This document shows positions 1 to 64,000 of a stretch of DNA of 64,000 nt, in pieces. The position numbers were made by a program, and so were the translations under genes. The DNA is from Aquificaceae bacterium. GTDB lineage: Bacteria > Aquificota > Aquificia > Aquificales > Aquificaceae. Under the pieces are notes generated by a model. The model did no database searches and was not told where the DNA came from. It was given only the letters and a program-made list of their open reading frames with translations. Positions within the stretch are counted from its first letter, which is position 1; every line of letters starts with the position of its first letter. The DNA lies in contig JBBFKQ010000004.1 in assembly GCA_037481935.1 (NCBI GenBank), positions 62,001 to 126,000 on the forward strand. Reading direction: 5' to 3'.

Positions 1-705
1 CTTATGGGCACGGTAAACCTCCTTCAGGCTATGCGGAGGGCAGGGACTGAGTATCTCGTCTTTTCTTCAACCGCCGCCGTCTACGGAATTCCGGAAAGAA
101 TACCCGTAAGAGAGGAAGACCCCACAGTTCCCATAAACCCCTACGGATGGAGCAAGCTCTTTGCAGAGCAAGCAATAAGAGACTTTTCTCATGCCACAGG
201 GCTGAAGTATGTTATTCTCAGATACTTTAACGTGGCAGGAGCAGACCCTGAGGGAAAGATAGGTCAGGTAAGCAAGGAGCCCACCCATCTCATACTGAGG
301 GCTGTAAAAGTGGCAACCGGTCAGATACCCTACCTTGAGGTCTTTGGCACCGATTATCCCACAACAGACGGGACATGCATAAGGGACTTTGTGCACGTTA
401 TGGACCTCTGTGAGGCACACCTCGATGCCCTCAGTTATCTGCAGGAGGGTGGAAAGCCAGACATCTTCAACGTGGGTTACGGCAGAGGATACTCGGTGCT
501 GGAGGTGATAAACAGGGTAAGGGAGGTTTCGGGGGTGGACTTTGAGGTAAGGTATGCACCAAGGCGTGAGGGAGACCCTCCAGCTCTAGTGGCAGACAGC
601 ACAAAGATAAGGGAAAGGCTCGGCTGGAAGCCAAAATACGAAGACCTCCCATATATAATAAAGACCGCCCTTGATTGGGAAAAGTCCTATATTTATTCTG
701 AATGA
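1..705 (+). CDS. galE: UDP-glucose 4-epimerase, C-terminal part (5' end outside window)
   Basis: Interconverts UDP-glucose and UDP-galactose for surface polysaccharide synthesis. The reading frame is open from base 1, so about 95 N-terminal residues including the NAD-binding glycine motif lie off the window. Visible extended-SDR features are the SSTAAVYG segment and the catalytic Y-x-x-x-K as YGWSK, followed by the GalE-type RYFNVAGADPEG segment and the C-terminal substrate-binding half. The stop overlaps the next start by 4 nt (ATGA), suggesting translational coupling with the DUF59 gene. The family is clear; which nucleotide sugar it uses in vivo is inferred. Confidence 0.93.
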   Translation, partial: LMGTVNLLQAMRRAGTEYLVFSSTAAVYGIPERIPVREEDPTVPINPYGWSKLFAEQAIRDFSHATGLKYVILRYFNVAGADPEGKIGQVSKEPTHLILRAVKVATGQIPYLEVFGTDYPTTDGTCIRDFVHVMDLCEAHLDALSYLQEGGKPDIFNVGYGRGYSVLEVINRVREVSGVDFEVRYAPRREGDPPALVADSTKIRERLGWKPKYEDLPYIIKTALDWEKSYIYSE

Positions 706-1013
706 TAGAGTTTGAAATTCTGGAAAGGTTGAAGGAGATAAGAGACCCGGAGATACCCATAGATATAGTGAACCTGGGGCTCATATACGGTGTGCAGTTA
801 AAGGAGAATGTGGCATACGTGGACATGACGCTCACGGTCCCTTCCTGCCCTGCAAGGGGCTTCTTCGCCCAACATATAAGAGAACACCTCCTCAAAAACT
901 TTCCACAGTTAAAAGATGTTGTGATAAACTTTGTATTTGAGCCTGCCTGGAGCAGGGATAAGATATCTGAGGAAGGCTTGCAGAAACTCAGGAGTATGGG
1001 ATGGAATATCTGA
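702..1013 (+). CDS. MIP18/DUF59 family Fe-S assembly protein (SufT-like)
   Basis: A 103-aa single-domain protein of the DUF59 (MIP18/PaaD/SufT) family, whose members help mature Fe-S proteins. It shows the family core RDPEIPIDIVNLGLIYGV near the N-terminus and the conserved cysteine in the LTVPSCPARGF segment. It starts inside the galE stop and its own end overlaps the V4R gene by 13 nt, so galE, DUF59, V4R and YjbQ look like one transcript. Assignment to SufT rather than PaaD is by context: no phenylacetate genes are nearby. Confidence 0.85.
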   Translation: MIEFEILERLKEIRDPEIPIDIVNLGLIYGVQLKENVAYVDMTLTVPSCPARGFFAQHIREHLLKNFPQLKDVVINFVFEPAWSRDKISEEGLQKLRSMGWNI

Positions 1014-1486
1014 AGGATAAGTTCAGGGCGCTTGCAGAAGCCATCGAAAGGGAGTCTGTGCTTGTCCACCGTGCTGCCCTTGTGGATGGATACAGGGACA
1101 TACACAAACTCAGCAAACTGGGCATTGACAAGGTAATAAAGAAGGCAACTCAGTTTGGCGGGAAAAAGGGTGCGAAGATACTCAAAGAAAGGTATGGCAT
1201 ATACACAGACAGACTGGATGAAGCCCTCGATGTGCTGACAGTCATAGCAGAATCCTCAAGGCTTCTGGATGTGTTTGAATATGACCTTGACAGGATGGAG
1301 ATAAGAGTTGATGGCTCAATTCTCGTTGAAGCCGTTGGGCAGAGCAAAAACCCCGTATGTGAGCCTATGGCTGGCTTCTTTGAAGGTTTTCTTGGCGAGC
1401 TTCTGGAGAGAAAACTGAGCGTTAAGGAAATTGCCTGCAAGGCTCAGGGACATGAAAGGTGTGTTTTCAAGATAACTCTCAAGTAG
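1001..1486 (+). CDS. V4R (4-vinyl reductase) domain protein, stand-alone
   Basis: A 161-aa protein. The C-terminal half carries the V4R signature: a PVCEPMAGFFEGFL stretch, then a KEIACKAQGHERCVF segment with two cysteines that in the family can bind metal or small hydrocarbon ligands. The N-terminal ~60 residues are a Lys-rich helical region with no recognised domain. V4R domains usually sit in transcription regulators or bacteriochlorophyll enzymes; here there is no DNA-binding or output domain. Its place after a SufT-like gene suggests a link to metal or Fe-S handling, which is inference only. Confidence 0.75.
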   Translation: MEYLKDKFRALAEAIERESVLVHRAALVDGYRDIHKLSKLGIDKVIKKATQFGGKKGAKILKERYGIYTDRLDEALDVLTVIAESSRLLDVFEYDLDRMEIRVDGSILVEAVGQSKNPVCEPMAGFFEGFLGELLERKLSVKEIACKAQGHERCVFKITLK

Positions 1487-1487
1487 C

Positions 1488-1886
1488 ATGGTGGTAATCA
1501 AGGTCAGGACCACAAAACATACCAGTTTTGTAAACATAACAAGTCAGGTCCGAGAAATAGTGAAGGCATCCGGTGTAAAATCGGGCATATGCCTTGTCTA
1601 TGTCCCTCATACAACTGCCTGTGTCCTTATAAATGAGGGTGCAGACCCTGATGTGATAAAGGATATAGCTTACTCCATAGAGAAGCTGGTTCCATGGAGG
1701 GACGCCTATGCCCACTCGGAAGGGAACTCTGCAGCGCACATAAGGAGTGCCATAATAGGCAACTCAAGGGTCATACCCATAGAGGATGGAGACCTTGTCC
1801 TGGGCACCTGGGAAGCCATATTCCTTACAGAGTTTGATGGTCCAAGGGAAAGAAAGGTAGTGGTTAAAATCATAAGGGAAGAATAA
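1488..1886 (+). CDS. YjbQ/UPF0047 family protein (first of two in the window)
   Basis: A 132-aa protein of the YjbQ family (reported thiamine-phosphate-synthase-like side activity; true role unclear). It contains the family motifs VPHTTACVLINEGADPDV and HSEGNSAAHIRSA and the C-terminal LGTWEAIFLTEFDGPR segment, with the conserved histidines present. It starts 1 nt after the V4R stop. A second copy lies at 29596-30009; they differ clearly, so this is an old duplication or two separate acquisitions. ThiE itself is encoded at 17006, so this gene is not needed to explain thiamine synthesis. Confidence 0.85.
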   Translation: MVVIKVRTTKHTSFVNITSQVREIVKASGVKSGICLVYVPHTTACVLINEGADPDVIKDIAYSIEKLVPWRDAYAHSEGNSAAHIRSAIIGNSRVIPIEDGDLVLGTWEAIFLTEFDGPRERKVVVKIIREE

Positions 1887-1888
1887 GC

Positions 1889-2173
1889 ATGAAGCTAATC
1901 TTGCTCCTGATTATGCTCGCTGGTTTAGCGTTTCCAAGAGAAGTTCCTTTTACGCAGGAGGACAGGGACAGGATTATAAGACTTGAGGAAGGACAAAAAC
2001 ATCTTCAGAAGCAGATAGATGACCTTAAAAAGCAGATAGATGACCTTAAAAGAGACACACAGCGTCAGTTTGATGAACTCAGAACCTTCCTTTACTGGGG
2101 CTTTGGCATACTTTTTGGAGGCATGGAGATACTAATAGGCTTTGTATTGCTAAAAGAAGAAGGACTTGTGTAG
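1889..2173 (+). CDS. Small exported or membrane coiled-coil protein
   Basis: A 94-aa protein with a hydrophobic N-terminus (residues 1-16, signal-like), a central heptad coiled coil containing repeated QIDDLKK units (about residues 35-60), and a C-terminal membrane segment (about 68-90). The coiled coil was lengthened by a perfect 21-bp tandem duplication at 2009-2050. Its architecture recalls two other small proteins here (18491 and 34891), which have the membrane segment first and the coiled coil second. No family or function is recognised. It sits between YjbQ and RseP on the same strand. Confidence 0.6.
   Translation: MKLILLLIMLAGLAFPREVPFTQEDRDRIIRLEEGQKHLQKQIDDLKKQIDDLKRDTQRQFDELRTFLYWGFGILFGGMEILIGFVLLKEEGLV
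2009..2050 (+). repeat. Perfect 21-bp tandem duplication inside a coiled coil
   Basis: Two identical 21-bp units (2009-2029 and 2030-2050), each encoding seven residues (one K-Q-I-D-D-L-K heptad). The in-frame heptad duplication extends the coiled coil by one turn unit. Such a repeat could change copy number by slippage without breaking the frame. Confidence 0.85.
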
Positions 2174-2183
2174 GAGGTAAAGT

Positions 2184-3479
2184 ATGGAATATGTGCTGGC
2201 TTTTCTGGTTTTGATAGGTGTGCTCATATGGTTTCATGAGCTCGGGCACTTTCTCATGGCAAGGCTCTTTGGTGTCAGGGTGGATATATTTTCCATAGGC
2301 TTTGGTCCTGTGCTTTTCAGCAAAAGGGTTGGGGACACTGAATACAGGGTGTCCGTCCTTCCCCTTGGTGGCTTTGTCAAGCTCTACGGGGAGGAGGAGC
2401 AGATTCAGGACCCGAGAGCCTTTTCCTCAAAACCCAACTGGCAGAAGATACTCATAGCCTTTGGAGGACCCCTGTTTAACTTTATTCTCGCCATAATTCT
2501 ATTTGCCCTTATATCAGTGGTAGGCAGAGAAGTGCCGAAATATCTTTCTGAGAAGCCCCTTGTGGGCCATGTGGTAGAAAACAGCATAGCCCATAAACTG
2601 GGCATAAGGGAGGGGGACATCATAATAGAAGTCAATTCAAAACCTGTAGATAAATGGAGAGATGTGGAAAAGGTGGTCTTTGAAAATATACTCAGCAAAA
2701 GCTGGACAGTAAAGGTCCTCAGAGACGGCAGGGAATTAAGCCTTCATGTGAAAGACAGCATAAGTAGGTCTGCAGGCTTTGGTGCAGAGCCGTGGCTTCC
2801 CGCCGTGATAGGAAGGGTGGTGGAAGATAGTCCTGCAAGTCAGGTGGGGCTTCAGGCTGGGGACAGAATACTCCGGGTTAACGGTCGTGAGGTAAGGGGC
2901 TGGTATGAGCTTGTAAGGCTTATAAGAGAATCTGGGGACAGACCAATAACCCTCGCCATACAGAGGGGAGAGTATATGGAGGAAAAGACGGTCATTCCAA
3001 AAGTAGACCAGAGGACAGGTCTGCCAGTTCTGGGTATAGCTCCCCACGTGGAAAGAGAGGAAAGCAGAGAGCCACCACTGCAGGCTTTTATTGATGGAGT
3101 TCAGAGAACCTATATGCTGAGCCTTCTTTCTCTGAAAGCTCTCTGGAGTCTTATAACGGGCGGTCTGTCCATAAAGACCCTTGGGGGCCCCATAGCCATA
3201 GCTCAGCTGGCAGGTGAGTCCGCACAGCAGGGCATACTTCCCTTTGTGGGCATGATGGCTTTTATATCCGTTCAGCTTGCCATATTCAATCTCATACCCC
3301 TTCCCGTTCTTGATGGAGGTCTTATACTTCTGTTTCTTATGGAATCCATAAGAAGGAAGCCTTTCTCACCAAGGTTCAAAGAGGTATGGGTAAAGGCCGG
3401 CTACGCCATAATAATAGCCCTTGCGGGCTTTGTGATAATAAACGACATACTGAGAATACTGAGCGGCGGAAGGCTCTAA
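2184..3479 (+). CDS. rseP: RIP zinc metalloprotease RseP (site-2 protease)
   Basis: Inner-membrane site-2 protease that cleaves transmembrane substrates such as anti-sigma factors and remnant signal peptides. The zinc motif HELGH is at residues 17-21 in the first membrane helix. PDZ-like regions follow in the periplasmic part, the second containing the [19 protein letters not shown] segment, and the third zinc ligand region is the C-terminal [11 protein letters not shown] (N-x-x-P-x-x-x-L-D-G). Length (431 aa) is normal. A GGAGG lies upstream of the ATG. The 3' end overlaps the convergent transaldolase stop by 4 nt. No anti-sigma partner is adjacent. Confidence 0.95.
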
Positions 3480-4132
3480 AAGGGCCTTTCCGGGACCTTT
3501 TCCCAGTCTTTTATGAAAAGTTCCATGCCCTTATCGGTAAGAGGGTGCTGGAAGAGCTTTTTCATGACTTCAAATGGCATGGTGCATATGTCTGCACCTA
3601 TAAGGGCTGCCTCCACCACATGCATGGGATGTCTCACACTGGCAACTATAATCTCTGTGTCCACTATGTCGTAGTTGTCAAATATCTGCTTCACCTCCCT
3701 TATAACCTTCATTCCATCGCTTGAAACATCGTCTATTCTACCTATGAAGGGAGATACAAAGCTTGCACCCGCCTTCGCTGCGATAAGGGCCTGAGCAGGT
3801 GAAAAAACAAGGGTGACGTTTGTGGGTATACCCTCAGATTCCAGAACTTGAACCGCCTTCATGCCTTCAGGAGTCATGGGTATCTTAACCACCACGTTGT
3901 CGCCCAGCTCCGCCAGCATCCTTCCCTCCCTTATCATGCCCTCTGCATCCCTTGAGACTGTCTCAAGGCTCACTGGACCGTCCACCAGCTGGAGTATCTC
4001 CTTAGCCACTTCCAGAAAGGGTCTTCCTGTTTTTGCTATCAGGCTCGGGTTGGTGGTCACACCGTCAAGTATGCCCCATTCAATAGCCTGTTTTATTTCG
4101 TCCACCATACCGGTATCAAGGAAAAACTGCAT
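3476..4132 (-). CDS. tal: Transaldolase (short TalC/MipB type)
   Basis: Class I aldolase of the non-oxidative pentose phosphate pathway, transferring dihydroxyacetone between sedoheptulose-7-P and glyceraldehyde-3-P. At 218 aa it belongs to the small TalC/fructose-6-P-aldolase-like subfamily. Visible are GVTTNPSL near residue 25, the Schiff-base lysine in VVVKIPMT (K83), and [11 protein letters not shown]. From sequence alone true transaldolase and fructose-6-phosphate aldolase activity are hard to separate. First in a run of minus-strand genes with very short gaps (4136, 4507, 5238). Confidence 0.92.
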
Positions 4133-4135
4133 AAC

Positions 4136-4504
4136 TTACACCTCCTGAAGTATTCTCTGGTGCCTAACAACACCCACAAACACCTTCTTAATTATACCAT
4201 CCTTAACCACAAGGGTTGTAGGCGTTGCCATGATTCCCAGCTCTTTTGCCTTCTGGAAGCCCTCGGGCTTTGCCACATCCATCTCTATAATTGTCAATTT
4301 CTCCTTGAGTTTTTCTATTTCGGGCTTCATCAGCTTGCAGGCTCCGCATCTCTCAGAATAGAAGTAAACTATCCCATCCCTTAGTATTTCAGTTTTCCTT
4401 CCAAGCATCTTCTTGCTCCTCATGCCTGCGTAAAATCTCAAGCCCAGCATCAGTCCAAAGAAAAGAGCCAGAAAAAGTGCAATGAGCTTCAGGATGTTCT
4501 CCAC
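4136..4504 (-). CDS. Membrane-anchored thioredoxin-like protein
   Basis: A 122-aa protein with one N-terminal membrane helix (about residues 4-27) followed by a thioredoxin fold. The redox motif is C-G-A-C (in YSERCGACKLM), and the cis-proline segment is MATPTTLV. The domain would face the periplasm if the helix is an uncleaved anchor, fitting a role in periplasmic disulfide or cytochrome c handling; that is inference. CGAC differs from the CGPC of the cytoplasmic TrxA at 28312. It lies 2 nt downstream of the RluB-type gene, in the same transcript. Confidence 0.82.
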   Translation of the reverse strand: MENILKLIALFLALFFGLMLGLRFYAGMRSKKMLGRKTEILRDGIVYFYSERCGACKLMKPEIEKLKEKLTIIEMDVAKPEGFQKAKELGIMATPTTLVVKDGIIKKVFVGVVRHQRILQEV

Positions 4505-4506
4505 TC

Positions 4507-5262
4507 TTATCCCCTCCTTACAGGTGTTAGACCAAGGGCTTTATGCAGGCTCTTTAGTTCCTCTTTTGTCATGTCCCTCCACTGACCTGGCTTGAGATTC
4601 CCCAGCCTTACAGGTCCTATGGCGACCCTTTTTAGCCTTGTAACTCTGTGCCCGAAGCTGGAGACAAACCTCTTTACTATATGCTTTCTCCCCTCATGGA
4701 AAACCAGTTCTATAAGGCTCATATCTTTTTCATGCTTTATAAGTCTGACACTGTCTGGTTTTGCAGGACCATCTTCAAGCAAAGCACCTTTTTTCATGGC
4801 GTCAATCGTATCTTTGCTCACTTTCCCAGAAACCCAGACAAGGTAGGTCTTCGGAAGTTTGTGCCTGGGGTGCATTATCCTGTGAGCAAGCTCGCCATCG
4901 TTGGTAAGTATGAGAAGCCCCTCTGCATTGTAGTCAAGCCTTCCTGCGGGATAGACCTTTTCAGGGATATCCTTTATCAGCTCCTCAATGGTCTTTTTGC
5001 CATCTCTGGGTGGTCCAAGGGCAGTTAGATAACAGCAGGGCTTGTAGAGGATTATGTATCTGCATCTTAGAGGCTTTACTTCTTTTCCATCCACCTCCAC
5101 CACGTCCTTCTGCGGGTCTACTCTCCATCCCAGCTCTTTCACCACAAGCCCATTCACCTTTACCCTTCCCTGCAGTATAAGCTCATCTGCCCTCCTTCTT
5201 GAAGCAACTCCGCACATGGAGAGATATCGGTTCAGTCTTACCAGTATCGCTCCTCCTTCCAT
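4507..5262 (-). CDS. RsuA/RluB-type rRNA pseudouridine synthase
   Basis: Isomerises uridine to pseudouridine in rRNA. An S4 RNA-binding domain occupies about residues 7-70 (RLNRYLSMCGVASRRRADEL), then the catalytic domain with AGRLDYNAEGLLILTNDG, where the Asp in RLD is the nucleophile. 251 aa is a usual RluB/RsuA length. The start is unclear: the first ATG (5262) overlaps the upstream gene by 25 nt, and an SD-like AAGGAGG lies inside the first codons with no ATG, GTG or TTG at the proper distance after it. RluB versus RluE/RsuA cannot be settled by eye. Confidence 0.88.
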   Translation of the reverse strand: MEGGAILVRLNRYLSMCGVASRRRADELILQGRVKVNGLVVKELGWRVDPQKDVVEVDGKEVKPLRCRYIILYKPCCYLTALGPPRDGKKTIEELIKDIPEKVYPAGRLDYNAEGLLILTNDGELAHRIMHPRHKLPKTYLVWVSGKVSKDTIDAMKKGALLEDGPAKPDSVRLIKHEKDMSLIELVFHEGRKHIVKRFVSSFGHRVTRLKRVAIGPVRLGNLKPGQWRDMTKEELKSLHKALGLTPVRRG

Positions 5263-5834
5263 GGGTCACCCCTCATGTTATAACCCCTTTGCTCCCAGAA
5301 GCCCGGCACATCCTCATCAATCAATTCTATACCCCACACATACTTGGCACTCTTCCAGGCGTAGAGCTTTGGAACTATAAGCCTGAGTGGGTAGCCGTGT
5401 CTCAGAGGTATGGGTTTTCCATACATTTTATAGGCCAGTATGCTGTCCTCTTCGTAGAGGTATTGGAGTGGTAAGTTTGTGGTGTATCCTTCCAGACAGT
5501 GAACCATAACATACCTTGCGGTGGGCTTTGGCTTTGCAAGGCTGAGTATGTATGAGGTCTGCACACCTTCCCATTCTATCTCCTTTACGCTCCATCGCGT
5601 AACGCAGTGAAAGTCCGCTATGAGCTCTACAGAGGGTAGTTTTAGGAGCTCTTCGTAGGTAAGCTCAAGGGGATTCTCCACAAGACCGAACACTCTGAAG
5701 CGATAACCCTTAACATCCCAGCTGGGGATTTCCTCTACTATGTCATAGACTATGGGCGCAGATATCCATCTCTGACCGGGCGGAAGCCTGTCTTCCTTGA
5801 GGTTTATGGGGCTAACAATAATTTTTTTCTCCAT
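5238..5834 (-). CDS. Sulfite-oxidase-family molybdopterin oxidoreductase (catalytic domain only)
   Basis: A 198-aa protein matching the Mo-pterin-binding domain of the sulfite oxidase/YedY fold. The molybdenum-ligand cysteine is in ADFHCVTRWS, followed by a VMVHCLEGYTTNLPL segment and a GYPLRLIVPKLYAWKSAKYVWGIEL segment typical of the family. There is no Tat or Sec signal and no haem or dimerisation domain, so it is probably cytoplasmic; the substrate is unknown. The start at 5834 has no SD but has TATAAT ending 8 nt before it (5843-5848). Last residues overlap the pseudouridine synthase start by 25 nt. Confidence 0.85.
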   Translation of the reverse strand: MEKKIIVSPINLKEDRLPPGQRWISAPIVYDIVEEIPSWDVKGYRFRVFGLVENPLELTYEELLKLPSVELIADFHCVTRWSVKEIEWEGVQTSYILSLAKPKPTARYVMVHCLEGYTTNLPLQYLYEEDSILAYKMYGKPIPLRHGYPLRLIVPKLYAWKSAKYVWGIELIDEDVPGFWEQRGYNMRGDPWKEERYW

Positions 5835-5842
5835 GCTCTTTT

Positions 5843-5848
5843 ATTATA
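5843..5848 (-). promoter_or_regulatory. -10 element for a predicted leaderless transcript (Mo oxidoreductase operon)
   Basis: On the minus strand TATAAT ends 8 nt before the ATG at 5834, and there is no Shine-Dalgarno in between, so transcription would begin at or next to the start codon. Confidence 0.6.
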
Positions 5849-5889
5849 GGCTTTAACTTCCACCATTCACTGCTTTCTGTCATCCTGAC

Positions 5890-5918
5890 TTGACAATAAA
5901 TAAGTAATCGCTTACTAT
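5890..5918 (+). promoter_or_regulatory. Strong sigma-70-type promoter with inverted repeat over the -10
   Basis: TTGACA (5890-5895), a 17-bp spacer and TACTAT (5913-5918) give a near-consensus promoter. The ATG at 5926 follows the -10 by 7 nt, so the mRNA should be leaderless. An inverted repeat AGTAA-N4-TTACT overlaps the spacer and -10 (about 5903-5916), a natural place for a repressor. One of the few complete -35/-10 pairs visible in the window. Confidence 0.7.
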
Positions 5919-5925
5919 ATAAATC

Positions 5926-7062
5926 ATGTTTTACATATCAAGGGTAAGCATACCCTTTTTCTTTCTGGCTATATCTGATCTTCTTTACTCTTTGATAATC
6001 AAGAGCCTTCAGCTTGACCAAAAAGCCGTTTGGATAGTTGCGGTTTTTGGCTTTGTGGCCCATACCATAATGTCCGCCATGTATCAGATAGTTCCCAACT
6101 CTCAGGGCAGGCCTCTCGGACTTCAGTGGCTTTCCTACCTGGTCTTTGTCCTCAGTTTCCTTGCCTCTCTTCTTTTTTACTCTTTCCAGACGCTCCACGC
6201 AAGCCTCTTATATGCCTTTGCCTCTTTACTCTTTACAGTAAACATACTGATATCCGTAAGAAACTGGCAACCTGTAACTGTTAAGTTCCTTGGTCTTGGC
6301 ACCTTCTACCTTCTTCTTGCCAGCATTTTTCTTCTTCTTTCAGAACTTGGCTATCTTCCCCTTGCACTTGCAGTGCATACGCTTACTCTGGGTTTTATGT
6401 TAAATGTGGTTGTTGGTGTTGAGCTTGCGTGGATACCCATGCTTTATATGGAACCTCTCAACATAGTCCTGAGTAGAAGGCTTTTCTACCTGAGCCTTTT
6501 ATACCTTCCTCTTTTTCTTCTAAGCCTTTATTTCCTTAACTACAGGCTTGTTTCCCTCGCAAGCCTTCTAGTGCTTGCTTTTGCTGGATACTTTCTATAC
6601 ATACTCTACTCGGTATTTTCCAGAAGACGCATGCCTAAGGAGATTCCCCTTGTGGTAAGGTATTTTCTCTTGGCCCTCATCATATTGCCCTTCGGTCTTC
6701 TTCTCGGCTCTATAATGGCAGGTGAGGGACTTGTTTCCTTTCTTCTTCCCATACATTTTGACCTTCTAATTTACGGCTTTACTGGAATAACCATAATGGG
6801 CGGGCTTGCACACCTCTATCCGAGGATTGTTTACAACTGGAGGTTCTCTGGAATACGGGGGATTTCCATATCAGACCTTCTTGATGAAAAGGCTCTGAGA
6901 AGAATTCTCCCCTTATTACCTTTCAGCCTTTCATGGATGGTCTTTGCAGATGCTTATGGCAAGCCCATTTCTTTCTTCTCAAACTTTCCTTATCTAATTC
7001 TCTGGCTGTATTTTATGGTGTCAGTCCTCATAAAATCCCTTCTTTTCAGACCTACCAGCTAA
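5926..7062 (+). CDS. Polytopic membrane protein, haem-copper-oxidase-subunit-I/NnrS-like
   Basis: A 378-aa protein with about 11-12 membrane helices. Three segments share a pattern of a helix-borne His, a Gly-rich helix and a following Pro: near residues 45-62 (HTIMSAMYQIVP), in the middle (HTLTLGFMLNVVVGVELAWIP), and near the end (HFDLLIYGFTGITIMGGLAHLYP). Similar His/Gly patterns occur in NnrS and distant haem-copper oxidase subunit I relatives, so bound haem is possible. It lacks the full set of oxidase ligands, so it is not a terminal oxidase. Monocistronic, with its own strong leaderless promoter. Function is not known; a role with NO or electron transfer is conjecture. Confidence 0.5.
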   Translation: MFYISRVSIPFFFLAISDLLYSLIIKSLQLDQKAVWIVAVFGFVAHTIMSAMYQIVPNSQGRPLGLQWLSYLVFVLSFLASLLFYSFQTLHASLLYAFASLLFTVNILISVRNWQPVTVKFLGLGTFYLLLASIFLLLSELGYLPLALAVHTLTLGFMLNVVVGVELAWIPMLYMEPLNIVLSRRLFYLSLLYLPLFLLSLYFLNYRLVSLASLLVLAFAGYFLYILYSVFSRRRMPKEIPLVVRYFLLALIILPFGLLLGSIMAGEGLVSFLLPIHFDLLIYGFTGITIMGGLAHLYPRIVYNWRFSGIRGISISDLLDEKALRRILPLLPFSLSWMVFADAYGKPISFFSNFPYLILWLYFMVSVLIKSLLFRPTS

Positions 7063-7768
7063 AATCTCTCCCCAGATACACTTCTCTCACATCCTCCCTC
7101 TCGCTCACCTCGTGGGGCTCACCCTCTGCAAGTATCATACCATCGCTTATTATGTATACCCTGTCCACCATCCTTATAGTTTCCCTGACGTTATGGTCTG
7201 TTATGAGAACTCCTATGTTCTGATGTTTGAGGCTCATAATCATGGACCTTATGTCTGAGAGCATTATGGGGTCTATACCGGTGAAGGGTTCATCAAAGAA
7301 GATGTATCTTGGCCTGGGTATCAGGGACCTTGCCACTTCAAGCCTTCTCTTCTGACCCCCTGAGAGCCTCCCCGCCTTTTGATTCCTGAGCTCCCAGAGC
7401 CCAAAGTCTGCAAGAAGCTCCTCTGCTCTCACAAGCTGTGATTCTCTTCCCTCTTCAAAAAACTCAAGGAATATGAGGAGGTTCTCAAGGACTGTAAGGT
7501 CTTCAAAGGTTGTATGCTCCTGAGGAAGGAAGGTTATTCCCTTTCTTGCCCTTTTATGGGCTGGTAGATGGGTTATATCTTCACCCTCAAGCTCTATCCT
7601 CCCGCCATCAACGGGTAAAAACCCCACAAGGCAGTTAAAGAGCGTTGTTTTACCGGCACCGTTTGGACCAAGAAGCCCCACTATCTCTCCTCTTCTAAGC
7701 TCAAGGTCTACCCCTCTTAAAATTTCCCTTTTTCTAAAGCTCTTTTTTATCTCCCTTGCAACCAGCAC
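7052..7768 (-). CDS. lptB: LPS export ABC transporter ATPase LptB
   Basis: Cytoplasmic ATPase of the Lpt complex that drives lipopolysaccharide from inner to outer membrane. Walker A GPNGAGKTT (about residues 34-42), signature LSGGQKRR, Walker B YIFFDEP and the H-loop LITDHN are all present; the FDEPFTGIDPI stretch is typical of LptB. 238 aa is normal. The start codon is GTG with no SD, and a TAAAAT box ends 7 nt upstream. Its 3' end overlaps the convergent membrane-protein gene by 11 nt. LptF/G/C/A are not adjacent. Confidence 0.93.
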   Translation of the reverse strand: MLVAREIKKSFRKREILRGVDLELRRGEIVGLLGPNGAGKTTLFNCLVGFLPVDGGRIELEGEDITHLPAHKRARKGITFLPQEHTTFEDLTVLENLLIFLEFFEEGRESQLVRAEELLADFGLWELRNQKAGRLSGGQKRRLEVARSLIPRPRYIFFDEPFTGIDPIMLSDIRSMIMSLKHQNIGVLITDHNVRETIRMVDRVYIISDGMILAEGEPHEVSEREDVREVYLGRDFSW

Positions 7769-7791
7769 CTTAAAGATTTTAAACTATTGGC
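7769..7791. promoter_or_regulatory. Compact divergent promoter between lptB and rhomboid gene
   Basis: The whole intergenic region is 23 bp. Minus strand: TAAAAT (7776-7781) ends 7 nt before the GTG of lptB. Plus strand: TAAACT (7780-7785) ends 6 nt before the ATG at 7792. The two -10 boxes overlap, and neither gene has an SD, so both transcripts are predicted leaderless. Confidence 0.6.
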
Positions 7792-8445
7792 ATGATACCC
7801 ATAAAGGATGTCAACCCTCACAGGAGCTTTCCTGTGGTAAACCTTGGCATCATACTTACCTGTTCCGTTGTGTGGCTTTATGAAGTAAGCCTTTCTGATG
7901 AGAGGTTGAATCTTTTTATATATTACTACGGGCTTGTCCCTGCCGACCTTTTTGAAAGACCTCAAACGCTTCTCACACACATGTTCCTCCACGGAAGCTG
8001 GCTCCACATAATAGGCAACATGTGGTTTCTCTGGGTATTTGGGGACAATGTGGAGGACAGAATGGGCAGGCTCAAGTATCTTCTTTTCTATATTCTGTCA
8101 GGACTAGGCGCGGCTCTAATTCAGATGCTTGTCAGCCTGCTTTTTGGCGGGGCCGAAATTCCTATGGTGGGTGCCAGTGGTGCCATAAGCGGTGTTCTTG
8201 GTGCATATCTCTGGATGTTTCCCCATGCCCGCATACTCGCCCTTGTTCCCATTTTCTTTTTTCTTACCTTTATGGAGCTTCCTGCAGTCTTCTTCATAGG
8301 CCTGTGGATACTCATACAGGTCATAAACGGGCTCATAACCCTCCCCCTTATGGGTGTTGGAGGCGTGGCATGGTTTGCCCACATAGGAGGGTTTGTGGTA
8401 GGTTATTTGCTTGCCAAGAAAATGTTCAGGAGAAGATGGTATTAA
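7792..8445 (+). CDS. Rhomboid family intramembrane serine protease
   Basis: A 217-aa protein with six or so membrane helices that cleaves membrane proteins within the bilayer. The catalytic Ser lies in GASGAISG and the catalytic His in the last helix region WFAHIGGFVVG. The family HGSWLHIIGNMWFLWVFGDNVED segment with conserved His and Asn is also present. A leaderless start is predicted (TAAACT 6 nt upstream). It is convergent with the transglutaminase gene across a 26-bp gap that holds only a weak inverted repeat. Confidence 0.92.
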   Translation: MIPIKDVNPHRSFPVVNLGIILTCSVVWLYEVSLSDERLNLFIYYYGLVPADLFERPQTLLTHMFLHGSWLHIIGNMWFLWVFGDNVEDRMGRLKYLLFYILSGLGAALIQMLVSLLFGGAEIPMVGASGAISGVLGAYLWMFPHARILALVPIFFFLTFMELPAVFFIGLWILIQVINGLITLPLMGVGGVAWFAHIGGFVVGYLLAKKMFRRRWY

Positions 8446-8471
8446 ATTGAAAAAGACCAAACGAATGGTTA

Positions 8472-9533
8472 CTAAAGGACCTGAACCGTATATTTTGAAT
8501 ATTCAAAAGTAAGCGTGAACTTGTTTATCATTTTGCCCTCTACTTCTGCCACAGGATACATGAATTCATTAAGAAATTCCCCGCTTGACATGGGCGGCTT
8601 CAGTTGAAAATCTCTTGCATAGTTGAAAGCGACCCAGTGCACATCCCATCCACCAAACATAAAGTTTCTAATTCTCTTCACCTTTGGGTGATTCAGGTCA
8701 AGTTTCTCTTCAAGCATAAGCTTCCTTACATCTGCAGGGTCTGCAGGTATCCATTTTCCCAGATAAAATTCTGCTCTGCAGTGCTGCGCTTTTGTAGCGT
8801 CTCCCTGAACCTTTGATATGCCCTCTGAAAGCTTGGAGGTTAAAACTCTTAAACCAAAAATCTCTCTTGCAGGAATGCCTGAGGCTCTGCACAGGGCAAC
8901 AAATAGAGAATTTATGTCTGTGCATTTTCCTCCAAAGTATCCGCTCTCCAACATGCTCTTTACGTCTCCAACACCACAACCAAGAACTTTCGGGTCTCTA
9001 AAAGTGTTTTCAACTACCCAGTCGTATATTGCCTTCGCCTTCTGTAAATCTGTCTTTGCCCCCTTCGTTATTTTATCTGCATACTCCTTTACTATACCAT
9101 CCGTCTGTATATGTTGTGTTGGTTTAAGGTAAAAAGCTACGTCTTCTGGTATTTTTGTATTATTAGAGGGTAAGGTTTTCCAGTTTATGCTATCTCTATT
9201 CCAGATTTCAACATAAAAACTTACTTCGGCAAACTTTTTCTCTGAACCACTTTGAAATTCTAAATACACGATGGGCGCCTGGTATACATCGTCTTTTGTC
9301 AGAAGAACCTTCGAAGCGTTAGTCTCTATTTCCAAATCAACCAGTCTCTGGTAAGTTGCGTTCGTAGGAGCTGGAACCCACAGCCTTGTGGTGTCTTTAA
9401 AAGCCAGATTTGTAGAGTAAGTAAGTTTCAAACTTTTTCTGTCCCTTAATCCTGTGCCTGATGTTGTTCTGACTGGTATGGAAATGAGTGCAAGTCCGTA
9501 AGCAGCTCCTTTTAAGAAGGTTCTCCTGTCCAT
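8472..9533 (-). CDS. Tat-exported transglutaminase-like protein
   Basis: A 353-aa protein. The N-terminus M-D-R-R-T-F-L-K-G followed by a hydrophobic stretch is a twin-arginine signal, so it is exported folded. The transglutaminase-like (cysteine-protease fold) core has the catalytic Cys in YFGGKCTDINSLF, His in AQHCRAEFYL and Asp in WIPADPADV. The start at 9533 is chosen because of a good SD (AGAAGGAGG, about 9540-9548); a longer reading frame would run into the divergent P460 gene. Proteins of this fold act as amidases or proteases; the substrate is unknown. Lower local GC and different residue use (Asn, Thr) than neighbours hint at acquisition. Confidence 0.82.
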   Translation of the reverse strand: MDRRTFLKGAAYGLALISIPVRTTSGTGLRDRKSLKLTYSTNLAFKDTTRLWVPAPTNATYQRLVDLEIETNASKVLLTKDDVYQAPIVYLEFQSGSEKKFAEVSFYVEIWNRDSINWKTLPSNNTKIPEDVAFYLKPTQHIQTDGIVKEYADKITKGAKTDLQKAKAIYDWVVENTFRDPKVLGCGVGDVKSMLESGYFGGKCTDINSLFVALCRASGIPAREIFGLRVLTSKLSEGISKVQGDATKAQHCRAEFYLGKWIPADPADVRKLMLEEKLDLNHPKVKRIRNFMFGGWDVHWVAFNYARDFQLKPPMSSGEFLNEFMYPVAEVEGKMINKFTLTFEYSKYTVQVL

Positions 9534-9636
9534 TTTTGACCTCCTTCTGGATTCGATTTCACGATTAATATACGGCGGTCCATTGTATGTATCATCAGAT
9601 TTATTCAAAGTATTTGGAGAAATTATTTGAAAATTT

Positions 9637-9651
9637 TGTAACTTTGTTACA
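9637..9651. promoter_or_regulatory. Perfect 15-bp palindromic operator candidate before cytochrome P460
   Basis: TGTAAC-TTT-GTTACA, a perfect 6-3-6 inverted repeat, lies 57 bp before the P460 ATG and next to a plausible -35/-10 (a poor -35 around 9650-9655, CATAAT at 9673-9678). It resembles a dimer-binding site. The Crp/Fnr-type regulator encoded just beyond the P460 gene is an obvious candidate, although the odd spacing is unlike the usual even-centred Crp/Fnr site. Confidence 0.55.
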
Positions 9652-9708
9652 GACAATAAAAAATAGTCTTTCCATAATCTAAATAAAACTCCACAAGGAG
9701 GTGCTGTC

Positions 9709-10182
9709 ATGAAAAAGTTTGTAGCCATAGGAGTCATGGCAGGTCTCAGTCTTGCACTGGCAGAAGCCTTTAAAGTAGCTCCTGAAAAATACAGGAGCTG
9801 GAACCATGTAAAAAGCATGGTTATATTTGACCAGAAGCATCCCCTCTTTAACCCCTTCAGCGGTGTTCATCATGTTTACGTAAACGATAAGGGGCTGGAG
9901 ACCATCAAGAAGGACGGGAAAAGAAACTTCCCCGATGGAACGGTCATAGCTATAGTTTTCTACGAACATGTGCCGGACAACGGAGCCTATGTAGAGGGTG
10001 CAAAGAGGATAGAGGCTTTTATGGTTAAGGACAGTAAGAAGTATAAGTCTACAGATGGCTGGGGATATTATGGTTATGATGGTAAGGGGAACAATCTGGT
10101 AAAGGACATGGCAAAGGACTGTCATGCCTGTCACGCTCAGGTTAAGGACAGAGACTTTGTCTTTTCTGTTTGGACTAAATAG
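9709..10182 (+). CDS. Cytochrome P460 family c-type haem protein
   Basis: A 157-aa exported protein with a cleavable signal (about residues 1-18, ending ALA). A single C-terminal haem motif C-H-A-C-H (in AKDCHACHAQV) and the preceding FPDGTVIAIVFYEH and WGYYGYDGKG segments fit the cytochrome P460 family, whose members oxidise hydroxylamine or bind NO in the periplasm. The Lys cross-linking to haem in true P460 cannot be assigned by eye, so cytochrome c'-beta-like NO binding is an alternative. A strong SD (AAGGAGGTG) precedes the ATG. Ends in a hairpin terminator at 10190-10215. Confidence 0.82.
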   Translation: MKKFVAIGVMAGLSLALAEAFKVAPEKYRSWNHVKSMVIFDQKHPLFNPFSGVHHVYVNDKGLETIKKDGKRNFPDGTVIAIVFYEHVPDNGAYVEGAKRIEAFMVKDSKKYKSTDGWGYYGYDGKGNNLVKDMAKDCHACHAQVKDRDFVFSVWTK

Positions 10183-10185
10183 AAC

Positions 10186-10815
10186 CTATGGGCGGGTTAT
10201 TCCTGCCCGCCTTTTGAGAGCTTCATGGTCTTTAATTAGCAACCTACCTCTGCAGAGCTCTATAAGTCCATCCCTTTCAAGCTCCTTTAAGACTCTGCTG
10301 ACCACTACCCTCACACTTCCCACATCTCTGGCTATCTCCTCGTGAGTTTTTTGAATAAAACTCCTTCCTTCAGCTTCTGAAAGTAGATAGTTTATGAGCC
10401 TCTCTTCAACCCTTTCTGACACCATTGAATTGAGCATACCCGTCACGGAGAGCAAATTCTCTGAAAGGACATTCATGAAAAGGCTCCTCCACAAGTGGTT
10501 TTCCTCAAACCATCTCAGAGCAAGGTCGCCAGGAACCATGAAAATCAGGGAGTTTTCTTCAGCCCTTGTGTAAGCCGGGTATTCATTACCTGAATAAACT
10601 GTAATCATGGCAAGCATGCACATCTGACCGGGCTTTACCCTGTAGAGGGTTAGCTCCCTGCCTGAGTCAGATATAAGGTAAACCTTCAGCTCACCTTCCT
10701 TTACGAATGGCACGGCGGGACAGAGACTTCCTTCAGAAAAGAGCAATGACCCTTTATCAATCTTTACTGGATGAAACATCCCCTCCAGAAGACTCTCTAC
10801 TTTTTCCAACCACAT
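10186..10815 (-). CDS. Crp/Fnr family transcription regulator
   Basis: A 209-aa protein with an N-terminal cyclic-nucleotide-binding-like beta domain (about residues 18-110, including LFSEGSLCP and GELKVYLISDSGRELTLYRVKPGQ), a dimer helix, and a C-terminal winged helix (HEEIARDVGSVRVVVSRVLKELERDGLIEL). The N-terminal cysteine cluster of Fe-S Fnr is absent; the three cysteines are scattered, so the signal is not evident. The recognition helix (SVRVVVSR) lacks the E-x-x-S-R of Fnr. Nearby palindromes before P460 and cox are possible targets. A leaderless start is predicted, sharing its -10 region with ridA. Confidence 0.88.
   Translation of the reverse strand: MWLEKVESLLEGMFHPVKIDKGSLLFSEGSLCPAVPFVKEGELKVYLISDSGRELTLYRVKPGQMCMLAMITVYSGNEYPAYTRAEENSLIFMVPGDLALRWFEENHLWRSLFMNVLSENLLSVTGMLNSMVSERVEERLINYLLSEAEGRSFIQKTHEEIARDVGSVRVVVSRVLKELERDGLIELCRGRLLIKDHEALKRRAGITRP
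10190..10215 (+). terminator. Intrinsic terminator of the P460 gene
   Basis: GGCGGG (10191-10196), a 9-nt loop and CCCGCC (10206-10211) followed by TTTT. The stem also forms the last codons of the convergent Crp/Fnr-type gene, whose stop is at 10186. Confidence 0.75.
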
Positions 10816-10832
10816 GCCTTAAAATATAAGGT
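10816..10832. promoter_or_regulatory. 17-bp divergent promoter shared by the Crp/Fnr gene and ridA
   Basis: The two start codons are only 17 bp apart. On the plus strand TAAAAT (10820-10825) ends 7 nt before the ridA ATG; on the minus strand TATATT (10828-10823) ends 7 nt before the regulator ATG. Neither has an SD. Both mRNAs should start at their AUG. Confidence 0.65.
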
Positions 10833-11222
10833 ATGACACCCTTCTTCACCGAAAAAGCTCCCAAGCCCATAGGTCCCTATTCTCAGGCAATTTCGGCGGG
10901 TGGATTTCTATTTCTGTCGGGTCAGATAGGCATTGACCCTGACACGGGAAAGCTCAGAGAAGGCTTCAAAGAGCAGGCAAGGCAGGTCTTTGAGAACATA
11001 GATGCAATTCTGCAGTCCGCGGGCATAGACAGAAGTAGAATTGTGAGAGTTGTAGTGTATCTGAAGGATATGGGACTTTTCAGAGAGTTTAACACCCATT
11101 ACGAAGAATATTTCAGAGATGTTCCTGTAAAGCCTGTGAGAACTACAGTTGAGGTGAGTGGTCTCCCACTTGGCGCCCTTCTTGAGGTTGAGGTAACTGC
11201 ACTTATGGACAAAGAGAGATAA
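10833..11222 (+). CDS. ridA: RidA family 2-iminobutanoate/2-iminopropanoate deaminase
   Basis: Hydrolyses reactive enamine/imine intermediates made by PLP enzymes. The 129-aa protein has the family motifs IGPYSQAI, LSGQIGIDP and the active-site arginine segment KPVRTTVEVSGLPLGALLEVE. Length is typical. It is followed after 10 bp by dnaB, probably co-transcribed. Confidence 0.94.
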   Translation: MTPFFTEKAPKPIGPYSQAISAGGFLFLSGQIGIDPDTGKLREGFKEQARQVFENIDAILQSAGIDRSRIVRVVVYLKDMGLFREFNTHYEEYFRDVPVKPVRTTVEVSGLPLGALLEVEVTALMDKER

Positions 11223-11232
11223 CTTAATAACC

Positions 11233-12633
11233 ATGATACCCTCCGACCTTGAACCACCACACGATGAACTTGCAGAAAGAGCAGTTCTGGGTGCAATAAT
11301 AGCGGACCCGGAAACAATGCCCACCGTGCTTGAGTATCTGAAAGAAGAGGATTTCTACCTTGAAAACCACAGACTGCTCTTTTCTCTGCTTTATAAGGTA
11401 TGGGAAGATAAGGGCAAAGACTGGGATGACATAGTTTTGCGGGAGTATATAGAAAAGAGAGGTCTTAAGGAAAGGCTGGACATGGGCCTCATCTATGCCC
11501 TTGTGGAGGAGGCAGCAACGGGTAGCCTTCTTGAGGAAGCCATAAGGAATGTGAAGGAAAAATCTGGTCTCAGACGCCTTATGGACCTATCTCTCAGCGT
11601 GCTTAAGGGTATAAAGGAGGAGCCGGACCTTGAAAACCTTCTCGAGCTCCTCAATACAAGGCTCATAGAAATATCAGAAAAACAGCTTGTAAGCCACTAC
11701 TGGCATATAAGAGACGTGGCAAGGGATGTGATTGATATAATAGAGAAGCACAGAAAGCAGGAAAAGCTCATAACAGGGAGGGCTACAGGTTTTCTTGACC
11801 TTGATACCTTGACCACTGGCTTTCATCCCTCTGACCTTGTTATAGTGGCCGCAAGGCCCGGCATGGGCAAGAGCAGCTTCATGCTTTCCATGGCCATAAA
11901 CATGGCCATGCAGGAGAAGGTGCCAGTGGTCATATACTCCCTTGAGATGAGCAAAGAGCAGCTCGTTATGAGAGCCCTTTCAGTGCTTTCTGATGTCCCT
12001 CTTCAGAATATAAGGAGAGGTTTTATAAACGAAGAGGACAGAAACAGGCTTATATCCGCTGCCCTTGACCTTTCAAGGTGTGAGATATACATAGACGATA
12101 CACCCGGACTCTCCACCACCGACGTCAGGATAAAGACCAGAAAGCTCAAAAAGGAAAAGGGCGTGGAAGTGGTCTTTGTAGACTACCTTCAGCTACTGAG
12201 ACCTCCAGCAAGAAGAGCATCCAGGCAGGAGGAGGTGGCTGAAATCTCAAGAAACCTCAAGGCTCTGGCAAAGGAACTTTCCATGCCAGTCATTGCCCTT
12301 GCCCAGCTCTCCCGTCAGGTAGAACACAGGTCTGATAAAAGGCCCCAACTGGCAGACCTCAGGGAGTCTGGACAGATTGAACAGGACGCTGACCTTATAA
12401 TCTTCATACACAGACCCGAATACTACAAAAGGAACCCTTCTCCAGAAGAGCTTGGGGTTGCGGAAATCATAGTGGCAAAGCAGAGACAGGGTCCTACTGG
12501 AATAGTAAAGGTTGCTTTCCTCAAAGATACAGCCAGCTTTAAACCCCTTCTGGCTGGCTTCTCTCCTGCTGTGGAAAGTTATGAACCTGAGCCTGAGGAT
12601 TTTTCAGAGGAGGAGCTTGACCTGGACTTTTAG
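11233..12633 (+). CDS. dnaB: Replicative DNA helicase DnaB
   Basis: Hexameric fork helicase. The N-terminal DnaB domain (about residues 5-105, PPHDELAERAVLGAII) is followed by the RecA-like ATPase domain with Walker A ARPGMGKSS (about residue 210), Walker B VVFVDYLQLL and the LSRQVEHRSDKRPQLADLRESGQIEQDAD segment. 466 aa is normal and no intein is inserted. The C-terminus ends in an acidic tail (PEPEDFSEEELDLDF). Confidence 0.96.
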   Translation: MIPSDLEPPHDELAERAVLGAIIADPETMPTVLEYLKEEDFYLENHRLLFSLLYKVWEDKGKDWDDIVLREYIEKRGLKERLDMGLIYALVEEAATGSLLEEAIRNVKEKSGLRRLMDLSLSVLKGIKEEPDLENLLELLNTRLIEISEKQLVSHYWHIRDVARDVIDIIEKHRKQEKLITGRATGFLDLDTLTTGFHPSDLVIVAARPGMGKSSFMLSMAINMAMQEKVPVVIYSLEMSKEQLVMRALSVLSDVPLQNIRRGFINEEDRNRLISAALDLSRCEIYIDDTPGLSTTDVRIKTRKLKKEKGVEVVFVDYLQLLRPPARRASRQEEVAEISRNLKALAKELSMPVIALAQLSRQVEHRSDKRPQLADLRESGQIEQDADLIIFIHRPEYYKRNPSPEELGVAEIIVAKQRQGPTGIVKVAFLKDTASFKPLLAGFSPAVESYEPEPEDFSEEELDLDF

Positions 12634-12635
12634 CT

Positions 12636-12641
12636 TATAAT
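12636..12641 (+). promoter_or_regulatory. -10 element for leaderless yicC transcript
   Basis: A perfect TATAAT overlapping the end of dnaB, ending exactly 7 nt before the yicC ATG (12649), with no SD between. Confidence 0.65.
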
Positions 12642-12648
12642 CTTCCTG

Positions 12649-13497
12649 ATGCTCAGCATGACAGGTTATGGCTCAGGAACCTTTGAAAACGATAAATGGA
12701 TGGTCAATGTATTTGTGAGAAGTCTGAACGGCAAAGCTCTGGAAATCTTCATAAAGTCCAACTACAATCTCATGTCTCTTGAATTTTCAATGAGAAAACT
12801 GGTAAAGGAGTATGTAAGAAGGGGAACTATCAACCTTCACGTTGAGGTAAAGAGAAAGGAAATAATTGAACCCGTGAGTCTGGAAACCCTGTTTACCAAC
12901 ATAAACTTCTTCAAGATATTGAGGGAGAAGCTGAGCCTGAGTGTAAGCGATGACACCATACTTCAGCTTGCCGCAAGGTTCTCCGAATTTCCCAAGGAAG
13001 AGATAGACCCTGCCCTTGAGGAAGCCATTTCCTGCGCACTGACGGATGCTCTCAAAGAGCTTCTTAACAGAAGAGCGGAAGAGGGAGAGCACATAAGAAG
13101 AGATATGGAAGATAGACTTGCAAAGATTGAGAGCCTGCTTCAGGAGATAATGAACAGCAGACAAGAAGTTTATGAGAAGGTAAAAAAGAGAGTAATGGAA
13201 AAGGCAAGAGAACTTGGACTTTCTGAAGACAATGCCCTTGTGCTCAATGAAATCGCCCTTATACTCTCCAAAATGGATGTGGAGGAAGAGATAACGAGGT
13301 TTAGAGCTCACCTGAGCAAAAGCAGGGAGCTTTTTAAATCACAGGATGATGTGGGAAGAAAGCTGGAGTTTCTCTTTCAGGAGATGCACCGCGAGATAAC
13401 CACCCTTTCCAACAAACTGCCAGACCTTTCGCCTCTGGCGGTGGAGATAAAGACGGAGATTGACAGGCTCAAGCAACAGGTGGCAAACGTGGAGTAA
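12649..13497 (+). CDS. yicC: YicC family endoribonuclease-related protein
   Basis: A 282-aa protein of the YicC family, linked to RNA turnover and stationary-phase survival in other bacteria. The N-terminus MLSMTGYG and the C-terminal EEITRFRAHLSKSRELF and GRKLEFLFQEMHREITTLSNK segments are diagnostic. It is predicted leaderless (TATAAT-N7-ATG), so it can be transcribed separately from dnaB. Two tRNA genes follow. Confidence 0.92.
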   Translation: MLSMTGYGSGTFENDKWMVNVFVRSLNGKALEIFIKSNYNLMSLEFSMRKLVKEYVRRGTINLHVEVKRKEIIEPVSLETLFTNINFFKILREKLSLSVSDDTILQLAARFSEFPKEEIDPALEEAISCALTDALKELLNRRAEEGEHIRRDMEDRLAKIESLLQEIMNSRQEVYEKVKKRVMEKARELGLSEDNALVLNEIALILSKMDVEEEITRFRAHLSKSRELFKSQDDVGRKLEFLFQEMHREITTLSNKLPDLSPLAVEIKTEIDRLKQQVANVE

Positions 13498-13519
13498 GTG
13501 ATATAATATATATACCTTA

Positions 13520-13591
13520 GCGGGCGTAGCTCAGTGGTGGAGCGGCTGCTTGCCATGCAGCAGGTCGCGGGTTCGAGTCCCGTCGCCCGCT
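13520..13591 (+). tRNA. tRNA-Gly (GCC)
   Basis: Acceptor GCGGGCG (13520-13526) pairs with CGCCCGC (13584-13590), discriminator T. The anticodon arm gives GCC, and the T arm has GGTTCGAGTCC. CCA is not encoded. A TATAAT at 13502-13507 is a likely -10 for this and the following tRNA. Confidence 0.97.
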
Positions 13592-13595
13592 TTTA

Positions 13596-13667
13596 GGCAA
13601 CGTGGCCGAGCGGCTAGGCGAGGGACTGCAAATCCCTTCTACGGCGGTTCGAATCCGCCCGTTGCCT
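13596..13667 (+). tRNA. tRNA-Cys (GCA)
   Basis: Acceptor GGCAACG (13596-13602) pairs with CGTTGCC (13660-13666), discriminator T. The anticodon loop CTGCAAA gives GCA; T loop GTTCGAATC. CCA is not encoded. Only 4 nt separate it from tRNA-Gly, so both come from one precursor, probably continuing into rpsT. Confidence 0.97.
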
Positions 13668-13696
13668 CAAAAAGGTAAAAATTAAGGAGGTTTTTT

Positions 13697-13984
13697 ATGC
13701 CCAACACGAAGCAGGCTGAAAAGCGTATGAGAAGAGACGCAAAGAGGAGAATAAGAAACAGGTATCATCTCTCAAAGATGAAAACCTACATAAGAAAGTT
13801 CAGAAGAATGGTGGAGGCCGGTCAGTTGGAGGAAGCTAAAGAGTTTTTGCCTGAAGTGGTAAGTATCATCTACCACACGGCGTCCAAAGGTGTTATACAC
13901 AAAAACGAGGCAGCAAGGAGAGTTTCAAGGGTTAGCCTTCTTCTCAACAAGGCCCTTCAGAAGGTTCAGGGGCAGGTAAGCTAA
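13697..13984 (+). CDS. rpsT: 30S ribosomal protein bS20
   Basis: Small-subunit protein bS20 (95 aa), rich in Lys/Arg, starting MPNTKQAEKRMRRDAKRRIRNR as in the family and ending with a SRVSLLLNKALQKV helix. A strong SD (AAGGAGG) lies 6-7 nt before the ATG, in contrast to the leaderless genes around it. The last 60 nt overlap the convergent murJ gene on the other strand. Confidence 0.96.
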   Translation: MPNTKQAEKRMRRDAKRRIRNRYHLSKMKTYIRKFRRMVEAGQLEEAKEFLPEVVSIIYHTASKGVIHKNEAARRVSRVSLLLNKALQKVQGQVS

Positions 13985-15415
13985 AGGCTCTTTAAGCAGC
14001 AGTAAAAGCGCCCAGTATAGTAGAATAGCAAGCGGTATAGCATAGAGTGTTTCATAGGGAGAAGGGTTTATAACAATAAGGAAAAGAGACATAAGGATAG
14101 TTGCAAGAAGGGTCTTTAAAAGTGTATTGGCATAATCCCGTGTCTCCAGACTTTTGTCTTTCCATAGGTAAAGAAGAAGGCTAAACCCAACGAGAGATGA
14201 GCTGGCGGTTCCAAGGGCAAGACCTACAACACCGAGCTTAAAGAGGAAGGCAAATATAAAAGCGAGAAGGCCTTCCGCAGTAATCGCAAAGAGTGAAGAC
14301 AGGACTGGAGTTCTGGTATCTCCCTTTGCAAAGAAAACACTTGACAGCACCTTTTGAAGAGAAAAGAACAGAAGACCAAGCGAATACACTGCAAGCACCT
14401 TACTGGCTATGGCTATATCTTCCTCTGAGAACTTGCCCCTTCCGTAGAGCAGGGCTATTATCTGACGGGAAAGCACAAGTAGACCACCAGTAGCTGGAAT
14501 AGAAAGCAGGGTTATAAACCTGAAGGCAAGGGTTATGTTCTTTCTGGGGTCATGCCCGCCGGATAGAATAGAAAGAAGAGAGTTTGCCATACCTACCGAG
14601 AGAGCACCCAGCGGAAGTTGAAATATTCTGTTGGCAAAGTAAAGGTAGGATATGGCACCGAGGGTCAGAAAAGAGGCAAGAAAGGTGTCTATGAAAAAAG
14701 AGAGCTGGGCAACGCCAAAGCCCATAAGGGCAGGCAGAAGCCTTTTCAGAAGAAGGTGCAGGTCTGCATCTCTCTGAAAGGTCAGTCTGGGAATGAGTCC
14801 CTGAGAGATGGCTGATGGGATGTGAAAAAGTAGCTGAGCAAAACCTCCCACAACCACTCCTATAACAAGAGCCATATAACCAAGGCTGTGGGCAGTAAGG
14901 GCTATACACACAGCCATCACTATGTTAAAAACGGCCTGAGCAAAGGCAGGAACAAAAAAGACCCCCCTTGTATTGAGCACGGCCATGAAAAAGGCGCTCA
15001 GCCCTACAAAAAAGAGATAGCTAAACAGAAACCTTGCCATAAACACAGCCAGCTCAAAGTAGCTCTTTTCCACCACACCGGGGGCTATAAGCCTTATAAC
15101 CCACTCTGCAAAGATTATGCCGGTAAGGGTCACCAGCAGGTTAAAGAGCGTGTAGTAAGTAAAGACAGAGTTGAGAAGAGGTCTCTCAGTGCCCTCTTTT
15201 AATCTCTGGGCAAAGATGGGAACAAAGGCGGCGTTAAAGCCGCCCTCTCCAAAGAGCCTTCTGAAGGTGTTGGGAAGCCTGAAGGCTACAAAGAAGGCGT
15301 CGGTAATCTGAGAAACCCCAAAGTAGTAGGCTATCATGGCATCCCTTACATATCCAAGAATTCTACTCAGAAGGGTGGCTGTGGAGAATGAAACAGAGTG
15401 TCTAAGGAGAGCCAT
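13925..15415 (-). CDS. murJ: Lipid II flippase MurJ
   Basis: Flips the peptidoglycan precursor lipid II across the inner membrane. 496 aa with about 14 membrane helices; the N-terminal STATLLSRILGYVRDAMIAYYFG and DAFFVAFRLPNTFRRLFGEGGFNAAFVPIFAQ segments are hallmark MurJ/MviN. The start is set at MALLRHSV (15415), since upstream sequence belongs to the preceding gene (14-nt overlap). The 3' end overlaps rpsT by 60 nt antisense. It is probably transcribed from upstream, through the three island genes or an internal promoter. Confidence 0.94.
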   Translation of the reverse strand: MALLRHSVSFSTATLLSRILGYVRDAMIAYYFGVSQITDAFFVAFRLPNTFRRLFGEGGFNAAFVPIFAQRLKEGTERPLLNSVFTYYTLFNLLVTLTGIIFAEWVIRLIAPGVVEKSYFELAVFMARFLFSYLFFVGLSAFFMAVLNTRGVFFVPAFAQAVFNIVMAVCIALTAHSLGYMALVIGVVVGGFAQLLFHIPSAISQGLIPRLTFQRDADLHLLLKRLLPALMGFGVAQLSFFIDTFLASFLTLGAISYLYFANRIFQLPLGALSVGMANSLLSILSGGHDPRKNITLAFRFITLLSIPATGGLLVLSRQIIALLYGRGKFSEEDIAIASKVLAVYSLGLLFFSLQKVLSSVFFAKGDTRTPVLSSLFAITAEGLLAFIFAFLFKLGVVGLALGTASSSLVGFSLLLYLWKDKSLETRDYANTLLKTLLATILMSLFLIVINPSPYETLYAIPLAILLYWALLLLLKEPLAYLPLNLLKGLVEKKANP

Positions 15416-15893
15416 CTGCAAAGTTCCAGACTTTACTGGGTTCGTAGCCTTCGCAGGGGAAAAAGGTTCTGTGAGCGGGATTGTCTCGTGAAGGGGTAGC
15501 ATAAACCTCACCGTAATTTTCTAAATTTGCACACTCTAAAATTGTAGGATTTGCATTATTAAACTTTTCCTGAATGGTTTTCAGCAACTCCTCTAAATCT
15601 ACAAAGACAGATAGACCGCACATCTTACATGCTAACTCCTCTATTACTCGCCCACTCCTATCAATGGCTCGCTTCCTGAAAAGTTTAGGTTTGCTTACAA
15701 AATAGGGGTATGCATCCCACCAATCCCTCTCAAATCTATAGTAAACTCTACCCTTTTTCTCTTTACTGCTGTTTAGTATCTTCTTCGGGCAGATATCCTT
15801 TATAGTATCCACAACTCTGTGAATATCCGGTTCTATTTTACCCTCTCTTTTCAAATCTTCCAATTGCTTTATATACTCATACCTGGCGCACAT
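15402..15893 (-). CDS. Unknown protein of the tRNA-Leu island (163 aa)
   Basis: Not recognised. It is a charged, soluble protein with a central C-K-M-C pair (about residues 90-93) and further cysteines at both ends (MCARYEY at the start, FFPCEGYEP near the end), so metal binding is possible. Aromatic-rich FERDWWDAYPYF precedes the pair. Third gene of a minus-strand unit with a SecB-like and a DUF6575-like protein; base composition is more AT-rich than the neighbouring housekeeping genes. Its stop overlaps the murJ start by 14 nt. Confidence 0.6.
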   Translation of the reverse strand: MCARYEYIKQLEDLKREGKIEPDIHRVVDTIKDICPKKILNSSKEKKGRVYYRFERDWWDAYPYFVSKPKLFRKRAIDRSGRVIEELACKMCGLSVFVDLEELLKTIQEKFNNANPTILECANLENYGEVYATPSRDNPAHRTFFPCEGYEPSKVWNFADGSP

Positions 15894-15901
15894 ATTTTGT
15901 A

Positions 15902-16333
15902 TTACTCTATTATTTTGTGAGGTAAGGGTGGAAGTATAAGTCCTGCCTCTCTCTTTAGCATATCCACAACATGTCTGATGTATGGGTATACAAGGAGCAA
16001 TCCAGAGTTTTTTGCATAAGCATTCAAGACATTCTTATGTGGTATTTCTCCTTCCTTGACTTTCAATGTGAGTAAATAGGAAATTCTAATGTCTAATCTT
16101 TTCCCAGATACAGAAAATGTCTCCGCATATGTATATGCAAACTCAACCCGTGATTCAGATCTAGTAAATGTCCTTACAGAGAGGTCTACATCTACATTTA
16201 CTTCAACTTTTTCATCATCTTCGGAGGGCACATCTGACAAAAACTCCAACTTGCGAAGCCTTACAGATTCTATTTCAATACGCTCCAGAAAGTTTCTAAG
16301 CGACTCTTTTAACTTCTCTTTACTACGCCGCAT
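15902..16333 (-). CDS. SecB-like chaperone protein
   Basis: A 143-aa protein resembling SecB and SecB-like chaperones. It has an N-terminal helix, a central beta region (KVEVNVDVDLSVRTF, ESRVEFAYTYAETFSV), and the C-terminal signature YPYIRHVVDMLKREAGLILPPLP, which matches the SecB end pattern (FPYAR...G-x-x-x-L-P-P). Orthodox SecB binds unfolded precursors; SecB-like versions next to other genes can be chaperones for antitoxins (TAC modules) or phage-related proteins. No HigB/HigA-like gene is adjacent. It overlaps the upstream gene by 11 nt, so the pair is co-translated. Similarity was judged by eye and is moderate. Confidence 0.6.
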   Translation of the reverse strand: MRRSKEKLKESLRNFLERIEIESVRLRKLEFLSDVPSEDDEKVEVNVDVDLSVRTFTRSESRVEFAYTYAETFSVSGKRLDIRISYLLTLKVKEGEIPHKNVLNAYAKNSGLLLVYPYIRHVVDMLKREAGLILPPLPHKIIE

Positions 16334-16886
16334 ACAACAATTCTCGCTCAGTCAGATAGATTGGAGTGTAGTCGTATTCCGTTACGATCTTGGGTTCGGA
16401 TTTTATTGAATCAGTATAAGCACGCCTGAAGGTGTAAAACTCATCAAGTTCAATAAGTTTCCTGAAATTCCTGTCAAACATTTTCACAAATTTCTTGTAT
16501 ACTCTAAGAGCCTCTTCTGAGCTGTCAGGTCTTGGTAGGTATATATCCCCAGGGGGCACTTTATATCCTCCATTCCCCTTCTCCAAAACCCTCACAGTTT
16601 CGTATGTGTCATACCTGCGCTCACACAGCCAGAGAACACCCCGATTAAACAATTCCTTTAGTGGTTTAACACCCCTCAAATATTCTGCAGTCAATTCAGG
16701 CTCAAGCTCAAGGAGAAACCAGTGTTCGCCCTCTTCCAGACTTTTCACCCACAGCAAGTAAAGACTTCCGTCGGTGGATACTAGCTCTACGGGTGTATCT
16801 ATGACGCTCAGAGGCACGAAGTGCCCTGCGAATTTACCCTCTATGTTTATTCTTTCCTTCTCCCAGATATATCTCACCTTCTGCAC
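16323..16886 (-). CDS. DUF6575-like protein, first gene of the tRNA-Leu island
   Basis: A 187-aa soluble protein. The segment from about residue 20 to 120 (HFVPLSVIDTPVELVS, DGSLYLLWVK, HWFLLELEPELTAEYL, PLKELFNRGVLWLCE) follows the pattern I know from DUF6575 proteins, which have no established function. The C-terminal third is a helical RRAYTDSIKSEPKIV region. The start is GTG (16886) with an SD-like AAGAGGTG. It begins 15 bp beyond the 3' end of tRNA-Leu and may be co-transcribed with it. Confidence 0.5.
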   Translation of the reverse strand: MQKVRYIWEKERINIEGKFAGHFVPLSVIDTPVELVSTDGSLYLLWVKSLEEGEHWFLLELEPELTAEYLRGVKPLKELFNRGVLWLCERRYDTYETVRVLEKGNGGYKVPPGDIYLPRPDSSEEALRVYKKFVKMFDRNFRKLIELDEFYTFRRAYTDSIKSEPKIVTEYDYTPIYLTERELLYAA

Positions 16887-16900
16887 CTCTTTTTTCCCAA

Positions 16901-16984
16901 TGCCGGAGGCGGGAGTCGAACCCGCACGCCCTCACGGGCACTGCCCCCTCAAGACAGCGCGTCTGCCAGTTCCGCCACTCCGGC
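16901..16984 (-). tRNA. tRNA-Leu (GAG)
   Basis: On the minus strand, acceptor GCCGGAG pairs with CTCCGGC, discriminator A. It has a class II long variable arm (TGCCCGTGAGGGC), an anticodon stem CTGTC/GGCAG around loop TTGAGGG giving GAG, and a T loop GTTCGAC. CCA is not encoded. A TATAAT (17001-16996) ends 11 nt before the mature 5' end. Its 3' end faces the SecB-like island, the usual side for integration. Confidence 0.96.
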
Positions 16985-16992
16985 TCAGATGG

Positions 16993-17001
16993 TATATTAT
17001 A
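16993..17001. promoter_or_regulatory. Shared -10 region for thiE and tRNA-Leu
   Basis: The plus strand reads TATATT (16993-16998), ending 7 nt before the thiE ATG; the minus strand reads TATAAT (17001-16996) toward tRNA-Leu. The two -10 boxes overlap in a 21-bp spacer. Confidence 0.6.
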
Positions 17002-17005
17002 CACC

Positions 17006-17599
17006 ATGGCTCTGGATTTGCCAAGACTTTACGCCATAACCGACAGCAGGAGATATCCGGATATGCTCCGGAGGTTAGAAAAAGCCCTCAAAAAGGGTAT
17101 AAGGATGGTTCAGTTAAGAGAAAAGGAGATCTCGGGGCTTGAATACTACAGGCTGGCTTTGAAGGTGAGAGAGCTCACGGGAGAATACGGAGCAATGCTT
17201 TTTATAAACGACAGGGTGGACATAGCTCTTGCGGCGGGTGCGGACGGCGTCCATCTGCCTGAGAAGGGACTTCCACCCAGTGTGGTAAAGAGGATAGCAC
17301 CCCAGCTTATAGTGGGATACTCGGCGCACACTCTGGAAGGGGCTCTGTGGGCTCAGGAGGAGGGTGCAGACTTTATTACCTTCAGCCCCATCTTTAGAAC
17401 CCAGTCCCACCCCGAGGCTGAGCCACTGGGACTTATGGCTCTGAAAGAGGTCTCTCAGAAGCTTTCCATACCCGTTTACGCCCTTGGAGGCATAACATGG
17501 GAAAAAATTAAACTCTGTTACAGAAATGGTGCCTACGGCGTTGCTGGCATAGGTCTTTTCTTTGACCATGTTGATAGTGATTGGGGGTCCCACGGGTAG
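17006..17599 (+). CDS. thiE: Thiamine-phosphate synthase
   Basis: Joins HMP-PP and thiazole phosphate to make thiamine phosphate. It is a 197-aa TIM barrel with YAITDSR at the start, QLREKE, LFINDRVDIALAAGADGVHLPEKGLP, and the C-terminal ALGGI and AYGVAGIG phosphate-binding segments. TenI-like paralogues are hard to exclude, but the QLREK and NDR motifs are intact. Predicted leaderless. Its end overlaps miaA by 32 nt in another frame. Confidence 0.88.
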   Translation: MALDLPRLYAITDSRRYPDMLRRLEKALKKGIRMVQLREKEISGLEYYRLALKVRELTGEYGAMLFINDRVDIALAAGADGVHLPEKGLPPSVVKRIAPQLIVGYSAHTLEGALWAQEEGADFITFSPIFRTQSHPEAEPLGLMALKEVSQKLSIPVYALGGITWEKIKLCYRNGAYGVAGIGLFFDHVDSDWGSHG

Positions 17600-18485
17600 C
17601 GGAAAGTCGGAGGTCTGCTGTCTCCTTGCTCAGAGGCTTGGTGGGGAAATAATCAGCGCAGACTCCATGTGCGTATACAGGCATATGGATATAGGGACTG
17701 CAAAGCCTTTGGAGTGTATGGAAAAGGTCCCACATCATCTTGTGGATGTGGTAGAACCCGGCCAGGTCTTCGATGCCAAACTCTTTGAGGAGCTGTCTCT
17801 GAAGGCCCTGCAGGACATAAGAGCCAGGGGTAAAGTTCCCATAGTATGCGGTGGCACATACCTCTATCTGCAGGCACTCCTGCATGGCATTGAGGATACG
17901 CCACCACCTGACTGGAAGCTGAGAGGCAGACTGTATGAAATAGCTGAGAAAAAAGGTAGTGAGCATCTACACAGAAAGCTAAGAGCTGCCGACCCCCTCT
18001 ATGCCAACAAAATATCACCGAGGGATACAAGAAGAATAGTGAGGGCTCTTGAGGTTTTCATAAACTCTGGCAGACCCTTCTCCTCCTTCCATCACTGGGA
18101 CAGACCAAGGCTGGATTTTGCCGGCTTTTATCTGAGCTGGAGCTGGGAGAGCCTCTCCAGAAGGTTAGAAGAAAGGGCATCAAGAATGCTACAGAAGGGG
18201 CTTGTGGAAGAGATAAAAAAGCTCCTTAAGATGGGTTTTGAAAGCTTTCTCACTTCTCCGCAGGCTATAGGATACAAGGAGTTTATACCCTGTGTGAAGG
18301 GCGAAAAGCCCCTTCAGGAGTGTCTTTTACACATGATAAAAAATACAAAAGAATACGCAAAAAGACAGACAAGATGGTTTAGAAGGCAGGGCTGGAAGAA
18401 GGTAAACATGGATGTGCTCGGGATTGAAGGGGCTGTGGGGGAGATTCTGAGCAACTTGACTTTCTTCGTTAAGGCTATAAAATGA
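17568..18485 (+). CDS. miaA: tRNA dimethylallyltransferase MiaA
   Basis: Adds a dimethylallyl group to A37 of tRNAs reading UNN codons. P-loop GGPTGSGKS at residues 6-14, the substrate segment SADSMCVYRHMDIGTAKP, HHLVDVVEP and the C-terminal QAIGYKEF and RQTRWFRRQ motifs are present. 305 aa is normal. I chose the ATG at 17568; a TTG two codons upstream is the alternative. It starts inside the thiE 3' end, so translation is probably coupled. Confidence 0.94.
   Translation: MLIVIGGPTGSGKSEVCCLLAQRLGGEIISADSMCVYRHMDIGTAKPLECMEKVPHHLVDVVEPGQVFDAKLFEELSLKALQDIRARGKVPIVCGGTYLYLQALLHGIEDTPPPDWKLRGRLYEIAEKKGSEHLHRKLRAADPLYANKISPRDTRRIVRALEVFINSGRPFSSFHHWDRPRLDFAGFYLSWSWESLSRRLEERASRMLQKGLVEEIKKLLKMGFESFLTSPQAIGYKEFIPCVKGEKPLQECLLHMIKNTKEYAKRQTRWFRRQGWKKVNMDVLGIEGAVGEILSNLTFFVKAIK
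18456..18483 (+). promoter_or_regulatory. Promoter inside miaA 3' end for the small membrane protein
   Basis: TTGACT (18456-18461), a 16-bp spacer and TAAAAT (18478-18483), which ends exactly 7 nt before the ATG at 18491. This fixes the start of the downstream gene and predicts a leaderless mRNA. Confidence 0.6.
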
Positions 18486-18490
18486 TGCCT

Positions 18491-18700
18491 ATGGAACCAC
18501 TTCAGCTCATGGCGATGATAGCCAGTGTAGTTGCAGTTGTGGGCTTTGCCACCACACTCATAAATAAACGCATAGACGAACTGAGCAAAAGGGTTGATGA
18601 CAGCAACAGGCGAATAGATGAACTTAAAGAGGATATAAGAGAACTCAGGAAGGATATGAAAGAAGTGCTCAGAATACTCTATAGAGAAGAGCCTGCCTAG
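18491..18700 (+). CDS. Small membrane-anchored coiled-coil protein (family member A)
   Basis: A 69-aa protein with one N-terminal membrane helix (about residues 5-24), the short linker INKRIDEL, and then a charged heptad coiled coil to the end (RRIDELKEDIRELRKDMKEVLRILYR). It closely resembles the protein at 34891 (FNKRIEDL ... IRDLKQEIREIRQLLYR), so they are paralogues. The start at 18491 rather than 18482 or 18485 follows from the -10 position. Function unknown; such proteins may oligomerise at the membrane. Confidence 0.65.
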   Translation: MEPLQLMAMIASVVAVVGFATTLINKRIDELSKRVDDSNRRIDELKEDIRELRKDMKEVLRILYREEPA

Positions 18701-18709
18701 AAAAAATAG

Positions 18710-20092
18710 TCACACCTCCGTCCCACCCAGCACCATAGACCTTATCCTCAGAGTGGGCTGTGCGTCGGTGACGGGCACCCCCTGTCCATCCTTTCCGCAA
18801 GTCCCTATGCTCCATCCAAGGTCTGAGCCTACCGCATCCACATCCATAAGAGCCTTTGGACCATTACCTATAAGAGTTGCAGACCTTATGGGGTATGTGA
18901 TTTTCCCATTCTCTATCATATATCCTTCCATCACCTCAAATACGAAGTCTCCGGTGACCGTGTTTACCTCTCCTCCTCCCATCTTTACCACAAGAATGCC
19001 CTTTTTAGTGTCTGCTATTATGTCTTCTGGGTTGTCCCTTCCGGGTGCTATGTAGGTGTTGGTCATCCTGACAATGGGAATATGGGCGTAGCTCTGTCTT
19101 CTGCCGTTTCCAGTAGATTCTCTACCTTCCTTCATTGCCGTTAGCCTGTCATACATATAACCAACCAGATAGCCCTCCTGAATGAGCACAGTTTTCTGTG
19201 CGGGCACGCCCTCGTCGTCCACTGTAAAGGAGCCGTTGTGGTTCTCAAGAGTGGCATCATCTATTACGGTTATGAGCTCGCTGGCCACCTTCTGCCCCAG
19301 CTTTCCCCTGTAGACAGAAAGCCCCTTCTGCACAAGGTCCGCCTCAAAGCCGTGCCCCACAGCCTCGTGTATCATGGTTCCACCTGCCTGAGAAGCAAGC
19401 ACCACCGTGAAAGTCCCGGCGGGTGCAGGCTTTGCACTCAGCATAAGAATGGCTCTCTCTGCAGCCTTCCTTGCCACCTCTTCTGGGCTCACCCTTTCAA
19501 AGAGCTCAAAGCCCCCTCTTATGCCTGCGGATTCATAGCCTCTCTGCATTATACCGTTCTGAGCAGCCACCACATCTGTGTAGAATACAACCCTCTTCTG
19601 AGTATCCTCCGCAATCTCACCAAGGCTGTTTATTACCATTATCTCCCTGGTCCTGTCCATTAGCACCACAGTGACCTGTCTTATTTTTTCTCCATAGCTT
19701 CTGGCAGATTCGTTTGCCCTCTGTAGAAACTGAACCCTGTAGTTTATATCTTCTTCGTCCGGGTCTATTACCAGCTCTGTCCAGCCAACTACGCGTTTCT
19801 GTCCCACTTTGACTGGTCCATGCCCAAGGCCTCTTGCAAGAGTTCTGACAATCTCCATCATGTTTTCAAAGGTTGGCTCGGTGGTGTATCCGTAGTGAGT
19901 CTTTCCATCCTTTATGAGCCTTATACCCACGCCCTCGTCTATTCCCCACTGAACCTTTTCTATCTTGTTGTCCTCAAGATGCATCCTGCAGAGTCGCACC
20001 CGCTCGTAGAAAATCTCACCATACTCTCCGCCCTGAGACAGGAGGTTGGAAAGAAGAAAGCTGGATTTTTCTTTGAGTGTATCCTTAACCAT
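18710..20092 (-). CDS. tldD: TldD metalloprotease subunit
   Basis: Zinc-dependent peptidase subunit that works with TldE/PmbA on small peptides and antitoxins. 460 aa; the zinc motif is H-E-x-x-x-H in MIHEAVGHGFEADL, and the C-terminal LIGNGPKALMDVDAVGSDLGWSIGTCGKDGQGVPV is typical of TldD. A good SD (GGAGG) precedes the ATG. The partner tldE is not in the window. Confidence 0.94.
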   Translation of the reverse strand: MVKDTLKEKSSFLLSNLLSQGGEYGEIFYERVRLCRMHLEDNKIEKVQWGIDEGVGIRLIKDGKTHYGYTTEPTFENMMEIVRTLARGLGHGPVKVGQKRVVGWTELVIDPDEEDINYRVQFLQRANESARSYGEKIRQVTVVLMDRTREIMVINSLGEIAEDTQKRVVFYTDVVAAQNGIMQRGYESAGIRGGFELFERVSPEEVARKAAERAILMLSAKPAPAGTFTVVLASQAGGTMIHEAVGHGFEADLVQKGLSVYRGKLGQKVASELITVIDDATLENHNGSFTVDDEGVPAQKTVLIQEGYLVGYMYDRLTAMKEGRESTGNGRRQSYAHIPIVRMTNTYIAPGRDNPEDIIADTKKGILVVKMGGGEVNTVTGDFVFEVMEGYMIENGKITYPIRSATLIGNGPKALMDVDAVGSDLGWSIGTCGKDGQGVPVTDAQPTLRIRSMVLGGTEV

Positions 20093-20123
20093 TCTGAACC
20101 TCCAGAGAGTTAAAAATATATGC

Positions 20124-20129
20124 TAAAAT
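20124..20129 (+). promoter_or_regulatory. -10 element before efp
   Basis: TAAAAT ends 8 nt before the ATG at 20138. No SD lies between, so a leaderless efp transcript is predicted. The tldD promoter lies in the same 45-bp spacer on the other strand. Confidence 0.55.
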
Positions 20130-20137
20130 CTTATACC

Positions 20138-20713
20138 ATGGGTGTAAAAATAGACATAAACAGCGTGCAGAGGGATATGTTTATTGAACACAACGGCATG
20201 CCACACAGAGTGCTGGATTACGAGCATGTAAAGCCCGGCAAGGGTCAGGCTTTTGTGAGGGTCAAAGCAAAGAACATGCAGACGGGCAACGTAATTGAAA
20301 TAACCTACAAGTCCTCTGACGCTATTGAGCTTGCAGATTTTGAACAGGTCTTTGCAGAGTATTCATACAGCGATGGAGACTACTATTACTTTGTGAGCCA
20401 GACCACCTACGAGATGGTGCCCGTGCCAGCAGACAGCATAAAGGAAGAGGTAAAGTTTCTCAAAGAGGGTATGACGGTGGTGGTCTTTTTCTACAAGGGA
20501 CAGCCCATTGGGATTGAGCTACCCAAGCAGGTGGAGCTTGCGGTGGTGGAGACAGAACCTGCCTTCAAGGGTGATACGGCGGCTGGTGGTTCAAAGCCAG
20601 CAAAACTGGAGACAGGTGCAGTGGTGCAGGTGCCCTTCTTTGTGAAGGAGGGGGACATAGTAAAGGTGGATACTCGCACTGGTGCCTATATAGAAGTGGT
20701 AAAGAGAGCCTGA
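20138..20713 (+). CDS. efp: Elongation factor P
   Basis: Relieves ribosome stalling at polyproline. 191 aa starting MGVKIDINSVQRDMFIEHNG, very close to the Aquifex-type EF-P. The tip loop is KPGKGQAFVR with Lys35 at the usual modification site (not Arg). The start at 20138 is preferred to an upstream ATG at 20120 on homology and the -10 position. The stop overlaps accB by one base. Confidence 0.95.
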   Translation: MGVKIDINSVQRDMFIEHNGMPHRVLDYEHVKPGKGQAFVRVKAKNMQTGNVIEITYKSSDAIELADFEQVFAEYSYSDGDYYYFVSQTTYEMVPVPADSIKEEVKFLKEGMTVVVFFYKGQPIGIELPKQVELAVVETEPAFKGDTAAGGSKPAKLETGAVVQVPFFVKEGDIVKVDTRTGAYIEVVKRA

Positions 20714-21156
20714 TGGACAAAGATTTTGTAAAGGAAATAATAAACCTCGTCAAGGGAAGCGATATAAAACAGCTTACTATAGAGGCAGAGGGCTTCAAAC
20801 TTTTCATAGAAACCCATCAGAAAGAAGTGCTACAGAGGGTGGTTGAAACACCTTACAAAGAGGTTCGTTATCAGGAGGTCATACCTTCCACTGAGGAGGT
20901 TCCTCAGGAAAACCTCCATGTGATAAAGAGCCCTCTTGTGGGCACCTTTTACAGGTCTCCATCCCCTGGGGCTCCGCCCTTTGTGGAGGTGGGTGATATG
21001 GTATCCCCCGGTCAGGTGCTATGCATAATAGAAGCCCTTAAGGTGATGAACGAGATAGAAAGCGATGTGAGAGGAAAGGTTATAAAAATCCTTGTGGAAA
21101 ACGGTGAAACAGTTGAATACGGACAGCCTCTGTTTATCATAGACACAAGCGCCTAA
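20713..21156 (+). CDS. accB: Biotin carboxyl carrier protein of acetyl-CoA carboxylase
   Basis: Carries CO2 on biotin for fatty acid synthesis. 147 aa with an N-terminal helical region (about 1-70) and a C-terminal biotinyl domain in which the biotinylated lysine is in EALKVMNEIE. The thumb segment VGTFYRSPSPGAPPFVEVGD is typical of AccB rather than of oxaloacetate decarboxylase carriers. The efp-accB order is common in bacteria. accC is not adjacent. Confidence 0.95.
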   Translation: MDKDFVKEIINLVKGSDIKQLTIEAEGFKLFIETHQKEVLQRVVETPYKEVRYQEVIPSTEEVPQENLHVIKSPLVGTFYRSPSPGAPPFVEVGDMVSPGQVLCIIEALKVMNEIESDVRGKVIKILVENGETVEYGQPLFIIDTSA

Positions 21157-21157
21157 C

Positions 21158-21562
21158 ATGGAAGAAAAAAGCATCAGTCTCAGGCTTTCTGAGCTTGAGC
21201 ATACCTATATGGCAAAGACAAGCAACGGTGAGCTTATGGTGGGTGAGCAGGGCTTCAGACCCATGGAGCTACTTCTGGCCGCCCTTGCAGGCTGTAGTGG
21301 TGTGGATATTTCCCAGATACTGAAAAAGAAAAGGCAGGAGGTAAGGGACATACAGATTGATGTGAAGGGCACAAGAAGGGATGAATATCCAAGGGTTTAC
21401 GAGAAGATAAGCCTCAGATACAGGGTTTACGGGAAAAATGTCAAAGAAAAGGCTGTGGAAGAAGCCATAAGACTTTCTGTTGAGAAATACTGCAGTGTTT
21501 ATGCCATGCTGAGTAAGGCGTGTCACATTGAGGTGAGCTTTGAGGTGGTCAATGAGGCTTGA
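21158..21562 (+). CDS. OsmC/Ohr family protein
   Basis: A 134-aa OsmC-fold protein, a family of thiol peroxidases for organic hydroperoxides. The first active Cys is in LLAALAGCSGVDI and the second in SVEKYCSVYAML, with FRPMELLLAAL before the first. The GxCxxxD arrangement suggests the YhfA-like OsmC subgroup. It lies 1 nt after accB and overlaps trpA by 11 nt. Confidence 0.9.
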   Translation: MEEKSISLRLSELEHTYMAKTSNGELMVGEQGFRPMELLLAALAGCSGVDISQILKKKRQEVRDIQIDVKGTRRDEYPRVYEKISLRYRVYGKNVKEKAVEEAIRLSVEKYCSVYAMLSKACHIEVSFEVVNEA

Positions 21563-22334
21563 AAACTTCTGGAAAAAGGGGAAAAAGGCTCTACTTTCTT
21601 ACATGATGGTGGGCTATCCTGACTACCATACATCTCTTGAGGCCTTCAGAGTTCTTCTAAAAGAAGGAACAGATATACTGGAGATAGGCTTTCCCTTCTC
21701 TGACCCTGTGGCAGATGGACCCACCATACAGACAGCCCATGAAGTCGCTCTTGGGAAAGGCATAAAATCAGAGCATGTTTTCAGACTTTCTGCCACTCTC
21801 AGAGAGGAATTTCCAGAAAGGCCCTTTCTCCTTATGACTTACTACAATCCCATGTTCCGCATGGGTATTGAAAAATTCTGCAAAAGGGCAAAAGAAAGCG
21901 GTATTGACGGCTTTATAGTGCCCGACCTTCCACCGGAGGAGGGTGGTGAGCTAAAAGATGTATGTTCCACCCTTGATCTTTCTGTGGTCTTTCTGGCTTC
22001 GCCCACGAGCACTGAAAAAAGACTCAGGCTAATATGTGAAAGCTCTGACCATATGGTATACTTCGTATCCCTTACTGGAACTACGGGGGTGAGAGATGAG
22101 CTCCCTATGCACAGGCTCAAGGAAAGTCTGAGCCTCTACAGGTCCGTCTGTAAAAAGCCTGTCGTGGTGGGCTTTGGTATATCCAAGCCAGAGCAGGCAG
22201 GGGAGGTGTCCGCCATTGCCGATGGGGTAGTTGTAGGCAGTCATTTTGTAAGGCTTGCTGGCAGGGGGGACCTTGAGGGGCTTTCAAAAAGCGTAAGAAT
22301 CATAAAGGAAGCCGTTGAAGGTGTAAAATATTAG
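21552..22334 (+). CDS. trpA: Tryptophan synthase alpha subunit
   Basis: Cleaves indole-3-glycerol phosphate to indole and glyceraldehyde-3-P. 260-aa TIM barrel with the catalytic Glu in ILEIGFPFSDPVADGPTIQ and the catalytic Asp in GFIVPDLPPEE, plus SLTGTTGVR and VVVGFGIS. Start taken at the ATG 21552 with an SD-like GAGGTGG upstream. It stands apart from other trp genes, as often in Aquificales. Confidence 0.94.
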   Translation: MRLENFWKKGKKALLSYMMVGYPDYHTSLEAFRVLLKEGTDILEIGFPFSDPVADGPTIQTAHEVALGKGIKSEHVFRLSATLREEFPERPFLLMTYYNPMFRMGIEKFCKRAKESGIDGFIVPDLPPEEGGELKDVCSTLDLSVVFLASPTSTEKRLRLICESSDHMVYFVSLTGTTGVRDELPMHRLKESLSLYRSVCKKPVVVGFGISKPEQAGEVSAIADGVVVGSHFVRLAGRGDLEGLSKSVRIIKEAVEGVKY

Positions 22335-22338
22335 ACCC

Positions 22339-23712
22339 ATGCTCTTCTGGAGGAAGTCTGAAGAAGAAAAGCTTGCAGAAAAGGGAGACAAGAATGCCAT
22401 ACTTGCCCTCATAGAAAAGGGGAAGAGGGAAAAGGCCATTGAAATACTGGAAAAGTTTAAGGAAAACCCTGAGCTGAGGGGACTTCTCTTCAGGCTTTAC
22501 ATGGAAGAGGGAAAATATTACTATGCCTACCAGCTTATAGAACACTACGACCCTGAACTTGCCACAGCAAAGGAGAAAGCTCTCATATACGAAAGGGTTG
22601 GGGAGCTGGAAAAGTCTGCAAGAGAATATTCAAAGCTCGGGGACTGGGAGAGCCTCAAGAGGGCTGGACTTTTAATGTGGCAGGCAAAAAGGCCAGAAGA
22701 AGCCCTTGAGCTTTTAAACCGCTCGCTCAAACTTGCTCCAGCTCTAAAGAGGCAGGAAGTAGAGGAAAGTATAAGAAACATTCAGGAAGAGCTTGGTTTA
22801 ATACAGAAGGAAACCCTTCTTGAAAAGCTCAGGAAGGGGCTTAAAAAAACCAGAGAGGCGGTAGAGTTTGGCATACTTTTTGCAGGAAGGAAGATAGATG
22901 ATGAGCTCTTTGAGGAGCTGGAAGAAAAGCTCATAAGGGCGGATGTGGGAGCAAAGACTTCTCTGCAGCTCGTGGAGGAGCTCAGAAAGGAAGCAGTAAG
23001 GAGAAACCTCAAAACTTCAGACCAGCTCTCTGGACTCCTAAAGCAAGCTCTTCTTTCGCAGATAGTAAAGTGTGAAGCAACCCTCAGAGAGCCTCACGAG
23101 GGAACCAGCCTTTATCTTTTTCTCGGCGTAAACGGCTCAGGCAAGACTACCACCATAGGAAAGCTGGCTCACAGGTTTGTGAAAGAGGGCAGAAAGGTTT
23201 TGCTTGTGGCAGGGGATACCTTCAGGTCTGCAGCAATAGAACAGCTTGAGGTGTGGGCTCAGAGGAGCGGTGCGGACATATTCAAAAAGCAGGAGGGCGC
23301 AGACCCCGCCTCTGTGGTATACGAAGCTCTGCAGAAAGTAAAGGAAGAGGGATATCAGGTGGTGCTGGTAGACACTGCCGGCAGGCTTCATACAAAAGAG
23401 CCTCTTATAAGGGAACTGAGAAAGGTAAGGGATGTTATAAAGAGATTTCTGCCAGAGGAGCCCACAGAGACTCTTCTGGTTCTTGATGCCACTATAGGCC
23501 AGAACTCCATACAGCAAGCAAAAGTTTTCAAGGAAGCGGTTGAAGTTACAGGTCTTGTGCTTACAAAACTTGACGGCTCTGCCAAGGGCGGAGCCATAGT
23601 GCCCATATGTAAGGAGCTTGGCATTCCAGTAAAGTTGTTAGGCGTAGGCGAAGGCATAGAAGACCTTCAACCCTATGTGGCTGAAGCTTTTATAGAGGAG
23701 TTAATCTCTTAG
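22339..23712 (+). CDS. ftsY: Signal recognition particle receptor FtsY with TPR-like N-terminal domain
   Basis: SRP receptor GTPase that delivers ribosomes to the translocon. The NG domain is standard: G1 GVNGSGKTTT (about residues 263-272), DTAGRLHTKEPL and TKLDGSAKGG. The usual acidic A domain is replaced by about 150 residues of helical repeats (EKAIEILEKF, YYAYQLIEHY, KSAREYSKLGDW, EEALELLNRSLKLAP) that look like TPR units. This would change how the receptor meets the membrane or partners. 457 aa. Confidence 0.93.
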   Translation: MLFWRKSEEEKLAEKGDKNAILALIEKGKREKAIEILEKFKENPELRGLLFRLYMEEGKYYYAYQLIEHYDPELATAKEKALIYERVGELEKSAREYSKLGDWESLKRAGLLMWQAKRPEEALELLNRSLKLAPALKRQEVEESIRNIQEELGLIQKETLLEKLRKGLKKTREAVEFGILFAGRKIDDELFEELEEKLIRADVGAKTSLQLVEELRKEAVRRNLKTSDQLSGLLKQALLSQIVKCEATLREPHEGTSLYLFLGVNGSGKTTTIGKLAHRFVKEGRKVLLVAGDTFRSAAIEQLEVWAQRSGADIFKKQEGADPASVVYEALQKVKEEGYQVVLVDTAGRLHTKEPLIRELRKVRDVIKRFLPEEPTETLLVLDATIGQNSIQQAKVFKEAVEVTGLVLTKLDGSAKGGAIVPICKELGIPVKLLGVGEGIEDLQPYVAEAFIEELIS

Positions 23713-23721
23713 GAGGTAGAC

Positions 23722-26088
23722 ATGTTTCCAGAAGAGCTTGTAAGGGTTCCTGACGTGCCTTCGGATGTTTTTGAGCTGCCTGCTATGCCCCTGAGGGACC
23801 TGGTGGTTTTCCCCACCATGGTAATACCACTCTTCGTCGGGAGAAACTTTTCCATAAGGGCGGTTGAGGAGGCCCTTAAAAAAGACAGGCTCATATTTCT
23901 CATATTGCAGAAGGATAAGAGTATGGAGTCTCCCAACACGGAAGACCTTTATACGGTTGGCACAATAGCCCATGTGGTGAGGTCCGCACCCATAGAGGAA
24001 AACAGGTTAAAGATACTTGTGCAGGGGATAAAGAGGGCAAGGCTCTTAGAATACAGACAGACCGGGGATTACTACACGGCAAGGGTCCAGCCTCTGGAAG
24101 AGGTAGAGCTTGACCCTGAAACTCTCTCCAGTGAAGTCAGGGCTTACATAAGGTCTGTAAAGGAGCAGCTTGATACTGCAGTTTCTCTGGGGAAGCAGGT
24201 TATACCGGACCTTATCATGGTTATAAAGGACCTTGAAGACCCCGGGAGGCTTGCGGACCTGACTGCCTCCATACTGGATATAAAGGCTGTAGAAGCCCAG
24301 AGAGTCCTTGAAACCTTTGACCCTGTGGAGAGGCTAAAGCTTGTCCATCAGTATCTTCAGAGCGAGGTGGGACTGCTTGAAGTGCAGAGCAAGATAAGGG
24401 GTGTGGCAAGGGAGAAGATAGAGAAGGAGCAGAGAGAGTATTTTCTGAGACAGCAGCTTAAGGCCATACTGGAAGAGCTGGGTGAAGGTGATGAGAGAAG
24501 GGCAGAGATTGAGGAATACAGGAAAAAGCTCAGCAGGCTGAAAATTTCAAAGGAAGCCAGAGAGGAGATAGAGAAGCAAATAAAAAGGCTTGAAAAGCTC
24601 CATCCAGAGTCTGCAGAGGCAGGCGTTCTCAGGACTTGGCTTGAGTGGGTGCTTGACCTTCCATGGGACAGGAGCACAAGAGACAGGTATGACCTTGACA
24701 AAGCAAGGGAAATACTTGACAGAGACCACTACAACCTTGAAAAGGTAAAGGACAGGATAGTGGAATACTTAGCGGTCAAAAAGCTTACAAAGGGCAAAAG
24801 CCATGCGGTGCAAATACTCTGCTTTGTAGGACCACCGGGGGTCGGCAAAACTTCACTTGGAAGGTCCATCGCAGAATCCCTTGGCAGGAAGTTCGTCAGG
24901 ATATCTCTGGGCGGTATAAGGGACGAGGCGGAAATAAGGGGGCATAGAAGGACATATGTTGGAGCAATGCCTGGCAGGATAATACAGGCGGTCAAGCAGG
25001 GGGGAACGAAAAACCCCCTCATAGTGCTTGACGAGGTGGACAAGCTATCCCTTTCCTTTCAGGGTGACCCTGCGGCAGCACTCCTTGAGGTGCTTGACCC
25101 AGAGCAGAACAAAAACTTCGTGGACCTTTACATAGGTCTACCCTTTGACCTTTCTGAGGTTTTCTTTATATGCACTGCAAATCGCGTGGATACAATACCA
25201 AGACCTCTCCTTGACAGAATGGAAGTTATACACCTTTCTGGATATTCTGAGGAAGAAAAAGTCTTTATAGCCAGAAACCACCTGCTTCCAAAGCTGCTCC
25301 CAGAACACGGCTTTAAAAGGGAGGAGGTCATATTCCATGATGAAGCCCTGCTGGAAGTTATAAGGGGCTATACCAGAGAGTCGGGTGTAAGAAGCCTTCA
25401 GAGACAGCTCAGTTCAGTATTGAGAAAGCTGGCTCTTAAACGTCTCAAGGGCGAACCCCTGCCCTTTGAAGTAAAGCCTCAGGATATAAAGGGCTTTCTG
25501 GGCGTTTCAAAGAGGTTTACTGTCTCTGAAGAAAAGCCTATGGTGGGAATAGCTGTAGGGCTTGCATGGACAGAGGTGGGTGGTGAGATAATGATAATAG
25601 AGGCCACCAAGTTCAAAGGTAAGGGGAGTCTTATACTTACAGGCTCTCTTGGGGATATTATGAAGGAGTCTGCGCAGGCGGCCCTTTCCTACATAAAGTC
25701 AAAGGCAGAAGATTACAGCATAGACCCAGAAACCTTTTCAGGCTACGATGTGCATGTGCACGTGCCAGAGGGTGCTGTGCCAAAGGATGGCCCCTCTGCA
25801 GGCATAACCCTTGCAGTGGCGCTCCTTTCTCTTTTCACTGGGAGGGAAGTAAGAACAGATGTGGCCATGACGGGCGAAATTACCCTGAGGGGAAGGGTTC
25901 TGCCTGTAGGTGGTCTCAAGGAGAAGATACTGGCTGCAAAAAGGGCTGGCATATACGAGGTCATACTTCCCTCAAAGAACAGAGATGAAGTGATGGAAGA
26001 CCTGCCACAGTATGTGAGGGATAAGATGACTCTGCATTTTGTAGACAGCCTTGATGAGGTTTTTGGTATAATATTCTCCAAAACTTAA
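23722..26088 (+). CDS. lon: ATP-dependent protease Lon (LonA)
   Basis: Cytoplasmic AAA+ protease for misfolded and regulatory proteins. N-terminal substrate domain ([19 protein letters not shown]), AAA+ module with Walker [10 protein letters not shown] and Walker [11 protein letters not shown], and C-terminal Ser-Lys protease domain with the catalytic Ser in KDGPSAG and the Lys about 40 residues later. 788 aa is normal. Its SD (AGGAGG) is clear and it follows ftsY by 9 nt. Confidence 0.97.
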
Positions 26089-26102
26089 GGAGGTGAAAAG
26101 GC

Positions 26103-26303
26103 TTGGCTATAGTTCAGGTTATGGAAAACGAACCCTTTGAGAAGGCTTTTAAGAGGTTCAAAAGGATAGTGGAGAAGGAAGGCATACTCACAGAGGTGAA
26201 AAGAAGACAGTTTTACGAAAAACCCAGCGAGAAGAAAAAGAGGAAGGAAAGACAGGCAAGAAAGAGAATAATCAAGGCTCTTAAGAAGAGGAGCCTTCTT
26301 TAG
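26103..26303 (+). CDS. rpsU: 30S ribosomal protein bS21 (TTG start)
   Basis: A 66-aa basic protein with the bS21 pattern: [41 protein letters not shown]. The reading frame begins at a TTG, 7 nt after a perfect AAGGAGG; the next in-frame ATG is at codon 7 without an SD, so TTG is the likely start. It sits 14 nt after lon. The last 23 nt overlap the convergent PilZ gene. Confidence 0.92.
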
Positions 26304-27354
26304 GCTCTCCCATCTTATAGGTTCTGAGAAGTTCCCTCTGCTCTTCTATTATGAACTTCCTTATGTAATCTTCATCCGTCTTACTCAGATTTTCAAACTT
26401 TATACCCAGACATGTTCTGTCCACTCCACCTCTGACATTTTTCACGGTTCCAAGGGTCCTTATTGGGTAGGATTTGAGTTCAAAGTTCAGGTAAACCTTT
26501 TCTCCACCCTTTACCTCCACAAAACCTGACAGGCACACCCTTACACCCTGAACGCTCAGGTCTTCTATGGTGCCTTCTATCGTATCTTCAGGCTCCTCAA
26601 GTGATAACAGAGAGTTGTTTCTGTATATGTGTATCCTTGCTGGTATTCTCACCCTCCAGCGGAGGCTCTCTCTGAGCTGAATTTTTGATAGCTGGTCTGT
26701 ATGAGGTAGCACAAGAACCAGCTTTGTTCCATCCCTGTATGTTCTCAGTATGTCGCCTTGAAAATAGTATCTGCCATCACCCTCCCTCAGGAAGGAAAAC
26801 TTAACCTTCCCCCCGGGCTGTATTGGTCCTGCAGGTCCATCAAGCATAGCTATGTGAAGTTCAAGCTCGTTTTTTTCCCATACGGCAGAACTGTAAGCAT
26901 GGCCTTCGTAAGTTATAAACCCGGTCTGATAAAGGTCTATATCCTTTGTGCTATTAAGAGGAAGGAACCATGGAAGGCTATCAAACCTGAGTTTTCTCCT
27001 TATCTGGGCAACCATCTCTATTTTTGATGAGTCTTCCTTTACAAGTTTTGAAATACACCTTTCAAAAACTGCCTTTGTCTGCATTATCTTGACGGGTTCT
27101 CTGGTTATGTTTGCACATTTCCACAGAAGGAGGATTTCTTCTCCATCAAGCCCCATGGATTTTCCCATGTTAAAAAACTCTTTCCTGAGGTCCATTCTTG
27201 CCCTGTATCTTGACCAGAGATAGGGAAAGACTATAAGAAACCCCACTGCAAGGGACAGGCCCATAAGCACAAAAAGCACATCAAAAAGGCTTGGGGCTCT
27301 GAACATGTATCTGGTGGCTTCCCTGAAGGTTTCAAACCCTCCCTGATATTCCAT
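26281..27354 (-). CDS. Membrane-anchored PilZ-domain c-di-GMP receptor (YcgR-like)
   Basis: A 357-aa protein with one N-terminal membrane helix (about residues 24-45), a cytoplasmic helical region, a YcgR-N-like beta region (about 150-225), and a C-terminal PilZ domain with R-x-x-x-R as RWRVR and the D-x-S-x-x-G loop as DLSVQGVRV; the two together bind c-di-GMP. YcgR proteins adjust flagellar motors, whereas a membrane-anchored version could act on pili or surface secretion. It stands alone, so the target is unknown. Confidence 0.8.
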
Positions 27355-27370
27355 GTCAGCACCTTATTAT

Positions 27371-28312
27371 CTAAAATTTATCCTCTATGTATCTTTCTGC
27401 TTCAATGGCCGCTATGCACCCCTCTCCAACTGCTACAGCTACCTGGCCGGTAGCACCGCTTCTACAATCACCGGCAGCAAACACACCCTCCATCGAAGTC
27501 CTCATCCTCTCGTCGGTGATTATGTATCCTTTATCGTCAAGTTCAAGGCTTCCCTTAAGAAAGCCCGTGTTTGGTTCAAGACCTATAAATATAAAAAGGC
27601 CTTCAACCGGTAGTTCTGAAAGGCTGTTGTCTTTTGTGTCCCTCAGAAGCAGTTTTTCCACAAAATCACCGCCCTTTATCTCTTCCACCACCTTATTGGG
27701 AACAAAGGTTATTTTGGGGTTGGAAAATACCTTTTCCTGAAGATGCTTCTGAGCCCTCAGCTGGTCCCTTCTGTGCACCAGATACACTCTGCTGGCAAAC
27801 CTCGTGAGGAACAGGCTTTCCTGTGTTGCTGAATCTCCCCCACCAACAACCGCTATAGGCACCCCTTCAAAAAGGGCACCATCGCAGGTGGCACAGTAGG
27901 AAACACCCCTGTTCAAAAACTCTTCCTCTCCAGGAACTCCCAGCCTTCTCGGGTTTGAACCCACAGCAAGTATGACCGTCTTGCTCCTTACAAGTTCACC
28001 TGTCCTGAGGTGAAGAAATATCTCTCTGCCAGCTCTCTCTATCTTTGAGACTTCTTTCCTCAGTATGTGGAGTCCAAACCTCTCTGCCTGGTCCTTAAAC
28101 CTCTTAGTGAGCTCCTTTCCACTTATGCCCTCAGGAAAGCCTGGATAGTTCTCCACCAGGTCTGTTATGGCTATCTGCCCTCCCAGAGTCCCCTTCTCAA
28201 AGAGAAGGGTGTTCATTTTTGCCCTTGCACAGTAAAGCCCCGCCGTGAGCCCTGCGGGACCACCTCCTACTATTATGCAGTCGTAAAGTATGTCTTCAGA
28301 AAGTTCCACCAT
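27371..28312 (-). CDS. trxB: Thioredoxin reductase
   Basis: FAD enzyme that uses NAD(P)H to reduce thioredoxin. FAD motif GGGPAGLTAG, redox-active C-A-T-C in VSYCATCDG, NAD(P) motif VVGGGDSATQE, and GVFAAGDCRSG near the end. 313 aa is usual. The start ATG overlaps the trxA stop as TGATG. It forms an operon with thioredoxin and an ArsR regulator. Confidence 0.95.
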   Translation of the reverse strand: MVELSEDILYDCIIVGGGPAGLTAGLYCARAKMNTLLFEKGTLGGQIAITDLVENYPGFPEGISGKELTKRFKDQAERFGLHILRKEVSKIERAGREIFLHLRTGELVRSKTVILAVGSNPRRLGVPGEEEFLNRGVSYCATCDGALFEGVPIAVVGGGDSATQESLFLTRFASRVYLVHRRDQLRAQKHLQEKVFSNPKITFVPNKVVEEIKGGDFVEKLLLRDTKDNSLSELPVEGLFIFIGLEPNTGFLKGSLELDDKGYIITDERMRTSMEGVFAAGDCRSGATGQVAVAVGEGCIAAIEAERYIEDKF

Positions 28313-28632
28313 CACAGGTGGCTGTTAATCATCTGCCTCAGGGCCTCCTTTGGCTGAACTCCAATACGTGTATCCACCACATCACCGTTCTTGAAGAGCA
28401 TTATGGTGGGTATGGCCCTTATGCCATATCTCATGGCTATGTTTGGGTTTTCGTCCGTGTTCAGCTTTCCAAACTTGACCTTATCGCCCATTTCCATCGC
28501 CAGTTCTTCCACTATGGGTGCTATTATTCTGCACGGTCCACACCAGGGAGCCCAGAAATCTACCACAACTGGCCTGTCAGAGTTTATGACCTCTGTCTGC
28601 CAGTTGCTCTCAGTGAGCACTATAACTGCCAT
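28312..28632 (-). CDS. trxA: Thioredoxin
   Basis: A 106-aa cytoplasmic thioredoxin with WCGPC in [14 protein letters not shown], the cis-Pro in AIPTIMLF and the buried Asp in PVVVDFWA. Reduced by the adjacent TrxB; second of three genes in the arsR-trxA-trxB unit. Confidence 0.96.
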
Positions 28633-28633
28633 C

Positions 28634-28924
28634 TTACACCTCCTTGCTCAGTATTTCGTAGATTTTCACCACCCTTTCATCCTTGATGTAGTAGCACACT
28701 ATGGACCCATCCCTTTTACACCCCACAATACCCCTGTTCCTGAGTATGCTCAGATGCTGAGAAACATTGGGCTGTGAGGTGTGAAGGAGGTCACTCAGGT
28801 TTTTCACACACTGCCTGCCTTCAATCAGCACGGAGATTATCTTGAGCCTGATAGGATGAGCCAGAGCCTTTAAAAATTCTGCCCACTCTTCTAACCTTTC
28901 CTCACTCAAAACCTCAGCTTGCAT
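28634..28924 (-). CDS. ArsR/SmtB family repressor upstream of thioredoxin genes
   Basis: A 96-aa winged-helix protein with [13 protein letters not shown], a CVKNLSDLL helix (Cys39) and the recognition helix [14 protein letters not shown], then cysteines 69 and 77. The motif set resembles the BigR/SqrR/SoxR branch that senses persulfides by a cysteine pair, which would suit a sulfur-oxidising host, but Cys39-x-N-L is also a metal-binding position. Its SD (GAGGTG) is clear. It probably controls the trx operon including itself. Confidence 0.85.
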
Positions 28925-28961
28925 ATTTTCACCTCATATGCTTATATTCTATCATAGGAAT

Positions 28962-29378
28962 ATGGAAAAGGTATACACTTACAGAAAGAGGTCAAGGCAT
29001 CTTCACTATGCCTTTGTGTTTTCTCTTGTGGTACTGTATTTTGCCTGCCTTCCGCTCTATCCCTATTTCAGGGTGCCTCTGCATGAAAACCTTGTCAGCT
29101 TTTTTACAATCTTTGTCCTGGCAGTGGGCCTGATTTCACTACCTCCAGCACTCCTTCTCAGGAAAAGGCTCTTTCCCGTAGAGACCCTTCAGGACCCATA
29201 CTGGAGCTACACTGCTACCAGAAGATACTTCTGGCTGTATGTGCTCTGCCTTGTTCCTTTTGCCTTTGCACTACTTGTTTTTATTGCCTTTGCCTCATTG
29301 GTAGTTCTGTCTGTAGGTTTTTTAGTAAGCCTTTGTGGTTTAATATTAGTAAGACCAAAAGAGGAGGACCTGAAATGA
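28962..29378 (+). CDS. Small polytopic membrane protein (138 aa)
   Basis: Not recognised. Four predicted membrane helices in two hairpins, with a basic N-terminus (MEKVYTYRKRSRHLHY) and a loop with many aromatic residues (DPYWSYTATRRYFW) between the second and third helix. The start at 28962 is preferred to 28938 because it is preceded by AGGAA and by TATCAT 6 nt upstream. It overlaps the DUF465 gene by 4 nt (ATGA). Confidence 0.6.
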   Translation: MEKVYTYRKRSRHLHYAFVFSLVVLYFACLPLYPYFRVPLHENLVSFFTIFVLAVGLISLPPALLLRKRLFPVETLQDPYWSYTATRRYFWLYVLCLVPFAFALLVFIAFASLVVLSVGFLVSLCGLILVRPKEEDLK

Positions 29379-29599
29379 GCAGAGAGGAGGTAATCCAGAA
29401 GCTTCTTCAGGAAAACAAAGAATTCAGATACCATTACGAAAAACACCATGAGCTGGATGCACAGGTGGACAAGCTGGAAAAGCACCACCCAATGACCCAT
29501 GAGCTGGAGATGGAAATAGAGAGGCTAAAGAGGGAGAGGCTCTACCACAGAGATATGATGGAGCGGATGATTAACGATTTCATGAAAAGCTACGCATGA
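29375..29599 (+). CDS. YdcH/DUF465 family small protein
   Basis: A 74-aa helical protein: [38 protein letters not shown] followed by a basic-acidic helix with [13 protein letters not shown]. It matches the DUF465 pattern (F-x-x-L-x-x-x-H-x-x-L-D-x-x-I/V). Function unknown. The ATG overlaps the previous stop, which fixes the start. Confidence 0.8.
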
Positions 29600-30009
29600 A
29601 AAGCCACACGGTATATCTTTCTTTCAACACAAAAAACAGAAGGGAGCTGGTGAGAATAACGGAGGATGTAAAGAGGATAGTGGAAGAGTCTGGAATAAGG
29701 GAAGGGCTATGTCTTGTTTCTTCCATGCACCTAACTGCCTCTGTCATAGTTCAGGATGATGAGGAGGGCCTTCATCAGGATATATGGGAATGGCTTGAAA
29801 GGCTTGCACCCTACAGAGAAGACTACGAACATCACAGAACCGGCGAAGACAACGGGGACGCACATCTGAAAAACCTTCTTACACACCTTCAGGTTGTCCT
29901 GCCCGTCACCAATGGCAGGCTTGACCTGGGACCATGGCAGGAGATATTTTATGCAGAGTTTGACGGACAGAGGAAAAAGAGGGTAGTGGTCAAAGTTATA
30001 GGTACGTGA
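29596..30009 (+). CDS. YjbQ/UPF0047 family protein (second copy)
   Basis: A 137-aa YjbQ-family protein. [19 protein letters not shown], the acidic-His segment [12 protein letters not shown] and [26 protein letters not shown] are in place. The copy at 1488 keeps HTTACVLINE and NSAAHI instead, so the active-site surroundings differ. It overlaps the DUF465 gene by 4 nt, and its 3' end overlaps the convergent QueC-like gene by 14 nt. Confidence 0.85.
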
Positions 30010-30598
30010 AGGCCTCCTGTCTTTCCCTGCACTTTTCACATTTTCCGCAACTGACTATTTTGCCCATGAGCTTCTTTGGTCTAATGCACGACAGTGTCCT
30101 CTCAAGAGGGACACCCTCTGAAAATCTTTTAAGCACCTCATGCTTTTCCATCCCCATGAAGGGGGTCAGGAGCTCTATGTTCATCAGAGACTGTAGCTTT
30201 TTCATATAATCTGCGTTGTTGTCGGGGAAAGGATAAATGCCCAGACTGCCTATTGCCACATGCCTTATACCCTTCAGTAATGCGTAGTTGCCTGCCATAG
30301 ACACCAGACTCATGTTTCTCAGGGGTATGAATAGATTTCTGTTATGTTCTCTTCTGTTAACCTTTTCTGGATTTATCATGGATACGACCCTGAGAGGCAT
30401 AAGATTTCTGTGCACTTTCATTGTATAAAGCCATAGATTTCTCCCATTTTCAAGCTCAAGGGCTTCCCATGGATAGCCTGCCTTTACATAGACTGGGTAA
30501 ACAAGCCAGCCTTCTCTGAGATACATGTAAAGCAGGCATGTGCTCTCCACCCCACCGCTGAAAAGAACCACTATCCTATGAACATTCACCTGCCACAT
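29996..30598 (-). CDS. QueC/ExsB-like ATP-pyrophosphatase
   Basis: A 200-aa protein of the PP-loop superfamily: ATP motif [10 protein letters not shown] near the N-terminus, and a C-terminal zinc-type cluster ([23 protein letters not shown]) like that of 7-cyano-7-deazaguanine synthase QueC. The middle differs from standard QueC, so the substrate may not be CDG. Start uncertain: ATG 30598 or 30613, or GTG 30589, all inside the upstream SDR gene. It is co-transcribed with that reductase. Confidence 0.7.
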
Positions 30599-31307
30599 GC
30601 CTCCCGCTGTCAAGGTTAATTATCTCCCCCGTCATACTCTCCACCTCAAGCAGGTAATGGGTGAGCCTGACCACGTCTTTCACAGAAACTTCCCTTTTGA
30701 GGGGAGTTTTGTTTATGTATTCCTGCCACTTTTCTTCGGAGAAGTCTGGAGGTTTCACGGTGGGACCCAGAGCTATGGCGTTTACCAGCACATGGGGTGC
30801 AAACTCTTTTGCGAGCACCTTTACTGCGGTGTGCAGTGCACCCTTGGCAAGAAAGTAGGCTGAATAGTTTCTGTAAGGAGTGGTATTTGTGGCCCAGTCG
30901 CCGAAGGCAACTATTCTACCCCTTACGCTGCCGGGGTTTTTCATCATGGCAGGAAACAGCTCCCTGCTCATCACTACAAAAGCCTGAGCTATGGGTCTGA
31001 AATGGTGGTATATATCTTCTTCCCTCAGGTCTTTCAGGGGTGTGGGTTCATAGGGACTTGAGAGATGAAGGAAGGCGTCCACGCCGCTTAAAAGCTCAAG
31101 GAGCTTTTCTGTTGCCCTTATGCAATCTTCCCACAGACTCAGGTCTGCCCTAACTCCGTAAACTCTATCACCATAAGCCTCTTTAAGTTTTCTGTAGACA
31201 TACTCAGAACTTTTATAGACGAGCCCCACACTCCAGCCTTCCTGGAGCAAGCTTTTTGCTACCTCGTGGCCAATCCTTCTTATGCCTGTTATTATGGCTC
31301 TCTTCAT
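30576..31307 (-). CDS. Short-chain dehydrogenase, pteridine-reductase-like
   Basis: A 243-aa SDR. The N-terminal cofactor segment is ITGIRRIGHEVAKSLL (a G-x-R-R-I-G form seen in pteridine/dihydromonapterin reductases) and the catalytic pair is Y-F-L-A-K within YSAYFLAKGAL. Asn and Ser of the triad region are less clear (AFGDWATNT replaces the usual Ser). It could reduce a pterin, which would fit the adjacent QueC-like gene of deazapurine type, but this is inference. The ATG at 31307 overlaps the first bases of the divergent spacer; leaderless start predicted. Confidence 0.75.
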   Translation of the reverse strand: MKRAIITGIRRIGHEVAKSLLQEGWSVGLVYKSSEYVYRKLKEAYGDRVYGVRADLSLWEDCIRATEKLLELLSGVDAFLHLSSPYEPTPLKDLREEDIYHHFRPIAQAFVVMSRELFPAMMKNPGSVRGRIVAFGDWATNTTPYRNYSAYFLAKGALHTAVKVLAKEFAPHVLVNAIALGPTVKPPDFSEEKWQEYINKTPLKREVSVKDVVRLTHYLLEVESMTGEIINLDSGRHVAGECS

Positions 31308-31323
31308 GGCTATAATTATAAAG
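31308..31323. promoter_or_regulatory. Palindromic bidirectional -10 (TATAATTATA) for SDR gene and bioD
   Basis: The 10-bp perfect palindrome TATAATTATA (31311-31320) contains a TATAAT on each strand. On each side exactly 7 nt separate it from a start codon: ATG at 31307 (minus) and GTG at 31324 (plus). The whole spacer is 16 bp, with no room for an SD. Confidence 0.7.
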
Positions 31324-31977
31324 GTGAGAGCTGTTCTTATAACCGCCACAGATACGGGTGTGGGCAAAACCTTCATAAGCTACAACCTCCTCTATGCTCT
31401 CAGGGAAAGAGGAGTAAGAGCAGGCTATCTCAAGCCAGTTGAGACGGATGTTAAAGACTTTCCTGCAGACGGTGGACTGCTTGCCTCTCTAACAGGTCAG
31501 CCTGTAGAGGAGGTTGTTCCTGTGAGTTTCAGCCTCCCTCTTTCGCCCTATGCAGGTATACTGGAAGAGGGAAAGGATTTTTCACTGGAGGCTCTCAGGG
31601 TCCATTTTGAAGAGCTTCTTGACAAATATGAGTTTCTTGTGGTAGAGGGGGCAGGAGGTGTGGCTGTGCCCGTAAAGGGGAATTATGACTATGCAAAACT
31701 TGCCAGAGACTGGGGATTAAAGACCATACTGGTTGCAAGGGCAGGTCTTGGGACCATAAACCACAGCTTTCTGAGCTGGTTTTATATGAAAGCCATGGAT
31801 GTTGAGCCCATAGCCATAGTAATGAATGGTTTTGAGGGCAGAGATGTTTCTGAGAGAACAAACCCCTTTATTGTGGAAGAGCTTACAGGTGTAAGGGTTA
31901 TAAAAGTTCCGAGGGTTGAGGGGCTTTTACTGCCTGCTGAGAAGAGAAAGCTGCTTGCTGAGCTTGTCGGGTTCTAA
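31324..31977 (+). CDS. bioD: Dethiobiotin synthetase
   Basis: Closes the ureido ring of dethiobiotin from DAPA, CO2 and ATP. 217 aa with P-loop TATDTGVGKTF at the N-terminus, YLKPVETD, and VVEGAGGVAVPV. The start is set at GTG 31324, the codon 7 nt after the -10; an ATG at 31306 is an alternative that would overlap the SDR start codon. The 3' 51 nt overlap the convergent PBP gene. Other bio genes are not adjacent. Confidence 0.92.
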   Translation: MRAVLITATDTGVGKTFISYNLLYALRERGVRAGYLKPVETDVKDFPADGGLLASLTGQPVEEVVPVSFSLPLSPYAGILEEGKDFSLEALRVHFEELLDKYEFLVVEGAGGVAVPVKGNYDYAKLARDWGLKTILVARAGLGTINHSFLSWFYMKAMDVEPIAIVMNGFEGRDVSERTNPFIVEELTGVRVIKVPRVEGLLLPAEKRKLLAELVGF

Positions 31978-33612
31978 ACGGTAGTAAAAAGCCACTCGCT
32001 CCACAAGCTCTTTGAAGTGAGGTGCAGCCACAGTTCCTCCATATGGGTCTGGACCCCTGGGTCTGTCCACCATTATGCCGGCTATAAACCTCGGATCGCT
32101 CGCAGGAAAATAGCCTACAAAGTAGGTTACCAGTTCTTCTCTTGAGTATCTTCCAGTGCTGAAGTCAAACTTCTGGGATGTGCCAGTCTTGCCTGCTATG
32201 GTAAAGTAATCTGACCTTGCCCTTGTTGCAGTTCCCTCTTCAACCACCTTTGTGAGGTTTGTCTGCAGCCAGCCAAACACCTGCGGTGTGTATATGTTCT
32301 CCCTCAGAACCTGAGTTTTTTCATCCAGCAATATCCTTGGCTTTACTATCCTGTTTGTGGCAAGGGCATTGAAGCTGACACAGAGATTTAGGAGGTTTGA
32401 AGCAAGACCCTGACCTATGCTGGCGTAAAGTATATTTGCGGGGTAGCTGAAGTTTGGAAGTCTTGGCTTTACTTCCCCAGGAAGAAGATTGAACCTGTCC
32501 GTCATGTGTATTTTTTCCAGTATCTCCTCCACATCCCTTTTTGAAAGGTATCTGGCTACCTTTATGGTGCCCACATTTGAAGACTTTACGAGCACCTGCT
32601 CAAGTGTCAGCCTTCCTGAGGGCTTTACATCCTTCACATATCTGCCAAAAACCTCTGTCCTGCCACCTTCTGTGTCTATCCATATGCCTGGCTTTACATA
32701 GCCCTTCTGTAGGGCCTGACCTATAAAGAAGGGCTTCATCACAGAGCCGGGTTCAAAAAGGTCTGTTACTACAAAGTTCCTTCTGTGTGATGGTGGGAAC
32801 CTCTGATAATGATTGGGGTCAAAGGTTGGGTAGTTTGCCATGCCAAGTATTTCACCCGTCCTGGCATCCATAAGCAGTATGCCCACCCTGTCAGGGCTCC
32901 ACTGCTTGACTATTTTGTCCCTTATGTCTTCCAGTATGGTCTGCACACCAAGGTCTATGGTAAGCTGCACATCTTTAGAGTTCATATCTTCAGACAGAGG
33001 GCTGACCGCCAGCCTTCCAAGATAAAAAACTCCCTTAATCTCCTTACCCTTAAGGTCCCTGTCAAAAATGTATTCAAGACCCTCAAGACCCTCTCCATCC
33101 TTTCCTACAAAGCCAAGGAGATTGCTGGCTAAGTTGCCATGAGGATAGAATCTTTTATACTCTTCCTGTAATCCTACCGCTTTCCCGTTTTCAGTATCCC
33201 TTATAACTGCTCTGAGGTAGGGCATATAGACCTTGTCTAAGTGCCTTACCAGCCAGACGAACTTTCTGTCTGAATTGAGCTTTTCAGTAAGCTCCTTTTC
33301 TCTTATTTCTGGTAATGCTGAGAGCCTCCGGACCAGTTCATCCCTGTTCTGCACAAGATGTGGAAAGGCGTAAATGGAAACTGTGGGGATGCTTATGGCA
33401 AGGTCATTTCCCCTTCTGTCCTTTATGGAACCCCTCGGTGTGGAAAGTCTGACCACTGAAGCTTTGGGAAACCTTTCCACAACCTTGTCCACGTAGCTTT
33501 CTTTTCCTATCAGCTGTATGTAGGCAAACCTTAAAGTTATAAGGGCAAAGCCCAGAAATATGAGAAAGGATACCAGAGATATCTTGGCATTGCTGCCTTT
33601 AAGGTTTTGCAT
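31927..33612 (-). CDS. ftsI: Class B penicillin-binding protein (FtsI/PBP2-like transpeptidase)
   Basis: Cross-links septal or lateral peptidoglycan in the periplasm. One N-terminal membrane helix (about residues 12-32), a dimerisation domain (TPRGSIKDRRG), and the transpeptidase with S-V-M-K (PGSVMKPF), S-S-N (KSSNVG) and K-T-G-T (AGKTGTSQKF). 561 aa and a VDRPRGPDPYGG segment fit FtsI best; PBP2/MrdA is the alternative. It starts inside the carA end (14-nt overlap). No mur/dcw cluster is adjacent. Confidence 0.88.
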   Translation of the reverse strand: MQNLKGSNAKISLVSFLIFLGFALITLRFAYIQLIGKESYVDKVVERFPKASVVRLSTPRGSIKDRRGNDLAISIPTVSIYAFPHLVQNRDELVRRLSALPEIREKELTEKLNSDRKFVWLVRHLDKVYMPYLRAVIRDTENGKAVGLQEEYKRFYPHGNLASNLLGFVGKDGEGLEGLEYIFDRDLKGKEIKGVFYLGRLAVSPLSEDMNSKDVQLTIDLGVQTILEDIRDKIVKQWSPDRVGILLMDARTGEILGMANYPTFDPNHYQRFPPSHRRNFVVTDLFEPGSVMKPFFIGQALQKGYVKPGIWIDTEGGRTEVFGRYVKDVKPSGRLTLEQVLVKSSNVGTIKVARYLSKRDVEEILEKIHMTDRFNLLPGEVKPRLPNFSYPANILYASIGQGLASNLLNLCVSFNALATNRIVKPRILLDEKTQVLRENIYTPQVFGWLQTNLTKVVEEGTATRARSDYFTIAGKTGTSQKFDFSTGRYSREELVTYFVGYFPASDPRFIAGIMVDRPRGPDPYGGTVAAPHFKELVERVAFYYRLEPDKLSKQLSLLSRQ

Positions 33613-34720
33613 GGCTCATGGCGAGCTCTACAAATTCCCTGAATATACCCTTAGAATCGTGAGGACCAGGTGAGGCCTCTGGATGATACTGAACGCAGAA
33701 CATAGGAAGGTGCATGTGCCTGAAGCCCTCGAGGGTTTCGTCAAGAAGGTTTATGTGGGTTATTTCCACATCTCTGAGAGTATCCGGGTCAACGGCAAAG
33801 TTATGGTTCTGTGCGGTTATCTCTATATGCCCGTCTCTGAGGTCTTTTACTGGATGGTTGCCGCCATGATGTCCGAACTTCAGCTTGTAGGTCTTTCCAC
33901 CTAGAGCAAGACCCATTATCTGATGTCCCAGACATATGCCCATTATGGGCAGTTTTTCCATGTATTTTCTCACCAGCCTTATGCCTTCCACCACCCTCTG
34001 GGGGTCTCCTGGTCCGTTAGAGAGAAAGATTGCGTCAGGATTAATTTCCTGAATTCTCTTTTCCACATCATAGGGAGGGACCACAAGGACCACCGCACCC
34101 TCCTGTGTGAGCCTCCTGAGTATGTTTCTCTTTACACCATAATCCACGACCATTATCAGAGGTCTATGGTTATCCCTGTATAGGTAGCCTCTTCTCAGGT
34201 CCCAGTCTCCTTCCTTCCAGTAGTAGACCTCTCTGGTCGCCACTTCCTCAACCAGGTTTATCTCTGATATATCGGGCAAGTCCCTTGCCTTTTCTATAAG
34301 CCTCTTCGGGTCTTCTTCCTGGGTAGAGATAACTCCCCTGAGGGCTCCTCTTTCTCTTATCCTTTTGACCAGAGCTCTCGTGTCAATACCCCATATACCC
34401 ACAACCCCGTTCTCTGCAAGGTATTCGTGCAGGCTCTTTTTTGCCCTCCAGCTGCTGTAAATAGGTGAAAGCTCTTTTATGACAAGCCCATTTGCCTGAA
34501 CCCTTGAGGACTCCACATCCTCATAGTTTACGCCGTAGTTGCCCATCTGGGTGTAAGTCATCACCACAATCTGACCCCTGTAGGATGGGTCGGTGATTAT
34601 CTCCTGATAGCCTGTCATGGAAGTGTTAAAGACGACCTCTCCTGATGCTTCTCCCTCCGCACCGAAGGAATAGCCCACAAAGTAGCTCCCGTCTTCAAGG
34701 GCGAGTATGGCTCTTTTCAT
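33599..34720 (-). CDS. carA: Carbamoyl-phosphate synthase small subunit
   Basis: Glutaminase subunit supplying ammonia for carbamoyl phosphate in arginine and pyrimidine synthesis. 373 aa; the N-terminal CarA domain includes FNTSMTGYQEIITDPSYRGQ, and the class I glutamine amidotransferase domain has the nucleophile Cys in MGICLGHQIMGLALGG and the His/Glu pair in VQYHPEASPGPHD. TAAGAT ends 7 nt before the ATG, without an SD. carB is not in the window. Confidence 0.96.
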   Translation of the reverse strand: MKRAILALEDGSYFVGYSFGAEGEASGEVVFNTSMTGYQEIITDPSYRGQIVVMTYTQMGNYGVNYEDVESSRVQANGLVIKELSPIYSSWRAKKSLHEYLAENGVVGIWGIDTRALVKRIRERGALRGVISTQEEDPKRLIEKARDLPDISEINLVEEVATREVYYWKEGDWDLRRGYLYRDNHRPLIMVVDYGVKRNILRRLTQEGAVVLVVPPYDVEKRIQEINPDAIFLSNGPGDPQRVVEGIRLVRKYMEKLPIMGICLGHQIMGLALGGKTYKLKFGHHGGNHPVKDLRDGHIEITAQNHNFAVDPDTLRDVEITHINLLDETLEGFRHMHLPMFCVQYHPEASPGPHDSKGIFREFVELAMSHAKP

Positions 34721-34727
34721 GTCTTTT

Positions 34728-34733
34728 ATCTTA
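34728..34733 (-). promoter_or_regulatory. -10 element before carA (leaderless)
   Basis: On the minus strand TAAGAT ends exactly 7 nt before the carA ATG at 34720. Only 4 nt separate it from the 3' end of tRNA-Ser. Confidence 0.5.
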
Positions 34734-34736
34734 ACA

Positions 34737-34826
34737 CGGAGAGGGCGGGATTCGAACCCGCGGTAGGGCTGTTAACCCTACAACTCCTTAGCAGGGAGCC
34801 GCCTTCGGCCTCTCGGCCACCTCTCC
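34737..34826 (-). tRNA. tRNA-Ser (GCT)
   Basis: On the minus strand acceptor GGAGAGG pairs with CCTCTCC, discriminator G. It is class II with a long variable arm (GTAGGGTTAACAGCCCTAC), the anticodon loop CTGCTAA giving GCT, and T loop GTTCGAATC. CCA is not encoded. Confidence 0.96.
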
Positions 34827-34876
34827 TGCAGAAAATAGTATAACAGTAAAGTATATGCAATACAACTTCAAAAGGC

Positions 34877-34882
34877 TATATT
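34877..34882 (+). promoter_or_regulatory. -10 element for small coiled-coil protein B
   Basis: TATATT ending 8 nt before ATG 34891, no SD; same arrangement as its paralogue at 18491. Confidence 0.45.
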
Positions 34883-34890
34883 TAAATGCC

Positions 34891-35097
34891 ATGGAATGGC
34901 AAACGGCCCTGACCATAATAGTTAGCATAATAACTGCCCATGTAGTGGTGCTTGGGCTGGTGGCCGGACTTTTCAATAAGAGGATAGAGGACCTCAGAGA
35001 AGATACAAACCGGCGCTTTGACAGGGTGGAGGAGGAAATAAGGGATTTAAAGCAAGAAATAAGGGAAATAAGACAGCTCCTGTATAGATTTTTTTGA
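34891..35097 (+). CDS. Small membrane-anchored coiled-coil protein (family member B)
   Basis: A 68-aa paralogue of the protein at 18491: an N-terminal membrane helix (about residues 6-27), the shared N-K-R-I-E-D-L linker, then a coiled coil (RRFDRVEEEIRDLKQEIREIRQLLYR). I chose the ATG at 34891 because TATATT ends 8 nt before it and the protein then aligns with its paralogue; an in-frame ATG at 34855 would add 12 residues. Function unknown. A tRNA-Ser gene lies divergently upstream. Confidence 0.62.
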   Translation: MEWQTALTIIVSIITAHVVVLGLVAGLFNKRIEDLREDTNRRFDRVEEEIRDLKQEIREIRQLLYRFF

Positions 35098-35118
35098 AGT
35101 GCCTCAGAAGAAAGAAGA

Positions 35119-37131
35119 TTAATCTGCCTTTCTTACAGCCATGAACATACGGTATAGAGCTATCCCTATCACACACAGCACAAGAGATACATAAAGCGTT
35201 CCCATAAAGGCGTTCACATAGTTGTTAAATATCACCCTCTGGGCTATCTCCACGCTGGGTAGGGTGGCAGGTAGTTTACCAGTCAGGACTGCCTGCTTTA
35301 AGAAGGCCGCCTGAGCCAGAAATCCTATTGCCTTATCAGGATGAAAGACCCTCATAAGACCCGCTGTTATGGTGTTTACCGCAAGGAAAAGGGCAGGTAT
35401 GCCTGTAATCCATGCATACTTCAGCCTTCCGCTGTTGACAATATAAACCGTTGCAACCACGAGGGCTGTAGTTGCCAGAAGCTGGTTGGAGATGCCAAAG
35501 AGTGGCCAGAGAGTCTTTATGCCTCCATAGGGGTCAATTACGCCCACGTAGAGAAAGTATCCCCACCCTGCCACTGTTATACCGCTTGTGAGCATGTTGA
35601 CCCAGATATTTCTGTAGTCCTTAAAGACCTGCCATATGCCTGAAAGAAGGTCCTGGAGGATATACCTTCCCACCCTTGTCCCCGTGTCTATGGTGGTCAG
35701 TATAAAGACTGCTTCAAAAAGTATGGCAAAGTGATACCAAAAGGCAAGGAGTGCTTCACCGGTGATTTTTGCAAATATAAGAGCCATACCTATGGCAAGG
35801 GCTGGTGCACCGCCAGTTCTTGAGAGTATGGTGGGCTCTTCTATTTTTCTGGCTATATTTTCCAGATATTCGGGTGTAATGTAAAAGCCCCAGCTGGATA
35901 TCTTCTGCGCTGCCTCCTGAACTGTTTTCCCTATCTCTGAAGCTGGGCTGTTTATGGCAAAGTAAAGACCAGGGTCCATGGATACTGCCGCAATAAGCGC
36001 CATAACCGCTACGAAGGACTCTCCCAGCATACCTCCGTAGCCCACAAGCCTCACATGGCTTTCTTTGTCAAGTAGCTTTGGAGAGGTGCCCGAGGATATA
36101 AGGGCATGAAAACCAGATACCGCACCGCAGGCTATGGTTATGAAGAGAAAGGGAAAGAGGTCTCCCTTCCACACGGGACCGTAACCGGTAAAGGCATACT
36201 GGGTAAAGGCAGGCATCTTAATATCAGGGTTAACCATAGCAACCGCAATGGCTATGAGGATTATGGTGCCCAGCTTGAGGAAGGTGCTCAGATAATCTCT
36301 GGGTGCGAGCAGGAGCCACACAGGAAGAACGGACGCAAAAAAGCCGTAAACCATCAGAGCTATGGCGAGCTGAGATTCAGAGAGGGTAAAGAGCTTCCCG
36401 AGGGCTTCGTGCTGTGCCACCAGCCTTCCCACATACAGGCTCAGAAGAAGGGCAAAAACACCAAATATAAAGGAGTGAAGAACTGCACCCGGTCTTATGT
36501 GCCACATGTATACACCCATTAGCATGGCTATGGGGACGGTCATAAAGACGGAAAAAGTTGCCCATGGGCTTTCTGCCAGCGCCTTTATAACAACAAGACC
36601 AAGCACCGCAAGAAGGATTATGAGTATGCTGTATATGACCAGAAGGGTTATGAAACCTCCTACCCTACCCAGCTCCTCTCTTGCTATCTGTCCAAGACTT
36701 CTGCCTCCTTTACGCATGGATATGGTAAGGACCACCATATCCTGAACAGTTCCAGCAAGAACTGCTCCAAGGAGTATCCAAAGAGTCCCCGGAAGATACC
36801 CCATCTGTGCGGCAAGAACTGGACCCACCAGAGGACCTGCGCCGGAGATAGAGGCAAAATGGTGTCCAAAAAGCACCCACCTGTTGGTTGGCACATAGTC
36901 AAGCCCATTGTAGAACCTGTGGGCTGGTGTGGGGTTGTTGTCGTCAATCTGAAAGGCTCTGTAAGCTATATAGTATGAGTAAAACCTGTAGCCTATAAAG
37001 TATATGCAGAGGGTTGCTATAAGAAGCCATACAGCCCCCACAGGCTCGTCCCTTGAAAGGGCAAGCACCGCAAAGGCGATGGCACCAATTATAGAAACCG
37101 CAAAGAGAATGAGCCTATCCTTCCATGTCAT
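35119..37131 (-). CDS. cstA: CstA family carbon-starvation/pyruvate transporter
   Basis: A 670-aa membrane protein with about 16-18 helices, a family that imports pyruvate and some peptides. It has the CstA segments RFYNGLDYVPTNRWVLFGHHFASISGAGPLVGPVLA, GTVQDMVVLTISMRKGGRSLGQIAREE and FHALISSGTSPK. 670 aa is typical of full CstA. It overlaps the upstream dienelactone hydrolase gene by 4 nt, so the two are co-expressed. Pyruvate uptake would fit the 2-oxoacid dehydrogenase operon at 45009. Confidence 0.93.
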   Translation of the reverse strand: MTWKDRLILFAVSIIGAIAFAVLALSRDEPVGAVWLLIATLCIYFIGYRFYSYYIAYRAFQIDDNNPTPAHRFYNGLDYVPTNRWVLFGHHFASISGAGPLVGPVLAAQMGYLPGTLWILLGAVLAGTVQDMVVLTISMRKGGRSLGQIAREELGRVGGFITLLVIYSILIILLAVLGLVVIKALAESPWATFSVFMTVPIAMLMGVYMWHIRPGAVLHSFIFGVFALLLSLYVGRLVAQHEALGKLFTLSESQLAIALMVYGFFASVLPVWLLLAPRDYLSTFLKLGTIILIAIAVAMVNPDIKMPAFTQYAFTGYGPVWKGDLFPFLFITIACGAVSGFHALISSGTSPKLLDKESHVRLVGYGGMLGESFVAVMALIAAVSMDPGLYFAINSPASEIGKTVQEAAQKISSWGFYITPEYLENIARKIEEPTILSRTGGAPALAIGMALIFAKITGEALLAFWYHFAILFEAVFILTTIDTGTRVGRYILQDLLSGIWQVFKDYRNIWVNMLTSGITVAGWGYFLYVGVIDPYGGIKTLWPLFGISNQLLATTALVVATVYIVNSGRLKYAWITGIPALFLAVNTITAGLMRVFHPDKAIGFLAQAAFLKQAVLTGKLPATLPSVEIAQRVIFNNYVNAFMGTLYVSLVLCVIGIALYRMFMAVRKAD

Positions 37132-37832
37132 TTAAGGTGCTTGTTGAAGAAGGCTATGGTCTTTTCCCACACATCGTTGGCGTATTCTTCGTGGTAAACC
37201 TCAGGCCTTGTGTTGTTGAAGAAGGCATGGTCCACGCCGGCGTATACTAAAAACTGGGCGTCAATCTTGTTTTTGTTGCATTCTTCTATGGCCTTCGTCA
37301 CCTCTGAAAGGGGGATGAAAGAGTCCATGCCTGCATGAACCGCCAGCACTGGAGCCCTTATCCCTGAAAAGTCTATGGGGACGATAGAATAAAGTCCATA
37401 ATAAGGAACAAGCGCCTTGAAGTCCCCTGCAAACTTTGCACCAAAATACCATGTGCAAGTTCCTCCACAACAGAAGCCAGTAGCCCCTAGCATAAACTCA
37501 CCAATCCTAGGCACATAACCCATGTCCTGCTCTTTAAAGTGCGCTATAGATGCCCCTACCATAGCCTCAGCTTCTGAAAGCCTGTTCTGGAAAAGGTCCT
37601 GCATGAGCTTTCCAGCATTATCTGGGTCGCTGGCTGTTTTGCCCCTGTAGAGGTCAATACCAAAAGCATAAAATCCTTCCTTTGCGTAGCGGTCGCAAAC
37701 ATCCTTTATGTGTTCCACAAGCCCCCACCACTCGTGGAACACAAAGACCATGGGTCCTTTCCCGAACTCTGGCTCAGAGAGATAACCTGAAACCTCCACT
37801 CCATCCTTTTTGAAAGATATGAGTCTTCCCAT
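37128..37832 (-). CDS. Dienelactone hydrolase family protein
   Basis: A 234-aa alpha/beta hydrolase. The nucleophile elbow is G-F-C-C-G-G (ATGFCCGGTC) with Cys as nucleophile, Asp in HAGMDSFIP and His in GVDHAFFN. Start at 37832 set by a strong SD (AAGGAGGTG). Natural substrate unknown; such proteins occur outside aromatic degradation. The stop overlaps the cstA start. Confidence 0.88.
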   Translation of the reverse strand: MGRLISFKKDGVEVSGYLSEPEFGKGPMVFVFHEWWGLVEHIKDVCDRYAKEGFYAFGIDLYRGKTASDPDNAGKLMQDLFQNRLSEAEAMVGASIAHFKEQDMGYVPRIGEFMLGATGFCCGGTCTWYFGAKFAGDFKALVPYYGLYSIVPIDFSGIRAPVLAVHAGMDSFIPLSEVTKAIEECNKNKIDAQFLVYAGVDHAFFNNTRPEVYHEEYANDVWEKTIAFFNKHLK

Positions 37833-37955
37833 GATACACCTCCTTTGGACTTTTTTGAAAATTTTAGGGCATGTTCCTTTTTGATGCAAGTGTTTAATTA
37901 CAGATTTATAAATCTTAAAATCTCACTATCTTGAAATATTATTAATTGATAACAC

Positions 37956-37987
37956 TTGACAAAGGACTAAAAATGATTTATATCATT
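37956..37987 (+). promoter_or_regulatory. cox operon promoter with Fnr/Nnr-type inverted repeat
   Basis: TTGACA (37956-37961) with a -10 candidate TTATAT/TATATC (37978-37984), overlapped by the perfect 16-bp inverted repeat AATGATTTATATCATT (37972-37987). Its core (A)TGAT-N4-ATCA(T) is the half-site form used by the Crp/Fnr superfamily. The position over the -10 suggests repression. The transcript carries an SD (AAGGAGGTG) before coxC. Confidence 0.6.
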
Positions 37988-38012
37988 AGTAAAAATCACA
38001 AGGAGGTGAAAG

Positions 38013-38789
38013 ATGGCGCACGAGGGAACCCATGTGGCGCACCACGAGACCAGCGTATGGGCTCTGCCCGTAGGTTTGTCTAGTTTTTTTCTGGCTCTTG
38101 CTGCCATAGCCTACTTCACCTGGAAGCTTGCTCTTCTTGCGGTTGTCACCGGCGGAGTGGGTCTTGCCCTTCTGGCAATAGGCATAGCTGGGTGGGCGAA
38201 TGAGTATTTTTCAAAGGGGCATGATGAGGGGCTGGGTTTTCAGGGTATTGTATGGTTCGTCTTTGCAGAAGTAGTGATTTTTGGTACCATCTTTGCTGGC
38301 TTCTGGATGGCAAGGGCAGCCCATGCGGATGTATGGGTGAGGGAATGGATTCCAGAGGGTGGTATGAACCTCGCCCTTGTTGCACTGCTCACTTTAATTC
38401 TCTGGACCTCCAGCTTTACCATATGGAAGGCAGAGCACAGCATTGAGCAGGGAGACCTTGGAGGCTACAGGCTGTGGCTTCTTGCCACCATGGTCCTTGG
38501 AACTCTGTTTCTTCTGATTCACGGCTGGGAGTGGCTTCACCTGTGGAGCAAGGGCTTTACCATAAGTGCCAACATGTATGGGACTGGGTTTTACATGCTC
38601 ACCGGTGTTCACGCCTCTCACGTTCTTGTGGGGCTTGGTATGCAGCTGGTGCTTCTCATAAACAGCGGAAAGGCTCTCAACAAGAAAACTCCTGCAAGAG
38701 CGGCAAGCTATTACTGGCACTTTGTGGACCTGGCATGGCTTCTTGTGGCAGGAACCGCTTACATAGTGGGTTCCTTTGGTAAGTTCTGA
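38013..38789 (+). CDS. coxC: Cytochrome c oxidase subunit III
   Basis: A 258-aa membrane subunit with seven or so helices. The family features FAEVVIFGTIFAGFW, LLIHGWEWLHL and the C-terminal FYMLTGVHASHVLVGL and YYWHFVDLAWLLVAGTAYIVG segments are clear. The N-terminus has a His-rich AHEGTHVAHHE. Unusually it is the first gene of the operon, ahead of subunits II and I. Confidence 0.94.
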   Translation: MAHEGTHVAHHETSVWALPVGLSSFFLALAAIAYFTWKLALLAVVTGGVGLALLAIGIAGWANEYFSKGHDEGLGFQGIVWFVFAEVVIFGTIFAGFWMARAAHADVWVREWIPEGGMNLALVALLTLILWTSSFTIWKAEHSIEQGDLGGYRLWLLATMVLGTLFLLIHGWEWLHLWSKGFTISANMYGTGFYMLTGVHASHVLVGLGMQLVLLINSGKALNKKTPARAASYYWHFVDLAWLLVAGTAYIVGSFGKF

Positions 38790-38792
38790 GCC

Positions 38793-39563
38793 ATGAAGGG
38801 TTTGGTCCTCCTTTTCCTGTTCTGGGTATTTGCCTTTGGCACACCACAGCCAAAAAATACCCCGAGCATGTTTGACGCCACCATAATGCAGATAGAAGAA
38901 GAGAAGTATCTGGGAAACAGAGTTGCAGACGTGGAGTTCATCAGAGAGGACGGGAAAAGACAGAGACTTTATGAACTCATAAGGGGTAAGCCCACCGCAC
39001 TCATACTCGCCTACTTTACCTGTGATTCTGCATGTCCACTGATAGTCAAGTCTGCCCTTGAGGCAACGGGAAACCTCGGGAAGGATGCGAACCTTCTTGT
39101 TCTCTCCTTTGACAAGGAGGACACTCTTGAAGACATAAAAAAGTTCAAGGCTCAGCTCGGCGTCAGCAATCCAAAATGGACCTTCGGCATAATGCCTGAA
39201 GACCAGATTCAGAAGCTCACACAGTCTCTTGGCTACAGGTTTTTCTACTCCCGTCAGGACAGAGTGTTTGTCCACCCAAACGTGGTTATCTTCATAGCCC
39301 CCGATGGAAAGATAGTAAGATACCTCTATGGCATATCTCCAAGGGAGAGAGACTTCCGCATAGCTCTTGCGGAGGCAGAGACCTTCAGGATAACAAGAAA
39401 CACCATAGTGGATGTGGCTTATATGGTGTGCTACAGGTATGACCCAAACACAGGAAAGTATGGACTGAACCCAGCCATAATCTTCGCCTTTGGTGGGGCA
39501 ATGCTTGCAAGCCTTACCCTGCTTCATGCCATAGTAAGAAAGAAAAAGGAGGTTAAGACATGA
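38793..39563 (+). CDS. SCO1/SenC family copper chaperone with C-terminal membrane helix
   Basis: Delivers copper to the CuA site of subunit II. 256 aa with an N-terminal signal or anchor (1-16), the thioredoxin-like SCO domain with the C-x-x-x-C copper site (FTCDSACPL), and the His ligand in DRVFVHPNVVIFIAPDG. A C-terminal extension of about 60 residues ends in a membrane helix and KKKEVKT, so it could be anchored at both ends. It lies between coxC and coxB. Confidence 0.9.
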   Translation: MKGLVLLFLFWVFAFGTPQPKNTPSMFDATIMQIEEEKYLGNRVADVEFIREDGKRQRLYELIRGKPTALILAYFTCDSACPLIVKSALEATGNLGKDANLLVLSFDKEDTLEDIKKFKAQLGVSNPKWTFGIMPEDQIQKLTQSLGYRFFYSRQDRVFVHPNVVIFIAPDGKIVRYLYGISPRERDFRIALAEAETFRITRNTIVDVAYMVCYRYDPNTGKYGLNPAIIFAFGGAMLASLTLLHAIVRKKKEVKT

Positions 39564-40336
39564 GAAACCTTCTGCTCCTGCTCTTACTGGCAGGAACTGC
39601 CATGGCAAAAGAGGAAATATTCGCCTACCCCAGGGCCTTCTGGGAAAACTCTGTAACCGTATGGTTCTGGGTGGCTGTGGCAATTTACATCGTAGTGGCA
39701 GTGCCCTCCATCTACTTCATGGTCAAATACCGTTACAGACCCAAGGAGAACGAGGAGGGTGCTCATATTGAAGGTAACACAGCCATAGAAATAGTCTGGA
39801 CTGTCATACCCACCATAATAGTCCTCTTCCTTGGAACTTACTCCTTTGCCAACTTTGTCAAGCAGAGGAAGGCGCCAGAGGGCTCTCTGGAGATAAAGGT
39901 CACTGCCTTTATGTGGGGCTGGGAGTTTGAGTATCCCAACGGGAAGAAGGTCTATACCTTCTTCAATCAGGTAGCAGACCCTGAAAAGAACATCTACCTC
40001 ATGCCTGATAAGGTTGATGACTCTGCAAAGGCTTATATTCCCGCTGGCAAGCCCATAAAGGTCTACTGCACTTCAAGGGATGTGATACATTCCTTCTTCG
40101 TCCACGAGGCAAGGGTTACAGAGGACTGTGTCCCTGGAAGGATTACCAAGCTTTGGTTCCAGTTCAACAAGCCCGGAGAATACTGGGTCTTCTGCAGGGA
40201 ATACTGTGGCACATGGCACTCAAGGATGGCGAGCGTTCTGAAGGTTGTTCCCGAGGATGAGTTCAACAAGTGGCTTGGTGGGGATGCCCAGCAACCAGCT
40301 CCTGCAGAACAGCCGGCTCAGCCGGTTCAGCAATAA
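39560..40336 (+). CDS. coxB: Cytochrome c oxidase subunit II (CuA)
   Basis: 258 aa: signal peptide (1-16, ending AMA), two membrane helices, then the periplasmic cupredoxin domain. CuA ligands are in DVIHSFFV and C-R-E-Y-C-G-T-W-H-x-x-M, with the conserved WGWEFEYPNGK before. No fused cytochrome c domain; instead a Pro/Gln/Ala-rich tail (QQPAPAEQPAQPVQQ) may be a flexible tether. It overlaps the SCO gene by 4 nt. Confidence 0.95.
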   Translation: MRNLLLLLLLAGTAMAKEEIFAYPRAFWENSVTVWFWVAVAIYIVVAVPSIYFMVKYRYRPKENEEGAHIEGNTAIEIVWTVIPTIIVLFLGTYSFANFVKQRKAPEGSLEIKVTAFMWGWEFEYPNGKKVYTFFNQVADPEKNIYLMPDKVDDSAKAYIPAGKPIKVYCTSRDVIHSFFVHEARVTEDCVPGRITKLWFQFNKPGEYWVFCREYCGTWHSRMASVLKVVPEDEFNKWLGGDAQQPAPAEQPAQPVQQ

Positions 40337-40354
40337 ATATAAAGGAGGTATACC

Positions 40355-42004
40355 ATGGCGGTAGCGCACTTACCACCCTCAGGAACATGGTATGGTGCCA
40401 CTCTGAAGGAGTGGATATTTACCACCGACCACAAGAAGGTGGGCATGCTCTACTTCATTACAGCACTTGTATTCTTTGTGGTAGCCGGTCTTTTCGGCCT
40501 GATTATCAGGTTTGAACAGAGCGCCCCTGGTATCCAGCTTCCGGGTATGTTTGGGCAGGAGGGTGCAGACCTCTACAACTATGTCCTTACAGGACACGGT
40601 GCTGTAATGCTTCTATGGTGGGCGGTCACTGTATGGACTGGTGGTTTTGCCAACTTTCTGGTTCCTCTCATGATAGGGGCGAGAGATGTGGCTTTTCCAA
40701 GGCTTAACGCCTTCAGCTACTGGTCCTTTTTTGGTGCAAGCCTTCTGGTGCTTCTTACACTCATACCAGGCAACTGGATTAAGATGCTCTGGACGGGTTA
40801 CGCACCCTATTCTATGAACGATAATGCAGGACCAACATCTCTCTACGTTCTCATAGTCCTTCTCTACAGTGTATCCTCCACTGCTGGCTCTGTTAACATG
40901 ATAACCACCATAGTGAGCATGAGGGCAAAGGGCATTGGCTGGACAAAGCTCAACCTCTTTGTTCATGCCATAATGGCTGCAAGCCTCATACAGCTCTTTG
41001 GTGTTCCATCTCTGATGGGAAGCGTCATACTTCTCTTTACCGATAAGTATCTTGGAACCAACTTCTACAACCCCATGCTTGGTGGCGACCCACTTCTGTA
41101 TCAGCACCTTCTGTGGTTCTACTCTCACCCTGTTGTCTACGTGATGATACTTCCAGCCTTCGGTGTATTCTCCGAAGTGATTTCCACCATGTCCAGAAAG
41201 CCTATATTTGGTTACATATCCATGGCACTTGCCATATACGCCATAGCCTTTGTGGGATTTGAAACCTGGGTTCATCACATGTTTGTCTCCGGCGTGCCAG
41301 ACTGGCTCAGGGTTCTATTCTCTTACACAACCCTCTTTGTTGCTGTTCCCACGGGTATAAAGATATTCAACTGGGTGGCGACACTGCACAGGGCAGCCAT
41401 AAGGTATAACACTGCCATGCTCTTTACCTTTGGTGGAATCCTCATGTTCCTTATAGGCGGTCTCACCGGTATACCCAACGCCATGGTCTCCATAGACCTT
41501 GGTATATCTGACTCTCTTTTCATCGTAGGACACTTCCACTACGTGCTCGGTATGGCTCTCACCTTTGGAGCCTTCAGCGGAATATACTACTGGTATCCCA
41601 AAGTAACTGGAAGGATGTTCTCAGAAGGGCTTGGAAAACTCAGCTTCTGGCTCATGCTTATTGGAGCCAACATAATGTTCTTCTTCCAGATGTACATGGG
41701 AATGGCTGAGGGTATGCCAAGAAGGTATCCAGACTATCCACCCATCCCAGAGTGGGTTCAGCTCATGCAGATACAGACCGTTGGAGCCCTCATAATGTCT
41801 GTGGGAATACTGATTTCTTTCATAAACTGGTTCAAGAGCCTGAAGGGTCCAAAGGCTCCCGACAATCCCTGGGGTTCTCCATCCCTTGAGTGGAGTATGA
41901 CGACAACACCTGTTGGTCCAAATAACTTCAAGAAGTTACCAGTAGAAGTTCCTGATGACTGGCACCCCTACGCCTACTACAAGGGATACCACACGCATAT
42001 TTAA
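40355..42004 (+). CDS. coxA: Cytochrome c oxidase subunit I, A2-type
   Basis: Catalytic subunit reducing O2 at the haem-CuB centre. 549 aa, 12 helices. Haem ligand GHGAVM; CuB ligands in HPVVY, VHHMFVSG; haem ligands in GHFHYVLG. The helix VI motif reads Y-S-H-P-V-V-Y-V-M-I-L-P, lacking the Glu of A1 oxidases but with the Y-S pair of the A2 class (as in Thermus caa3). This points to a proton-pumping oxygen reductase. A good SD (AAGGAGG) precedes the ATG. Confidence 0.96.
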   Translation: MAVAHLPPSGTWYGATLKEWIFTTDHKKVGMLYFITALVFFVVAGLFGLIIRFEQSAPGIQLPGMFGQEGADLYNYVLTGHGAVMLLWWAVTVWTGGFANFLVPLMIGARDVAFPRLNAFSYWSFFGASLLVLLTLIPGNWIKMLWTGYAPYSMNDNAGPTSLYVLIVLLYSVSSTAGSVNMITTIVSMRAKGIGWTKLNLFVHAIMAASLIQLFGVPSLMGSVILLFTDKYLGTNFYNPMLGGDPLLYQHLLWFYSHPVVYVMILPAFGVFSEVISTMSRKPIFGYISMALAIYAIAFVGFETWVHHMFVSGVPDWLRVLFSYTTLFVAVPTGIKIFNWVATLHRAAIRYNTAMLFTFGGILMFLIGGLTGIPNAMVSIDLGISDSLFIVGHFHYVLGMALTFGAFSGIYYWYPKVTGRMFSEGLGKLSFWLMLIGANIMFFFQMYMGMAEGMPRRYPDYPPIPEWVQLMQIQTVGALIMSVGILISFINWFKSLKGPKAPDNPWGSPSLEWSMTTTPVGPNNFKKLPVEVPDDWHPYAYYKGYHTHI

Positions 42005-42028
42005 AGTGGTGGTGCACCTTTTAACTTG

Positions 42029-42056
42029 GCTCCCCATCTTGGGGAGCTCTTTTTAT
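42029..42056 (+). terminator. Intrinsic terminator after coxA
   Basis: Perfect 7-bp stem GCTCCCC / GGGGAGC around a 5-nt loop (42029-42047), followed by a T-rich tract. It separates the core cox genes from the accessory genes that follow, which may depend on read-through or on their own promoter. Confidence 0.85.
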
Positions 42057-42079
42057 TCTTTATCTGGAGGTATTATTAT

Positions 42080-42262
42080 ATGACGCAGGAACAGAAAAAA
42101 AAGCTGACGGGCATCATAGTCGGTCTTATAGTCCTTGGAGGTTTCCTCACCGGGCTTCTTGGCATGATTTTCTCTGAGAAAAACAGGGAACACTTCATAA
42201 ACAGGCTAAAAAACATAAAGAACGTGCCCTACATAAGGCACGATAAAGACCCAACAAAATGA
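42080..42262 (+). CDS. Small single-helix membrane protein after coxA (60 aa)
   Basis: A 60-aa protein with one membrane helix (about residues 9-31, IIVGLIVLGGFLTGLLGMIF) and a basic cytoplasmic or periplasmic tail (EKNREHFINRLKNIKNVPYIRHDKDPTK). An SD (GGAGG) precedes the ATG. Its position suggests a small oxidase subunit or assembly factor (subunit IV-like), unproven. It overlaps the next gene by 4 nt. Confidence 0.6.
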   Translation: MTQEQKKKLTGIIVGLIVLGGFLTGLLGMIFSEKNREHFINRLKNIKNVPYIRHDKDPTK

Positions 42263-42825
42263 ACCTTGATGCAGTTACCCTTGGTCATATTCTCATAGTG
42301 GTTGCAAGGCTCTTGGAGATGTTCAGCTTTGGAATGGTCCTTGTCTTTATCTTTAAGGGTGTGGCCCTCAAGCACATATTCCTCACTGCGGGTATAACGG
42401 TTGGTGGCATACTTGTTTCCATATTTGGCTATCTGGGAAGCTTCCTGTCTCCAATGGCGTCTTTTGCGGTAGATGCTTTTGTTTTTTCTGTGGTTCTTGC
42501 CATAGCCTTCTATGCCTTTATGGAAAAAAGGGAGTTCAGAATAAAGCCCCCACCCCCACCTCCAAGGGGGACGAGATGCCCCGTGTGCGGAGGTTTTGTA
42601 AAAGCCGAAGATGACTACGCCGTTGCAAGAGAAGGAAGAGACCTGCTTTACTTTGATTCAAGGGAACACTTAGAGAGCTTTCTTGAGAGCTTTCAGGAGT
42701 ATAAAAGGCTGAGAAGGCTGAACTTCAAAAGAGTGGAGGATTTCTACCTTAAGGACTCTGGTGGTTGGAAAAAGGTTGAGGAATTAAAGAAGGATATAAA
42801 GTATAATGATACCTATGAAGCTTAA
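42259..42825 (+). CDS. Membrane protein with C-terminal CPVCG metal-binding domain
   Basis: A 188-aa protein. Three predicted membrane helices (about 9-33, 37-60, 66-90), a proline linker (KPPPPPPRG), then a soluble domain starting with C-P-V-C-G followed by a DDYAVAREGRDLLYFDSREHLESFL segment that resembles TRASH/YHS or NosL-type copper-binding folds. Next to an oxidase operon, a role in copper supply to CuA or CuB is plausible but inferred. Confidence 0.55.
   Translation: MNLDAVTLGHILIVVARLLEMFSFGMVLVFIFKGVALKHIFLTAGITVGGILVSIFGYLGSFLSPMASFAVDAFVFSVVLAIAFYAFMEKREFRIKPPPPPPRGTRCPVCGGFVKAEDDYAVAREGRDLLYFDSREHLESFLESFQEYKRLRRLNFKRVEDFYLKDSGGWKKVEELKKDIKYNDTYEA
42802..42807 (+). promoter_or_regulatory. 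-10 element for leaderless TPR lipoprotein gene
   Basis: TATAAT inside the end of the preceding gene, ending exactly 7 nt before the ATG at 42815 and favouring that start over the ATG at 42806, which would lie within the -10 itself. Confidence 0.6.
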
Positions 42826-43372
42826 GATATTTACTTTACTGACCCTTTCTGTGTTTGCCTGTGCAGAAAAGACTACCGTCGTCGTTGGAGATACGGCACC
42901 CCCTGCAAGACCACCGGGTCTCGTGGTTGCATCGGAAAAGGCATTAGAAAATGGAAAAAAACACCTCCGAAAGGGCAACTGCAGAAAGGCTATTCACGAA
43001 TTTGAAAAGGCTCTTGACAAGAACCCCAACAACTTTGAAGCCCTCTACTGGCTGGGCGTTGCAGAGGGTATGTGCGGATATTACAGCAGAGCCTACGACA
43101 GGCTTGTGGTTGCTCTCAGATATTCGCCAGACAGGGGCTGGCAGGCAAGGGTTAACGCAACCATAGGCATAACCCTTCTATACATGGACAGGGATGAGGA
43201 TGCTGTGGTTTACTTTGAAAGAGCAAGAGCCCTTGACCCAAGAAACGAAATAGTTATAGCCTACTACGACTGGGATGAGCCTGGAAAAGGCAAGGGCCCC
43301 AAAAAGCCAAAGATAAAGAAAAAGCCAAAGGATAGAGAGGGCTTTGAGCTCACCCTTAGGTGGCTTGACTAA
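42815..43372 (+). CDS. TPR-containing probable lipoprotein
   Basis: A 185-aa exported protein. The N-terminus MKLKIFTLLTLSVFACAEKT is a signal with a lipobox-like V-F-A-C. Two to three TPR units follow (CRKAIHEFEKALDKNPNNFEALYWLGVAEGM; YSRAYDRLVVALRYSP; DEDAVVYFERARALDPR), then a Lys/Pro-rich stretch (GKGPKKPKIKKKPKDRE). Probably attached to the inner or outer membrane facing the periplasm. Function unknown; it could serve as a scaffold. Its end overlaps the convergent kinase-like gene by 4 nt. Confidence 0.75.
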   Translation: MKLKIFTLLTLSVFACAEKTTVVVGDTAPPARPPGLVVASEKALENGKKHLRKGNCRKAIHEFEKALDKNPNNFEALYWLGVAEGMCGYYSRAYDRLVVALRYSPDRGWQARVNATIGITLLYMDRDEDAVVYFERARALDPRNEIVIAYYDWDEPGKGKGPKKPKIKKKPKDREGFELTLRWLD

Positions 43373-44325
43373 GTTATATTCTCTGCGTATGCTCTGCTAA
43401 GTTTGAAGAGCTTCTGTGCAAGAACTCTGGCTTCTTCTTTTTTCTCATAATGGGGGTCATCTAGGAGAAAGCTGTTCACCTTTCCCCTCACATAGGCTCT
43501 GTAGCACTTGAAAAAGGGCAGAAATAGGTCAAACTCTTCATCCTCAGTAATTTTTCTGTATTCTTCTTCATAGGCCTCTGAAAGGTCTCTTCTGCTATGA
43601 AGCTCCAGCTCCATGGAGAGAAAACACATATCATTAAGCATGTCCCCACATCTGAAGCGATCGTTGAACTCAATGCAGTCAAAGACGCATATACCCTCTG
43701 GAAGAAAAGCCACATGCTCAAGCCTTATGTCTCCGTGTCCGTCCCTGATGCGTCCATTCTTAACGCGCTTTTCAAAAAGCTTTGCGTATTTTCTGTAAAA
43801 ACCTTCTGTCTTTTCCTTTATAAACTCATAGTCTTCCCTGTCAATGGTTATTCCCACGTATTTTTCCGTCTGGGCAAAGTTTTCATCCGTGTTGAACTTC
43901 ATAACCTCAAGCTTTCCAAACTCGTCCTTTCTTTCAGCCCTCAGATGAAACTCTGCTATGTGCCTTGCGAGCTTTCTCATGTCCTCCTCTGAAACTTCTA
44001 ACAGCCTGTTTCTGAGCAGGCTATCTTCCGGAATCCTTCTCATCTTGACTGCATACTCAACAGGCTCCGATGGGTCTTCAAGAGCATACCTTCCGTCCTT
44101 CAGGCTTATGGGAACAACCCCCAGATACACCCACTGGCAGAGCCTTCTGTTTAACTCCACCTCCCTTTTGCAGTTTTCAAGCCTTTTCTCCAGCGTGGAG
44201 TAGTCCAGAAAGCCGAAATTCACGGGTTTTTTTATTTTGTAGACCACATCTTCAAGAAGTAGGACCCAGCTGGTGTGCGTCTGAAGCACCTGGGCCCCGA
44301 GCTCCCTTGCAAGCTCCTCTATCAT
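43369..44325 (-). CDS. Aminoglycoside-phosphotransferase-fold protein
   Basis: A 318-aa protein of the APH/choline-kinase fold. The ATP-lysine segment is DVVYKIKKPVNFGFLDY, and the catalytic loop reads DGHGDIRLEHV (H-G-D with Arg/Leu instead of the usual L-H-x-x-N), followed by FDCIEFNDRFRCGDMLNDMCFLSMELE in place of the D-x-D/E metal site. This pattern matches the stand-alone N-terminal module that is fused to an AAA kinase in some proteobacteria. Substrate unknown. It overlaps the HEPN gene by 4 nt, so all three minus-strand genes (43369-44991) form one unit. Confidence 0.72.
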   Translation of the reverse strand: MIEELARELGAQVLQTHTSWVLLLEDVVYKIKKPVNFGFLDYSTLEKRLENCKREVELNRRLCQWVYLGVVPISLKDGRYALEDPSEPVEYAVKMRRIPEDSLLRNRLLEVSEEDMRKLARHIAEFHLRAERKDEFGKLEVMKFNTDENFAQTEKYVGITIDREDYEFIKEKTEGFYRKYAKLFEKRVKNGRIRDGHGDIRLEHVAFLPEGICVFDCIEFNDRFRCGDMLNDMCFLSMELELHSRRDLSEAYEEEYRKITEDEEFDLFLPFFKCYRAYVRGKVNSFLLDDPHYEKKEEARVLAQKLFKLSRAYAENIT

Positions 44326-44690
44326 GAAATTATCCTATAGAGCTTTTTAAAGTATTTTAGCACCTCTGGAAGCTCCCTGTATATCTTTTCTGCAAGCTCT
44401 TCATTGTAGGTGTGAGATGTGAGGTTTCTGAAGTCACATATCTTTAGCCAGTATTCGTCGTGGTCTATGAGACCCAAAGAGAAGGCAAGTCTAAAACAGC
44501 TCTTTGGAGAGTTACACTCAAGCCCGTGAGCTTCCAGTATGTAGTCTTTCAAAGACTTCCATGCAAGGTCAAAGGTGAACTCAAACCTCTGGATGGCAGA
44601 ATCTCTGAAAATTTCATTTTCTTCCTGAAGGCTGAGGACCTCTTCAAGCCTCTGTAGGGCTTTTCTGAACTGCTCAAGTCTCTGGCTCAT
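44322..44690 (-). CDS. HEPN-domain protein (HI0074/HepT-like), intact
   Basis: A 122-aa all-helical protein paired with a nucleotidyltransferase: FEFTFDLAWKSLKDYI, LGLIDHDEYWLKICDFRNLTSHTYNEELAEKIY. The R-x4-H motif of HEPN RNases is present as RNLTSH, followed by the Tyr that MntA-type partners AMPylate in described HepT/MntA systems. It overlaps the MNT gene by 17 nt, as in a toxin-antitoxin pair. Whether it is an active toxin here is not shown. Confidence 0.85.
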   Translation of the reverse strand: MSQRLEQFRKALQRLEEVLSLQEENEIFRDSAIQRFEFTFDLAWKSLKDYILEAHGLECNSPKSCFRLAFSLGLIDHDEYWLKICDFRNLTSHTYNEELAEKIYRELPEVLKYFKKLYRIIS

Positions 44691-44991
44691 GAATTACCTC
44701 TATGTGTTTCAGAGCTTCTTTTCTGAAATCCTGTGAGACTGTGTTAAAATCCACAAGGTCTATCCTGTATAGCGTTGGCAGGTTTTCTATTTCTTCCTGT
44801 ATATTTGACCATTTTAATGGGTCAATGGGCGGACCCTCTATGCCCACATCCACATCGGAGCCCCTACCACCTTTTCCCTGTACCCTTGAGCCAAAGAAGA
44901 AAACCCTGTATCTGGAAAGGTCAAGATGTTTTGAAAGAGCTCTCAGCAGTTCCTCCCTTAGCTTTTCTACGGAATATTCTTCCAGCTTCAT
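44674..44991 (-). CDS. MNT-type nucleotidyltransferase (MntA-like), intact
   Basis: A 105-aa minimal nucleotidyltransferase: FFFGSRVQGKGGRGSDVDVGIEG holds the G-S-x10-D-x-D catalytic motif, and the third acidic residue is in YRIDLVDFN. It is the usual antitoxin partner of HepT, acting by AMPylation. TAAAAT ends 8 nt before its ATG (divergent from pdhA, sharing the -10 region). Confidence 0.88.
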   Translation of the reverse strand: MKLEEYSVEKLREELLRALSKHLDLSRYRVFFFGSRVQGKGGRGSDVDVGIEGPPIDPLKWSNIQEEIENLPTLYRIDLVDFNTVSQDFRKEALKHIEVIHEPET

Positions 44992-45008
44992 CTCTTATAA
45001 TTTTACCC
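44992..45008. promoter_or_regulatory. 17-bp divergent promoter between the MNT gene and the 2-oxoacid dehydrogenase operon
   Basis: Plus strand: perfect TATAAT (44996-45001), ending 7 nt before the ATG 45009. Minus strand: TAAAAT (45005-45000), ending 8 nt before the ATG 44991. No SD on either side; the layout matches the ridA/regulator spacer. Confidence 0.65.
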
Positions 45009-45980
45009 ATGAGCCAGACTCTGGCAGAGAAGTTCTATTACCTTATGAAGTTGGGGAGGGAATTTGAGATAAGGTGCAAGGAAGAATACCTCAAGGGTAA
45101 CATCTCAGGTTTTCTGCATCTTGCCATAGGCGAAGAGGCGGTGCATGTGGGGGCTGTGGTGGGCTTTGGAAAGGGAGACCTCTTCTGTCCCTACAGGGAG
45201 CATGTGCTGGCTCTGGCAAGGGGCGTAGACCCAAGGCTCATAATGGCGGAGCTCTTTGGAAAGGCAACGGGCGTTTCAAAGGGTAAGGGAGGGTCCATGC
45301 ACCTTTACGAGCCGAAGCTGGACTTTTATGGTGGAAATGCCATAGTGGCAGCGCACCTTCCCCATGCGGTGGGTGCAGCCTATGCCAGAAAGCTCATGGG
45401 AGAAAAGGCAGGAGTTCTATGTATCTTCGGGGACGGTGCCACCAACAACGGCACCTTCTTTGAGTCAATAAACATGGCCTCACTCTGGGAAGTGCCCGTT
45501 CTTTTCCTGTGTGAGAACAACTACTACGCTATAGGAACTCATGTAAGCAGGTCTTCGGCTCTGAAGGACCTTTACCTTAAGGCAAGGGACTACATGCCCA
45601 CGGAGGTGGTGGACGGCATGGATGTGTTTGCGGTCTATGAGGCGGTTGTAAGGGCAAAGGGATACATAGAAGAATACGGAAAGCCTTACTTTATTGAAGC
45701 ACACACTTACCGCTTTGAAGGGCACTCCATGGCAGACAAGGGGGACTACAGGTCTCCAAGAGAGCTGGAGATGTTCAGGAAGAAAGACCCCATAGACCTT
45801 CTTGTTAAAAGGTCTCTCAGAGAGGGCTGGCTCACAGAAGAGCAATTAAGGCTCATAGACCAGAAGGTGGAAGCGGTGGTGGAAGAGTCTGTGGAGTTTG
45901 CCCTGAACTCTCCAGAGCCTTCCGAAGAGGAGCTCTACACGGACCTTTACTGCGGGGTGTGTTCCGATGTTATACCGTGA
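45009..45980 (+). CDS. pdhA: 2-oxoacid (pyruvate-type) dehydrogenase E1 alpha
   Basis: Thiamine-PP-dependent alpha subunit of a heterotetrameric E1. 323 aa with GFLHLAIGEEAVHVG, SKGKGGSMHLY, the ThDP motif G-D-G-A-T-N-N-G-x-F-x-E-S-I-N-M-A, and ENNYYAIGTHVSRSS. The HRYEGH-like segment is YRFEGHSMAD. Pyruvate versus acetoin or branched-chain substrate is not decidable by eye; pyruvate/acetoin type is favoured. Start at 45009 is set by the -10 and homology. It overlaps the beta gene by 14 nt. Confidence 0.9.
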   Translation: MSQTLAEKFYYLMKLGREFEIRCKEEYLKGNISGFLHLAIGEEAVHVGAVVGFGKGDLFCPYREHVLALARGVDPRLIMAELFGKATGVSKGKGGSMHLYEPKLDFYGGNAIVAAHLPHAVGAAYARKLMGEKAGVLCIFGDGATNNGTFFESINMASLWEVPVLFLCENNYYAIGTHVSRSSALKDLYLKARDYMPTEVVDGMDVFAVYEAVVRAKGYIEEYGKPYFIEAHTYRFEGHSMADKGDYRSPRELEMFRKKDPIDLLVKRSLREGWLTEEQLRLIDQKVEAVVEESVEFALNSPEPSEEELYTDLYCGVCSDVIP

Positions 45981-46944
45981 TGCCCTGAACCTTGCCCTTG
46001 ACCATGCCATGGAACACGATGGGAGGGTTGTTGTCCTCGGGGAGGATGTGGGCTTCTATGGTGGAAACTACAAGGTGACTGACGGTCTTTATGTGAAATA
46101 CGGAGAGAAGAGGGTTATAGATACACCAATAGCAGAAAACTCCATAGTGGGAACAGCCATAGGGATGGCTCTTATGGGACTTCGTCCGGTGGCGGAGATA
46201 ATGACCGTAAACTTTTCCATGCTCGCTATGGAGCAGTTTGTGAACCAGATGGCAAAACTTCGCTACATGAGCGGGGGCAAGCTCTTTCTTCCACTTGTGG
46301 TGCGCATGCCTCAGGGGGTGGCAAAACAGCTCGCTGCACAGCATTCTCAGAGCCTTGAACACTTCTTCGCCAGCGTGCCCGGTCTTTATGTCTTCTGTGC
46401 TTCAGACTCCGTAAGTGCCTACCATGGGCTTCTTCATGCCATAAGGCTTGATGACCCTGTTATCTTCCTTGAGCATACCCTCCTTTATGGCATGGACTTT
46501 CCTTTTGATTACGTGCAGGGCTTTGACCCCTTCAGGGCAAGGGTTCTGAGAGAGGGAAGTCATATAACGGTCGTGTCTTATCTCAAGATGCTACACGATG
46601 TTCTCAAAGCCTGTGAATGGCTTCAGGAAAGGGACGGCATATCCTGTGAAGTTATAGACCTTACCTCTCTCAGACCCATAGATTTTGAGACCATATACCA
46701 GTCTGTAAAAAAGACACACAGGCTTGTGGTGGTATACGAGGCACCAAAGACGCTGGGACTTGGGACAGAGGTTTCTGCAAGAGTCTGCGAGGAACTCTTC
46801 TACCTTCTTGACGCACCGCCTCTCAGGATTGCAGGAGAGGAAGTTCCCATACCCTACAACAGGAAACTGGAGCTAATGGCAATACCCACACCAGAAAAGA
46901 TATACTCACAGATACTGAGCTGGAGCAGAAGCCATGGATTATGA
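45967..46944 (+). CDS. pdhB: 2-oxoacid dehydrogenase E1 beta
   Basis: 325 aa beta subunit: LGEDVGFYGGNYKVTDGLYVKYGEKRVIDTPIAENSIVGTAIGMALMGLRPVAEIM, QMAKLRYMSGG, and HSQSLEHFFASVPGL are typical. The C-terminal transketolase domain ends with the IPYNRKLE segment. It completes the E1 with the alpha subunit and overlaps the E2 gene by 11 nt. Confidence 0.92.
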   Translation: MLYRDALNLALDHAMEHDGRVVVLGEDVGFYGGNYKVTDGLYVKYGEKRVIDTPIAENSIVGTAIGMALMGLRPVAEIMTVNFSMLAMEQFVNQMAKLRYMSGGKLFLPLVVRMPQGVAKQLAAQHSQSLEHFFASVPGLYVFCASDSVSAYHGLLHAIRLDDPVIFLEHTLLYGMDFPFDYVQGFDPFRARVLREGSHITVVSYLKMLHDVLKACEWLQERDGISCEVIDLTSLRPIDFETIYQSVKKTHRLVVVYEAPKTLGLGTEVSARVCEELFYLLDAPPLRIAGEEVPIPYNRKLELMAIPTPEKIYSQILSWSRSHGL

Positions 46945-48208
46945 AATTCTCATGCCTCAGTTTTCAGACACCATGGAAAAGGGCAAGATAGTCCGATGGT
47001 TGAAGAAGGAGGGGGATTATGTGGAAAAGGGTGAGGTGATAGCAGAGATAGAGGCTGAAAAGGCGGTTATGGAACTTCAGAGCTTTAAAAAGGGATTCAT
47101 AAAGAGGATACTTGCAGGAGAAGGGGAAGAGGTTCATGTGGGAAAGTCCATAGCCATAATGGAGCTTGGGGAAAAGGTTGAAGTGTTAAAGAGACCGACC
47201 CCTGTGGAAGAGAAGCCCAGAGTTGAAGAGAGAAGGACAATCCCGGAAAAGAAGGAAGAGAAGGCGCCCCCTCCCCCACCTCCAAAAAAGGAGGAAAGGG
47301 TTGAACTACCTCCCGGTTTTGCTTCACCCTACGCAAGACTTCTTGCAAAGGAAAAGGGAGTGGAGCTACATGAGCTTCAGAGGGAGGGCAGACTGCCATC
47401 TCCAGCCCATGCAAGAGATGTGGAGGAATTTGAAAGGGAAAGATACTTTACTCCAAAGGCCCTTGAGCTTTTAAAAGAATACGACCTCAGCACCGACGAG
47501 CTTCTTAGAGAGTTTCCCGAAAGAAAGATTGACGAAGACCTTCTGCTTGCCTATGTGGAAAGGAAAGGAATTCCAAGAAAGGTTTCTATATCTTCCGTCC
47601 AGAAGAGCCTCATATCCAACCTCTCAAAGAGCTTTCTGTTTCCCCACTATCACATATACGAGGTTTTTGACCTGTCTGCCATTCCATGGGATAAGGAGAT
47701 AACCCTGACCCACTGGCTCATAAAAATCGTGGGCGATGCCATGCAGTTTTTTGACAGGCTCAGGGCTGTATTCAGGGAAGACCACTATCTTGTATACCCT
47801 GGCTCTCATGTGGGTGTTGCCATGGCTGTGGGGGATGAACTCTACAACCCTGTGGTAAAGGAGGTGAACAGAAAGAGCCTCAGAGACATAGCTCAGGAGG
47901 TAAGAGAGCTCAGAAAAAAGGCAGAAGAGGGAAGGCTGAGTCTTGAAGAAATGAAGGGAGCAACCCTTACCATATCAAACCTTGGCATGTTTGGCGTAAG
48001 AGCCTTTGATGCGGTCATTCCCTTCGGTCAGGTATGCATTATGGCTGTGGGCATGCAGGAAAGCGACGGCAAAGCCCACATAACTTTCACTTTTGACCAC
48101 AGGGTGGTCAACGGCTTTCATGCAGCACTTTTTGTAAAACACCTGAAGGAGAAGGTCCTTGACAGAAATTACGTAAAGATGCTAAAGAAGGGGGTGCAGA
48201 GTGTTTGA
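46934..48208 (+). CDS. pdhC: 2-oxoacid dehydrogenase E2 (dihydrolipoyl acyltransferase)
   Basis: Core acyltransferase, 424 aa. One lipoyl domain (about 1-80, lipoyl Lys43 in E-A-E-K-A), a Pro/Glu/Lys linker, a peripheral-subunit-binding domain (FASPYARLLAKEKGVELHEL), possibly a second such module (FTPKALELLKEYDLSTDEL), and a catalytic domain. The active-site motif is D-H-R-V-V-N-G (His389, Asn393), with Asn where most E2s have Asp. The catalytic domain is short, about 210 residues. Overlaps the E3 gene by 8 nt. Confidence 0.9.
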   Translation: MDYEILMPQFSDTMEKGKIVRWLKKEGDYVEKGEVIAEIEAEKAVMELQSFKKGFIKRILAGEGEEVHVGKSIAIMELGEKVEVLKRPTPVEEKPRVEERRTIPEKKEEKAPPPPPPKKEERVELPPGFASPYARLLAKEKGVELHELQREGRLPSPAHARDVEEFERERYFTPKALELLKEYDLSTDELLREFPERKIDEDLLLAYVERKGIPRKVSISSVQKSLISNLSKSFLFPHYHIYEVFDLSAIPWDKEITLTHWLIKIVGDAMQFFDRLRAVFREDHYLVYPGSHVGVAMAVGDELYNPVVKEVNRKSLRDIAQEVRELRKKAEEGRLSLEEMKGATLTISNLGMFGVRAFDAVIPFGQVCIMAVGMQESDGKAHITFTFDHRVVNGFHAALFVKHLKEKVLDRNYVKMLKKGVQSV

Positions 48209-49433
48209 CTATGATGTGGTGGTGCTCGGGGGTGGACTTGCCTATGTGGGGGCGGAGCTTTTGAGGAGCGCAGGTATGAAGGTGGCAGTGGTGGAAAAGG
48301 ACCCCGCCCATCTTGGTGGCGTTTGTCTTCATGAAGGATGTATACCCACAAAGCTTTACCTCTTTGAAGCAAGAAAACTTTCTGACCTCAAAAACTCACC
48401 CCTTATTTCGGCAAAGGAGCTGTGCCTCAATCTGAAAACCCTCAAAGAGAAAAAGCAAAAGCTCACGAAAACACTTAGAGACCAGATTGAAAAGCTCCTG
48501 AAGGGCGTGGACTTCATATATGGATACGGAGAGCTTGTAGAGCCAAATGTGATAGAGGTGGAGGGGAGGAGAATCAGCGGGAAAAACATAATCATAAACA
48601 CGGGCAAATCCTATCCTCAAAAGCCCAGCGGTGATGAGCTTCTGGAGCTTGAAGAGCTTCCACAGAGCATAAGGCTGGCAGGCGATGACCCACTGCTTCT
48701 TGAGTTTGCCTGCATGTATGCCCTCATGGGTGTATCCCTTGAGGCCTACTTTGATGAGAAAAGTCTTGATTTCATACACCCTTCCATAAAGAGCAGGCTT
48801 CTGAAGATGCTGAAAGACCTCCACATAGCCCTCAAGCCCCTTTCTGAAGCAGCCCATGAGGGCACATACTGGCTTATGAAGAGGGTGCCAAACTCAGAAT
48901 GTATAAAGGTTGACCTTCCAAGGGATGAGAGAGGGCATGTGCTCGTGGACAGAAACTACGAAACTACACTGAAAGACCACTATGCGGTTGGAGACATAAA
49001 CGGTATTGCTGAGCTTGCCCATGCCAGCCGGCTCCAGTCAATTTCAGTGGCACTCAGGCTCACAAAAGGTAAGGGCTTTTACACACCTCCTTACAAAATC
49101 CCCTATGTTCTCTACACGCAACCCCTGTCATACGCAAAGGTTGGCTTTACAAGAAGAGAGCTTGAGGAGAAAAATTTAGAATTTACAGAAAAGAGCGTAA
49201 GCCTCAGAGCCTTTGCAGTGGGTAGCATATACCATACGGAAGAAGGAATGGCATTCCTCTACTTTGACAGAAAGGGTTTTTTCCTCGGAGGGGAGGTTTT
49301 TTCAAGGGATGCAGGCGAGCTTGCGTCTGTGCTTACAGTAAGCCTCTTTTCCGAGCTTAACCTTGATATGCTCTCAAGGCTCTGCCTCCCTCATCCCACG
49401 CTTGGAGAGACTCCTTTTCTCAGGCTTTTATGA
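48201..49433 (+). CDS. Divergent dihydrolipoamide dehydrogenase (E3-like)
   Basis: 410-aa flavoprotein, about 50-60 residues shorter than usual E3. The FAD motif (VVLGGGLAYVGAELL) and the redox pair C42-x4-C47 (GGVCLHEGCIPTK) are intact, as are AVGDINGIAELAHAS and the C-terminal H-P-T-x-x-E (His398/Glu403). The NAD domain is reduced: where G-x-G-x-x-G-x-E should stand it reads LAGDDPLLLEFACMYALMG, with no glycine triplet. It may use another electron partner or bind NAD atypically. Last gene of the operon. Confidence 0.82.
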   Translation: MFDYDVVVLGGGLAYVGAELLRSAGMKVAVVEKDPAHLGGVCLHEGCIPTKLYLFEARKLSDLKNSPLISAKELCLNLKTLKEKKQKLTKTLRDQIEKLLKGVDFIYGYGELVEPNVIEVEGRRISGKNIIINTGKSYPQKPSGDELLELEELPQSIRLAGDDPLLLEFACMYALMGVSLEAYFDEKSLDFIHPSIKSRLLKMLKDLHIALKPLSEAAHEGTYWLMKRVPNSECIKVDLPRDERGHVLVDRNYETTLKDHYAVGDINGIAELAHASRLQSISVALRLTKGKGFYTPPYKIPYVLYTQPLSYAKVGFTRRELEEKNLEFTEKSVSLRAFAVGSIYHTEEGMAFLYFDRKGFFLGGEVFSRDAGELASVLTVSLFSELNLDMLSRLCLPHPTLGETPFLRLL

Positions 49434-49499
49434 TTTAAGGCATAACTGCTTCGTGAAAGGGACATAGAATAAAAGCATCAAGAGTAAGGAGGTGCTACC

Positions 49500-49643
49500 A
49501 TGTGCTGTTTCAGCAAGGAAGAGCTTGAGAAAATAAGGGCTATGGCAGAGGAAAAAAAGAAGATAAAAGAGGCTCTCAAAAGCGTAAAACCCTCAGACTT
49601 TGAGAAGAAGGAAGAAAAGAGAGAAGCGCTTGCAAGCAAGTGA
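49500..49643 (+). CDS. Small basic helical protein with N-terminal Cys pair (47 aa)
   Basis: A 47-aa reading frame: starts M-C-C-F-S-K-E-E-L, then a highly charged Lys/Glu helix (EKIRAMAEEKKKIKEAL ... SDFEKKEEKREALASK). It is supported by a perfect SD (TAAGGAGGTG) 5 nt before the ATG and a TAGAAT -10 candidate at 49465-49470. The two adjacent cysteines could bind metal or be modified. Not recognised; it occupies nearly all of the spacer between the E3 and flavoprotein genes. Confidence 0.65.
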   Translation: MCCFSKEELEKIRAMAEEKKKIKEALKSVKPSDFEKKEEKREALASK

Positions 49644-49689
49644 AGAGAGCTTCAAGGAGTATTCTGGGAGGGAGTAGCCGCTTTTATTG

Positions 49690-49695
49690 TATAAT
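49690..49695 (+). promoter_or_regulatory. -10 element before the small flavoprotein gene
   Basis: TATAAT ending 9 nt before the ATG 49705, no SD. It favours this start over an upstream ATG at 49687 that would overlap the -10. Confidence 0.5.
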
Positions 49696-49704
49696 AGTGT
49701 TCTT

Positions 49705-50307
49705 ATGAATTATGATGTTATCATAGTGGGTGGAGGAGCCAGTGGACTTGCCTGTGCTCTGACCCTTGCATCTGCAAGGGGACGGGGCTGGCAGTGGGCA
49801 GAGGGCAGAAGATATCTTCTCTTTGACACAGAGGGCTCAGACCTCAGAAAGGCTTTCCTCAAGAATGTGCCCGGTATAGACCACATTGCAGGCACAGAGC
49901 TGTTAAAGAAGATAAGAAGGCAGATAGAAGAATGGGGCGGCGTGGATTTTATTCAGGAAGAAGTGATAAGAGTTGAAAGAAGGGGGGAAGCCTTTGAGGT
50001 TGAGAGCAGGTCTGGCAGGACCTTTCTTTCAGGCTATGTGGTGCTCGCTGGAGGTTTTCATTCCTTCAGCATAAAAGGTCTGGAAATAGAGCTCCTTGAA
50101 AACCCAAAGTCTCCCAAGCCAGGCAGAGTGATGATAAAACATAAGGACTATGAGGTTGATAGAAACCTCTTCGTTGCCGGGACTCTTGCAGGCCTCTCTT
50201 CTCACTTCACTTCCTGTGCAGGCTCAGGTGTGGAGGTTGCCGTTGAAATACTTTCAAGGTTTGCGGGCAAGAGGATAGTAATACACGACGTGCCAGAGGT
50301 GACTTGA
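49705..50307 (+). CDS. Small NAD(P)/FAD-dependent oxidoreductase (thioredoxin-reductase-like)
   Basis: A 200-aa protein with the FAD motif YDVIIVGGGASGLACALTLA and a C-terminal FAD segment RNLFVAGTLAGLSSHFTSCAGSGVEVAVEIL. There is no NAD domain and no CxxC pair, so it is an FAD domain only, as in small TrxB-like or HI0933-like flavoproteins. The electron partner is unknown. It overlaps the following flippase-like gene by 4 nt. Confidence 0.75.
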   Translation: MNYDVIIVGGGASGLACALTLASARGRGWQWAEGRRYLLFDTEGSDLRKAFLKNVPGIDHIAGTELLKKIRRQIEEWGGVDFIQEEVIRVERRGEAFEVESRSGRTFLSGYVVLAGGFHSFSIKGLEIELLENPKSPKPGRVMIKHKDYEVDRNLFVAGTLAGLSSHFTSCAGSGVEVAVEILSRFAGKRIVIHDVPEVT

Positions 50308-51155
50308 AAAAATTCATCCCTTTTGCCCTTACCCTTCTTTTCCTTTCTCTCCTTTTTTACTTTGTCCCAGCTGGGGAGATTCTCTCAAGCCTGAAAAATG
50401 TGGATTTTATGAGCCTTCTGCTTGCCTTTTTTTTATACAGTCTGAGCCAGCTGGTGAGGTCCCTACGGTGGAGACTCCTTTTGAAAAACCTGAACCTTTA
50501 CCAGAGCTTTCTCATTAACTCTGCCAACATACTTTTTAACAACCTTCTGCCTGCAAGGACGGGTGAACTGAGCTGGTTTTACTATGCAAGAAGGCTCGGT
50601 GTAGGTCTGGGTGCTTCCCTCTGGTCTTTCCTTGTGGGAAGGCTCTATGACCTCATAAGTCTTCTCTTTCTCTTTTTTCTCAGTCTGTCCCCAGCCCTCG
50701 GCTATGCCATAATTCCCTCTGTCCTTCTCCTTCTGCTCGGACTGACCCTCTACAGGTTCTATTTTTTCCTGCCTTCTACTGGAAAGCTGGGAGAACTGAA
50801 GGAATTTATGAAAAAAGAAGCAACTCTTAGACTTTCTCTGCTTTTACTCCTTCTGTCCTCCTTATCTCACAGTCTGAAGTTTGCAAGCCTTCTTGTGCTT
50901 CTGCCTGTGGAGAACACAGACCTTTACAGAAGCTTTCTTGCCTTCCTGGGTGGAGAGCTCAGTTCTGTGCTTCCAGTTCATAGCTTTATGGGCTTTGGCA
51001 CCTATGAGCTCGCCTTTGGTCTTCCCCTCAAGTTTCTGGGAGAGAGCCTCAAAGAATGGCTGAAGCTGGGCTTCATATTCCACAGCTTTCTTCTCCTGTC
51101 TTCTTTCATCTGGGGAGTTCCATCTGCCCTGCTACTCAGCAGGCACAGGACTTAG
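50304..51155 (+). CDS. YbhN/UPF0104 flippase-like membrane protein
   Basis: A 283-aa protein with about eight helices of the lysylphosphatidylglycerol synthase TM-domain family. Landmarks are LVRSLRWRLLLKNLNL, NNLLPARTGELSWFYYARRLGVG and GELSSVLPVHSFMGFGTYELAFGLPL. Members move lipid-linked substrates or act with glycosyltransferases; no soluble synthase domain is attached. Start codon TTG (50304). Confidence 0.82.
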   Translation: MKKFIPFALTLLFLSLLFYFVPAGEILSSLKNVDFMSLLLAFFLYSLSQLVRSLRWRLLLKNLNLYQSFLINSANILFNNLLPARTGELSWFYYARRLGVGLGASLWSFLVGRLYDLISLLFLFFLSLSPALGYAIIPSVLLLLLGLTLYRFYFFLPSTGKLGELKEFMKKEATLRLSLLLLLLSSLSHSLKFASLLVLLPVENTDLYRSFLAFLGGELSSVLPVHSFMGFGTYELAFGLPLKFLGESLKEWLKLGFIFHSFLLLSSFIWGVPSALLLSRHRT

Positions 51156-51166
51156 AAAAACTGCCT

Positions 51167-51172
51167 TATAAT
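51167..51172 (+). promoter_or_regulatory. -10 element before the fumarase beta gene
   Basis: Perfect TATAAT ending 6 nt before the ATG 51179, with no SD. Confidence 0.55.
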
Positions 51173-51178
51173 CTTCTT

Positions 51179-51736
51179 ATGGAAAAAAAGGTCCAGACGC
51201 CACTGACCGATGAAGTCATTGAAGAACTAAGGGCAGGGGATAAGGTTTTAATCACGGGCTACATCTACACTGCAAGGGATGCAGCTCATAAAAGGATGGT
51301 GGAAGCCCTTCAGAAGGGTGAACCTCTACCCATTGATGTAAGAGGTCAGGTTATATACTATGTGGGTCCAACGCCTCCCAGGCCCGGGCAAGTTATAGGC
51401 TCTGCAGGTCCCACCACCTCCATAAGGATGGACAGGTATGTGGAGGACCTTCTCAAGCTGGGTCTTAAGGGTATGATAGGTAAAGGCTACAGGTCTCCTC
51501 AGGTAAGGGAGCTTCTGAAAAAATACAGGGCAGTTTACTTTGCTGCAGTAGGCGGTGTGGCTGTTCTCCTGTCAAAGTGTATAAAGTCCTCTGAGGTGGT
51601 CGCTTACGAAGACCTTGGCACAGAAGCGATTAGGAGACTCTACGTGGAAGATTTTCCCGTCATAGTTGCCAATGATATATACGGGGGGGATGTGTTTGAG
51701 GAGGGAAGAAAGAGGTTTGCGAGGATAGACCTCTAA
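51179..51736 (+). CDS. Class I fumarate hydratase, beta subunit
   Basis: A 185-aa protein matching the C-terminal half of class I (Fe-S) fumarase and tartrate dehydratase: LTGYIYTARDAAHKRM (family GxxxxxRDxAH), VGPTPPRPGQVIGSAGPTTSIRMDRY, GKGY and the C-terminal FPVIVANDIYGGDVF. In two-subunit enzymes the alpha subunit carries the 4Fe-4S cluster; it is not adjacent. It works in the reductive or oxidative TCA cycle. The stop overlaps pgpA by one base. Confidence 0.9.
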   Translation: MEKKVQTPLTDEVIEELRAGDKVLITGYIYTARDAAHKRMVEALQKGEPLPIDVRGQVIYYVGPTPPRPGQVIGSAGPTTSIRMDRYVEDLLKLGLKGMIGKGYRSPQVRELLKKYRAVYFAAVGGVAVLLSKCIKSSEVVAYEDLGTEAIRRLYVEDFPVIVANDIYGGDVFEEGRKRFARIDL

Positions 51737-52167
51737 TGTGGCAGGAACTAATCGCCACGGGCTTTTATATTGGAAGGTTCAGATACGCACCGGGAACAGT
51801 TGGGACCTTCTTGGGTATACCTCTTGTTTATTTACTTGTTTACAAATGGTGGCTCACGCTGATTTTTGGTGTCCTGCTTTACTGGGTTGCTGTCTGGTCT
51901 GCCAGTTATATGGTGGAGCTAACAAGAGAAAAGGACCCTGAGGAGGTGGTTATTGATGAGGTTGTTGGGTATTTTCTCTCTTTTCTCCTTGTGGAACCAA
52001 CACTGAAGGCTATCATGGTGGGCTTTATTACTTTCAGAATTCTGGACATAGTAAAACCCTATCCCATAAAGTTCTTTGAAAGACTGCCTGGTGGTCATGG
52101 TGTGGTGGCAGACGACGCAGTTGCAGGGCTTATGAACGCAGTCATACTCTATTTTCTTTTCAGCTAA
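51736..52167 (+). CDS. pgpA: Phosphatidylglycerophosphatase A
   Basis: Removes phosphate from phosphatidylglycerophosphate in phospholipid synthesis. 143 aa with APGTVGT near the start, DPEEVVIDEVVGYF (acidic metal site), and GGHGVVADDAVAGLMNA. Four membrane helices. Typical length. Confidence 0.93.
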   Translation: MWQELIATGFYIGRFRYAPGTVGTFLGIPLVYLLVYKWWLTLIFGVLLYWVAVWSASYMVELTREKDPEEVVIDEVVGYFLSFLLVEPTLKAIMVGFITFRILDIVKPYPIKFFERLPGGHGVVADDAVAGLMNAVILYFLFS

Positions 52168-52180
52168 GATATTTTTCAGC

Positions 52181-53041
52181 ATGGAAATTTTCAGAAACTT
52201 TTTCCTTTCCTTATGGGACTACACACTGGACATACTCCCCTTCTTTCTCCTTGCAGTTCTTATTACATCTCTGCTTCAGGGTTTTACGAGCCTCAGCTGG
52301 CTAAAAACCTTCCTCAGGAAAAGAAGAACTGCGCCCATATACACTGGTATTCTTGCTGGGCTCTTGCCTCTATGTTCCTGTTCCATGCTTCCAGTGGCAA
52401 ACCTTATAAGCAGCATGTCCAGAGGCTATGCACCAGTGCTCTCCTTTCTTGTGGTAGCACCAGTTGTATCCCCAGTAACCCTGCTCCTTACTTACGGTTA
52501 CTTTGGTCTTCCCATGACTATGCTGAGACTTTTTGGCACTCTTTTCTTTGCCCTTCTCTTTGCCTACATATCTGACTTCTTTTTCAAAAAACCCAGTGGA
52601 TTGCCCCTAACTATAGGAAGTGCAAGGGACACAGGCTGGAAATCCTTTGGCACGTACTTTAAGGATAACTTTCTTGGAATAGGCAGGTATCTCTTGCTGG
52701 GTATAGTGATTGCCTCCCTGATTAAGACCCTTATCCCCCCTGGTCTTATAAAGCCGATAGCCGGCAGTTTTCTATCTTACCCTCTCCTTTCTTTTGTATC
52801 CATACCAATTTATGTATGCTCCGGTGAGGAGGTGCCCATAGCAAAGGCTCTGGGAGATATAGGCTTCAGCTGGGGTGGTGCACTTACCTTTATGCTGGGA
52901 GGAACTGGCATATGCGTGCCTACTATACTGGCAACGCTTAAGTTCCTGCCAAAGGGCCTGGTCCTCGCATATGTGTTTTTCTGGCTCTTTTTCTCTGTAA
53001 CCATGGGGATTCTTTACGATATATTCTTCTGGAAAGTTTAG
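52181..53041 (+). CDS. UPF0718/DUF318-family permease
   Basis: A 286-aa membrane protein with about eight helices, matching the YraQ/DUF318 permease family: the C-x-C motif LLPLCSCSMLPVANL in the first half and CSGEEVPIAKAL plus GTGICVPTI in the second. Members sit with arsenic or thioredoxin-like genes and may export metalloids; here there is no such partner next to it. Function is not established. Confidence 0.82.
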   Translation: MEIFRNFFLSLWDYTLDILPFFLLAVLITSLLQGFTSLSWLKTFLRKRRTAPIYTGILAGLLPLCSCSMLPVANLISSMSRGYAPVLSFLVVAPVVSPVTLLLTYGYFGLPMTMLRLFGTLFFALLFAYISDFFFKKPSGLPLTIGSARDTGWKSFGTYFKDNFLGIGRYLLLGIVIASLIKTLIPPGLIKPIAGSFLSYPLLSFVSIPIYVCSGEEVPIAKALGDIGFSWGGALTFMLGGTGICVPTILATLKFLPKGLVLAYVFFWLFFSVTMGILYDIFFWKV

Positions 53042-53066
53042 TATAATTCTTAGAGAGGAGGGAAAA

Positions 53067-53420
53067 ATGGACAGGTATACACAGGTTTTGCAGGAACTCA
53101 TAAGAAACACAGGTCTTGAGGGTGCATCCCTCGTATCTGCAGATGGATTGCCAATAGCCTCAGTGCTCAAGCCAGGCATGGAGGAGGACCGCATAGCGGC
53201 CATGAGCGCAGCCATACTCTCACTGGGTGAACGTGTCTCAGAAGAGCTTGCAAAGGGTAACCTGGAACAGATAACTATCAAGGGGCATGATGGTTATGTC
53301 ATACTCACTGGAGTGGGAAGGGATGCGGTGATGGTGGTTCTTGCGGATAACAATGCCAAGCTGGGGCTACTGCTTATGGAGATAAGGAAGTCCCAGGATA
53401 AGCTAAAGGGGATGATATAA
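53067..53420 (+). CDS. Roadblock/LC7 domain protein (MglB-like)
   Basis: A 117-aa Roadblock/LC7 protein: LQELIRNTGLEGASLVSADGLPIASVL and GYVILTGVGRDAVMVVLADNNAKLGLLLMEIRKS. Such proteins are GAPs or scaffolds for MglA-type small GTPases, and a GTPase gene lies two genes downstream. An SD (GGAGG) precedes the ATG, with TATAAT at 53042-53047 as promoter. First gene of a three-gene unit. Confidence 0.9.
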   Translation: MDRYTQVLQELIRNTGLEGASLVSADGLPIASVLKPGMEEDRIAAMSAAILSLGERVSEELAKGNLEQITIKGHDGYVILTGVGRDAVMVVLADNNAKLGLLLMEIRKSQDKLKGMI

Positions 53421-53426
53421 AGGCTT

Positions 53427-54119
53427 ATGGCTCTCACGGGTGACCTGAAAACCTTTAACTTTGTGGACATACTCCAGATAATAGCCAAGGACAGGAAGAG
53501 CGGGATTCTCCTTGTGGAGTGGAAGGATATAACGGTTGCCTATTACGTGAAGGATGGGGAGATAATCTTTGCCCGTCCTGTGGACAGGGTCTTCAGAGTT
53601 TATGCGGAGAGGGACTTTGACCTTCTGATAGAAAAGCTGCGCATATCAAAGGAGAACCTTTTTAGAACTGTGCAGAGGTTTCTACTTGAGAGACTTGACA
53701 TGAAAGAGGGTGTGTTTTCCTTTACGCCAGGATTTGTGAAGTATAACTCCAACTATTCGGTTGTCTATCCAGTTGAAAACATAATCATGATGGCATCCCG
53801 CTACCTTACACCGGAGGAGGTTGAAAGAAAAATATCTGATGAAATGCTTCTTTTTGAACCCGCTGAGGGTTCCGAGGAAAAGCTAAAGAGGGTAGAGCTC
53901 ACTCCAGAAGAGCAAAAGGTCCTTCCTCTCGTGAACGGCGAGAGAACTGTGTATGACATAAGGAAAGAGTCAGGTCTTGAAAACCTTACTGTGGACAGGG
54001 CTCTGTATGGCTTCCTTGCCCTTGGGGTAATAAAGAGAAAGAAGAAAGAGAGGAAACAGAAGCCTTCAATAGCCCTTGACCTTCTCATGAAGATAATAGA
54101 AAGGATAAGGGAGCTGTGA
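53427..54119 (+). CDS. DUF4388/PATAN-type protein
   Basis: 230 aa. The N-terminal half is a DUF4388 (PATAN-related) domain: MALTGDLKTFNFVDILQIIAKDRKSGILLVEWKDITVAYYVKDGEIIFARPV. The C-terminal half is a winged-helix-like region (EEQKVLPLVNGERTVYDIRKESGLENLTVDRALYGFLALGVIKRKKK). In other bacteria this family joins roadblock and GTPase proteins in motility or polarity control. It overlaps the GTPase gene by 4 nt. Confidence 0.8.
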   Translation: MALTGDLKTFNFVDILQIIAKDRKSGILLVEWKDITVAYYVKDGEIIFARPVDRVFRVYAERDFDLLIEKLRISKENLFRTVQRFLLERLDMKEGVFSFTPGFVKYNSNYSVVYPVENIIMMASRYLTPEEVERKISDEMLLFEPAEGSEEKLKRVELTPEEQKVLPLVNGERTVYDIRKESGLENLTVDRALYGFLALGVIKRKKKERKQKPSIALDLLMKIIERIREL

Positions 54120-54667
54120 TGAAGACCATAAAGAAGATAAAAATAGTGGTGGCTGGTCCCTTTGCGGCGGGCAAAACGCAGTTTATAAACACTGTGAGTG
54201 AGATTAAAACGGTTAAAACTGAAAGAAGAACTCAGGCAGTTGGCGAAAGGAGCGTGAAGGAATACACCACCGTAGCCATGGACTTTGGAAAGATACGCAT
54301 AGATGATGAGCATGAGCTGTATCTCTTTGGCACGCCCGGTCAGTCAAGGTTTGACTTCATGTGGGAGATACTGGGTGAAGGTGCACTTGGAATAATAATA
54401 CTGGTAGACAGCACAGACCCCTCCACCTTTCATGAGGCAAGGAGGATAATAAATTTCTTCCACTCTCGCTTTCCTGTTCCCATGGTGGTGGGTGCAAACA
54501 AGCAGGACCTGCCCAACGCTTGGTCTTCAGAAGACGTATCCACCGCCCTTGACATAGGTGAGGATGAGGGCATACCTGTGTTGCCCCTCTCTGCCATTGA
54601 TAAGGAAAGCGTTAAAAGTGTGTTGCTTACACTGCTTGAAATAATAAAGGAAGAAATCTCCAGTTAA
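54116..54667 (+). CDS. MglA-like small GTPase
   Basis: A 183-aa Ras-fold GTPase: P-loop AGPFAAGKTQFI, switch II FGTPGQSRFDFMWEIL (D-x-x-G replaced by G-T-P-G-Q, as in the bacterial GTP-binding group found with roadblock genes), and NKQD as GANKQDLPNAW. Forms a switch with the roadblock protein at 53067. Target unknown; type IV pili or cell polarity would be the usual options. Its stop overlaps convergent argC by 4 nt. Confidence 0.88.
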   Translation: MMKTIKKIKIVVAGPFAAGKTQFINTVSEIKTVKTERRTQAVGERSVKEYTTVAMDFGKIRIDDEHELYLFGTPGQSRFDFMWEILGEGALGIIILVDSTDPSTFHEARRIINFFHSRFPVPMVVGANKQDLPNAWSSEDVSTALDIGEDEGIPVLPLSAIDKESVKSVLLTLLEIIKEEISS

Positions 54668-55686
54668 GGGAACTGCGCAGATCTTTTCAATGCCAGGCTT
54701 TCTTCAAAACCCATCATAAGGTTAAAGTTCTGCACCGCCTGTGAAGATGCCCCCTTCCCCAGGTTGTCTATGATACTTATAACTTCAAGTATGGATGTTT
54801 CTCTGTGATAGTAAAGGTATAAAAAGCAGAAATTACTTCCAGCAGCGTGCTTCATGTGCGGTGGCTCTTCTGTGAGAAATAGGAATGGCTCCCCTCTGTA
54901 AGTTTCCACATAAAGACCCCTGAAGTCCATCTCTCCGCATCTTGTATAGACTTTTGCCAGCATCCCCCGCACTGTGGGGACAACCTGTGGTGTAAACCTT
55001 ACCTTCAAAACTTTTCCATAAACCCTATGAATAACTTCCTCCATTTCTGGTGTATGCCTGTGCCTGTCCACTGAGTAGGCGAAGGCGTTTCCTTCCATCT
55101 CAGGATAATGGAACTTCTGGCTCGTCTTTCTGCCTGCACCGGAAACTCCAGAGAGAGCATCCACGATTAAAAAGTCCATTTCAATACCTTCTTTAAGCAG
55201 AGGATAGACAGCCAGCAGTGTAGCAGTAGGATAGCAGCCTGGGTTTGCCACCAGCTGAGCTCCCCTTATATCTTCTCTGAAAATCTCCGGAAGTCCATAA
55301 ACTGCTCGCTGTAGCAAATCTTTATGTGTGTGCTCAAAACCGTAGTATTCGGGGTATTTAGATGCATCCCTTATTCTGTAAGCGCCAGAGAGGTCTATTA
55401 CCTTCTTACCCCTTTTCAGGAGCTCTGGCACAAGCTCCAGCGATGCTTCGTGTGGAAGGCAGAGAAAGGCAACGTCAAAGTCCTCATCAGGCTCTTCAGT
55501 AAGCTTTAAAGAGCCAACAGGGGCTGGCAGGAAGGAGGGAAAAACTTCAAAAAGCCTCTTGCCGGCATAGGATTGAGAAGTGAGAGAAGCCACCTTTACA
55601 TAAGGATGCTCTAAAAGTATCCTGAGAAGCTCAGCCCCCGTGTATCCGGTGGCACCGTAGATACATACTCTTATCTCTTGCTCCAT
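54664..55686 (-). CDS. argC: N-acetyl-gamma-glutamyl-phosphate reductase
   Basis: Third step of arginine synthesis (reduces acetylglutamyl phosphate with NADPH). 340 aa with GATGYTGAELLRIL, FLCLPHEAS, the catalytic Cys in VANPGCYPTATLLAVYPLL and the His-containing VDRHRHTPEME. Normal length. It overlaps the rpsI stop by 16 nt. A LysY/ArgC dual role is possible in some thermophiles. Confidence 0.94.
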   Translation of the reverse strand: MEQEIRVCIYGATGYTGAELLRILLEHPYVKVASLTSQSYAGKRLFEVFPSFLPAPVGSLKLTEEPDEDFDVAFLCLPHEASLELVPELLKRGKKVIDLSGAYRIRDASKYPEYYGFEHTHKDLLQRAVYGLPEIFREDIRGAQLVANPGCYPTATLLAVYPLLKEGIEMDFLIVDALSGVSGAGRKTSQKFHYPEMEGNAFAYSVDRHRHTPEMEEVIHRVYGKVLKVRFTPQVVPTVRGMLAKVYTRCGEMDFRGLYVETYRGEPFLFLTEEPPHMKHAAGSNFCFLYLYYHRETSILEVISIIDNLGKGASSQAVQNFNLMMGFEESLALKRSAQFP

Positions 55687-56111
55687 CTGTAGGCTTTTCT
55701 TGCCTTCATGAGTCCATATTTCTTTCTTTCCTTTTCCCTTGCATCCCTCTTCAGGAGTCCAGCTTTCTTGAGGCTACCTCTCAGGTCTGGGTTGTATTTG
55801 AGAAGAGCCTTTGCAACACCATACATTATGGCTTCCGCCTGCCCGCTTATGCCACCGCCGCTTACAGTGGCATATATGCCAAACCTTCCATCCAGACCTG
55901 TGAGCTTTATGGGATAGAAAACCTTATGATAGAGGGTTTCCCTCTGAAGATAGTCTTTCAGATTATACTCCTTTCCGCTTTCCTTGACTTTTACTATCTG
56001 TCTGTCTGTCCCTCTTATGAGCCATACCCTTGCCACACTTTCCTTTCTTCTTCCAGTGCCATAAAAGGCATTATCAAAGCCTATCTTAAAATCCTTCAGC
56101 TTCAGACTCAT
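55671..56111 (-). CDS. rpsI: 30S ribosomal protein uS9
   Basis: 146 aa: YGTGRRKESVARVWL near the start and the C-terminal KYGLMKARKAYRWSKR tail that reaches the P site. The N-terminal ~17 residues (MSLKLKDFKIGFDNAF) extend beyond the usual start. It overlaps rplM by 4 nt, the classic L13-S9 pair. Confidence 0.96.
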   Translation of the reverse strand: MSLKLKDFKIGFDNAFYGTGRRKESVARVWLIRGTDRQIVKVKESGKEYNLKDYLQRETLYHKVFYPIKLTGLDGRFGIYATVSGGGISGQAEAIMYGVAKALLKYNPDLRGSLKKAGLLKRDAREKERKKYGLMKARKAYRWSKR

Positions 56112-56542
56112 GCTTCAACCTCCAGAGTTCTGGGTTGCTGAGCAGTGTGCGGATGTTCGTTTCCTGTGTACACTTTTAGCCTCTTGAGCATTCTGTGCCC
56201 CAGTCTGTTTTTTGGAAGCATTCTCCTGACGGCAAGCCTTATAACCTCTTCGGGCTTGTGCTGGAGCATCCAGGAAAGACTTCTCTCCTTGAGACCACCG
56301 GGGTAGTTGCTGTGAAACTGATACTTTTTCTGCTCAGGTTTTTTGCCGGTGGCAATGATCTTGTCCGCATTCAGAACTATGACAAAGTCACCGCAATCCA
56401 CGTCCGGCTGGTAGTAGGGCTTGTGCTTTCCCATAAGCACCCTTGCTATCTGAGAGGCAAGCCTGCCCAGAACCTTTCCCTGGGCGTCTACGACCCACCA
56501 GTTCCTTACCACATCCTCTTTTCTAACATGGTAGGTTTTCAT
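56108..56542 (-). CDS. rplM: 50S ribosomal protein uL13
   Basis: 144 aa: WWVVDAQGKVLGRLASQIARVLMGKHKP, GDFVIVLNADKI, and RRMLPKNRLGHRMLKRLKVYTGNEHPHTAQQP. An SD (AAGGAG) lies before the ATG. First gene of the L13-S9-argC unit, with TATAAT-like sequence in the 48-bp spacer upstream. Confidence 0.97.
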   Translation of the reverse strand: MKTYHVRKEDVVRNWWVVDAQGKVLGRLASQIARVLMGKHKPYYQPDVDCGDFVIVLNADKIIATGKKPEQKKYQFHSNYPGGLKERSLSWMLQHKPEEVIRLAVRRMLPKNRLGHRMLKRLKVYTGNEHPHTAQQPRTLEVEA

Positions 56543-56590
56543 CCTTCTTCTCCTTTAAGAACTTCTAAGAATTATACATTATAACACAGG

Positions 56591-57016
56591 TTATCTTTCC
56601 GCCTGCAACTTATACCCACCCTCCATCCATCCTTCCGGATAATACCAGTCCCTGAAGTATCTGTAGCCGAGGGCTTTCAGCTTTGAACCAAGCCTTGTAT
56701 ACTGCGGCTCCTTTCCCGCCTTTAGCTCCTGCATGGTCTGATGGTCCTCATAGTATTCCACAAAAACCCTTCTGAAGTATTTAGCCAGTATATGGTAGAG
56801 TTCCTCCTCAGAGGAGGAGCCAAAGAACTCCGGGCTAATGTGGAAAAGCTCCACCCACTCTTTCCAGTAGGGCTTTCTGCCATAAAAGGCTTTTATGAAA
56901 AGTATTCTCCTGCCATCTTTTCCAAGGGTTATGTTCTCTTCTTCCGCAAACCTTCCCCTTTCAACCCTGATAAGACTGAAGTGTTTCCCAAGTTCCTCTT
57001 TGAAAGCCTCCTTCAT
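56591..57016 (-). CDS. Unknown protein, DUF1122-like (141 aa)
   Basis: A soluble, aromatic-rich protein: ILFIKAFYGRKPYWKEWVELFHISPEFFGSSSEEELYHILAKYFRRVFVEYYEDHQTMQELKAGKEPQYTRLGSKLKALGYRYFRDWYYPEGWMEGGYKLQ. The EYYED and RDWYYPEGWMEGG stretches recall DUF1122, which has no known function; I am not sure of this. Monocistronic, predicted leaderless (TATAAT ending 8 nt upstream), sharing a -10 palindrome with the DksA-like gene. Confidence 0.55.
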   Translation of the reverse strand: MKEAFKEELGKHFSLIRVERGRFAEEENITLGKDGRRILFIKAFYGRKPYWKEWVELFHISPEFFGSSSEEELYHILAKYFRRVFVEYYEDHQTMQELKAGKEPQYTRLGSKLKALGYRYFRDWYYPEGWMEGGYKLQAER

Positions 57017-57035
57017 GACTTATAATTATAGGATT
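57017..57035. promoter_or_regulatory. Palindromic bidirectional -10 (TATAATTATA) for the DUF1122-like and DksA-like genes
   Basis: The same perfect 10-bp palindrome as at 31311, here at 57021-57030, in a 19-bp spacer. The minus-strand TATAAT ends 8 nt before ATG 57016; the plus-strand TATAAT ends 9 nt before ATG 57036. Confidence 0.6.
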
Positions 57036-57401
57036 ATGCACCATCTAACTCCAAAACAGATAGCGGAGCTAAAGGAAGAACTTCTGAGGATGAGGGAGAG
57101 GATAATAAAATATGCGGAGGAGCAGATAAAAGACCCTTCAAACGTTTCCTTTGAGGGTGGTGATGAGATTGACAGGGCAAACATAGAAACAGGCAGATAC
57201 ATAAGCCTGCAGAGGATAAAGACAAGAGAGTTAAAGCTTCTGCGTAAGATAGATTATGCCCTTATGAAGCTGGAGCAGGGCACATACGGCATATGTGAAA
57301 GCTGTGGAGCCCTGATACCCTTTGAAAGGCTGAGGGCAAGACCTGTCACCACCATGTGCATAAACTGTAAGGAACTTGAAGAGGAAGGAGAGCATGAGTG
57401 A
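57036..57401 (+). CDS. DksA/TraR family zinc-finger protein
   Basis: A 121-aa protein with a helical N-terminal coiled coil ([29 protein letters not shown]) and a C4 zinc finger ([32 protein letters not shown]). DksA-type proteins bind RNA polymerase in the secondary channel and tune promoters, with ppGpp in E. coli. The coiled-coil tip has GGDEIDRAN, in the place of the Asp pair needed for DksA action. The stop overlaps the aminotransferase start by 8 nt. Confidence 0.88.
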
Positions 57402-58605
57402 GAGCTGGATGTTTCCGAGAGTGAGCAGGCTTCCAAAGTATGTCTTTGCTATGGTAAACGAGCTAAAATACAGGCTCAGGCGTGAGGGGGAAGACATAGT
57501 GGACCTGGGTATGGGAAACCCTGACCTTCCACCGTCGGAGCATATAGTGGAAAAGCTCTGTGAAGTGGCACGCAGAGATAACGTTCATGGCTACTCTGCT
57601 TCAAAGGGTATTCCCAGGCTCAGAAAAGCCATATGCGACTTTTACAGAAGAAGATACGGGGTGGAGCTTGACCCTGAGAGGGAAGCCATACTCACCATAG
57701 GTGCCAAGGAAGGATATTCTCACCTTATGCTTGCCATGCTTGAGCCCGGTGACACAGTGCTTGTATCCAACCCCACCTATCCCATACACTACTATGCTCC
57801 CATAATAGCCGGCGGTGATGCCATATCCGTCCCAATAATTCCCGATTATGGAGAGGTTTTTGAGGAGAGCTTTCTCAGAAGGGTTCATGATACCCTCAAG
57901 GCATCTTTTAGAAAGCCCAGAGCAGTGGTGCTGAGCTTTCCACATAACCCCACAACCCTCTGCGTGAGCCTTGACTTTTTCAGAGAGATGGTAAGGCTGG
58001 CAAAGAGGGAAGAGGTATGGCTTGTTCATGACTTTGCCTATGCGGACCTTGGCTTTGACGGTTATGAGCCTCCAAGTATACTGCAGGTGGAAGGGGCAAA
58101 GGATGTGGCGGTGGAGCTTTACTCCATGTCAAAGGGTTTTTCAATGGCAGGATGGCGCGTTGCCTTCATAGTGGGGAATGAGACGCTCATAAAGAACCTT
58201 GCCCATCTGAAGAGCTATCTTGATTATGGTGTCTTTACCCCCATTCAGGTTGCCTCCATAATAGCCCTTGATAGCCCCTACGAGATTGTGGAGAAAAACA
58301 GGGAGGTTTACAGGAAAAGAAGGGATGTGCTGGTGGAAGGACTTAACCGTATAGGATGGCATGTGGAAAAGCCGAAGGGAAGCATGTTTCTGTGGGCTAA
58401 GATACCCCAGTGGGTGGGTATGAACTCTCTTGACTTTTCCCTCTATCTGCTAAAAGAGGCCAAGGTGGCGGTATCTCCGGGCATAGGTTTTGGAGAATAT
58501 GGTGAGGGCTATGTGAGGTTTGCCCTTGTGGAGAACGAACACAGGATAAGACAGGCAATAAGGGGTATAAAGAGGGCTTTTGAAAGATTTACACAGAGGG
58601 TATGA
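57394..58605 (+). CDS. PLP-dependent aminotransferase, AlaC-like
   Basis: A 403-aa class I aminotransferase. The start [41 protein letters not shown] is close to AlaC, the glutamate-pyruvate aminotransferase; the PLP lysine is in [13 protein letters not shown], and PHNPTT and [14 protein letters not shown] are conserved. Aspartate or LL-DAP aminotransferase are alternatives. Start chosen at ATG 57394; 57409 is also possible. The stop overlaps the decayed MNT gene (ATGA). Confidence 0.88.
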
Positions 58606-58937
58606 AAGTTGATGACCTTATCTAGAAGCTTGTTGACCTCCTAACGCAGGAGCTGGACCCCGACAGGATAATCCTTTTCGGTTCAAGGGCAAAGGGCAGC
58701 GCAAAGCCATATTCGGATATAGACATAGCGGTGGAGGGGGGCAAAGAGCTTGATCACAGGGAGCGGAGAAAGTTAAAGGAAAAGATAGAGAAGCTCAGTG
58801 GTATATACAGTGTGGATGTGGTCTTTCTCCATAAAGTGGAAAAAGACTTTGCAGAGCTTGTAAGAAGAACCGGCAGGGTTCTCTATGAAAAGGGAAGAGG
58901 TGCAAAAAGCCTACGAGAAACTCAGCAGAGCCTTTAA
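58602..58937 (+). pseudogene. MNT nucleotidyltransferase with in-frame stop (decayed MntA-like)
   Basis: Reading from the ATG (ATGA overlap with the aminotransferase), codon 8 is TAG (58623-58625). Beyond it the frame stays open and clearly encodes an MNT domain: LFGSRAKGSAKPYSDIDIAVEGG with G-S-x10-D-x-D, and YSVDVVFL for the third acidic residue. No ATG, GTG or TTG lies in frame between the stop and the catalytic motif, so a shortened active protein is unlikely. Readthrough or a sequencing error are the alternatives. Partner of the frameshifted HEPN gene. Confidence 0.75.
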
Positions 58938-59261
58938 GACCATGAAGGAGGGGCTGTCAGAGGCAAAAACTCCTCTTGAGATTGACGGAGTTCTGCAGAG
59001 GTTTGAGTATACCTTTGAGTCCTTCTGGAAGTTTCTGAAGATACTTCTTGAATATCACGGCTTTGAATGCAAAATATAAAGACAGCCTTCAGGGCAGGGT
59101 TTCTGGAGGATGATGAGCTTTTCCTTGACATGCTTGAAGATAGAAATCTCGCCTCACGCATATACAGTGAGGCAGAAAGCAGAGAGGTGTTTGAAAGGAT
59201 AAAGGGAAGATACATGGACAAACTTGAACGGTTTTTAGAGGGGATTACAGAAGTCTTTTAG
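58885..59261 (+). pseudogene. HEPN/HepT-like gene with frameshift and lost catalytic His
   Basis: Two overlapping frames encode successive parts of one HEPN protein: the first ends LQRFEYTFESFWKFLKILLEYHGFECK and stops at 59079; the second runs IKTAFRAGFLEDDELFLDMLEDRNLASRIYSEAE to 59261. One extra A in the run at 59071-59074 would join them. The R-x4-H motif is R-N-L-A-S-R here, with His replaced by Arg, against RNLTSH in the intact copy at 44322. Together with the broken MNT partner this is a dead module. Confidence 0.75.
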
Positions 59262-59899
59262 CCCTTTGCGATAAAGTAGGCATGCACCTCCTCCGCACCC
59301 ACAGAGAGGAGCAGGTATGCAAGCCTTTTTATGGTGGAGCCTGTAGTCAGAAGGTCGTCCACCAGAAGAACTCTTTTACCCTCAATAAAGTCTATAAACT
59401 CATCCCTGAGCATGTGTCCGAGAACTGCCTTCTGTCTTTTTTCTGCGTTAAGGCGTGCAAGGGGTGGACTTATGTCCCTTCTTCTGAAGACTTTCATGTA
59501 TGGCACCTCTGCCCCTCTGAGTATATACTCCACATGGTTAAATCCCCTTCCCCAGAACCTTCTTATGTTAAGAGAAGGAAAGGTTATCATGTCTGGCTTT
59601 ATCTCTTCAAGATAATCCGGCAGGTGCTCTTTTATCCTTCTGCCCAGAAGCAGTGCAAGGCTTTTTGAATTTCCAAACTTTATGCCGTGAAGGACCTCTC
59701 TCAGAACGCTCTCATACATACCAAAAACCCTGTAAGAAGCCACATATTCAATCTTTTCTGAGTAGTCCATGGGATGGTGAGGTTTTATGGCTTCAAGGCA
59801 TCTATCGCATAAAAAGCCCTGAGAGGAACCACTGAAAAAACCCCCACAGGAAAGGCATTTCTCAGAAGAAAGTCCAAGTCTCTGAAGCAGACCTATCAC
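59258..59899 (-). CDS. comF: ComF family phosphoribosyltransferase-like protein
   Basis: A 213-aa protein used in DNA uptake in naturally competent bacteria. N-terminal zinc-type cysteines (CLSCGG ... FLCDRCLEAI) and the C-terminal PRPP motif VLLVDDLLTTGSTI; the NHVEYI region matches the family N-x-x-x-x-L/I. It follows RadC with a 4-nt overlap. Natural transformation in this host is inferred only. Confidence 0.92.
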   Translation of the reverse strand: MIGLLQRLGLSSEKCLSCGGFFSGSSQGFLCDRCLEAIKPHHPMDYSEKIEYVASYRVFGMYESVLREVLHGIKFGNSKSLALLLGRRIKEHLPDYLEEIKPDMITFPSLNIRRFWGRGFNHVEYILRGAEVPYMKVFRRRDISPPLARLNAEKRQKAVLGHMLRDEFIDFIEGKRVLLVDDLLTTGSTIKRLAYLLLSVGAEEVHAYFIAKG

Positions 59900-60573
59900 A
59901 TATAGCCCTCCCTTTTGAGGGAAACATAACCCTTTCGGTTTATTATGAGATGGTCAAGGAGCTCAAAGCCCATGAGCTTGCAGGCATCCCTGAGCCTTTT
60001 TGTGAACTCTATGTCCTCCCTTGAAGGTCTCAGCTCGCCCTTTGGATGGTTATGGGCTACTAGGATGGAATGACAGGCGGTGTTTATGGCGTGGTAGAGT
60101 ATTTCCCTTGGCTCTGCGTGCAGGGCGTTCATCCTGCCTATGGCTATCACCTCGTGTGCTATAAGTCTGTTGGTTGGTGCGAGATAGAGGGCTATGAGAT
60201 GTTCCCTTCTTTCGTCCACCATGTTCTTTAAAAATCTGTAGGCTTCTTCTGGATTGTTTATGAAGACCCCCTCGTAAGGGTCGCTTATCCTCTTTGCAAG
60301 CTCTATTATGGCCTTAATCTGACATGCCTTTGCCTCACCTATACCCTTAAAGCTCTTTATGACTTCCTCTGGGGACATTTTGCCCAGTCTCTGCCATCCC
60401 AGCCTCACTATTTCCCTTGAAAGGCTGAGCACATCCATCTCTCTGGTGCCAGAGCCAAGAATCAGTGCCAGCAGTTCTTCCTCTGTGAGGCTCTCCGCCC
60501 CGAGCCTGAGCATTTTCTCCCTCGGCTTCAGTTCCTCCGGAAGCTCCCTTATGCTTTTATTCCTCCGATACAT
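59896..60573 (-). CDS. radC: RadC/JAB1-MPN family DNA-repair-associated protein
   Basis: 225 aa. N-terminal helix-hairpin-helix-type region (IVRLGWQRLGKMSPEEVIKSFKGIGEAKACQI) and the C-terminal MPN+ metalloprotease-like motif SILVAHNHPKGELRPSREDIEFT with the H-x-H-P-x(7)-S-x-x-D set. Its biochemical role in bacteria remains unsettled, with links to recombination and competence. It overlaps the CNNM gene by 17 nt. Confidence 0.93.
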   Translation of the reverse strand: MYRRNKSIRELPEELKPREKMLRLGAESLTEEELLALILGSGTREMDVLSLSREIVRLGWQRLGKMSPEEVIKSFKGIGEAKACQIKAIIELAKRISDPYEGVFINNPEEAYRFLKNMVDERREHLIALYLAPTNRLIAHEVIAIGRMNALHAEPREILYHAINTACHSILVAHNHPKGELRPSREDIEFTKRLRDACKLMGFELLDHLIINRKGYVSLKREGYM

Positions 60574-61789
60574 GTCTTTCTATCCTCACCTTTATTATCC
60601 TCCTTTCATCCCTCTGAACCACTTTAAAACGGTATCCCTGATAGTCTACCACCTGCCCCTTTTCTGGAAGACCTTTAAGATTGAAGGAGAGAAATCCACC
60701 GAGGGTTGTGTAGGGACCCTCTGGAAGCTCAATGTTCAGGAGCCTTTCAATCCTCTCCCTCTCCACGCTGCCCTCTGCTATCCATATATCCTTTTCTATC
60801 TCCAATATGTCCTCATCTTCCTCTGCCCTTCCTTCAGAAAGACCTCCTATAAGATAGCTCTGGAGGTCATCCCATGTAATTATGCCCAGTATGTTTCCGC
60901 GCTCATCCACCACAAGACCCATATGTTCCTTGCTTCTCTTGAAAAAGTCAAAAACCTTGTCAAGGGTTGTAAACTCTGAAAAGTAATGGACAGGCCTTAT
61001 TAGCTCCCTTATAAATCTTGCATGCCTGCTCTGCACCAGGTCAAAAAGGTCCACATAGCCCACTATCTGGTCAACTCTTCTTCTGTAGACGGGGAGTCTT
61101 CTATACTGGCTTTCCTTCATAAGTTCCATGACCTGCTCAATACCGGCATTTTCCTCCACCATGACCACCTCTTTTATGGGTCTAATCTCTTCTGTCACAA
61201 AAAGGTCCCTCATGGTTATGCTCTGAAGAGCTATTCGGAGGCTTTCTTCTCTTGCTGCAGTCTCTTCCATAAGCTTTATGATTTCCTCTTTCTGAAGCCT
61301 TTCCTGATACCTGTCTCTGAGGATATCGGTGATAAACCTGCTTACACCTCTTGAGATGGTGAGAATTGGCTTTGTAAAGGTCTTGAGCCTGCTTAAAATC
61401 CACAGGGAAGGCAGGATTAGCCTTTCTGCATGCTTCTGGAAGAGGCTTTTGGGGAGCAGTTCTCCAAGAAGGAGGGTGAAGACTACAAGGCTTGCGGAAA
61501 AGAGCACCTCAAGTCCTCTTATAAAGGGGAGGTAATCGGAGAGCTTAATAACCGCAAGGGTGTAAAAGGTAGAGGCAAAGACTATACTAACCGTGTAGCC
61601 GAGCATGGTAAGGGTTATGTAGTCCTCTGGGTTTTCGTGAAAGTCCCTGAGAAACTCCTGTTTTGTCCTTCTATACAGGTTCATCACTCTTCCCCTGTCC
61701 ACGCTCACAAGGGCTATCTCAGACCCAGCAAAGAAGGCTTCAAGCAGTATGAAGAAAAAGGCACCAAGAAGAAATCCTAATATCTCCAT
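60557..61789 (-). CDS. CNNM/CorC family protein with CBS domains
   Basis: A 410-aa membrane protein. An N-terminal CNNM domain with about four helices (EAFFAGSEIALVSVDRGRV, LLGELLPKSLFQKH), two CBS domains (VEENAGIEQVMELMKESQYRRLPVYR; FTTLDKVFDFFKRSKEHMGLVVDERGNILGIITWDDL), and a C-terminal CorC/HlyC transporter-associated domain (GPYTTLGGFLSFNLKGLPEKGQVVDY). Members move Mg2+ or other divalent ions. Old names include hemolysin TlyC. It overlaps the prmC stop by 13 nt. Confidence 0.93.
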   Translation of the reverse strand: MEILGFLLGAFFFILLEAFFAGSEIALVSVDRGRVMNLYRRTKQEFLRDFHENPEDYITLTMLGYTVSIVFASTFYTLAVIKLSDYLPFIRGLEVLFSASLVVFTLLLGELLPKSLFQKHAERLILPSLWILSRLKTFTKPILTISRGVSRFITDILRDRYQERLQKEEIIKLMEETAAREESLRIALQSITMRDLFVTEEIRPIKEVVMVEENAGIEQVMELMKESQYRRLPVYRRRVDQIVGYVDLFDLVQSRHARFIRELIRPVHYFSEFTTLDKVFDFFKRSKEHMGLVVDERGNILGIITWDDLQSYLIGGLSEGRAEEDEDILEIEKDIWIAEGSVERERIERLLNIELPEGPYTTLGGFLSFNLKGLPEKGQVVDYQGYRFKVVQRDERRIIKVRIERHVSEE

Positions 61790-62592
61790 CCCAGCACTAC
61801 TCTCTCCTGTCCTGAGTAATCTCTGATGGTTTCAACTTTAAACCCCTTTTCTTCAAAAAGCCTCCTTACCACCTCCCCCTGGTCATGACCTATCTCAAGT
61901 GCTATGAGACCACCTGGCTTGAGGTAATCCGCCACTCCCGCTGCCAGTCTTTCGTAAAACTCCCATCCCCTCACTCCACCTATGAGAGAGGAATAGCCTT
62001 CTATTCTTATGCTCTTGGGGAGTTTTTCCCAGTGAGCCTCCGGAATGTATGGGGGGTTTGAAACAAGAAGGTCAAAGGGGTAGGGCTTTAGAGGCGTAAA
62101 TAGGTCTCCTGCAAAGAGCAAAAGCCTGTCTGAAACTCCATGTCTGAGGGCATTCTTCCTTGTAAGCCTGAGAGCTCTCAGACTTATATCACTTCCAAGC
62201 ATGCGCAGGTTTGTCCTGTAATATAGAAGACTCACGCTTATGCACCCTGTGCCCACGCCCAGCTCAAGGCCCAGAAGAGGTTTATCCTCTGGCAGTCTCT
62301 TGAGAACCTCCTCCACAAGAATTTCCGTCTCCGGCCTCGGTATGAGAACACCTTCCTCCACAAAGAAGGTCATACCATAAAAGTCCCACTCACCCAGGAT
62401 ATACTGAAGAGGATACCCCTCCTCAAGTCTGCTGAGTTCTCTGAAAAATCTTTCCTCCACCTCCGGGGGAACCTCAAGGCCTTCCATAAAATAAAGCTCC
62501 TTATGGTCTGTTCCCAGAAGGTGTGCCAGAAGGAGTGCTCTGTCCCTGAGGGATGCTCTGCTGGGTTTTTGAAGGAGCTGTCTGACCTTCAT
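61777..62592 (-). CDS. prmC: Release factor glutamine methyltransferase
   Basis: Methylates the GGQ glutamine of RF1 and RF2. 271 aa: N-terminal helical domain, PLQYILGEWDFYGMTFFVEEGVLIPRPETEILVEE, the SAM motif LELGVGTGCISVSLL and the catalytic N-P-P-Y in LLVSNPPYIPEA. The start (62592) lies 92 nt inside the secG end, in another frame; the N-terminal residues still fit the family, so the long overlap appears real. Confidence 0.94.
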   Translation of the reverse strand: MKVRQLLQKPSRASLRDRALLLAHLLGTDHKELYFMEGLEVPPEVEERFFRELSRLEEGYPLQYILGEWDFYGMTFFVEEGVLIPRPETEILVEEVLKRLPEDKPLLGLELGVGTGCISVSLLYYRTNLRMLGSDISLRALRLTRKNALRHGVSDRLLLFAGDLFTPLKPYPFDLLVSNPPYIPEAHWEKLPKSIRIEGYSSLIGGVRGWEFYERLAAGVADYLKPGGLIALEIGHDQGEVVRRLFEEKGFKVETIRDYSGQERVVLGWRY

Positions 62593-62836
62593 CTTTTATG
62601 AGAGAGCCTCTTTTTGAGGGATGGGTGAGGGCAAGAAGGATGGCTATTGCCATGAGAGAAAAGCCAAGCCAGTAGGTGACCTTTGTAAGAATCGTGTCCA
62701 CACCGCCCGGTCCAAACACACCCTGCCCCATTCCACCAAAGGCGGTGCCCACATCCCCCCTGCTCCTCTGCATCAGCACCACAACAATGAGCAGAAGGGC
62801 AACTATTACAAAAAGCGTAAGAAGAAGGTAATACAT
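62501..62836 (-). CDS. secG: Protein translocase subunit SecG
   Basis: A 111-aa SecYEG component with two membrane helices (about residues 3-21 and 50-69) joined by the family loop QRSRGDVGTAFGGMGQGVFGPGGVDTILTKVTYWLG. It has a Ser/Pro/Gln-rich tail (TAPSKTQQSIPQGQSTPSGTPSG) of about 40 residues, encoded over the start of prmC. TATAAT ends 7 nt before the ATG, no SD. Confidence 0.94.
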   Translation of the reverse strand: MYYLLLTLFVIVALLLIVVVLMQRSRGDVGTAFGGMGQGVFGPGGVDTILTKVTYWLGFSLMAIAILLALTHPSKRGSLIKDEGQTAPSKTQQSIPQGQSTPSGTPSGNRP

Positions 62837-62843
62837 GTCTACT

Positions 62844-62849
62844 ATTATA
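62844..62849 (-). promoter_or_regulatory. -10 element before secG (leaderless)
   Basis: On the minus strand a perfect TATAAT overlaps the lolD stop and ends exactly 7 nt before the secG ATG at 62836, with no SD. Confidence 0.65.
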
Positions 62850-63504
62850 CGATAAGCTCTCCATCCTTTAACCTGTATATCCGGTCAAAGTATGCTTTCA
62901 GTTCTTCGTTATGTGTTGCCACAAGAAGGGTCAGCCCCTTTTCCTCCCTGAGTTTGAGGAAAAGTTCAAAAATCCTCCTGCCCTCAGCAAGGTCAAGATT
63001 TCCTGTGGGCTCGTCTGCAAGCAGTATTCTGGGTTCCAGCATGAGAGCCCTCCCTATGGCAACCCTCTGTTGTTCTCCTCCAGAGAGCTGACTGGGTCTG
63101 TGTCTGAGCCTGTGGGTGAGCCTGAGGTATTCAAGTATCTGCAGGGCTTTTTCCTTGGGTCTTTCAACACCAGCCAGCTGACCTATAAGAGTCAGATTTT
63201 CCAGCACATCAAAGTCCTCAAGAAGGTAGTAAAACTGAAAAACAAAGCCCAGATACTTCTGTCTGAAAGATGCGAGCCGGTCCTCATCCATCTCAACTAT
63301 GTCCTGGTCCATAAGGTAAACCTCCCCCTCTGTTGGCCTTTCAAGGCCGGCAGTTATGTGGAGAAGAGTGCTCTTGCCAGACCCGGAGGGTCCCATCAGA
63401 CCTACCACCTCACCCTCAAAGATCTCAAGACTTATGTCTTTAAGGGCCTCAACGCCACCCGGGTAGACTTTCCGCAGGTTCTTTATGTGTATAACCCTAT
63501 TCAT
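62845..63504 (-). CDS. lolD: Lipoprotein-release ABC transporter ATPase LolD
   Basis: ATPase of the LolCDE complex that frees lipoproteins from the inner membrane for transport to the outer membrane. 219 aa: Walker A GPSGSGKSTL, signature LSGGEQQRVAIGRAL, Walker B ILLADEPTGNLD and H-loop VATHNEEL. It overlaps the permease gene by 8 nt, which supports LolD over other MacB-type ATPases. Confidence 0.92.
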   Translation of the reverse strand: MNRVIHIKNLRKVYPGGVEALKDISLEIFEGEVVGLMGPSGSGKSTLLHITAGLERPTEGEVYLMDQDIVEMDEDRLASFRQKYLGFVFQFYYLLEDFDVLENLTLIGQLAGVERPKEKALQILEYLRLTHRLRHRPSQLSGGEQQRVAIGRALMLEPRILLADEPTGNLDLAEGRRIFELFLKLREEKGLTLLVATHNEELKAYFDRIYRLKDGELIV

Positions 63505-64000
63505 TTCTAAGGACCCTTACTATACTTTCCCTTCCCGCCCTGTAGGCGGGGAGGAGGCTTGCCAGAAGGGAAAGAACTACGGCACCCAGAATTGTAAAAA
63601 TAATGTCGGAAAGTTCAAAGTGCACGGGCACGTGGTCCATGAGGTAGACATCCGCTGGAACCCTTACAAGCCTGTATTCGTTGATAAAATATCCTCCTAC
63701 CAGAGACAGAAGGAGGCCGAGGAAGGCTCCAGAAATACCCAGCATAAGACCTTGAAGAAGGAATACATACGCCACCTGCCATCTCCTCAAGCCAAAGGTT
63801 CTCAGAACAGCTATATCTCTTACCTTTTCCCTTACCTTCATGAAAAGAAGGCTTGTTATGTTGAAGGAGGCTATTACAATCATGAGCATGAGCACAAAAA
63901 ATATTCCCACCTTCTCAAGCTGTAGTGCATTGAAAAGAGGTTTGTTCAGGTCTATCCATGAACGCACTATGGCCATATCCCCAAGGCTTTTTTCCAGCTC
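63497..64000 (-). CDS. LolC/LolE family permease, C-terminal part (5' end outside window)
   Basis: The frame stays open to the last base, so the N-terminal half and the periplasmic domain are off the window. The visible 167 residues have the FtsX-fold C-terminal helices with IVRSWIDLNKPLFNALQLEKVGIFFVLMLMIVIASFNI, KVRDIAVLRTFGLRRWQV and a final SLLPAYRAGRESIVRVLRNE. This is the LolC/LolE type; which one cannot be told from this part. Confidence 0.9.
   Translation of the reverse strand, partial: ELEKSLGDMAIVRSWIDLNKPLFNALQLEKVGIFFVLMLMIVIASFNITSLLFMKVREKVRDIAVLRTFGLRRWQVAYVFLLQGLMLGISGAFLGLLLSLVGGYFINEYRLVRVPADVYLMDHVPVHFELSDIIFTILGAVVLSLLASLLPAYRAGRESIVRVLRNE

Follow-up and report, generated by a model that had tools for sequence, protein, structure and literature searches.

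A three-gene cassette between the genes for tRNA-Leu(GAG) and MurJ is probably, at somewhat better than an even chance, a chaperone-addicted variant of the PD-T4-10 pair, arranged as a toxin-antitoxin-chaperone (TAC) system in which A would be the antitoxin, B the chaperone and C the toxin. This reading follows from the combination of a PD-T4-10-related C/A pair with a TAC-like B. Within these searches, the variant was found in Aquificota only. The cassette lies in the window, by which we mean the whole stretch of 64,000 nucleotides that was analysed, and its features are collected in Table 1.

Table 1 Features of the cassette and its edges in the window.
Feature	Position	Strand	Basis or remark
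tRNA-Leu(GAG), upstream cassette edge	16901..16984	-	ARAGORN; empty sites in sisters
Gene A, 187 aa, GTG start	16323..16886	-	DUF6575-like N-terminal domain and disordered tail ending ...LLYAA
A tail codons, residues 153-187	16326..16430	-	Predicted disordered, ends AA (ClpXP-type degron)
Gene B, 143 aa	15902..16333	-	SecB-like chaperone, TAC type
Gene C, 163 aa	15402..15893	-	ART-like predicted fold, PD-T4-10A homologue
C Arg53 codon	15735..15737	-	Probable site of NAD-binding Arg in R-S-E ADP-ribosyltransferases
C Ser95 codon (G-x-S strand)	15609..15611	-	Invariant in 29/29 family members
C His141 codon	15471..15473	-	Invariant in 29/29 family members
murJ, downstream cassette edge	13925..15415	-	Pfam MurJ E 8.1e-114

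The preliminary description placed three overlapping or adjacent minus-strand genes beside tRNA-Leu(GAG), and their coordinates were confirmed. Gene A starts 14 bp past the 3' end of the tRNA, ORF B overlaps ORF A, and the end of ORF C overlaps the start of murJ (ATG at 15415) by 14 nt; these are the only three ORFs between the tRNA and murJ. The island is AT-rich as described, with a G+C of 0.408 against 0.481 ± 0.025 for genome ORFs (n = 345; z −2.85), and only 1.2% of the 345 ORFs have a lower value. These base rates, like those for protein ends below, were computed from 384 kb of the genome holding 345 ORFs. Since other genomes carry homologues of all three in unchanged order, ORFs A, B and C are, as judged from sequence, real genes and not chance reading frames.

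Eight Aquificota genomes share the cassette in conserved form. Within the genus of the window, it lies between tRNA-Leu and murJ in five of 14 genomes (two copies decayed, one truncated by the end of a contig); seven have clean empty sites, among them near-identical sisters of one carrier. The start of murJ follows tRNA-Leu by about 8-12 bp in the seven empty-site sisters, which bears out the earlier statement that the island splits housekeeping genes; it also answers the question of whether the unit is fixed here in all relatives, as half of the genus is without it. The proposal of tRNA-directed integration did not stand, because the tRNA 3' end is not repeated at the far junction (the longest word shared is 6 bp), the insert contains no integrase, and cassettes elsewhere in Aquificota are not beside tRNAs. 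The order A-B-C is kept in G000, G037, G007, G018 and G096, and G071 has C-A-B; toxin-antitoxin-chaperone is the classical TAC gene order. In G018, G007 and G071 the cassette sits within Hma defence loci. A genome-contig scan for relatives of B returned Aquificota copies only; no relative was found in the viral contigs searched, the plasmids searched contained none for A or C of Aquificota, and the phages searched contained none for the DUF6575 protein of G173.

Two explanations that dispense with a working toxin-antitoxin unit bear on these data. The genes may be degenerate passengers with no present function in this genome, as could be suggested by two sisters (G042 and G045) in which the copy at this site has decayed; in these, A is intact (dN/dS 0.31) and B and C are broken. 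We regard this as improbable for the window, where all three ORFs are intact and C retains every family-invariant residue. It is slightly harder still to credit that there is no toxin-antitoxin system and that the genes encode a holdase and two clients which work with murJ in envelope biogenesis. In the window, G037 and G044, C overlaps murJ or directly abuts it, and the cassette is likely co-transcribed from the tRNA promoter; however, half of the genus has murJ directly after the tRNA without the cassette, other genomes place the cassette by Hma genes or a macrodomain gene, and the homologues outside Aquificota form an anti-phage pair found in prophages and on plasmids.

Scanned directly against Pfam, NCBIfam and PHROGs, the three window proteins yielded no useful match, and the window C protein had no direct match to the PADLOC profile PD-T4-10_A; the link runs through intermediates. 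The Aquificota C profile reached a G173 homologue at 1.7e-13, which in turn matched PD-T4-10_A at 0.0025, and members of the C-homologue clade matched the same profile at 1.9e-5 and 4.3e-5. C homologues stand directly beside DUF6575 proteins in another phylum, in cyanobacteria and in E. coli prophages. When relatives of G173 were searched with Pfam DUF6575, a C homologue lay directly upstream in nearly every fetched locus, and the enterobacterial pairs match both PADLOC PD-T4-10_A and PD-T4-10_B. On the side of A, the G096 homologue matched PD-T4-10_B (E 2.2e-4) over positions 40-147 of 353 only, and A aligned with DUF6575 in hhalign at E 1.7e-5 and probability 78.6 (reversed control 0.2). The earlier assignment of the first protein to DUF6575 is supported, weakly by sequence and strongly by the partner gene. 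The accompanying view, that neither partner resembles any toxin or antitoxin already known, was not upheld, as the two are relatives of the PD-T4-10 pair and the predicted fold of C is ART-like.

PD-T4-10 is a toxin-antitoxin pair of E. coli that acts against phage T4 (Vassallo et al. 2022, PMC9519451). It shares with the cassette a small R/S/H protein adjoining a DUF6575 protein, overlapping genes and a mobile or defence context. It differs in having no chaperone, whereas the cassette has the SecB-like B; in its order, C-A; and in its DUF6575 protein of about 390-430 aa, which has a long C-terminal region and no AA end. The A homologues are about 170-206 aa and lack that region, and A ends AA.

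The middle protein was described as SecB-like, and the profile comparisons agree. The sole PADLOC match of B is CmdC (PD-T4-9_C; E 0.0073), the best PDB chain for the B profile is Rv1957 of the M. tuberculosis TAC (E 0.068), and hhalign paired B with SecB/TAC chaperones at probability 79.3 and E 1.5e-5 (controls 0.1-0.2 in probability). B itself is below the reach of the Pfam SecB model, which had no matches in the whole genome; the possibility raised earlier, that B is the genome's only, canonical SecB, thereby found no support. These sequence matches support B as a SecB-like protein nearest to TAC-system chaperones. In the HigBA-, HicAB- and MqsRA-SecB systems (PMC5105189), the chaperone likewise follows immediately after a protein that carries a C-terminal extension, as B follows A, although the toxin-antitoxin pair there is from another family than A and C.

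The tail of A fits this arrangement. In the AlphaFold2 model, pLDDT was below 50 for residues 153-184 and the last three residues fell outside the model; the fold of the modelled protein found no convincing structural match. All eight A proteins end in [AV]A, compared with 2/345 genome ORFs, and an AA end occurs in 0/345 of the other sampled genome ORFs. DUF6575 proteins without SecB never end this way (0/22). At independently found SecB loci, the gene before SecB is mostly of a known antitoxin type by eye (HigA, HicB, MqsA), and the protein before SecB ends in [AV]A in 6/8. A is thus predicted to have, as in TACs, a disordered extension at its C terminus (ChAD), together with an end of the ClpXP type.

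C was modelled by AlphaFold2 with a pLDDT of 91. Its structural match to KptA/Tpt1 had a Z of 6.5 and an rmsd of 2.3 over 82 residues, and nearly all of the 50 matches listed were ADP-ribosyltransferases (ARTs) or ART-like toxins, with Z no higher than 6.5 and thus below 8. Foldseek with the C model alone gave E of at least 0.13, which is not significant, and sequence searches linked C to no ART. The model predicts an ART-like fold for residues ~45-163. In the family alignment (n = 29) Arg53 is present in 28 members. The aligned ranges with the cholera, LT and pertussis A subunits suggest that Arg53 sits at the position of the NAD-binding Arg. C would share this first-strand Arg and the second-motif Ser with the ART superfamily (KptA/Tpt1, RES toxins, cholera and pertussis A subunits), to which no sequence relation is detectable. 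The catalytic Glu of ARTs is missing from C, and the invariant His141 lies near that place. The C-x-x-C pair reported for the third protein is present as CKMC. A zinc site was rejected as a feature of the C family, since CxxC is lost in many members outside Aquificota; the Aquificota C proteins have an extra conserved Cys.

The proposed composition of the cassette resembles that of CmdTAC (PD-T4-9; PMC11618068), whose three genes encode a protein of ART fold, an unstable partner with an AA end and a SecB-like chaperone; there, CmdT is an ART and the LAA end of the antitoxin CmdA is a ClpXP signal. With the CmdC match of B and the predicted fold of C, one could propose that C is a divergent CmdT, A a CmdA and B a CmdC. 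This is already disfavoured and seems very unlikely, because neither C nor A has a PADLOC match to, or a detectable relation with, CmdT or CmdA, and both group with PD-T4-10. In addition, at the place of the diphtheria-type H-Y-[EDQ] triad of CmdT, C shows a conserved Arg, and the window gene order differs from the T-A-C of CmdTAC.

We propose, by analogy with TAC syntax, that A is the antitoxin and C the toxin of the chaperone-addicted PD-T4-10 variant, a form of the chaperone-effector logic suggested earlier, which the data support. A would bind and silence C through its DUF6575-like domain, and B would hold the disordered tail of A and shield its AA end from ClpXP. If something such as a phage protein drew B away, A would be degraded, and the freed C, an ART-like enzyme, might halt the cell. 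We infer complex formation, degradation, ADP-ribosylation, trigger, target and the identity of the toxic partner alike. Counted for this reading are the A-B-C order and the C-A-B order of G071, the TAC matches of B, the [AV]A ends, the C-A pairing, the ART-like model, the survival of A in decayed copies and the Hma loci. Counted against it are the lack of the ART Glu, the weak Foldseek and Z values, the missing sequence link between C and ARTs, the Pfam SecB model that B does not reach, and the reversed roles in E. coli PD-T4-10.

In E. coli the DUF6575 protein PD-T4-10B is toxic and PD-T4-10A neutralises it (PMC9519451), an assignment from one experiment in that species only. Long DUF6575 proteins that are intact were never seen in the G173 clade without C or a fused HicB-like domain, and there truncated DUF6575 with intact C is common, a pattern that fits the toxicity experiment. 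Together they weaken the notion that DUF6575 is always the antitoxin. The same family and TAC-like wiring could thus carry the E. coli roles, with A toxic, C the antitoxin (perhaps an A-modifying enzyme, type VII) and B keeping A soluble; the conserved R/S/H of C would suit an enzyme in either role. We consider this possible but doubtful. A is without the C-terminal region of about 250 residues of the toxic protein, and the degron-like end and the antitoxin slot before SecB belong to A and not to C. A is also the gene retained in copies with decayed B and C, although an A that is unstable once B is gone might do no harm. Moreover, short DUF6575 domains stand alone in many genomes, which makes toxicity of the domain as such unlikely. 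A broader idea, which we hold to be unlikely, has the roles switching from one lineage to another: the small PD-T4-10 protein would be an unrecognised ART family (Arg-Ser-His), an antitoxin, possibly enzymatic, in the two-gene E. coli form and a toxin in Aquificota, where its partner would have lost the toxic region and become chaperone-addicted.

The chaperone-addicted PD-T4-10 variant would link PD-T4-10 and SecB-guarded TACs, E. coli phage-defence systems treated as unrelated, and would mean that, in deep-branching thermophiles, one more toxin-antitoxin family has acquired chaperone addiction. With it comes the question of which partner acts as the toxin, and it offers ADP-ribosylation as a testable candidate activity for PD-T4-10, both proteins of which were previously without a predicted function. 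The thermophilic A, B and C proteins should suit structural work.

The genes A, B and C, which overlap or nearly do so on the minus strand between tRNA-Leu(GAG) and murJ of this 1.69 Mb Aquificota genome, probably constitute a chaperone-addicted variant, of the toxin-antitoxin-chaperone (TAC) type, of the E. coli anti-T4 pair PD-T4-10. The G+C content of this cassette is 0.408 compared with 0.481 +/- 0.025 in 345 ORFs.

Features at and near the cassette in the window
Feature	Position	Strand	Remark
tRNA-Leu(GAG)	16901-16984	-	upstream edge of the cassette
gene A	16323-16886	-	ORF, 187 aa
gene B	15902-16333	-	ORF, 143 aa
gene C	15402-15893	-	ORF, 163 aa
murJ	start at 15415	-	edge opposite tRNA-Leu
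short ORF	18482-18700		72 aa, coiled-coil-like; miaA-tldD interval

The relationship of B to known chaperones was examined by profile comparison. Against SecB and TAC chaperones, E. coli SecB among them, the probability was 79.3 (E 1.5e-5), compared with 0.1-0.2 for unrelated and reversed controls. The sole PADLOC match of B was CmdC (E 0.0073) of CmdTAC (PD-T4-9), and the best PDB chain for its profile (E 0.068) was Rv1957, which is the SecB-like component of the M. tuberculosis TAC. Pfam SecB had no match in the genome. By these profile matches, B is a SecB-like chaperone of the TAC type.

The profile of C retrieved a homologue (E 1.7e-13) in G173, a genome of another phylum, where the adjacent gene encodes a true DUF6575 protein (Pfam 2.9e-29). 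When 289 relatives of G173 were searched for DUF6575, a C homologue lay directly upstream in nearly all fetched loci; conversely, comparison of the coordinates from both searches showed that each complete C found in that family adjoins a DUF6575 gene. Further pairs lie in Oscillatoria, Rahnella and Pantoea plasmids and E. coli prophages. The small proteins of E. coli and Rahnella matched PADLOC PD-T4-10_A, and the E. coli DUF6575 proteins matched PD-T4-10_B. Aquificota A matched PD-T4-10_B at 2.2e-4 (the G096 homologue) and the DUF6575 profile with a probability of 78.6 (E 1.7e-5; reversed control 0.2). A and C are members of the PD-T4-10 family. In the set of papers searched, PD-T4-10 and DUF6575 are each mentioned in one, the discovery paper (PMC9519451). 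At loci L148-L152, L157, L159, L162 and L163, the DUF6575 proteins carry a HicB-like domain at the N-terminus (recognised by eye) and lack a C partner; several of them adjoin type I restriction specificity-like genes.

Gene A occupies the slot before the SecB-like gene, and the tail of its protein is predicted to be disordered. This protein ends in [AV]A in all eight genomes (8/8), compared with 2/345 ORFs of the window's genome; the frequency was 0/22 among DUF6575 proteins without SecB. At SecB loci fetched independently of the cassette, the gene before SecB was mostly of a known antitoxin type by eye, and its product carried [AV]A as the last two residues in 6 of 8. The last residues of CmdA are LAA, and ClpP clears this protein (PMC11618068). 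This TAC syntax favors C as the toxin of the cassette, an assignment we hold with modest confidence. Alternatively, the roles may be those in E. coli, where the DUF6575 protein PD-T4-10B is toxic and is neutralised by the C homologue PD-T4-10A (PMC9519451). In agreement with that experiment, every long DUF6575 protein of the G173 clade has either a C partner or a fused HicB-like domain, whereas truncated ones are found with neither. The syntax of A argues against such roles in the cassette, which we consider rather unlikely. PD-T4-10B has a long C-terminal region that A lacks; if toxicity resided there, both sets of evidence could be reconciled.

For C, the toxin favored here, the structure model is confident (pLDDT 91). 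Single Foldseek matches were not significant (best E 0.13), yet ADP-ribosyltransferase (ART) toxins were abundant among them. On structural re-alignment, KptA/Tpt1 gave Z 6.5 and rmsd 2.3 over 82 residues. The A subunits of the cholera, LT and pertussis toxins were listed too, as were RES toxins, and nearly all 50 rows were ARTs or ART-like toxins. The aligned ranges suggest that Arg53 takes the position of the catalytic Arg of ART toxins. R53 is conserved in 28, and S95 and H141 in all, of 29 homologues; CxxC is not general in the family. Since the model matches ARTs but C lacks the ART glutamate and the Foldseek matches were not significant, the predicted ART fold is likely but not proven.

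Among the 136 Aquificota genomes searched, G000 (the window's own), G037, G007, G018 and G096 have A, B and C in identical order. In G071 the order is C-A-B, with B cut by a contig end, and in G044 C alone is visible at a contig end. A common deletion in G042 and G045 fuses genes B and C, the latter losing its start, with further breakage in G042; A is intact in both (dN/dS 0.31 between them). Within the genus, the unit precedes murJ in G000, G037, G042, G045 and G044, and the site is empty, with a tRNA-murJ gap of about 8-12 bp, in G036, G038, G039, G040, G043, G046 and G048; this tally leaves out G041 and G047. In the MurJ tree, G037 clusters with G036 and G038 (96-97% identity to G037), both without the unit. 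For C, identity is 48% between G000 and G044 and 40% between G000 and G037; MurJ shows the opposite pattern (78% and 85%, respectively). Because presence among sisters is patchy and these identities are reversed, the sequences indicate that the cassette was gained or lost recently and has a history unlike that of its neighbours. The preliminary description had read the tRNA-Leu end as an integration side; the presence and absence among sisters show that the unit is not fixed at this place, but no duplicated tRNA 3' end was found at the cassette (longest shared word 6 bp), and none of the cassettes of G007, G018, G096 and G071 adjoins a tRNA. The tRNA-Leu before murJ in G048 (L053:173-256) has anticodon CAA, not GAG (ARAGORN), which may be a swap through repeat collapse in a draft genome. 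About 1.5 kb off the cassette site, the tldD-miaA interval of G037 holds a type II restriction-modification pair (L033:1130-3060), in the same interval as the window's short coiled-coil-like ORF. Judged from this pair, the surroundings of tRNA-Leu may form a small hot spot of defence genes.

In three other genomes the cassette lies among genes of the Hma defence system. In G018 a split HmaB methylase gene flanks it with one half on either side and HmaC follows downstream, at a locus that also holds HEC-02-like genes and a DarTG-like fusion; in G007 it lies ahead of the second half of HmaB, followed by HmaC, and in G071 it adjoins HmaC. These neighbours and the PD-T4-10 family suggest a role in phage defence. 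Beside the G096 cassette is a divergent gene (L038:566-1132) for a MacroD-type macrodomain protein of the ADP-ribose hydrolase family, which could reverse a putative ADP-ribosylation by C. HmaB itself is repeatedly split at one place (profile ~550/570; G018 L037:564-8079, G007 L036, G048 L209:313-1907, G056 L207) and unsplit in G039, G050 and G071. Several gaps contain small toxin-antitoxin or defence genes, namely the A-B-C cassette, the DarTG-like fusion and the HEC-02-like genes; that of G048 has a HepT-like gene, recognised by eye.

Other TAC-like Aquificota loci are HigB-HigA-like(...IAA)-SecB (G007 L174) and HicB-like(...YAA)-SecB (G070 L171). In the laboratory, Bordes et al. could transfer chaperone addiction to ordinary toxin-antitoxin pairs (PMC5105189). 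The cassette looks like a natural case of chaperone addiction in a further toxin-antitoxin family.
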